Virus record (IMG/VR): IMGVR_UViG_3300042519_001095
Coordinates: 1-25,181 of that record
Length of the DNA: 25,181 nucleotides
Origin: a virus
Strand: one strand, 5' to 3'
Below the pieces are notes generated by a model. It was not told the origin of the DNA and did not search any database. It saw nothing but the letters and a program-made list of their open reading frames with translations. Of this stretch, positions 1 to 25,181 are shown piece by piece (positions within the stretch are counted from its first letter, which is position 1; the number at the start of each line of letters is the position of its first letter). Position numbers and translations under genes: made by a program.

Positions 1-1
1 C

Positions 2-832
2 AACTCAGATTTGGATGGTATAGGTTCTACCGTCCTTTTAGGCAATTTATTTAAGAATTTTGAGTATCGTCACTGTTTCTTCGGCAAATTTGAGGAGCAA
101 TATCTACCTTGGGCTAAGGAAAACGCAGAGGATTACGATAAAATCTTCATTGTTGGCATGGTTCTTGATCAAAATCTAATCAAAAAGATTGATGACCATC
201 GTGTTGTGTTCGTTTCAGATCGTCCTGACGACTTCAAAGTGTGGGACTCCACCAAGATTCAGGAAGAATGTTCATCTTGCACCAAGATGTTATACAAAAA
301 ATTCAAGGAAAAGGTGGAATTTACTAAGGATTTGAAGAAATTCTTCCTTTATGTGGATGATTACAATTCTTATGATCTGAAACACGAAGAAACCAAGTAT
401 CTCAATGCTCTTTATCGTAAATCAGGAGGAAATCGCTTCATTAACTTCGTAAATCGTTTTTGGAACGGAGTGGATGGATTCACAATCACGGAAATTAAGC
501 TTGCTGATAGCTTTTTTGAGGAATTGGAGAAGGAATTGGAAGAAATCACCCTATATTCGGGAGAATGGGAAGGATTCAAGGTCATTTCCACCATTTCCAA
601 GTTCTCGGTGAACGAATTATCCCATGCCATCATGGAAAATTACCAAGGAGACGCTGTGATCGTCATGAATGCTGATACACAATTCGTATCTTTTCGCAAA
701 TACAAAGAATCGGAGGTTGACATTGCGAAAATGGCTGCTAATCTATGTGACGGTGGTGGCGGCGAATGGGCTGCTGGTGGAAAAATCACCAAAGAATTTT
801 TGAAATTTAGCGAAACACTTACGGAGATATGA
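2..832 (+). CDS. DHH-family phosphoesterase-like protein, left end cut by window, degenerate motifs
   Basis: The reading frame is open from base 2, so the true start lies just left of the window; the internal TTG at 11 is unlikely to be the start because the family motif begins before it. Seen: N-S-D-L-D-G-I-G-S at the extreme N-terminus matches the HxDxDG motif I of DHH/NrnA/RecJ-like phosphoesterases. Near the C-terminus GGGGEWAAGGKI matches the glycine-rich GGGHxxAAG substrate-binding motif of the DHHA1 domain. Family members hydrolyse short oligonucleotides or cyclic dinucleotides using Mn2+ held by His and Asp. Odd: the first His is Asn, the expected DHH reads S-D-R-P-D-D, and the His of GGGH is Gly, so metal binding may be altered or lost. 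The stop overlaps the next start (ATGA). The fold call is good; activity is uncertain. Confidence 0.72.
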   Translation, partial: NSDLDGIGSTVLLGNLFKNFEYRHCFFGKFEEQYLPWAKENAEDYDKIFIVGMVLDQNLIKKIDDHRVVFVSDRPDDFKVWDSTKIQEECSSCTKMLYKKFKEKVEFTKDLKKFFLYVDDYNSYDLKHEETKYLNALYRKSGGNRFINFVNRFWNGVDGFTITEIKLADSFFEELEKELEEITLYSGEWEGFKVISTISKFSVNELSHAIMENYQGDAVIVMNADTQFVSFRKYKESEVDIAKMAANLCDGGGGEWAAGGKITKEFLKFSETLTEI

Positions 833-1251
833 AAAAAGACTTAATAGAATTTTTAAAAGCAGATTATCACAATTACGTTCATGATTTCCCCAATCATGAA
901 ATGGAAACCATTTACGATGATGTTTATGAAAACACCAAAGGTGAAAAAAGTTATATTTTGAAGAAATCTCTCAGAACAGAGTTTGAATTTCCCAAATCTG
1001 AAAATTTAGAAGAGACTATGAAAAGTATTATCCTATCTGAAAATAAAAGATCAGATTGGGTGGATAGACCGGATTTGGTTGATTGTTACACCACACCATA
1101 CATCAAAATGGTTGAATCATATCAAGATGGTGATCGATTATTTTACTATGATATGTTTCCATATCTACCTATAATGTCAGGACGAGCCGGATTGATTATT
1201 TTAAATTCCGAAGATAAAATAAAATACCATCATTTGATGGTGATGAGTTGA
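829..1251 (+). CDS. Hypothetical protein, 140 aa
   Basis: Not recognised. It starts with an ATGA overlap on the upstream stop, and a GGAG element lies directly before the ATG. It is a soluble, acidic, tyrosine-rich protein with no signal peptide or membrane segment. The C-terminal stretch reads as a small beta-rich end (SGRAGLIIL, then a charged turn, then LMVMS), which resembles the C-terminus of other small uncharacterised phage proteins; that resemblance is from memory and gives no function. Translational coupling places it in the operon that ends with the SSB gene, so early or middle expression is likely. Confidence 0.8.
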   Translation: MKKDLIEFLKADYHNYVHDFPNHEMETIYDDVYENTKGEKSYILKKSLRTEFEFPKSENLEETMKSIILSENKRSDWVDRPDLVDCYTTPYIKMVESYQDGDRLFYYDMFPYLPIMSGRAGLIILNSEDKIKYHHLMVMS

Positions 1252-1256
1252 AAAAC

Positions 1257-1556
1257 ATGAGTGATTATAGTAACATAGATGATCAAAACAAAGAACACCT
1301 CAAGAATCTGTTGAATTGGATTCTAAATGAGGTTATTTCTGCGGGAGGAGATGGGTATGCTTTGTGGTATTCCCGATTTTATAATATTGATGAGATTTTT
1401 CCGATTGTGGAAGAGTGTAACAAATATGAATGGAAAATTGAAAAGCATCCTGATCGTATTTTTTGGTGGAAAGATCAGGAAGGTATTACCATCACCAACA
1501 ATGAGCAGCATTGGAATGATGCACCGTCTTGGCAACAAGTAATGATAAAATTATGA
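1257..1556 (+). CDS. Hypothetical protein, 99 aa
   Basis: Not recognised. The ATG at 1257 is chosen; an in-frame TTG at 1248 overlapping the upstream stop is the alternative and would add three residues. The protein is rich in Trp, Asn and acidic residues. It contains a segment ISAGGDGYALWYSR that resembles IDAGDDGCLLYCARK in the protein encoded at 1897-2379, so the two could share a small domain. Its stop overlaps the next ATG (ATGA at 1553), which indicates coupled translation within the operon. No catalytic motif is visible. Confidence 0.78.
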   Translation: MSDYSNIDDQNKEHLKNLLNWILNEVISAGGDGYALWYSRFYNIDEIFPIVEECNKYEWKIEKHPDRIFWWKDQEGITITNNEQHWNDAPSWQQVMIKL

Positions 1557-1900
1557 ATACAGAAGAACAAAAAGATTTTGAGGAGATTGCTTCCTTGATA
1601 GGTAAAATATTTTATTATGGTAATTTTAAAGCTGAAACATATAACGAGCGGGAGTTGGAGAAATTATTGAGAAAACATGGATACTTCTATGAAAGTGAAG
1701 ACAAATTGTTAAAACGCCCAGAATTTCCAGAAAATAAATATTATGCTGAAAGTATTTCTGAACCAGTAACATTAAATTTTGATCATTTGAGTTGGTGGAA
1801 GAAAGATAGGCTTGGATGGCCAATTGAAACATTTAAAAACAAACCAATTAAAAGTTTTTTAAGGATTGTTTGTCAAAACATTAGAAAAATAACAGGATGA
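1553..1900 (+). CDS. Hypothetical protein, 115 aa
   Basis: Not recognised. The ATG at 1553 overlaps the preceding TGA and gives 115 residues; an in-frame TTG at 1529 is less attractive. The N-terminal half is predicted helical and charged (EEQKDFEEIASLIGKIF, then an ERELEKLLRKHG stretch), and the C-terminus is basic. No Cys-pair, membrane or nucleotide-binding motif is seen. The stop overlaps the next gene by ATGA, continuing the string of coupled small genes. Confidence 0.77.
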   Translation: MNTEEQKDFEEIASLIGKIFYYGNFKAETYNERELEKLLRKHGYFYESEDKLLKRPEFPENKYYAESISEPVTLNFDHLSWWKKDRLGWPIETFKNKPIKSFLRIVCQNIRKITG

Positions 1901-2379
1901 ACTTTTACGAAATAGCACTGGATAGCATCGGCATCTACCCCCAATCCATCACAAAAGATGGTGTCACCACTGAACGAACAGAGTGGCAGGAGGGGTGGAA
2001 TGCATGTTTCTCCAAAATTCTAGACAACGTAGTGGCTTTTGAAAAATGGTTCTACTCTCTGGAAGATAATCAGAGAACTCTATTGGAGAAAGTGGAAGAT
2101 TATCGTTATCTTACCTTGGAAGACGATAAGGTGACATGCTTTATCAATTGTAATGACTTTTTCTGGTGGGCTTGCGGTGATTGCGAGGAGCTTGATGATT
2201 GGAATCTGCTGGAACAATCGCTGATTGATGCGGGAGACGATGGTTGTCTGCTGTATTGCGCCAGAAAGCGGAAGATGCGTCCCCAAGGAGCATTTTATAA
2301 ATATCTAAAACTCGAAAATCTTCATTGGTTTGATGAGTGCGGGGAGAAACGAGAAATCAACTTTGGAAATCCAGAATAA
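1897..2379 (+). CDS. Hypothetical Cys/Trp-rich protein, 160 aa
   Basis: No function can be assigned. The ATG overlaps the preceding stop. The central part, CFINCNDFFWWACGDCEEL, is rich in Cys and aromatic residues, followed by a GDDGCLLYCARKRKMRPQGAFYKYL segment and an FGNPE terminus. The paired Cys could bind a metal but the spacing is not a standard zinc ribbon. The layout resembles a family of uncharacterised proteins met in phages and proteobacteria; this is recollection, not a search result. The similar GDG-aromatic segment in the 1257-1556 product suggests shared ancestry of the two neighbours. Confidence 0.8.
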   Translation: MNFYEIALDSIGIYPQSITKDGVTTERTEWQEGWNACFSKILDNVVAFEKWFYSLEDNQRTLLEKVEDYRYLTLEDDKVTCFINCNDFFWWACGDCEELDDWNLLEQSLIDAGDDGCLLYCARKRKMRPQGAFYKYLKLENLHWFDECGEKREINFGNPE

Positions 2380-2380
2380 T

Positions 2381-3085
2381 ATGAAATTATACGAAATTCA
2401 ACACATAAACGAGAAATATAATAAGAACAAGGTTATGGGAGAGGAATTGCGATTCGTCTCATATGTATCCAATGTTAATGGTAATCTACAATCTACCGAA
2501 AAACAGCCAAAGGATTGGGATAATGTGCGAAGGTTGGTTGGTATGCTGTTTTTGGCGTGGAACGATGATTATCCCTTGGAAGGATCGGTGTATCTTGGGG
2601 AGTTCTACGCCCCCGAAGAATCGGAAGATGATAAATTCTATAAATTCTTTAAACAATTCAATAAATTCTCTATCAACGATAATCAAAAACGGACGTATTC
2701 CATGATTAAAAATGGGGGACATATAGATGGTGAAAGACAATTCGGCGCAACCGTATTACTTTTAACAATTGCTGCATATGAAACCGCCTTCAATGATAAA
2801 TTTGTGGTATATTTCGCCCATAACTCAAATATATCCAAATTATATGAGCGAGAATTTATGAACAAGTGGAATTCGCTTTTCGAAAGCCCGACAAATATTG
2901 TATTTAAATCAGCAAATATAGATATGAGTATTTCTAGAGGACATTCCAATGTAGCTGTAATTCTTGATAACTTTTGGATGTTTGGAAAGATGAACCCTGC
3001 AAGATTTGATGAACAATGGTTCAAATATGAACACGATACAAAACAGATTCCCAATTTTAAGGAATATTCCATCAACACATTTTAA
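2381..3085 (+). CDS. Hypothetical protein, 234 aa
   Basis: Not recognised. The ATG at 2381, one base after the previous stop, fits the operon better than the in-frame upstream TTG at 2330, which would cause a 50-base overlap. The start is preceded by AGAATAAT and has no Shine-Dalgarno. The protein is soluble, mixed alpha/beta and Asn/Phe-rich. A middle section, GGHIDGERQFGATVLLLTIA, could be a hydrophobic helix but is flanked by charged residues and is not a convincing membrane segment. No catalytic signature is visible. It is the largest unknown in the left operon. Confidence 0.8.
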   Translation: MKLYEIQHINEKYNKNKVMGEELRFVSYVSNVNGNLQSTEKQPKDWDNVRRLVGMLFLAWNDDYPLEGSVYLGEFYAPEESEDDKFYKFFKQFNKFSINDNQKRTYSMIKNGGHIDGERQFGATVLLLTIAAYETAFNDKFVVYFAHNSNISKLYEREFMNKWNSLFESPTNIVFKSANIDMSISRGHSNVAVILDNFWMFGKMNPARFDEQWFKYEHDTKQIPNFKEYSINTF

Positions 3086-3087
3086 TT

Positions 3088-3372
3088 ATGAATTTTGATC
3101 CTTCTTCAGAAATAATTTCCAGCGAGAGTGACCACCTATTCCTTTGCTACTGTTCCTTCGTGAACCATCTCAAGGGTAAGAAATTGTCCATCCAGAACGT
3201 TTTCGTGACCACTCTCCAAGAGGAGAAGCTGAAAACGATCCTGAAAACGATATTGTCTCTTGACTCTGATCAGGAACTTGTTAAGGTTTTCCTAGAGCAA
3301 GACAACACGCTTTGTAAATCAAAATTTGTTACACGTTACGTGAGGGAAGAACAAAAAAAGAAAAAGAAGTGA
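3088..3372 (+). CDS. Hypothetical protein, 94 aa, lysine-tailed
   Basis: Not recognised. It starts at an ATG two bases after the previous stop, preceded by TTTAATT. The chain is mostly helical (LQEEKLKTILKTILSL) and ends in a run of lysines after a REEQ segment, which could bind nucleic acid electrostatically. The final codons overlap the GTG start of the next gene (GTGA), so translation is probably coupled. Confidence 0.72.
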   Translation: MNFDPSSEIISSESDHLFLCYCSFVNHLKGKKLSIQNVFVTTLQEEKLKTILKTILSLDSDQELVKVFLEQDNTLCKSKFVTRYVREEQKKKKK

Positions 3373-3668
3373 AATACACCTACTCAATACAATGTCCATG
3401 TCTAAATGATTGGAACTCTTTCATCAAAAATGAAATCAAATCGTATTGTGACGGTTACATGGATGGGAGGAAAGAGGATTTACCACGACCACATCTGAGA
3501 ATGGTGAGATCGGATGGTAAAATTATTAGAGAATTGACAGAATACGAAGATGTTGGCATTGGACAAATAGCTGGATTTCCCACAGCGGAACAATACGAAC
3601 GGGCTGCTGAGAGGGCATTGGAGAGAGCTAGGAAGATTAGGGAGAATCAAGAGAAGAACAGGCGATGA
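3369..3668 (+). CDS. Hypothetical protein, 99 aa
   Basis: Not recognised. It uses a GTG start overlapping the preceding TGA, with the lysine codons of the upstream gene (AAAAAGAAAAAGAA) acting as a purine-rich leader. The N-terminus contains two Cys separated by one Pro (QCPCLNDW). The C-terminal third is a long charged helix (EQYERAAERALERARKIRENQEKNRR region), likely coiled coil or RNA/DNA contacting. It ends in an ATGA overlap with a tiny membrane peptide gene. Confidence 0.72.
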   Translation: MKYTYSIQCPCLNDWNSFIKNEIKSYCDGYMDGRKEDLPRPHLRMVRSDGKIIRELTEYEDVGIGQIAGFPTAEQYERAAERALERARKIRENQEKNRR

Positions 3669-3793
3669 ATATCTGTATAAAAATGTTGGGTATTGTTTGT
3701 TGGGTGGTGTTTATCATAACTTGGCCATTTTGGTTGATTGTCGGATTACCGAGAGGATTGAAACAATTTATGGTTAGTAGTATATTAGACTGA
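3665..3793 (+). CDS. 42-aa single-span membrane peptide
   Basis: This is a small frame fitted exactly between two neighbours: its ATG overlaps the upstream stop as ATGA and its TGA overlaps the next ATG as TGATG. Residues about 8-28 (LGIVCWVVFIITWPFWLIVGL) form one strongly hydrophobic helix with four Trp in the whole peptide, followed by a short basic segment (PRGLKQF). The N-terminus carries one Lys. This is what a small inner-membrane peptide looks like; phages use such peptides in lysis timing, superinfection exclusion or host membrane modulation, but nothing here selects among these. The double coupling supports that it is expressed. Confidence 0.65.
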   Translation: MNICIKMLGIVCWVVFIITWPFWLIVGLPRGLKQFMVSSILD

Positions 3794-4422
3794 TGACCGA
3801 CTTTCAAAAAAGAATATATAACTCCCATCTCGCCATCTCTCGTAAGATGCGCGATAAACCATTTCGTATCCGCAAGGATTTCTCCAATATGGATCAAACC
3901 AAGTTAGATCGTCTTACATCTTTGGAAAGATTCTTCAACAGCTATCAAAATATTAGAATTGATGATTACTTCACTGCCCCTTACGCAATTTTTGAAGATG
4001 ATGATTACTTCGATCTGGAATTCTTTCTCACATCCAAGGCTAAAAAAGCTTATAGCCAATACATGAAGAAGATTGAGATGGATGATCCCGATTCCGAAAG
4101 CTCTCTCAAGCGTTTGGCGGATAGTCTCAAATTTGTTAAAAATTTCTGCAAAGAAAAGGGCTTGACTTTGGAAGAATATCCCTTATATACTGAGGAGTCG
4201 CTACCTTGCATGATTGACCATTTAAAGAACCATCACATTAACATGTATTGTCTTCACGCATTGGGTGTTTCAAAAATCGAGGTAGAGAATCGGATTCTGG
4301 ATTTTATATTCTCTGATTTTTGGATTACATTCCAGAAGACAAGGAATAAATACTTTCTCAGTAAAAAAATGAAGGATTTTGGAAAACTTGCGATAACAAA
4401 AATACAAACACGATTAACATGA
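3793..4422 (+). CDS. gp59-like replicative helicase loader (candidate)
   Basis: The 209-aa product is almost wholly alpha-helical and basic, similar in size to T4 gp59 (217 aa), which loads the gp41 helicase onto SSB-coated forks. From memory of the T4 protein, blocks line up in order: a basic RKDFSNMDQTKLDRLTSLERFF helix, an acidic DDDYFDLEFFLTSKAKKAYSQYM helix comparable to the gp59 DADALVFYREYIGRL block, then SSLKRLADSLKFVKNFC, and a C-terminal SDFWITFQKTRNKYFLSKK helix comparable to the VWNNYSIKLKAYRKIL end. In T4, gene 59 lies just upstream of gene 32; here one small gene intervenes before the SSB. Sequence identity is low, so this is inference from fold, size and context. The start overlaps the previous stop (TGATG) and the end overlaps the next start (ATGA). 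Confidence 0.5.
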   Translation: MTDFQKRIYNSHLAISRKMRDKPFRIRKDFSNMDQTKLDRLTSLERFFNSYQNIRIDDYFTAPYAIFEDDDYFDLEFFLTSKAKKAYSQYMKKIEMDDPDSESSLKRLADSLKFVKNFCKEKGLTLEEYPLYTEESLPCMIDHLKNHHINMYCLHALGVSKIEVENRILDFIFSDFWITFQKTRNKYFLSKKMKDFGKLAITKIQTRLT

Positions 4423-4805
4423 AAGACGATAGACAAAAATTATTATTAGACGACCTTCCGAATGAATACACCGACTTGAAAAAGTGGTTTTCCCAAATGA
4501 AATTTGGATATGAAAACATTTTTGCTTTGGTAAATGAAGAGTCGGTAACGTTAAAATTATTTACAGATGAAACTGAATTTTCTATCAATGCCAAAATGTT
4601 GAAAGAAAACGGTGATAGTTATTTAGGCTGCACATCTTCAGCTAGAAAACCTCTCGTTGGTGAGACATGGACAAGAGGTAGTGATCTATATGATGGGAAA
4701 TACAGTGAAGACACATTCAACAGAATCATGGTTGATATTGTTGGACATTCTCTTAAACCAATCGAAATTAAAATTAATTCTCAACAAAACAAACAAAATA
4801 ACTAA
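4419..4805 (+). CDS. Conserved hypothetical phage protein, 128 aa
   Basis: Function unknown. It starts with an ATGA overlap on the gp59-like gene and ends three bases before the SSB start, so it is co-expressed with replication genes. The C-terminal half contains YLGCTSSARKP, then GETWTRGSDLYDGKYS, then a final beta strand; this combination is familiar from uncharacterised phage and bacterial proteins of the same kind (recollection). The N-terminal helix is charged. The last residues are a Gln/Asn/Lys-rich tail. It might be an accessory replication protein by position only. Confidence 0.75.
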   Translation: MKDDRQKLLLDDLPNEYTDLKKWFSQMKFGYENIFALVNEESVTLKLFTDETEFSINAKMLKENGDSYLGCTSSARKPLVGETWTRGSDLYDGKYSEDTFNRIMVDIVGHSLKPIEIKINSQQNKQNN

Positions 4806-4808
4806 AAT

Positions 4809-5720
4809 ATGAGTACAACAAAACAAAAAACAAAATTCGGAGCAGCTATGTTCGATTCGATCAAAGCGGCATTAAACAAGAGCAACGATTCATCGGGAGG
4901 TCAATTCTCCAATATCATGAGCTTTCCCGCAGGAAACACCTACACGCTTAGGTTGATCCCCAACGTGGAAGACCCTGAGAAGAGTCTGTTCCATCATTGG
5001 GTGCATGGATTCACCAGCAAGGCAAGCGGTAAATACATGAGCTTTCTTGGTCTTCAAACCATGGGAGATCGTGATCCGATTTCGGAGCTTCGGTGGAAGC
5101 TTTTCAAAAGCTGGAAGGAACAAAATCCCAAGGCTGAGAACAAGGACTATAGTGCGGAAATCTCCCAAAAGGAGCAATGGCTTGTGAATGTCTATGTGAT
5201 CAACGATCCTGCAAAGCCAGAGAACAACGGCACTGTGAAGATTCTTCGCATGGGGCCACAACTCAAGAAGATCATTGACGAAGCTACGGAAGGTAATCGT
5301 GCCGATGAACTTGGTTGGGACATCTTTGATCCTACCAAGGGACATGATTTCAAGATTGTGGCAGAGAAGAAGGGGGAATATACCACGTTTGAATCTTCGC
5401 TTATCACCACCAAGTCCAAGACTACTCTGGATGAAGAAGAGATCGAAAAGATTTGTTCGGAAATCCATGATCTGGAAGCGGTTTATTCCGTGAAGACTTA
5501 TGATGAGCTTCAGGACGTTCTCAATGAACACTTCTTTGTTGGGGAGGAAAAGGAAGAACGCAAGCCCCTTGCTAAAGCCAAGCAGGAAGCGGCTAAGGTT
5601 GAAGACGACGATGATGATATTCCGATGGTTCACGAAGAAAAGAAACCAGCGGCAAAATCCAAGAAAGTGGAAAAGCAGGACGACGACATTGACGAACTCC
5701 TTGCCGGACTTGATGATTAA
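4809..5720 (+). CDS. gp32-like single-stranded DNA binding protein
   Basis: The 303-aa product matches T4 gp32 in length and plan. Residues 1-20 form a basic N-terminal arm for cooperativity. An OB-fold core follows, with LVNVYVINDPAKPENNGTVK at 125-144, directly comparable to the T4 stretch with NDP-x-x-PENxGKVF. The C-terminal tail is acidic (DDDDD at 266-270) and ends DDIDELLAGLDD, like the T4 DLDDLLNDL end that recruits replication partners. It coats single-stranded DNA at forks and would contact the primase and helicase loader. Odd: the T4 zinc ligands are missing; the corresponding region (about 60-100) has no Cys, and the only Cys is at 216. The start is the ATG at 4809 with an A-rich leader and no Shine-Dalgarno. 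A strong terminator follows directly. Confidence 0.88.
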   Translation: MSTTKQKTKFGAAMFDSIKAALNKSNDSSGGQFSNIMSFPAGNTYTLRLIPNVEDPEKSLFHHWVHGFTSKASGKYMSFLGLQTMGDRDPISELRWKLFKSWKEQNPKAENKDYSAEISQKEQWLVNVYVINDPAKPENNGTVKILRMGPQLKKIIDEATEGNRADELGWDIFDPTKGHDFKIVAEKKGEYTTFESSLITTKSKTTLDEEEIEKICSEIHDLEAVYSVKTYDELQDVLNEHFFVGEEKEERKPLAKAKQEAAKVEDDDDDIPMVHEEKKPAAKSKKVEKQDDDIDELLAGLDD

Positions 5721-5727
5721 CCTGATT

Positions 5728-5764
5728 CCCTCCCCATCAAGTCGGTGGGGAGGGTTTCCTTTTT
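5728..5764 (+). terminator. Rho-independent terminator after the SSB gene
   Basis: A perfect 9-bp stem, CCCTCCCCA (5728-5736) pairing with TGGGGAGGG (5746-5754), with a 9-base loop, is followed by TTTCCTTTTT. The stem is very GC-rich in an AT-rich genome. It sits seven bases after the SSB stop and just before the next gene on the same strand, so it probably ends most transcripts of the left operon and separates SSB dosage from the clamp unit. Confidence 0.85.
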
Positions 5765-5770
5765 AAAAAT

Positions 5771-6238
5771 ATGAATCCAGAAATACCAGAAGAATTTTTA
5801 ACTATGGCTGCTCTGTTGGGGGAGAGTTCTAACATTGATTCATTAATGATTCAAAATCCCGGACAATTGGCTACTAACACCAACACACTCAAACGAGGTA
5901 TTGTGGAATACCAAGAGCAACAGAAGCGGGAACGTATTCAACCACAAGCACAACCAACCCATTATTATGGTGAAACGGGATCAACAGCGGTTCCCGTTTA
6001 TATCCCACCCCAACCACTTCCACAAGTTCCCCAATATGCTCCCATGCCCCAAAAAGTGGATGATGGGCAATTGGAATTGAATCTGGAACCATCCAAGGTG
6101 GATATCATCATCAATTTACTGAAAGAAATTTCTGTAAAGTTGACAAAACAGAATAGTATGTTAGAAAAGCAATATGCAGCTAAACCTGAAAAAGAAAGAG
6201 TTCCAGTTCTTACTCCAAAGCCTCGGTCAAATCCATGA
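5771..6238 (+). CDS. Hypothetical Pro/Gln-rich protein, 155 aa
   Basis: Not recognised. It starts at an ATG right after the terminator tail (TTTTTAAAAATATG). The N-terminal 25 residues are acidic and helical. A low-complexity Pro/Gln/Tyr section follows (RIQPQAQPTHYY, then PPQPLPQVPQYAPMPQ). Next comes a helix with heptad-like spacing (VDIIINLLKEISVKLTKQNSMLEKQ), likely coiled coil, and a basic Pro-rich end. The modular plan suggests a disordered linker joining two binding segments. Its last 65 bases overlap the clamp gene in another frame. Confidence 0.7.
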   Translation: MNPEIPEEFLTMAALLGESSNIDSLMIQNPGQLATNTNTLKRGIVEYQEQQKRERIQPQAQPTHYYGETGSTAVPVYIPPQPLPQVPQYAPMPQKVDDGQLELNLEPSKVDIIINLLKEISVKLTKQNSMLEKQYAAKPEKERVPVLTPKPRSNP

Positions 6239-6881
6239 CACTTGTGTTCTGGAACTGAGGGAAGATGGTATTCATGGGATTGCCTCCAGTGAGGACAATT
6301 CCATGTTTGCCCATGCTTACCTGTCAGGAGAGTATGAGGAGCAGAATCTCAATCTACCGTCTTTGAAGAAGCTTTGGAAAGCTTTGGATATGGTTTCCTC
6401 CGATGATATCAAGCTCAAGCTGAACAATAATCATCTGGAATATAAGGACAAGACCCTGAAGTTCAAATATCATCTCCATGAGGATGGGGTGATCACCAAA
6501 CCGAAGCTGTCTCTGGAAAAAATTCGTAATTTTGAATACAATCTCCAATTTGATCTGGATTTCGAGTTTCTTTCCAATGTTCTTCAGAAATCATCCATTA
6601 CAAACACCAACAAGCTCTATCTCTTCACGGAGAATGATTCTCTGGTGTGGAAGCTGGGGGATGAGACTGTTCCCAACAGTGATACTCTGAGCATCGTGGG
6701 AGATGAAGTGGATTTTGAATTGGAATCGTTCATTCTGAAGATCGACAATCTCAAGCTGTTGTCCAAGGTATCCAAGACCGGAAACATTTTCAAGATCAAT
6801 TCCAAGCTTGGAGTCGGCTGCATCATCACTAAAAGTGGGGATTTTGAGATGGAATACATCCTATCGAGTCTTAAAAACTAG
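6174..6881 (+). CDS. gp45-like sliding clamp
   Basis: The 235-aa product is close to T4 gp45 (228 aa), the trimeric DNA polymerase processivity clamp. Features seen: a short N-terminal helix (KKEFQFLLQSLGQI), then FTxxG-like strands GIHGIASSEDNSMFAHAYL comparable to the T4 start of domain 1, a central LKKLWKALDMV helix with SSDDIKLKLNNN strands, and a closing ITKSGDFEMEYILSSL strand typical of clamp domains. Overall identity to T4 is low, so the call rests on the two-domain beta pattern, size and replication context. The start at 6174 gives the expected clamp N-terminus but overlaps the preceding gene by 65 bases and has no clear Shine-Dalgarno. The TAG stop lies inside the CTAG of the following promoter-like element. 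Confidence 0.65.
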   Translation: MQLNLKKKEFQFLLQSLGQIHDTCVLELREDGIHGIASSEDNSMFAHAYLSGEYEEQNLNLPSLKKLWKALDMVSSDDIKLKLNNNHLEYKDKTLKFKYHLHEDGVITKPKLSLEKIRNFEYNLQFDLDFEFLSNVLQKSSITNTNKLYLFTENDSLVWKLGDETVPNSDTLSIVGDEVDFELESFILKIDNLKLLSKVSKTGNIFKINSKLGVGCIITKSGDFEMEYILSSLKN

Positions 6882-6889
6882 AATATAAT
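6871..6889 (+). promoter_or_regulatory. TTAAAAACTAG-TATAAT element, copy 1
   Basis: The sequence is TTAAAAACTAGAATATAAT. A perfect TATAAT (6884-6889) directly follows the TTAAAAACTAGAA block, and no -35-like hexamer is seen 17 bases upstream. With a usual seven-base gap from the last T, transcription would begin at 6896, which is the ATG of the next gene. The upstream clamp gene stops on the TAG inside this element. Confidence 0.62.
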
Positions 6890-6895
6890 AAAAAT

Positions 6896-7582
6896 ATGGG
6901 AATGTATAACAGCTTAACAATAGACGAGAGCATCGATCTGCCCGATCTTCCACCAGAGATTGATCGGAAGAATCTGATATTTCAAACCAAGGATTTGGGA
7001 GAAAATCTGATGCTGAATTTCAGGGTGAATTCTGAAGAGAAGCTGGAAATCTTCAGAGAAGAAGGACATTATGTGGAAAATCAAAATATTCCATTCTTTG
7101 GTATGGAATTTGTGGTTGAAAGGGAATGGTGGGAACCCCATGATTTCACCGGAGTTGTCGGTATTTACGAAACATATCGACACCCCGAAGATAATGATGT
7201 GAAGTGTGGAACACCGGAAGCTCATAGGTTTATCTGTGGGTGTATTGAGTGGGTCGTTGGATTTTTGGGTGGGGAATTTGTTGATATCTCATTGGAGAAA
7301 CACGATATTCCTTACAAGAGAACGGACGAGGAATTGGAAGCTTATTTGAAAGAAGTTAAACAGAGCCGGAAGGAAATGGATGACAATATGCGGAAGAATC
7401 GGTCGGAAAGACCAACACCTGAACAAAAGCTGATTGACTTTATTCAAGAAGTTACGCAACGGTATTATATCATACCTGAGATGGAGGATTATTGCACCGA
7501 TTTGGAAGAAATTAAGGAAAAAATAAATGAATACAGAGCAAAATACGATAGATGGTATGGAAAAGCATCGGAGCAAGATTGA
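6896..7582 (+). CDS. Hypothetical protein, 228 aa
   Basis: Not recognised. The first gene after copy 1 of the promoter-like element. The start MGMYNSLTIDESIDLPDLP resembles the opening of many small uncharacterised phage proteins beginning MGM(Y/F). The middle has two Cys (KCGTPEAH and ICGCIEW) without a clear zinc pattern. The C-terminal third is a long charged helix (EELEAYLKEVKQSRKEMDD onward) with coiled-coil character. The last 56 bases overlap the next gene, whose own AAGGA site lies inside this frame. Confidence 0.78.
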   Translation: MGMYNSLTIDESIDLPDLPPEIDRKNLIFQTKDLGENLMLNFRVNSEEKLEIFREEGHYVENQNIPFFGMEFVVEREWWEPHDFTGVVGIYETYRHPEDNDVKCGTPEAHRFICGCIEWVVGFLGGEFVDISLEKHDIPYKRTDEELEAYLKEVKQSRKEMDDNMRKNRSERPTPEQKLIDFIQEVTQRYYIIPEMEDYCTDLEEIKEKINEYRAKYDRWYGKASEQD

Positions 7583-7769
7583 AGGAACACGAGCGGCTAT
7601 TGAACAGCTTCAACAACAACAGAATGATCTATATGATAAGCTGATTGTGGAAATCAACCCATCGGAAGAACAGGAGCCTTGGTTATGGGATCATTGTTTC
7701 AATAGCTATCCCTGTGATTCTTCGGAATATTCTAAAATGGTGGAAAGGGGAATTTACGGTGAGCTATAA
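7527..7769 (+). CDS. Hypothetical coiled-coil protein, 80 aa
   Basis: Not recognised. The ATG at 7527 is backed by AAGGA at 7514-7518 with an eight-base gap, one of the few clear Shine-Dalgarno sites here, so the 56-base overlap with the upstream gene is probably real. Residues about 10-45 (MEKHRSKIEGTRAAIEQLQQQQ and on) form a Gln-rich coiled coil; the end is acidic and Tyr/Ser-rich. It overlaps the start of the next small gene by 11 bases. Confidence 0.7.
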   Translation: MNTEQNTIDGMEKHRSKIEGTRAAIEQLQQQQNDLYDKLIVEINPSEEQEPWLWDHCFNSYPCDSSEYSKMVERGIYGEL

Positions 7770-8010
7770 CGACATTACGGGAAAAGCAATAAAGACTGGC
7801 ATCCAGAATAAAGCCTATGATGAGGGTTGGGAGCGCATCTTCGCCAAGAAGACCGCTCACGAATGGCTTGAAACAATGCCGGATATTCGGCTGCTTGATC
7901 CTGATGGATGGAGATGGAATGATGGGGTGACATTGGATACTCCCATCAAATGGTCGGATTTTAACAATCGTTTGAACCATTCAACAATCTGTGGTAGTGT
8001 TCTGGTGTAG
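7759..8010 (+). CDS. Hypothetical protein, 83 aa, GTG start
   Basis: Not recognised. The frame is open from 7645, but the GTG at 7759 is the likely start because AAAGGGG (7744-7750) lies eight bases before it. Residues 1-75 read as a compact domain (SYNDITGKAIKTGIQNKAYDEGW, then DPDGWRWNDGVTLDTPIKWSDF). The last eight or so residues (ICGSVLV) lie in the overlap with another open frame (7991-8161), and the protein may really continue there by a frameshift. Confidence 0.62.
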   Translation: MSYNDITGKAIKTGIQNKAYDEGWERIFAKKTAHEWLETMPDIRLLDPDGWRWNDGVTLDTPIKWSDFNNRLNHSTICGSVLV

Positions 8011-8161
8011 GGAGAATTTCCAAACCAAGTGTGGCATCCACTGTGCCAAGTATCTGAAGGAAAAGATGTCGCCCGATAGTGATATCAAAGTCTATGTGCA
8101 TTCTGCAAATGAAGAGGGGAGACGCATTATCCGCGAAATCATGAAAGATTTCTTAGCTTGA
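7991..8161 (+). CDS. Possible small protein, 56 aa, or frameshifted continuation of the preceding gene
   Basis: A frame open from about 7971 to the TGA at 8159-8161 encodes a composition typical of real protein: FWCRENFQTKCGIHCAKYL, then KVYVHSANEEGRRIIREIM. Three Cys and one His sit within 15 residues. The best start in frame is GTG at 7991 (or 7997), with no Shine-Dalgarno. It overlaps the end of the 7759-8010 gene by 20 bases in a different frame. Without it, 8011-8189 would be an unusually long gap for this gene-dense region. Either an independent small gene or the second half of a frameshifted one. Confidence 0.48.
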   Translation: MVVFWCRENFQTKCGIHCAKYLKEKMSPDSDIKVYVHSANEEGRRIIREIMKDFLA

Positions 8162-8189
8162 CATCCAAAATTTTTCGTTAAATAATAAC

Positions 8190-8531
8190 ATGAAGAACAA
8201 CGTAAGCACACAGGGGTATTTCATCAAGAGACTTAGGGATTCGGGATTCGCCACCATCAAGCTGTTTGACAAGTATGCCCAACACGATCCCCGCAAATGG
8301 TCGATCATGGTTGATCCCAGCAATACTTCGGTGATCATCACATGTTACCAGAACAAGGAAGCTTTGGGGGATGTGATGTTTGAATTTAATGATGGGGGTA
8401 ATCGCTTCATCAAGAACTTCAATCTCAAGACACAGAGCATGGAAATCGTGGTCACTACTCTGATTGAAAAGGGGGTGGAGCAAATGTATCCTAACTCAAA
8501 TTATGTTAAGTATAATCATGAAGAAGGATGA
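8190..8531 (+). CDS. Hypothetical protein, 113 aa
   Basis: Not recognised. It starts at an ATG preceded by CGTTAAATAATAAC, without a Shine-Dalgarno. It is a mixed alpha/beta basic protein: an N-terminal helix FIKRLRDSGFATIKLFDKY, strands around WSIMVDPSNTSVIITCYQ, then FEFNDGGNRFIKNF, and a C-terminal helix. It overlaps the next gene by 14 bases. No catalytic motif is visible. Confidence 0.77.
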   Translation: MKNNVSTQGYFIKRLRDSGFATIKLFDKYAQHDPRKWSIMVDPSNTSVIITCYQNKEALGDVMFEFNDGGNRFIKNFNLKTQSMEIVVTTLIEKGVEQMYPNSNYVKYNHEEG

Positions 8532-8826
8532 AGAACCGGAGGAAATCTTCGTGGATGATCAGGTTTTGGAAATTCTTCGGGATTCTCTGAAACAAAAGAT
8601 TAAAAAAGATCGTAAGGGGGGTAAGAATCAATCCAACGCTGCCCTGAAAGCCACTTTACAGGAATTTATGACTTGTGGTAAACTTTTCGGATACGATCTG
8701 GATGGAAATGTTGTGGAAATCGCATTTCACGCCAATAAGATGGAGGATAATGCCATGCAGAACCTATTCATTCAGAAATTTGGGGAATTCATGGCTGGTA
8801 GGATGAATATTGCCGACGATTTTTAA
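8518..8826 (+). CDS. Hypothetical protein, 102 aa
   Basis: Not recognised. The ATG at 8518 (MKKDEEPEEIF) is preferred over the in-frame ATG at 8464, which would sit deep inside the upstream gene. The N-terminus is acidic, followed by a basic helical stretch (LKQKIKKDRKGGKNQSNAALKATLQEF) that could bind nucleic acid, then a short beta segment and a final helix ending in NIADDF. The TAA stop falls inside the TTTTAAAAAC of copy 2 of the promoter-like element. Confidence 0.73.
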   Translation: MKKDEEPEEIFVDDQVLEILRDSLKQKIKKDRKGGKNQSNAALKATLQEFMTCGKLFGYDLDGNVVEIAFHANKMEDNAMQNLFIQKFGEFMAGRMNIADDF

Positions 8827-8841
8827 AAACTAGATTACAAT
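8823..8841 (+). promoter_or_regulatory. TTAAAAACTAG-TACAAT element, copy 2
   Basis: The sequence is TTAAAAACTAGATTACAAT with core TACAAT (8836-8841). The next ATG is at 8848, seven bases after the last T, exactly as in copy 1. No -35-like hexamer is seen. The preceding gene stops on the TAA at 8824-8826, inside the element. Confidence 0.6.
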
Positions 8842-8847
8842 TTACAT

Positions 8848-9006
8848 ATGGAAAATTACACCATATACGAAATTGAAACATTTGACGATAAGTGTCCGAA
8901 TTGTGGGGTGGATATATACCAATTATTACACGTTGAAGAGTGGGGTAGGACGTTTTGCGTTGATTGTTTAGATAGAGAACTTGAAAAATATGATAAACAT
9001 CTTTAA
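8848..9006 (+). CDS. Small zinc-ribbon protein, 52 aa
   Basis: The ATG follows copy 2 of the promoter-like element at the standard spacing. The product contains C-P-N-C-G at 16-20 and C-V-D-C at 37-40, a CxxC-x17-CxxC arrangement typical of a small zinc ribbon. The rest is acidic and aromatic. Such proteins bind nucleic acid or dock on host transcription or translation machinery; nothing visible here decides which. Its end overlaps the next gene by 17 bases. Confidence 0.68.
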   Translation: MENYTIYEIETFDDKCPNCGVDIYQLLHVEEWGRTFCVDCLDRELEKYDKHL

Positions 9007-9265
9007 AAAACCAAAAATCGAAAAAGGCGATGTTTATGCAGTCCAAACAGGAGATTTTGTCGGGCAATTATTCAATTTCATTAAAAAAGATGGGGATGAT
9101 TACGTGTTTCTCTCCGTTCCAGATATAAAAATCCAAAGAGTTCCGATGGAAAAATTTGACTTTGCCAAAGAACATGAGATTATCGAATTCGTTGAACATC
9201 TCCCAAAAAATATCCGCCGCGTTATCGAAGCCCAATACGAAGTCCTTGCAAAAGAGGATGGTTGA
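8990..9265 (+). CDS. Hypothetical protein, 91 aa
   Basis: Not recognised. The ATG at 8990 is chosen; TTG at 8981 is in frame but weaker. A small beta-rich N-terminal domain is likely (KGDVYAVQTGDFVGQLFNFIKKDGDDYVFLSVPD), reading like an SH3/KOW-type barrel: a GDVY start, then strands separated by turns. The C-terminus is a helix (EFVEHLPKNIRRVIEAQYEVLAKE). Its last eight bases overlap the primase start. Confidence 0.72.
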   Translation: MINIFKKPKIEKGDVYAVQTGDFVGQLFNFIKKDGDDYVFLSVPDIKIQRVPMEKFDFAKEHEIIEFVEHLPKNIRRVIEAQYEVLAKEDG

Positions 9266-10283
9266 GATTCCGTCTGACTATGTGGTGTCCAAATTCTACG
9301 AGTTTGGGTATCGTCCCCAACATAACACCGGACAAAACACGTATCAATGTTGCTGTCCCATATGCCGCGAGGGAAAAAGCTGGGGGAGAAAGAAAAGATG
9401 CTTCTACATTCCCGAAAACGACAATATTTTCTGCCATAATTGCGGATGGTCATCCAAACCTTATAAGTGGATCAAGGAAGTGTCGGGATTATCATTCAAT
9501 CAGATGGTGGATGAGATTGAGAAGGGTAATTATGGGATGATCAATGTCATGGACATGGAAGATAAGCCCGACAAACCCAAATCATCATCCCTGCCGATAG
9601 ATAGCATCAATTTATCTGATAAAAATCAGACGGATTACTACAAGACCAACAAGATCGTCCAAAAAGCTCTGGCTTACATCAAGGAAAGGCGACTGGATAC
9701 CGCTGTAAATCGTCCAGATGCCTTTTATATCTCTTTGAAGGATGAAAAGCATGATAAGCGTCTGGTGATCCCATTCAAGGACGAGACGGGTAAGATTGTT
9801 TATTACCAAAGCAGACGATTGATGGATGATGAGTCTCCATCATATCTGTCAAAAGATGGGGGAGATAAGAGTATCTTTGGTATTGAGCGCATTTCATCCG
9901 ATCTGGATAAGGTTTTCATTATCGAAGGTCCATTGGATGCCTGTTTCGTGAGAAATGGGCTTGGTCTGGGGGGTATTACCAAGGGAGATCAGCTTTTCAC
10001 CGCATACCAACAGGAACAGATGGATGGTCTGAAGTTCTTTGAGAGGATTTGGGTGTTGGATAGCCAATGGATCGATAAAACAGCGAGGGAAAAGACCCTA
10101 AAGCTCATAGAAATGGGGGAAAAGGTGTTTATTTGGCCAGAATACGATGGAAAGAGGTTTAAAGACTTGAATGCTCTATGTATGGCTTACGAACACGATG
10201 AATATCCAGTTGATTTGATTGTAAAGAATAGTTGCAAAGGTTTGGCGGCAACGGTAAAAATGAAATTGATCGTTAAAAACTAG
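9258..10283 (+). CDS. gp61-like DNA primase (zinc finger plus TOPRIM)
   Basis: The product synthesises RNA primers for lagging-strand replication together with the replicative helicase. Starting at the ATG at 9258 gives 341 aa, nearly the length of T4 gp61, and puts the zinc finger at the expected place; the frame is open upstream to 9156 inside the previous gene. Seen: a zinc-binding pattern C33-PI-C36 and C59-HN-C62; a conserved KRLVIPF segment near 168-173; the TOPRIM Glu in the motif FIIEGPLDA (E223); the TOPRIM Asp in WVLDSQ (D268); and a KDLNAL segment at 302-307. The usual second Asp of the DxD appears as Q270, as divergence around this motif is common in T4-type primases. AAGAGG abuts the ATG, which is tight for a Shine-Dalgarno. 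The TAG stop lies inside copy 3 of the promoter-like element. Confidence 0.9.
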   Translation: MVEIPSDYVVSKFYEFGYRPQHNTGQNTYQCCCPICREGKSWGRKKRCFYIPENDNIFCHNCGWSSKPYKWIKEVSGLSFNQMVDEIEKGNYGMINVMDMEDKPDKPKSSSLPIDSINLSDKNQTDYYKTNKIVQKALAYIKERRLDTAVNRPDAFYISLKDEKHDKRLVIPFKDETGKIVYYQSRRLMDDESPSYLSKDGGDKSIFGIERISSDLDKVFIIEGPLDACFVRNGLGLGGITKGDQLFTAYQQEQMDGLKFFERIWVLDSQWIDKTAREKTLKLIEMGEKVFIWPEYDGKRFKDLNALCMAYEHDEYPVDLIVKNSCKGLAATVKMKLIVKN

Positions 10284-10291
10284 AATATAAT
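10273..10291 (+). promoter_or_regulatory. TTAAAAACTAG-TATAAT element, copy 3
   Basis: The sequence is TTAAAAACTAGAATATAAT, identical over 19 bases to copy 1. The ATG of the next gene is at 10299, eight bases after the last T of TATAAT. The primase stop codon is the TAG within the element. Confidence 0.62.
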
Positions 10292-10298
10292 ACGAAAT

Positions 10299-10544
10299 AT
10301 GATCGATTATAAAGAATTATTTGATTGGTTGGATGAAAATGCTGGAGAAATCGTATATGAATCATATCCAATCGCTGATACCGGAGATTATGACGGAAAT
10401 TGGGTTGTTTATGAACATCTAATGGGTAAACCACATAGAAAAGCTATCGGATGGGGATCAACACCTGATAAAGCCATTCAAGATGCGATGAAAGACTCTG
10501 AAGATGAAACCAAATTTAATTATATCCCACCGGAATATCGTTAA
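10299..10544 (+). CDS. Hypothetical protein, 81 aa
   Basis: Not recognised. First gene after copy 3 of the promoter-like element. Acidic product: an N-terminal helix (YKELFDWLDENAGEIVYE), a beta hairpin (DYDGNWVVYEHL), then GWGSTPDKAIQDAMKD, a pattern similar in shape to small double-stranded-RNA-binding-like or DUF-type folds, but too short for a claim. Confidence 0.72.
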   Translation: MIDYKELFDWLDENAGEIVYESYPIADTGDYDGNWVVYEHLMGKPHRKAIGWGSTPDKAIQDAMKDSEDETKFNYIPPEYR

Positions 10545-10547
10545 ATT

Positions 10548-10700
10548 ATGACCAAAAAGAGAGTGACAAGAAAAGAATTGATAGCGTGTATCCAAGCTCT
10601 TTTGAGTAGAGATTGGGACTGTGAATGGGATGGTAGGTTTGGAAAAAATCCTACTGAAGTGGCTAAGGATATTCTCAAAAGAGAAAAAACAGCCAAATAA
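10548..10700 (+). CDS. Small basic protein, 50 aa
   Basis: It starts three bases after the previous stop (TTAAATTATG). The product is basic at both ends (MTKKRVTRKE and KREKTAK) with a central WDCEWDG. The middle is probably helical. No family recognised. Its TAA ends at 10700 and the facing gene's stop begins at 10701, so the two convergent genes meet with no spacer. Confidence 0.6.
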   Translation: MTKKRVTRKELIACIQALLSRDWDCEWDGRFGKNPTEVAKDILKREKTAK

Positions 10701-11117
10701 TTACTGAGACTTCTTCGCAGTGAGAAACGCCTGTTTCAAAGCAGCAAGATCGGAAGCAATCCGCCCAATCTTCACCTGTTGGTTCTTAATGGCTCCCAGA
10801 ACAGACTCGGGATTCGCAGTTCCCAGAACGCTTTGGATGCTATTTGGCTGATCACCATTGAGATAATTAATAAATTTGTCAATATTACCCGTCCACTTAT
10901 CAACAACACTAATCATCTGTTCATTTTGTCGAGCCATGGCATCCCCAATCTCATCAACAGCGGATGGATCAACTTCCATATCAACGTCATAATCATCCAT
11001 GGCAACATCATCGTCTAAGGACATTTCAGCAGCACCACGCTCCAAATCAGGATCAATGTCAAGTTGGGGAGCTTCTTGGAGCATACGGAGGAATTTGTTG
11101 TGAAACTTGGTAGTCAT
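10701..11117 (-). CDS. Hypothetical acidic protein, 138 aa
   Basis: Not recognised. It is the only minus-strand gene inside the replication part other than tnpB, facing the same way as the structural operon. The N-terminus (FHNKFLRMLQEAP) is followed by a very acidic stretch (DDDVAMDDYDVDMEVD), then helices, and a C-terminal coiled coil (QQVKIGRIASDLAALKQAF). An acidic, coiled-coil layout and minus-strand direction would suit a virion, scaffold or late regulatory protein, but this is inference. AAAGGT lies directly before the ATG, and GACTAAATAA lies just upstream. Confidence 0.75.
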   Translation of the reverse strand: MTTKFHNKFLRMLQEAPQLDIDPDLERGAAEMSLDDDVAMDDYDVDMEVDPSAVDEIGDAMARQNEQMISVVDKWTGNIDKFINYLNGDQPNSIQSVLGTANPESVLGAIKNQQVKIGRIASDLAALKQAFLTAKKSQ

Positions 11118-11121
11118 ACCT

Positions 11122-11131
11122 TTATTTAGTC
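11122..11131 (-). promoter_or_regulatory. Possible late promoter box GACTAAATAA
   Basis: On the minus strand GACTAAATAA stands four bases before the ATG of the 138-aa gene. The same ten bases occur upstream of tnpB (12959-12968). The core TAAATA resembles the T4 late box TATAAATA. Here it would be too close to the start codon to leave a normal leader, so the assignment is weak. Confidence 0.25.
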
Positions 11132-11150
11132 AAAAGTGTTAAATATCTAT

Positions 11151-11501
11151 ATGTCTGCTTCAAATTCTCCTTATTCCACAGCAATCGCCTCTGGAGCCAT
11201 CGATTTCGACTTTGAAAGTTCGTTAAATCCTTCGGAACAGATGCGAAAATACAAGACGGATGAGAAAGAAGCCAAGGCTCCCCATACTTTACCGTTTGAA
11301 TTTGGGGAATTACCCCAACAAATGGCAAATATTGTGGATAATGCGTTTGCCGCATCTAAAAATCTGGAAAATCTCCTGAAAATGGAGGAATTCCAGAAAA
11401 ACGGGGAACTTATCAAGCTCAAGGGTAATCTGGAGAAAATGATTATGTATTTGATGCAAAATGGGGATAAGACGCTTGAGAAATTCACCATCGGGTTTTA
11501 A
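11151..11501 (+). CDS. Hypothetical protein, 116 aa
   Basis: Not recognised. The ATG at 11151 is chosen over an in-frame GTG at 11136. It is divergent from the 138-aa gene with a 33-base gap. The N-terminus is Ser/Ala-rich; residues from about 65 on are helical (DNAFAASKNLENLLKMEEFQKNGELIKLKGNLEKMIMYL), probably coiled coil. The TAA stop lies within copy 4 of the promoter-like element. Confidence 0.72.
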   Translation: MSASNSPYSTAIASGAIDFDFESSLNPSEQMRKYKTDEKEAKAPHTLPFEFGELPQQMANIVDNAFAASKNLENLLKMEEFQKNGELIKLKGNLEKMIMYLMQNGDKTLEKFTIGF

Positions 11502-11516
11502 AAACTAGACTACAAT
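11498..11516 (+). promoter_or_regulatory. TTAAAAACTAG-TACAAT element, copy 4
   Basis: The sequence is TTAAAAACTAGACTACAAT, core TACAAT at 11511-11516. The next ATG is at 11524, eight bases after the last T. The upstream stop codon TAA (11499-11501) is part of the element, as in copy 2. Confidence 0.6.
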
Positions 11517-11523
11517 CCTAAAC

Positions 11524-11706
11524 ATGGAAGACGACAATACACTTGAATTGGAAATGGTGATGGATTTTATCGATCAAGCTGGGGAATTGCAGGATATCTG
11601 CAATAGACTCTATATTGCTCGAAATATCGCATTATCTAGTGAAGGGGTTGAAAAGTGTTTGAAGGAAATTGACAATATTTTCAGAGATAAAGATAATTTT
11701 AACTGA
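11524..11706 (+). CDS. Small acidic helical protein, 60 aa
   Basis: Not recognised. First gene after copy 4 of the promoter-like element. Entirely helical and acidic (LELEMVMDFIDQAGELQDICNRL and KCLKEIDNIFRDKDNF). The tnpB element begins right after its stop (TGA at 11704-11706), so the gene may keep its full length by chance or its original end may have been altered by the insertion. Confidence 0.65.
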   Translation: MEDDNTLELEMVMDFIDQAGELQDICNRLYIARNIALSSEGVEKCLKEIDNIFRDKDNFN

Positions 11707-11707
11707 T

Positions 11708-11850
11708 GTGAAATAGTTCCGTTATCTTATGAAAAGTCATGAAATAACATTTTGTTCTTCATTCAACGACCCGTCTATTGACAAATCTCCTGAAGCGTAA
11801 ATTCGGGCGAACTCAGCCCTATATTTGAAATTCTTAATCCTTCCTTGAGG
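11708..11850 (-). ncRNA. Probable omega RNA region of tnpB
   Basis: In TnpB systems the guide RNA scaffold comes from the tnpB 3' end plus the downstream element end, with the guide read from the flanking DNA. On the minus strand, the bases after the tnpB stop read GTTGAATGAAGAAC, then the hairpin at 11748-11721, then GGAACTATTTCAC, an arrangement like known IS605 right ends (established knowledge, from memory). The guide would then be the bases just beyond about 11708, the 3' end of the small gene at 11524-11706. Exact limits cannot be read from sequence alone. Confidence 0.35.
11721..11748. repeat. Imperfect hairpin at the downstream end of the tnpB element
   Basis: GTTATCTTATGA (11721-11732) and TCATGAAATAAC (11737-11748) are 12-base arms around an AAAG loop, with ten Watson-Crick pairs and two non-canonical positions. 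It lies between the convergent ends of the 60-aa gene and tnpB. It could be the TnpA-recognised right-end hairpin, part of the omega RNA, and a bidirectional terminator at once. The arm 11725-11738 recurs inverted at 13028-13041. Confidence 0.6.
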
Positions 11851-12938
11851 ATGTTTTTAGCGGCATTTAAATCCCTTGAGTGGATCGTATTACACTCCCC
11901 ACATTTCCAAGTTCTATCTTTTAAGGTTAAGTTGTCATTTTTATAACCACAATTCCCACATAATTTAGAACTTGGAAAGAATCTATCTATCTGTATCAAA
12001 TCCCTTCCATACCAATTACATTTGTAAGTAAGGATTTCTTTGAATCTGAAAATAGATAATTCTTGGATCGACTTTGCCAATTTATGGTTCTTCATCATTC
12101 CTGAAACGTTCAAGTCTTCAATGATTATGAGTTGGTTTTCCTCTATAATCTTATTGGACACCTGATGAAGATAATGGTTTTTTATGTTTGATAATTTATC
12201 ATGGTATTTTGCTAATTTGATTCTTGATTTCTCTTTGTTCTTAGACCCTTTTAATTTTTTAGAATGCCGTCTGTGGAGTCTGGCAAGTTTCTTTTGATTG
12301 TTTCTTTTTATCTTGATATTTTCCCACTCATGTCCATTGGAATCAACGATAAAAGTCTTGATACCAACATCCAAGCCAATCGATTTATTAGACAATGGTA
12401 ATTCCTTTTGAATTGGTATCTCAACCAGAACACTGAAATAATATTGACCATACCCATTTTTGGATAATGTTGCTGATTTTATATCATCTTGAAAATTATT
12501 AAGATGTGTTTCGTCTCGTTTGGAGCATTTGAAATGAATATTTCTTAGAGGTTTTATAATGTTGATTCTATTACCATTTATTTTTCCAATTGCGTCCACT
12601 GGAAACCTACAAGATTGTTTATTTCTCTTGGATTTAAATTTTGGAAATCCTGCGCCATTTTTGAAAAATGATTTATATGCAGCTTCCAGATTGATAAGAG
12701 ACTGTTGTAGAACTTTGGAATGAACATCCTTTAACCATATTGTTTCCTCTTGGCTTTTCAAGCCCGTAAGATGCTTACCAAGCTCTTTAAAAGATGTTGA
12801 TTTCTTATCGTCGTTATAATTTTTAATTTTCAATGCCAAACAATTATTATATACAAACCTACAGGAACCCAAAAATTGGGAGATGTAATTCTCCTGTTCT
12901 TGAGTTGGATAGAGTCTGATTTTAATTGCCTTCAACAT
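11775..12938 (-). CDS. tnpB: TnpB RNA-guided nuclease (IS605 OrfB family)
   Basis: The 387-aa protein is a full-length TnpB, ancestor-type of Cas12, which uses an element-derived guide RNA to cut DNA and so retain the element. Seen: N-terminal MLKAIKIRLYPTQEQ, the standard family opening; RuvC-I Asp in GLDVGIKTF (D190); RuvC-II Glu in IIIEDLNVSGMM (E274); a zinc finger CGNC (327-330) with CGEC (346-349); and RuvC-III Asp in HSRDLNAAKNI (D356). All three catalytic acids are present, so it should be active, unlike the nuclease-dead TnpB-derived repressors. The upstream region carries GACTAAATAA and TATACT on the minus strand. It stands in the opposite direction to the replication genes and just behind one of them. 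Confidence 0.93.
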   Translation of the reverse strand: MLKAIKIRLYPTQEQENYISQFLGSCRFVYNNCLALKIKNYNDDKKSTSFKELGKHLTGLKSQEETIWLKDVHSKVLQQSLINLEAAYKSFFKNGAGFPKFKSKRNKQSCRFPVDAIGKINGNRINIIKPLRNIHFKCSKRDETHLNNFQDDIKSATLSKNGYGQYYFSVLVEIPIQKELPLSNKSIGLDVGIKTFIVDSNGHEWENIKIKRNNQKKLARLHRRHSKKLKGSKNKEKSRIKLAKYHDKLSNIKNHYLHQVSNKIIEENQLIIIEDLNVSGMMKNHKLAKSIQELSIFRFKEILTYKCNWYGRDLIQIDRFFPSSKLCGNCGYKNDNLTLKDRTWKCGECNTIHSRDLNAAKNILKEGLRISNIGLSSPEFTLQEICQ

Positions 12939-12958
12939 TTAGTATAGTGTGTATATAC

Positions 12959-12968
12959 TTATTTAGTC
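12959..12968 (-). promoter_or_regulatory. GACTAAATAA box upstream of tnpB
   Basis: On the minus strand GACTAAATAA ends 20 bases before the tnpB ATG. The same ten bases precede the 138-aa minus-strand gene at 11122-11131. The spacing here fits a -10 type late box with a short leader. Two copies are too few to establish it. Confidence 0.3.
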
Positions 12969-13027
12969 TTTCGGTGAAACTTTTTTTAAAGATGTTTATA
13001 TCAGGCAATCAATTCACAATTTTTATA

Positions 13028-13041
13028 GACTTTTCACAAGA
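13028..13041. repeat. Inverted copy of the downstream-end arm, upstream side of tnpB element
   Basis: GACTTTTCACAAGA is the reverse complement of TCTTATGAAAAGTC (11725-11738) apart from one base. Neighbouring bases 13023-13039 can fold into a six-pair hairpin with one bulged base. The stretch 12969-13101 otherwise holds no gene I can support. Confidence 0.55.
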
Positions 13042-13101
13042 ATTTGTTAAGTTGAATAATACTCTGTGGTATTGGATAAGTAGAATGTAGTGAGTAATCG
13101 G

Positions 13102-13120
13102 TTAAAAACTAGAATACAAT
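13102..13120 (+). promoter_or_regulatory. TTAAAAACTAG-TACAAT element, copy 5
   Basis: The sequence is TTAAAAACTAGAATACAAT, core TACAAT at 13115-13120. It stands in a non-coding stretch, unlike the other four copies, which overlap the upstream stop codon. A start seven bases after the core would be 13127, just before the GTG at 13131. Confidence 0.6.
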
Positions 13121-13130
13121 AGTGAGCGAT

Positions 13131-13280
13131 GTGAAATACGAAATCCAGCATAAAAAGACAAAGCAACGCCTTCAATCCACAAAATCTTACCCATTTCGGT
13201 TTATTGCTAAATTGGTTCTTGAATTTGCAAAAATTTGTGGTATTGATGGTGATAAGTGGCACGTAGTAAAGGTGAAGTAA
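13131..13280 (+). CDS. Small basic protein, 49 aa, GTG start
   Basis: Not recognised. The GTG at 13131 is preferred because a transcript from the TACAAT element would begin near 13127; GTG at 13122 is in frame and would add three residues. The product is basic (YEIQHKKTKQRLQSTK) and then hydrophobic/aromatic (FRFIAKLVLEFAKICG). It might be a small nucleic-acid-binding or inhibitor protein. The TAA overlaps the next ATG (TAATG). Confidence 0.55.
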   Translation: MKYEIQHKKTKQRLQSTKSYPFRFIAKLVLEFAKICGIDGDKWHVVKVK

Positions 13281-13660
13281 TGAAAAATCAACAAAAATGG
13301 CTTACAGACAAGCTCAAAGGAACTTGGATGGACAAAGACGCACTGCTGGAAATCTGTTTATTTGAATCTCTGGTTCATTATGTGGAGAAAGAGAAAGGGT
13401 TGGACCATTGGGGTGCGAATTGGGATAAAGAAATCGCGGATGGTCATGTTGATCAGATATACGTGGATGAAATCAAAGCTAGGGACGCTTTGATCAAACA
13501 TTGTTATGACTGGATCAAAGTGGGAAGGGTTGAAATCCAAAAATTGCTTGACTCCATTGAGGATTGGAAAGAATATACGCGGATTGAGAATGAACTTTAT
13601 GGCGAGGATTCAGAAGTGATGCGAATCATCATCGAACAGCGCGGTTACATGTGGACATGA
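13280..13660 (+). CDS. Conserved hypothetical phage protein, 126 aa
   Basis: The ATG at 13280 overlaps the preceding stop and follows AGGTGAA; an in-frame GTG at 13256 is less likely. The product is acidic, helical and Trp-rich and ends in IIIEQRGYMWT. A Gly-Tyr-(Leu/Met)-Trp-Thr ending is familiar from uncharacterised phage and prophage proteins of this size (recollection). No catalytic residues are evident. The stop overlaps the next ATG by ATGA. Confidence 0.76.
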   Translation: MKNQQKWLTDKLKGTWMDKDALLEICLFESLVHYVEKEKGLDHWGANWDKEIADGHVDQIYVDEIKARDALIKHCYDWIKVGRVEIQKLLDSIEDWKEYTRIENELYGEDSEVMRIIIEQRGYMWT

Positions 13661-14199
13661 AAATTATGAACGAAAAAACAAAAAGAATAGGATTGCAAAT
13701 ATTGGGAGGAATTGGCATTTCCCTTGGACTGGCTTTCGGGTTGACTACAAATGAGATGGATTTCCTACGGTATTTTGTATTGTCCATGATTGGATGTGCA
13801 ATGGGAATGTTCTGGTGGGACAACCGCAAGCAAAAGGATGACAGGGTTGCCGATTTAGAGAACCAGCTTGAGAAAAAGCAGACTGATGAGCGTGTGATTG
13901 TTCTGGAAAAGATGCTTCAGGAAGCGGATGGCGTGATGGTTGAACAGGAGGATGTGATTAAAAACTACGAGAGTATGTTGGACGAAGCGACTGTTAGATT
14001 TCCCTGCAATTGTGGACAGAACATGTTTGAGGGGATATTCAAACCGGAGGAGGAATATGAAGTGAAATGTGATGCCTGTAATAATACGTATTCCGTCACT
14101 CTAAAGATTGATAGCATACTAATTACCGAACCAATCGAAGACTTGAACATAGATAATCTAATTAAAACAAAACTGAATGATAACAATAAAAACAAATAA
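13657..14199 (+). CDS. Membrane-anchored coiled-coil zinc-ribbon protein, 180 aa
   Basis: No named family. Order of parts: two hydrophobic helices at about 11-30 and 37-54 (IGLQILGGIGISLGLAFGL and FLRYFVLSMIGCAMGMFWW), a basic stop segment DNRKQK, a coiled coil at 60-112, and a zinc-ribbon-like module with C117, C119, C138 and C141 (PCNCG and CDAC). The tail is Asn/Lys-rich. The topology predicts a hairpin in the inner membrane with the coiled coil and metal domain in the cytoplasm. It could tether a host or phage complex to the membrane. ATG 13657 overlaps the previous stop; ATG 13666 is an alternative. Confidence 0.74.
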   Translation: MKIMNEKTKRIGLQILGGIGISLGLAFGLTTNEMDFLRYFVLSMIGCAMGMFWWDNRKQKDDRVADLENQLEKKQTDERVIVLEKMLQEADGVMVEQEDVIKNYESMLDEATVRFPCNCGQNMFEGIFKPEEEYEVKCDACNNTYSVTLKIDSILITEPIEDLNIDNLIKTKLNDNNKNK

Positions 14200-14215
14200 A
14201 AAGGGGTTGGTCAAA

Positions 14216-14407
14216 ATGACCATGGAGGAATTCGCAAAATGGGCTTGCTTGGTGGAAGCATTCCATTTCATTCAACAGAGGGCGGAAGAGCTTGAAGTGA
14301 ATCCAATCAACATGATCAAACCAGCAGCAATCGAAAAGTATATTGAGGAAAGATTTGAGGCAATGCTTTGGGACACTCGGATTGAACATCAATTAGGAAA
14401 TATTTGA
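14216..14407 (+). CDS. Small helical protein, 63 aa
   Basis: Not recognised. ATG at 14216 is chosen because AAGGGG (14201-14206) lies nine bases before it; the in-frame ATG at 14177 would overlap the previous gene and lacks a site. The product is helical and acidic (EEFAKWACLVEAFHFIQQRAEEL, then EKYIEERFEAMLWDTRIEHQL). Confidence 0.68.
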   Translation: MTMEEFAKWACLVEAFHFIQQRAEELEVNPINMIKPAAIEKYIEERFEAMLWDTRIEHQLGNI

Positions 14408-14408
14408 A

Positions 14409-14630
14409 ATGAAATTATACTATATATCACAAACAAAAAATCGTGGATATGGTACCTTCGACTCTGCTGTAGTATGCGCTCCCGATGAGACTACTGCTCG
14501 AAATATTAACCCCAATGGTAATTCGTATTCGTCGTGGTGTTATCCCGAGTATGTTGAAGTTGAATATCTTGGAGAAGCCAAAGAAGATATGGAAATGGGT
14601 GTGATTTGTTCGTCATTTAATGCTGGCTAA
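14409..14630 (+). CDS. Conserved hypothetical protein, 73 aa
   Basis: Function unknown. The pattern MKLYYISQTKNRGYGTFDSAVVCAPDETTARNINP, then a WC, then GVICSSFNAG is that of a small protein found widely in phages and bacteria (recollection), with a conserved YDxxDSAVV-like strand and an SFNAG terminus. Its last 18 bases overlap the convergent glycosyltransferase gene, so the two transcripts are antisense at their 3' ends. Confidence 0.8.
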   Translation: MKLYYISQTKNRGYGTFDSAVVCAPDETTARNINPNGNSYSSWCYPEYVEVEYLGEAKEDMEMGVICSSFNAG

Positions 14631-15452
14631 TATCACAGCTTCCTTCTCAATCTTATCCATATCCTCCAAGGATACCACACCCTTGAACTGTTCCCGAAGA
14701 ACTTTGGTATCCTGTCCCAATTCGTGGTGTCCAATCATGTAATTACGGAAGCGATCCTTTAGGTCGTTCTTGTATGGAATGCCAGCGGGACGTTCAAAGC
14801 GGTGTAGCCAGCGCAGGAAGGGCAAGCAGAGCGTCTTCTTACCGTGTTGGCGATACTTCTCATGGATATACTTCTCCTCGCCTCCAAAGCCCCGAAACGC
14901 CTTATTGAAGCCCAACCACGAATCTGTTCTACAGGAGAACAATCCCATGCCTTGGGCTGGTATTTCAAAGGGGGGAGCATCCGTTTCCTTGCCCCTCTCA
15001 TCCGTTTGCCACGTTCCCCACATATGGGAACTCCAAGTGTCATCAAAGTGGGTGGAATAATGATGGAAATCATCATAAAGCAGAGGACCTTGTAAAAGAT
15101 TTCCACCATCTCCACCACAATCGTATAAATGGATCAGCTTTTTCAAGGCACCGGGGACAATCATCACATGGCTATCCATGCATAGGGTATAAGGGGTATC
15201 CGATAGGGAAAACACCTTATTTTTAACGGTGGATGCGTTGTATTTGGTGAATGGGAGGTATTGAAAAGGTTCTTTGATCCAATTCGTGAGATTCCTATTG
15301 GATTGCCCATGGGGAGAATCAGGATTATTATCAATAATAATAAATTCAATATCATCTATAACTTCCCGATGATATGTTCTAATGGCTTGAATGCTGAAAT
15401 ATAATCCATCATAATCATTATAGGTGGGAATACCAATCGTGAGTTTTCGCAT
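14613..15452 (-). CDS. GT-A glycosyltransferase (GT2/GT27-like, DSH metal motif)
   Basis: The 279-aa enzyme should transfer a sugar from a nucleotide sugar. Seen: the GT-A opening LTIGIPTYNDYDGLYFSIQAI, the strand FIIIDNNP (37-44) at the nucleotide site, and MDSHVMI (D93-S-H95) in place of the common DxD; DxH is the metal ligand pattern of polypeptide GalNAc-transferases. FRGFGGEEKYIHEKYRQHGKK (187-207) is the acceptor/GEE helix found in GT27-type and related enzymes. No signal peptide or membrane segment, so it acts in the cytoplasm. It is the last gene of the minus-strand structural block, directly after a Thr-rich mucin-like gene with an 11-base gap, which suggests that protein, or a fibre, as acceptor. 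Confidence 0.82.
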   Translation of the reverse strand: MRKLTIGIPTYNDYDGLYFSIQAIRTYHREVIDDIEFIIIDNNPDSPHGQSNRNLTNWIKEPFQYLPFTKYNASTVKNKVFSLSDTPYTLCMDSHVMIVPGALKKLIHLYDCGGDGGNLLQGPLLYDDFHHYSTHFDDTWSSHMWGTWQTDERGKETDAPPFEIPAQGMGLFSCRTDSWLGFNKAFRGFGGEEKYIHEKYRQHGKKTLCLPFLRWLHRFERPAGIPYKNDLKDRFRNYMIGHHELGQDTKVLREQFKGVVSLEDMDKIEKEAVILASIK

Positions 15453-15463
15453 GTTAATAATTA

Positions 15464-15805
15464 TCAGAACCCAAGCTTTTTACAATAACTTTCACATTCA
15501 ATAGGCACAACTGTTCCAGTTCTTGGAACAGTTGTTGTGGTCGTTGTGGTCGTAGTCGTTGTTGTGGTGGTCGTAGTTATTTGAATGGTAAATGGATTGA
15601 GAGATGTCGGGGGTGTTATATCAATCACTAACGGGGGAATGGTTCGTGTTGTAAAGTTCAGAATGATGGGGGGATTGATTACTGGTGGGTTTGGAGCAGT
15701 CGTGGTGCTTGTAGTAGTCGTGGTGTCTGATGGAGCAGTCGTGGTGCTTGTAGTAGGCGTTGGAGTGGTGGTGCCTGAGAGAGTAGTGGTGGTGCTTGTA
15801 GGCAT
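15464..15805 (-). CDS. Thr-rich mucin-like structural protein, 113 aa
   Basis: Composition is the evidence: about half of the residues are Thr, with many Pro and Ser. Residues 1-38 contain repeated TTTTSTTTAP-like units, a 40-residue hydrophobic/Pro section follows (PPVINPPIILNF and on), then 16 consecutive Thr, and a short end VPRTGTVVPIECESYCKKLGF with two Cys. The 26-base DNA repeat at 15692 and 15731 encodes two copies of the unit. It belongs to the fibre operon. It might be a flexible virion stalk or decoration, with the Thr as glycosylation sites for the adjacent enzyme. The start ATG is preceded by CTGTA and lacks a Shine-Dalgarno. Confidence 0.68.
   Translation of the reverse strand: MPTSTTTTLSGTTTPTPTTSTTTAPSDTTTTTSTTTAPNPPVINPPIILNFTTRTIPPLVIDITPPTSLNPFTIQITTTTTTTTTTTTTTTTVPRTGTVVPIECESYCKKLGF
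15530..15577 (-). repeat. Run of 16 Thr codons
   Basis: Sixteen successive Thr codons on the minus strand use all four ACN codons (mainly ACA and ACC, also ACG and ACT). The mixture shows protein-level selection or old expansion, not recent pure slippage of a single triplet. Confidence 0.85.
15692..15756. repeat. 26-bp perfect direct repeat, 39-base period
   Basis: The 26 bases at 15692-15717 recur at 15731-15756, starting TGGAGCAGTCGTGG. The period of 39 bases keeps the reading frame (13 codons), so copy-number changes would lengthen or shorten the Thr-rich protein without a frameshift. Confidence 0.85.
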
Positions 15806-15829
15806 TACAGTGTCAAAGTATATGTTACA

Positions 15830-16297
15830 TTAAACGATTATATAATTCACATCAGAAACGATGTAAAAAGTGTTTGGATCGTTGGAAGCAGACAGCGTTG
15901 ACCACCCAACCGAAGTGACCCGAACCAGATTATCAATCTGAACACCTCCCAGAGCTTGGTTGATATCACTTGTCAACCCGGAACCGCCGATTTTTTCCCA
16001 ATCGGATAAGTTTGACCCATCATTTTGTTTGAGTCTATATAATACGAGAGCATCACTATTATATGCCAAATCTCCTATTTCTGCGGGAGAGAAGGTGGTG
16101 ACATCGGGATTTGATCCCTTGAATTTATTGCCAACCAAAACACCCCCGTTATCCGCACCATTGCCAATGAAAAGACGTTCAGTATCGGTGGTGAATGCAA
16201 ATTCTCCTGAATTTAACAGAACGTTTAAACGTTCTGCATTGGTTCCTTGGCGGGCAAGCAACTTTAAAAGGGTGTCGTTGGTGATTGATATTGACAT
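15830..16297 (-). CDS. Phage fibre protein with RLFIGNG-type N-terminal domain, 155 aa
   Basis: The N-terminal third has the pattern LLARQGTNAERLNVLL, GEFAFTTDTERLFIGNG. This is the R-x-GT-x-A-E ... GE-x-x-x-x-TD-x-x-RLxIG motif seen at the N-terminus of many phage tail fibre and tropism proteins (Mtd-N-like), where it anchors or trimerises the fibre. The C-terminal part (SDWEKIGGSG, then a short beta end) is small, so this may be a connector or short fibre. It shares the motif with the 352-aa product encoded just upstream (16299-17357). A one-base gap separates the two genes. Confidence 0.75.
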   Translation of the reverse strand: MSISITNDTLLKLLARQGTNAERLNVLLNSGEFAFTTDTERLFIGNGADNGGVLVGNKFKGSNPDVTTFSPAEIGDLAYNSDALVLYRLKQNDGSNLSDWEKIGGSGLTSDINQALGGVQIDNLVRVTSVGWSTLSASNDPNTFYIVSDVNYIIV

Positions 16298-16298
16298 A

Positions 16299-17357
16299 TT
16301 AGTATGTGAAGATTGGGATTGCGAATCTATTTACCGTTTTTCCGGTTTCGGATGTATCCCCCGCAAATGTGATGAATCCAGCGGAAGATAAGGTGATTGA
16401 TACGGAAGAAAGACCGTTGGAAGACAATGCCGTGAAACTTGTCAATTGTATTCCGGGAACCACACCATCCGTGAGTTGCGATGGACTACCATTAAAAAGA
16501 GCAGATAAGGAATGATGCGTGGAATTCCCAGTCAGAGTATCATAAATTGTCAATGCATCTTTGGAAATGGCTTCCCAATTCGATAGTGCGGTGGCTGGTA
16601 ATGATTGTAATTGATAAATCACTTTATCAACTGATGCTGTGTTCCCAACTTTAGCAGTAACTCCACTGAGAGCGTTATATGCGGATACTGGCAAATGGGA
16701 TTGTGTGTTCAATCCATAGGCGGAAATTCTGGCGTAATTGGCGGAAAGTATTCCCGATTGGAATGTGAAATCGGTGGGGGAAACAGTCAAAGAAATTGGT
16801 CTTCCATTACCACCACTCAATCCATTACTGAAAGAAGATGAAAGAATTTCCCTTGTTGTGATTCCTCCTGTTTTTATGGAGAGTTGATTGGAAGATATTT
16901 CAAAGAAATTTGTTCTATAATTTAATTGAATTTTACCATCAATGATATTGACACCATTTGTAACCGTGTTTGGGTTAATTTTGGATGCCGATAGTCCACT
17001 TACTGCCATATTAACAGTGGAAGTCGAATCATATATAAATTCAGAAGAGAATTTTGTTCTCACATCTCCCCAATTCGTGGCGGAACTATAAGGAGATGCA
17101 GTAAGTTGATACCAGATTGAATTTACAGATACAAGATCACCAACTTCAGCCAAAGTGGTGCTAAGACTATAATAATTGTTGAGAGGGGGGTGGACTTTAC
17201 TGGAAACCGGATTACCACCACTCAACACTCCGTTACCAATGAATAGACGTTTGGAATCTGTTGCGTGGACAAGTTCTCCTTGGTCAAAACGGGTTGAATT
17301 GATCTCAGCGTTTGTTCCTCTACGAACTTTGATTTTTGAAATGTAGATATCAGCCAT
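16299..17357 (-). CDS. Tail fibre protein with RLFIGNG-type N-terminal domain, 352 aa
   Basis: Residues 7-45 (IKVRRGTNAEINSTRF, GELVHATDSKRLFIGNG) repeat the domain of the neighbouring 155-aa protein. The rest is Ser/Thr/Asn/Gly-rich beta structure with repeated phrases such as YALSG/LSA and VSAYN, typical of a fibrous shaft, and IYQLQSLPATALSNWEAI echoes the SNWE/SDWEKI of the neighbour. It ends in a compact FAGDTSETGKTVNRFAIP region. Role: fibre or whisker of the tail, extracellular on the virion. Gene gap of four bases from the upstream gene. Which fibre position it holds is not clear. Confidence 0.77.
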   Translation of the reverse strand: MADIYISKIKVRRGTNAEINSTRFDQGELVHATDSKRLFIGNGVLSGGNPVSSKVHPPLNNYYSLSTTLAEVGDLVSVNSIWYQLTASPYSSATNWGDVRTKFSSEFIYDSTSTVNMAVSGLSASKINPNTVTNGVNIIDGKIQLNYRTNFFEISSNQLSIKTGGITTREILSSSFSNGLSGGNGRPISLTVSPTDFTFQSGILSANYARISAYGLNTQSHLPVSAYNALSGVTAKVGNTASVDKVIYQLQSLPATALSNWEAISKDALTIYDTLTGNSTHHSLSALFNGSPSQLTDGVVPGIQLTSFTALSSNGLSSVSITLSSAGFITFAGDTSETGKTVNRFAIPIFTY

Positions 17358-17361
17358 ATTA

Positions 17362-18240
17362 TTACCACTCTAAATACACAATTCCACTACCAGCTACGCT
17401 ATCACTCGCCCCCGCTGTGCTACACCCAACCCCTCCACCATATGCTCGACTTCCACCCCAATAAGAAGACCCACCAGTGGAGTCTCTATCATTCTCCCCA
17501 GCAACAGCGTGTCCACCATCCCCACCTTTGACTTCCAAAAATGACGTAACTTTCGGAGAGGAACCAATATTAGCTCCCCCTCCACCATAACTCCCACCAA
17601 AAACCGTCGTGGTATTTCCTCCTGTGGCAGATGCTACAATATTACCATCATCATCTGTTATCGATGATGTATCACCGACAGCATTCCCCGAATTACCAGC
17701 AGCACCCACAACAACAGTGAATTCTTCACCGGGAATAGTATCCATATACCCAATGGCAGTTCCTCCCCCACCAGCACTTCTAACTACAGCATATCCCCCA
17801 CCACCTGTCACAATGAATTTCACTACTTTGACATTTTCTGGCACGGTGAATGTGTAGGAACCTGCTATTGTATATGTTTGTATGCCTTTTGGTGCTGTGG
17901 TTATGTTCGTAATAGTCCCATCGGTCATAGTGATGATGGGATTATAGTAAGAACCATTTGCAATACCCCCTAAAAATTGCTGTATTTGCGACCAAGAACT
18001 GAGTGATAAAACATTGGTTCCCCCAGATGTCATAAGACTGAGATTAAAACCGGGATCAGATAGCGGATATGTTATTCCAGCTATTGACGCTCTATCATTA
18101 GATAATTTCAAAGATGATGGGTTTCCAACACCATCATATATGGTTTTAAGATCGCTTGTTGTTAGTGCATTGTTGCTGGTGTGTAATATCCCTAAAAAGG
18201 AATCCGCAGCGAATTGGTCTGTTAAATCTGGTAAAGTCAT
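17362..18240 (-). CDS. Glycine-rich fibre adhesin, 292 aa
   Basis: The N-terminal half (TLPDLTDQFAADSFLGILH, then TTSDLKTIYDGVGNPSSLKLS) looks like the attachment end of a phage fibre. From about residue 125 on comes a Gly-rich beta domain: YTIAGSYTFTVPENVKVVKF, then TGGGG, SAGGGG, YGGGG, GGDGG and GGSSYWGGSR loops. Gly-rich turns of this kind are the receptor-contact loops of some tail-fibre adhesins, and the family is usual in aquatic phage fibres. It is thus the best receptor-binding candidate here. No Shine-Dalgarno; the start is preceded by TTAAATAATGTT, which includes the stop of the upstream gene. Confidence 0.74.
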   Translation of the reverse strand: MTLPDLTDQFAADSFLGILHTSNNALTTSDLKTIYDGVGNPSSLKLSNDRASIAGITYPLSDPGFNLSLMTSGGTNVLSLSSWSQIQQFLGGIANGSYYNPIITMTDGTITNITTAPKGIQTYTIAGSYTFTVPENVKVVKFIVTGGGGYAVVRSAGGGGTAIGYMDTIPGEEFTVVVGAAGNSGNAVGDTSSITDDDGNIVASATGGNTTTVFGGSYGGGGANIGSSPKVTSFLEVKGGDGGHAVAGENDRDSTGGSSYWGGSRAYGGGVGCSTAGASDSVAGSGIVYLEW

Positions 18241-18248
18241 AACATTAT

Positions 18249-20027
18249 TTAATCCACGGTTATCAAATTGGCAACCAATTGTTTTTGGAGATCGGTTAAT
18301 AGTGTTAAGATGCGTTGCATCATCAAAACATTGACAGATTCATTCCCATTCATGTAAAGATTGTTGGTGTCGTATGTGATTTCTTGTATTTTATTTAGAA
18401 ATACGTCATTTTTACCAATTGAGTAGGAATTGGTTGCATTTGTATAAAGTGTTAGTATATCTTTGAGAATGTATGATATGGTTTTGTTGAAAAATAATCC
18501 ATACGAAGTGTCTGCACATTTGACACCATCATAATTTTTTATTAAATCCAAGGAAATGGAACTAAGATATGAATCGGGAATATTTTGCCGAAGAGGATAT
18601 ATTCTACCAGAATTCAATAAGAAAACGTAATTTTTATCAGATTTAACGATATTATCGAACATATAATTAGTGTAATAATTGGAATCCAGAGATGTGGTAT
18701 TCCATTTCAAATTACCATTTCCAAATTTTTGGATATAATTTTTCCACGTTTCTTTTTTCACATACTTGAGGTTGCTTTCTCGCATTTGCCCTGTTGGATA
18801 TGTTGGGTTTGATACCACACGGGTTTGACATTGCGCCGAACTATTTAAATAAAATATATTGGAATCGTGATTGGAAAACGATACCCTATAATTGTCACTA
18901 TTTTGGAATTCTGATATTGGGGTGTCCCTCAACGTTCCTTCAATATCCAAAGGATCAAAAAACATAATATGAAAAATATTTGATTTTTGATGTAAAATGA
19001 TGACATAATCATCAATAACCCGAATATTAACGCTTAATAATTCCTCAATCCCAAGGGATGCTAAATTGAACTCAATTATTTTTTCTGTTGAGTATTTATT
19101 TCTAAGAACAAGAGCATCATTTTCAATGGATGTCCTGTAATTATCCCCGAAACGAATGAATTCTGTTGAAAAATTTGGGATATTATAAAATTTGCGTCCC
19201 CATTTACCGATCAAGTCCTTAAATTTCTTTTCAATACTCCATTTAAATATTTCAGAATTAACATCCCCTAATTTGATCGAGTCCACCAGAACTAAAGTAT
19301 CGCATTCAATATAATTAATAGAATCATATACCAATAAATCACCAAGCGTGATAATGGTTATTTTATTTTCAAATTCATCATAATCAATTCCATATACCTC
19401 TTCGGAAAATTCCAACTCCTGAACGGAGTATTCGATATATCCTTCATCTGTAAATGATCCCTTGAGAGTATAAAGTTCGAAACCAGTTGAACATAGATAT
19501 TTAAACGTTTGATCAGATTTGACAAATAACGCCCCATATTTAATCTTTTCAAGAAATGCCCATTCGAGAGAATATCGAAATGGATCGATATGAGATATAT
19601 TTTTCTTCCCCGACATGAGATCGTCGTTTCTCATGTCAACGATGGTGGATGACAACCCGTAATAATGGGAGTCGTTTTCCGTGAAATTGATGATTTGAGG
19701 ATTATTAACAACCAAAGATTTGAAAACAATTAGATTATTCTGGTTGATGATGGATAATAATCTTTCCATCTCAACCTTGTTGAGAACATCAAAAACATTG
19801 GCTGTTATATCGGATGTTTCCGTGATTGAATCAAATTGATTGTCAAATTCCATTTTATTGAGATAGAAATCTGAAATGAAAGTGTTCTTCGGGGTAAGTT
19901 GCTCAGAAGTCTCGCTTTTTTTGCGTTCCGTATATGCAACCCCTTCTTCAACGTGGAAGAATCCAGAGTAATCGGCACCATTTAAGGTAAATGCTTCACC
20001 TGATGTAAATTTGAAATACGAAATCAT
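18249..20027 (-). CDS. Structural protein, 592 aa, beta-rich (tail/baseplate)
   Basis: No family named. The protein is beta-rich, Asn/Tyr/Ser/Ile-rich and acidic with no signal peptide, as expected of a cytoplasmically assembled virion protein. The middle contains successive strands that could be propeller blades (IDYDEFENKITIITLGDLLVYD, FNLASLGIEELLSVNIRVIDDYVIILHQ, SDKNYVFLLNSGRIYPL). The C-terminus is a helix with LTDLQKQLVANLITVD, perhaps an assembly or trimer helix. ATGA overlap with the upstream gene and eight bases to the next gene show operon expression. Confidence 0.72.
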   Translation of the reverse strand: MISYFKFTSGEAFTLNGADYSGFFHVEEGVAYTERKKSETSEQLTPKNTFISDFYLNKMEFDNQFDSITETSDITANVFDVLNKVEMERLLSIINQNNLIVFKSLVVNNPQIINFTENDSHYYGLSSTIVDMRNDDLMSGKKNISHIDPFRYSLEWAFLEKIKYGALFVKSDQTFKYLCSTGFELYTLKGSFTDEGYIEYSVQELEFSEEVYGIDYDEFENKITIITLGDLLVYDSINYIECDTLVLVDSIKLGDVNSEIFKWSIEKKFKDLIGKWGRKFYNIPNFSTEFIRFGDNYRTSIENDALVLRNKYSTEKIIEFNLASLGIEELLSVNIRVIDDYVIILHQKSNIFHIMFFDPLDIEGTLRDTPISEFQNSDNYRVSFSNHDSNIFYLNSSAQCQTRVVSNPTYPTGQMRESNLKYVKKETWKNYIQKFGNGNLKWNTTSLDSNYYTNYMFDNIVKSDKNYVFLLNSGRIYPLRQNIPDSYLSSISLDLIKNYDGVKCADTSYGLFFNKTISYILKDILTLYTNATNSYSIGKNDVFLNKIQEITYDTNNLYMNGNESVNVLMMQRILTLLTDLQKQLVANLITVD

Positions 20028-22291
20028 GGGATTGTTAAATTATTTATTTGAGTGGTTATTGAAGAGCGATCAACAATCTCTGAAGATATACGATTACGAA
20101 GTCCATCCATATCAGAATCTTCCAATTCAACATTTTTGATGAATATATTGACAAAATTCGATTTATAAGCTTGATTGTTGCACACACTTTGAAGATATTC
20201 AACCGTGTCGGTGCTGTTTCTCATACCACAAGGTAAAGTAATTGTAATTGGGTCTATTTTAGATTCCCCGTCAAGCATTGGAGTGATAAATGCGAGATTT
20301 TCTGATGTATATTCTGTAGTTACACCAACTTTCAACAAGGTATTTTGGTTAAAAATGTCCTCATCATTCACAACAAAATCTCCAAACACCAATCTTTTTC
20401 CATAAAATTGGTAAATATCAAAAGTATAATACCCCACAATTTGGTTATTTAGAAAGAAATATAATTGTCCGGTTACAGCATCAATGGAAACACAAACAAA
20501 ATTGCGCTGGGATGGTTTATACACAACCGTTTCCGTGAAAGTGGTGGTTTCAACGAATCCGGGATTATAAAGGTTCATTTCAAATATGAGATTATCACCT
20601 CTTTTTTCAATGGTGAGTCCTCCATTGGTATTATTTCGTTTGCTTTTGAATTTCCAATTTTGTCTATTACCATCAAAATAAAATTTTACGGTGAATTTAC
20701 TAGCATCATTCAATTGTTTGAAATAATTAATATTATTTCCGGTTGTTGTTAGGGATTGACAGGGTGTTATCACCACCGGATCGGTTACAGACTCTTCCGC
20801 TTTAATTCTTTCGTATGTGTATTTGCAATTCGGTACAAATAACATATCACTTTTTTTATCAAACACCGTGAAAGATGAGAGACTGTCCCGTATTGATGTA
20901 TTTCCAGTCACTAATTCCTCCACCACATCATCATATGTAGGATTGAATGAATTATCTCCCACCAGTGCCAAGGATTTTTCAATCAAATCGGGGTAATAGT
21001 AACGATCCACCCAAACTTTATCACTACCAAGGGGGGAACCGGACAACCAAGTGCATAGATATGTTTGCCCATCATCATAGCTCACTGAAACATCGGAGCG
21101 ATATACCTTATCTGCATATTCGGGTGTTGGATATCCAAATGCTCCCGATTCCACGAATTTTGTATCATTGATATTGATCCTGCTGAATGGGGACATGTTA
21201 TCCGGCGCAGTAAAACGATTCAGTCCGGGAAGAATTTCATATGATTTGTTGTAAAGAACATAATTTAGAGCTAAAGTCTCATCTTTTTCAGTGTCGATAT
21301 CATTGAAAATGGATGTATAATTCCGCATACCATCAACGAAAAATTTCAAGTCTTGTGAAGATAATAATGTGTTGCCCGATGTAAACGTATTGTCTTGGGT
21401 GAGTTGATTCTTTAGAACAATGATATCAGTTGAATCGTTTTCACGGTGTAACAGATAGTTATTATCCAAATCCTTTAGTATTCCGTTTTCCGATATGGTA
21501 TTATCGTCCCCATATTCAACATAAGAAGTATTTGGATTAATATTGAAATCGGAATATATGTCTTTGCTCAGATAAATGGGATTGGTGTAAACACTCGCTT
21601 TATTTGCGGATGTGGATGGAGATAATGTCAGCGAATTACCCGTTTTTCTGACAAAATAAGGAACACCAGATAAGGTTTGGAAGAGGAATATAGCCTTGTT
21701 TGGGCGGGAGTAGATATATTTGAAATCATAGGCAGTCAATCCTAGATTTTGAGTATAAAAATTTAATTCATTATTAGCATTTCTAGTCAAATAATATTTT
21801 TTATAGTCATAATATTGATGAATGTTGCAAACATTGTTGGGTTTCAGTGTAATGACAAAATTTGTGGACAAAGAATCACCGTTTGTCGAGAAATTATAAT
21901 TTCCGTAGTATTCACTCTCGTTATAGATACCCGACAATCCCAATCTTCTGGTATCTGCTCTTTGAAACGCCAAAAAATTACCCCCAAAGTTCAGATTGGT
22001 TAATAATGAATCGGATTTCAGAATTTGATCTTCCTTTTCGAGAATGTTCGATACTTTGGTATTTCTAGTCAGTAAGAAATTGGTATAATTCTTATTTTTG
22101 ACATCAACGATACCCGAAAGAGCGTTGTAAAACGTCAGCGTATAATCTCCTTGATAATATCTTGAAAAATTCTGAAACCTTATATCTTCCAAATTTGAGG
22201 AAAGGGGAACAGATTCACAGGATGATAATTTATCAAATAAAATAGCCACAAGATTATTTAATGAGTAATTCCAATAGATAACCACCTTCAT
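20024..22291 (-). CDS. Structural protein with LamG-like domain, 755 aa
   Basis: Very likely a virion protein. Beta-rich throughout, Asn/Tyr/Ser-rich. Around residues 524-640 the pattern FTVKFYFDG, GGLTIEKRGDNLIFEM, NFVCVSIDAVTGQLYFFLNNQIVGYYTF and KRLVFGDF is that of a concanavalin/LamG jelly roll, a carbohydrate-binding type fold used in phage tails. The C-terminus has a helical DMDGLRNRISSEIVDRSSITTQINN end. The ATG at 22291 overlaps the previous gene by 38 bases; GTG at 22249, just after the upstream stop, is an alternative start (741 aa). Stop overlaps the next ATG. Confidence 0.74.
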   Translation of the reverse strand: MKVVIYWNYSLNNLVAILFDKLSSCESVPLSSNLEDIRFQNFSRYYQGDYTLTFYNALSGIVDVKNKNYTNFLLTRNTKVSNILEKEDQILKSDSLLTNLNFGGNFLAFQRADTRRLGLSGIYNESEYYGNYNFSTNGDSLSTNFVITLKPNNVCNIHQYYDYKKYYLTRNANNELNFYTQNLGLTAYDFKYIYSRPNKAIFLFQTLSGVPYFVRKTGNSLTLSPSTSANKASVYTNPIYLSKDIYSDFNINPNTSYVEYGDDNTISENGILKDLDNNYLLHRENDSTDIIVLKNQLTQDNTFTSGNTLLSSQDLKFFVDGMRNYTSIFNDIDTEKDETLALNYVLYNKSYEILPGLNRFTAPDNMSPFSRININDTKFVESGAFGYPTPEYADKVYRSDVSVSYDDGQTYLCTWLSGSPLGSDKVWVDRYYYPDLIEKSLALVGDNSFNPTYDDVVEELVTGNTSIRDSLSSFTVFDKKSDMLFVPNCKYTYERIKAEESVTDPVVITPCQSLTTTGNNINYFKQLNDASKFTVKFYFDGNRQNWKFKSKRNNTNGGLTIEKRGDNLIFEMNLYNPGFVETTTFTETVVYKPSQRNFVCVSIDAVTGQLYFFLNNQIVGYYTFDIYQFYGKRLVFGDFVVNDEDIFNQNTLLKVGVTTEYTSENLAFITPMLDGESKIDPITITLPCGMRNSTDTVEYLQSVCNNQAYKSNFVNIFIKNVELEDSDMDGLRNRISSEIVDRSSITTQINNLTIP

Positions 22292-22739
22292 TAGTCACCA
22301 ATTGATGCATCTTTGAACCGCTCTGTAAATAAACGGTATTTACAAGCTTAACATCTCCCACTGATGTCGCATAATCATAGTTGGTGATGGATAAAGGTAA
22401 TGTAAAAGTTGATATATCAGTATTGGTATAATATAAGGAAACCGTCGCTGTCAGTGTTTGACTTGTGGAGATGACAGATGGGAAGTATTCGTGTGTGTAG
22501 GTGGTCATCAGAAGAGATGAAAACACGTTGGATGCAATGTTTTGATTCTGTAGTATATCATTTTCAAAGAAATCTTCCACATTATCTCCCCAATCAATGG
22601 TTAGGTGTGTGGGAAAAATTCGTTCAGTGACTCCCGATAAAGATAATGTCAACAAGGTATGATCAACCACACCTATTGTTGAATAGGTTGTGGTTTGGTT
22701 GGTGTTTGTTGAAGACAAGGATAGGAATTTGGTGTTCAT
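22254..22739 (-). CDS. PKD-like beta-sandwich structural protein, 161 aa
   Basis: The pattern THLTIDWGDNVEDFF followed about 25 residues later by TTYTHEYFPS is the WxxGDG ... HxY hallmark of PKD-type beta sandwiches, which occur as spacer domains in phage tail and capsid decoration proteins. The N-terminus is Ser/Thr-rich (SLSSTNTNQTTTYST). It is a single-domain protein with ATGA coupling upstream, so its dose follows the 814-aa protein. It lies among tail genes, so tail or baseplate decoration is the simplest role. Confidence 0.7.
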   Translation of the reverse strand: MNTKFLSLSSTNTNQTTTYSTIGVVDHTLLTLSLSGVTERIFPTHLTIDWGDNVEDFFENDILQNQNIASNVFSSLLMTTYTHEYFPSVISTSQTLTATVSLYYTNTDISTFTLPLSITNYDYATSVGDVKLVNTVYLQSGSKMHQLVTNEGGYLLELLIK

Positions 22740-25180
22740 CGTTGTTTGATTTGCTTATGGTTAATCATGGAGAACGGATTCAATTTGAAATCAAATTCCT
22801 GAATGATGAATTGGTTGCCCACGGTTTTCATGAGGAATGATATGTTATATTGATCGGAGCGATTATCATAGGTGAACATTGGTTCCTCTGCCTTGATGTA
22901 TGCTTCCGATCCTCCTGACACCGTGTAGAAGTTGGTCAATCCCCCTACAGAATAGATTTTTTTGATGTGTTTCGTGGTATCAATCTCATAAATTGTTGGA
23001 TATATTTTGAAATCGTTACTCACCACTGGATAAGTCTCAACATCCAATCTTGCGTAATACACCTTATCTTTTTTCTTGAATCGTTTGGACACTTTTTGGT
23101 AAGGATTATCATTGAATGATGTGACATATGTGGATTTCTTGGGATTTACAAAAGCTCCATTGTCAAAAAGGATTTTTTTAGCGATTAGATTGTTATCGGT
23201 TTGGATGAATATGGTGTCTCCCACCACTTCGAATGAGGAAACACCCGATAATTCGTTATAAACAGAACTCAACAGGGTTGTTGAGAGGTAACTGAAGGTT
23301 GTTTGAAGTGATTTAACCTCTTTGGTGTATGCATTCCTAACATAGATCGTGCCATGTGACGACAACCTTGTGAAGTAATTCTCAGTTGGGGAAGATGAAA
23401 GATTGTAAACACTGGATTGCAATACCGTGGGATCGTAATAGATGGATGGGAATTGAAATTGGATATCACACAACGAATTGGTTGCCTTACCCCCATCAAT
23501 CATGAATGTATTCACTTCATCAGGAACAATTTCTTGGGTTGCATTCGCAGTTAAAGTTGGATATGAAGGATCAACCAATGCTCTTTGAAGGGGGGATGAG
23601 TCGTGGATACCCCCCTCAATCAAACGGGAGTAATAGTAAGTGCCACTGAGAGGATACCCACTCAAATCGGATGAAATGGTATCGGTTACGAGAACTCCAT
23701 TGCGGAAAACATTATAACCTTCCAGAATTTGACAAATTGGATAAAAATCGGGAGGATATGTGAAATTATCCGTAAATTTTCCTCCGAACAGAATGTAATG
23801 GCGGGAGAAATCGGTGGTAAATCCTCCCGTGTGTGAAGATAACCCCGATCTTGTGGTATATGGAAAGGTGGAATCATCAACCGTTGAATAATCAAAGGCA
23901 TATCCTTCCCCATATTTGAAATCGTAGAAGGTATGTCCATCTAGAATGATATATTGTTTCTCTGTTTCTGGTATTACCTTGATGGTTTGCTTGAAACTCC
24001 CATCATTTTTAAACAAACCATAGAGATTGTTATAGATATCCTCCTTGGAATCCTGAATGTAACCCGATTCAAACACTTTATCCAGATATTTTGAAGGTGT
24101 CGTCTCCGTTTGGGAGATATAACCGTAATATTGGGAATCGCTTTTATTACTAATCGGTTGATTTTTGGCTTTCCCCGAAGAATCATTGCGTTTCAGGAAT
24201 AAATCGTTGTTTACGAATGTTAGAATACCATCATTATTACCCCTGATATCAGGATCAGGAAAATAGTAGATGGTATTGGGTTCTAGATTATCAAAATTGA
24301 AGGAATATGAAGGTATTTCCCCATCAATCAAAATAATGGATAGCTTGTGGGGGCGAAAGAACCCCATTTCCACAGGTGTTGTGAATTCTTTTCTCTGAGT
24401 GGAAGCTGTTGTGGGATATTTCGTGTTGAAAAAGGAAGCTGCTGGATTATCAGCATCCAACATCTTACCCGAAATGAAGTCATATACAGTGGAACCCGTG
24501 GAAAGATAATAATAATTGGAAGAAATGTATTTCTCCGTTAATTTTCTCTTGTTATCCAGTAAGGAGTTCCCTTCTTTCAATTCAATCAGTGAAGCGGATA
24601 CCCCAGCAAATACTTCGGGAATGAGTTCTGCATTGGTTTTGAGGAAAATATCCAGCCCATAATCCAAATCCTTGTTATCATATATCTGAACATTCGGTGT
24701 TTGATTGAAGTATTCAGGATATGTTTCATACAACTCCTCGATTTCCACCTCCAAATCGTTTTTCAGATTGGAAAAGTCATAATTGATCTTTCTGTTATCA
24801 AGATTTTCCAAATAATTTATGGTAATATCTTTGATATCCTTGGTCAATCCAAAATTTGTTCCTGAAATTCTCTTCTTGGTGATCTGAAACTTGGCTTCTT
24901 CCCGTTTTTTATTATAATATTCCGAAATTTCAATTAATTTGCGGGAATAAAACGGAATGGCAATATCAAGATCAAGGGGATCGTTGAAATCCAGCTTGGA
25001 AAGGAACTTCTGCTCCTCTAAAGTGGTGTATTCTAGATTGACATCCTGAATGAATTCCCGATACCTTTCGATGATCACGGAATTATCATCCGCAGTCTTG
25101 GTATTCTTCACAAAATTCCAAGATTTGAGATATGCCGTGTAATAATCCTGATTTTTTGAAGGATTGAAAGACACATCCAT
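22736..25180 (-). CDS. Large structural protein, at least 814 aa (start may lie outside window)
   Basis: The frame is open to the right edge; an ATG is at 25178-25180, so it either starts there or continues beyond the window. N-terminal section (about 1-130) is helical and charged (KNQDYYTAYLKSWNFVKN, then FNDPLDLDIAIPFYSRKLIEI and YYNKKREEAKFQI), the remainder is beta-rich with many Tyr/Ser/Asn. The helical start followed by beta domains resembles large baseplate or tail proteins of T4-like environmental phages (recollection); specific identity not known. It heads the visible structural operon and overlaps the next gene by ATGA. Confidence 0.72.
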   Translation of the reverse strand: MDVSFNPSKNQDYYTAYLKSWNFVKNTKTADDNSVIIERYREFIQDVNLEYTTLEEQKFLSKLDFNDPLDLDIAIPFYSRKLIEISEYYNKKREEAKFQITKKRISGTNFGLTKDIKDITINYLENLDNRKINYDFSNLKNDLEVEIEELYETYPEYFNQTPNVQIYDNKDLDYGLDIFLKTNAELIPEVFAGVSASLIELKEGNSLLDNKRKLTEKYISSNYYYLSTGSTVYDFISGKMLDADNPAASFFNTKYPTTASTQRKEFTTPVEMGFFRPHKLSIILIDGEIPSYSFNFDNLEPNTIYYFPDPDIRGNNDGILTFVNNDLFLKRNDSSGKAKNQPISNKSDSQYYGYISQTETTPSKYLDKVFESGYIQDSKEDIYNNLYGLFKNDGSFKQTIKVIPETEKQYIILDGHTFYDFKYGEGYAFDYSTVDDSTFPYTTRSGLSSHTGGFTTDFSRHYILFGGKFTDNFTYPPDFYPICQILEGYNVFRNGVLVTDTISSDLSGYPLSGTYYYSRLIEGGIHDSSPLQRALVDPSYPTLTANATQEIVPDEVNTFMIDGGKATNSLCDIQFQFPSIYYDPTVLQSSVYNLSSSPTENYFTRLSSHGTIYVRNAYTKEVKSLQTTFSYLSTTLLSSVYNELSGVSSFEVVGDTIFIQTDNNLIAKKILFDNGAFVNPKKSTYVTSFNDNPYQKVSKRFKKKDKVYYARLDVETYPVVSNDFKIYPTIYEIDTTKHIKKIYSVGGLTNFYTVSGGSEAYIKAEEPMFTYDNRSDQYNISFLMKTVGNQFIIQEFDFKLNPFSMINHKQIKQR

Positions 25181-25181
25181 C

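Follow-up and report, generated by a model that had tools for sequence, protein, structure and literature searches.

The window (the whole stretch of DNA that was analysed, 25,181 bp) is the record of a virus with a T4-like replication region, as judged from its gene content. A tnpB gene is located on the minus strand, opposing the operon. The relevant features are the following, in window coordinates:

4809-5720, gp32-like SSB gene of the T4-like replication region
6174-6881, clamp gene of the same region
9156-10283, primase gene of the same region
6871-6889, 8823-8841, 10273-10291, 11498-11516 and 13102-13120, plus strand only, copies of the promoter-type motif TTAAAAACTAGANTAYAAT
11498-11516, plus strand, promoter-type motif of the upstream neighbour gene, kept in the empty alleles
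11524-11706, plus strand, upstream neighbour gene, its last codons lying within the predicted target
11693-11712, minus strand, predicted guide TTCACATCAGTTAAAATTAT, placed by its position after the right end and by analogy with ISDra2 TnpB
11705-11715, left copy of the 11-base direct repeat GATGTGAAATA
11713-11825, minus strand, conserved 3' scaffold of the predicted guide RNA, defined by a block in relatives and ending in GGAACTAT (11713-11720)
11716-13138 (equally 11705-13127), insert of 1423 nt with respect to two empty alleles
11721-11748, minus strand, last hairpin before the right end
11775-12938, minus strand, tnpB, coding for 387 aa with the RuvC residues D190, E274 and D356 and two CxxC pairs
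13102-13120, plus strand, phage promoter-type motif TTAAAAACTAGAATACAAT within the insert, before the gene at 13131
13128-13138, right copy of the 11-base direct repeat GATGTGAAATA
13131-13280, plus strand, downstream gene, parted by the insert from the upstream promoter (listed from the GTG at 13122)

Three Pfam domains (OrfB_IS605, Cas12f1-like TNB and HTH_OrfB) were detected above their cut-offs in the product of tnpB. Residues D190, E274, D356, C327, C330, C346 and C349 are invariant in an alignment of 12 TnpB sequences, that of the window included. The ISDra2-type TnpB entries 8bf8, 8ex9 and 8exa matched the protein with an E-value of 2e-63, and the triad aligned with residues 191, 278 and 361 of the best solved-structure match. 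The domains, the alignment and the structure match all confirmed what an earlier sequence-only reading had stated, namely that tnpB is intact and retains both the triad and the CxxC pairs. TldR proteins are nuclease-dead TnpB repressors which have lost the RuvC triad; the intact triad ruled out this identity for the window protein. Its closest relatives are viral, with 68% identity for the best non-identical viral hit. Among the cellular matches (80 loci), the best one was a single 50% hit in a Bacteroidetes MAG contig, the others reaching at most 45%. An imperfect palindrome (12941-12959, e.g. GTATATACACACTATAC) directly precedes the start of tnpB and is also present, with differing bases, in several relatives. 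It could represent either an operator or a left-end hairpin.

The element-free joint was found in five contigs of close relatives (L035, L036, L037, L038 and L055). The hits in the last four are identical, giving two distinct empty alleles. In both, the next gene starts directly after ORF 11524; in the L036-type allele this gene is internally shortened. The GTG at position 13131 matches the gene start in the empty allele and is plausibly the start of the downstream gene. When the junction stretches were shuffled 5000 times, a repeat as long as the 11 bases at the joints was reached 5 times. The existence in relatives of element-free alleles with both flanks is a trait of free-standing homing endonucleases. 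It is unlikely that the arrangement is an assembly artefact, since a second contig (3300042392) shows 99.96% identity across a comparison of 4700 bases, and two contigs from a third sample (3300042339), which meet inside tnpB, have the same arrangement. The latter contigs (L033 and L057) end within the gene with an overlap of 7 bases at window positions 12318-12324; perhaps the assembler met another copy of tnpB.

Comparison with relatives fixed the right end of the element at about position 11713 (..GGAACTAT|). Loci L113 and L144 are identical up to ..ACAGAACTAT and diverge beyond. The right-end motif GAACTAT was also identified in L112, L117, L118, L123, L155 and L007; it is replaced by GGAATCAT in L009 and L115, and by GGAATTAT in L122. 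In L123 (3085-3125), GAACTAT runs into GG and its final AT supplies the ATG of the downstream frame. In five loci (L139, L141, L146, L147 and L152), the tnpB start lies at most 8 bases away from the upstream stop codon, so that a left end seems to be absent there.

The sequence-only reading had bounded the element by a 14-base inverted repeat and had noted an imperfect hairpin at the downstream end. The hairpin was recovered at 11721-11748. The inverted repeat exists as well: 13 of its 14 bases pair, shuffling of the two intergenic regions equalled it in 4 of 500 trials, and L123 displays an inverted match of its own (14/14 bases). As the ends of a transposon, however, the repeat was rejected, because the empty alleles set the joints elsewhere, at 11705-11715 and 13128-13138, and the other copies are nearly all devoid of it. 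It is one of 61 inverted pairs within 2.1 kb; its left arm sits in the hairpin and its right arm stops 87 bases inside the real joint. The best inverted match was equalled by 4 to 60 of 60 shuffles in 12 of the 14 loci compared (window included), leaving the window and L123 as the only loci with a notable one. A 19-base direct repeat around tnpB (11498-11516 and 13102-13120) was rejected as well, as it is the promoter-type motif present in five copies.

This motif (TTAAAAACTAGANTAYAAT) would be expected 0.02 times in the window; it is also present in related phages. Four of the five copies end 6-7 bases upstream of a start codon, from which it follows that the mRNAs may be leaderless. The fifth, at 13102-13120, lies 10 bases from the GTG at 13131 and is missing from the empty joint. 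As the insert separates the downstream gene from the promoter at 11498, this motif and the accompanying start region suggest that the inserted DNA restores both promoter and start of the severed gene.

The Y1 transposase TnpA of IS200/IS605 transposons (PF01797) gave no match in the 25,181-bp record, itself a fragment, and matched in only one of 32 TnpB-bearing virus records, in agreement with the earlier statement that tnpA is lacking. Insertion of the IS200/IS605 type is not known to make a target duplication, whereas 11 bases are repeated at the joints of the window element. A search of positions 11400-13400 against Rfam yielded nothing but one microRNA family below threshold, and hence no indication of an IStron or group I intron around tnpB, or of a known RNA family.

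In relatives, the conserved 3' scaffold block overlaps the end of tnpB and stops at the short right-end motif. RNAalifold analysis of 14 sequences delivered 8 pairs, 5 of them with at least one change on both sides, and these paired changes support the presence of a structured RNA at the 3' end of tnpB. Folding of the predicted RNA as a single sequence was no better than that of shuffles (z -0.87). At the sequence level, the region from the tnpB 3' end up to the right end thus resembles the structured RNA of TnpB/OMEGA systems. The predicted 20-nt guide extends over the ORF 11524 stop codon and into the beginning of the gene that follows.

On the minus strand of the left flank, GTAT (13136-13139) is followed by the first 8 bases of the guide, after which the sequences diverge. 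Six of 20 positions (9, 10, 12, 14, 15 and 19) in this target copy are mismatched to the guide. The carrier's copy is altered as in free-standing homing endonucleases, which predicts resistance. Cutting by ISDra2 TnpB was reported to need a TAM and a target match, and to fall 15-21 bp from the TAM (PMC8612924). According to a statement cited in a preprint on Ymu1 TnpB (PMC12803034), targets with mismatches past about position 8 can be bound by Dra2 TnpB in a state that does not permit cleavage; by analogy, we infer that the left flank of the window would not be cut. In the empty alleles, L035 differs from the window guide at 3 of 20 positions, and L036 has an extra base and further changes, so that within the window's own family neither empty allele offers an exact target. 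The bases before the target copy are GTAT in the left flanks of the window and of L009, and GTAC in L115. Before the target in 45 empty alleles of the L009 gene, ATAT was found 23 times, GTAT and ATAC 8 times each, next to others.

Other phage TnpBs have a comparable layout in which the duplicated gene ends are longer, three cases being well supported and one weak. In L008/L009, the gene preceding tnpB ends with ..ISEITNHKLLYGQ and a stop, and ITEVQNHKLLYGQ with its stop, the old end of the gene, directly follows the right end. This duplication, visible when all upstream frames are tested, has a score of 58 which was reached by none of 812 mismatched pairs. The L009 guide differs from the left copy at 9 of 20 positions. 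Sixty element-free homologs of the gene were fetched, 45 of which were distinct after duplicates had been dropped; the guide is off by 2-11 of 20 positions in these, and by at most 5 in 13 of the 45. These counts are anchored on the gene, as a whole-locus scan allows spurious matches. In L158, the duplication score is 67 against a null maximum of 51, and 4 of 20 guide positions are changed. The weak case, L005/L115 (LYNKIINEVW versus LYEDIINETW, 8 of 20 guide positions different), reaches p ~0.015, and no homologs of the L005 gene were found in phage records.

The third well-supported case is a distant tnpB (39% identical, hereafter tnpB2) in the L036-L038 and L055 records. It is inserted in the counterpart of window ORF 3088-3372 (compare L344, L345 and L346), a gene which has been entered by this unrelated tnpB in close relatives of the window phage. 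The left flank of tnpB2 holds a complete divergent gene start, and the right flank the predicted guide with roughly 30 initial codons of the old gene start (duplication score 116, null maximum 51). The right ends of tnpB2 and L158 were placed by eye. The tnpB2 guide is off by 1 of 25 positions in ORF 3088-3372 of the window phage and in L345, and by 8 of 25 in its own left copy. Locus L346 has no element at the tnpB2 site, yet it carries the left-copy version, from which the guide is also off by 8 of 25. A resistant-looking version thus exists without the element, possibly as its source or as an excision product.

The duplication test was run on 43 clade loci and 41 further virus loci, with one locus in both sets and some near-duplicates. 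Clear duplications were obtained for L147/L148, L009, tnpB2 and L158; the top null score of the clade (91) stems from L147 paired with its near-copy L148. None of 66 loci from cellular genomes exceeded the null maximum (best score 53 against 56), none of 15 TnpB loci in the phage record collection had an outstanding duplication, and neither had Lak phages and 13 other phage records. Gene-end duplication is seen in a minority of phage TnpBs, and most of the TnpB loci examined are without it. The window locus was not flagged by this test because its repeat is short (11 bases), and its case is built on the two empty alleles, the promoter motif and this repeat. Middling scores in L157 and L113 went with stop-bearing or low-complexity stretches and were not counted. 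In L147/L148, the last 22 codons of the gene before TnpB are repeated behind TnpB with a score of 91. This pair was not counted as a guide/gene match either, as the remnant seems to begin only about 36 bases past the putative right end and in-frame TAGs interrupt the TnpB match in the L148 record.

On balance, and with confidence slightly above even, we lean towards a TnpA-less TnpB which is used like a homing endonuclease and is accompanied by a guide-mismatched rescue of its target gene. The tnpB gene and its 3' scaffold would give an RNA whose 3' end, past GGAACTAT, would consist of the flanking DNA TTCACATCAGTTAAAATTAT. The complex of TnpB and this RNA would cut co-infecting phage genomes at the joint between ORF 11524 and the next gene, in the sequence following a TAM that probably ends in TAT. 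Repair from the TnpB-bearing genome would then copy the 1.4-kb insert, as in homing. The insertion would part the second gene from its promoter and start, and the inserted DNA would supply a new promoter and start region. Matching the guide over its first 8 bases only, the rescue copy should allow the carrier to escape cutting, and selection may keep it. At the other loci, it would be the gene end, in place of promoter and start, that is copied along to replace the severed part. As a guess, the first rescue could have originated from recombination with a divergent allele. Behaviour like that of a homing endonuclease had already been proposed from the sequence alone. The empty alleles, the lack of tnpA, the position of the guide on a gene joint and the mismatched left-flank copy fit this proposal; the argument drawn from the inverted repeat does not hold. 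Counting against the homing-and-rescue reading are the rarity of gene-end duplication, the lack of an exact empty target, the wider spacing between the rescue motif and its start (10 bases, compared with 6-7 for the other copies) and the unremarkable single-sequence fold.

The generalisation that a subset of phage TnpBs act as natural home-and-rescue drives, aiming at gene ends and travelling with a divergent, guide-mismatched replacement of the cut gene end, is put forward tentatively, with confidence short of even. If true, insertion would be harmless to the host gene and the carrier would be immune, the rescue being a new promoter and gene start in the window and about 12-30 codons elsewhere. 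TnpB is considered to be ancestral to Cas12. For solo TnpBs, which have to persist with no transposase, homing between phages with built-in target rescue would provide a life cycle, and it would parallel in nature what engineered gene drives do by design. It would also predict which phage cuts which, the tnpB2 guide with its single mismatch in 25 to ORF 3088-3372 being an example.

An ordinary TnpB-only insertion of the IS200/IS605 type, for which the host or another phage would supply TnpA in trans, would make the repeat and the promoter accidental and leave TnpB to guard against loss of the element. This explanation is rather unlikely but deserves consideration, as most TnpB loci examined lack gene-end duplication and the close empty alleles do not match the guide exactly. 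The 11 bases repeated at the joints are not expected from such an insertion, tnpA occurs in just one of the 32 records, and the gene end next to the element is restored, with an altered guide region, in independent phage TnpBs. On its side, solo TnpB elements in phages have already been published (PMC2853527). Exclusion of one phage by another without homing, in which TnpB is kept for destroying competing relatives and the insertion is fixed in the lineage, appears improbable. The difference between the carrier's own copy and the window phage or L345 in their match to the tnpB2 guide would suit it well. The empty alleles and the changing insertion sites among relatives rather point to mobility, and the promoter in the insert would be left unexplained.

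The reading of a homing-like TnpB with rescue can be set beside known systems. The window locus shares with ISDra2 TnpB/OMEGA the domains, the RuvC triad and the zinc ribbon, as well as the predicted derivation of the RNA scaffold from the gene 3' end and right end and of the guide from the flank (PMC8612924). It differs by the lack of tnpA, the repeat at the joints, another right-end motif, and an insert which supplies the neighbour gene with a phage-type promoter and a start. As with the free-standing homing endonucleases of T4-like phages (seg, mob), the gene is intergenic and the donor's target copy is altered. Displaced promoters at insertion sites have been discussed for the T4 enzymes, which are protein-guided and cut hundreds or thousands of bases from their own gene (PMC2988022), whereas the predicted target of the window TnpB lies at the insertion joint and would be read by RNA. 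Cutting of element-free copies, as predicted here, was described for a TnpB gene drive of IS200/IS605 in plasmids, where it favours carriers (PMC11870625). That drive concerns plasmids and IS elements with TnpA, and the available portion of that report (PMC11870625) does not speak of a rescued target gene. ISCaje1-3, TnpB-only IS elements of lytic Campylobacter phages, are likewise solo TnpBs (PMC2853527); the part of the text available makes no mention of gene-end duplication. A phage tnpB beside CRISPR-like repeats has also been published (PMC11437467). In titles and the beginnings of abstracts, few subscription papers being included, no phage TnpB with a rescued target gene was described.

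Two minor observations were made. The TnpB match contains 12 in-frame TAG codons in G027 and 12 TAG and one TAA in G028, the records of L147 and L148, which suggests that TAG is recoded in these records. On the minus strand of the window, a small ORF at 15464-15805 consists mostly of threonine-rich repeats.
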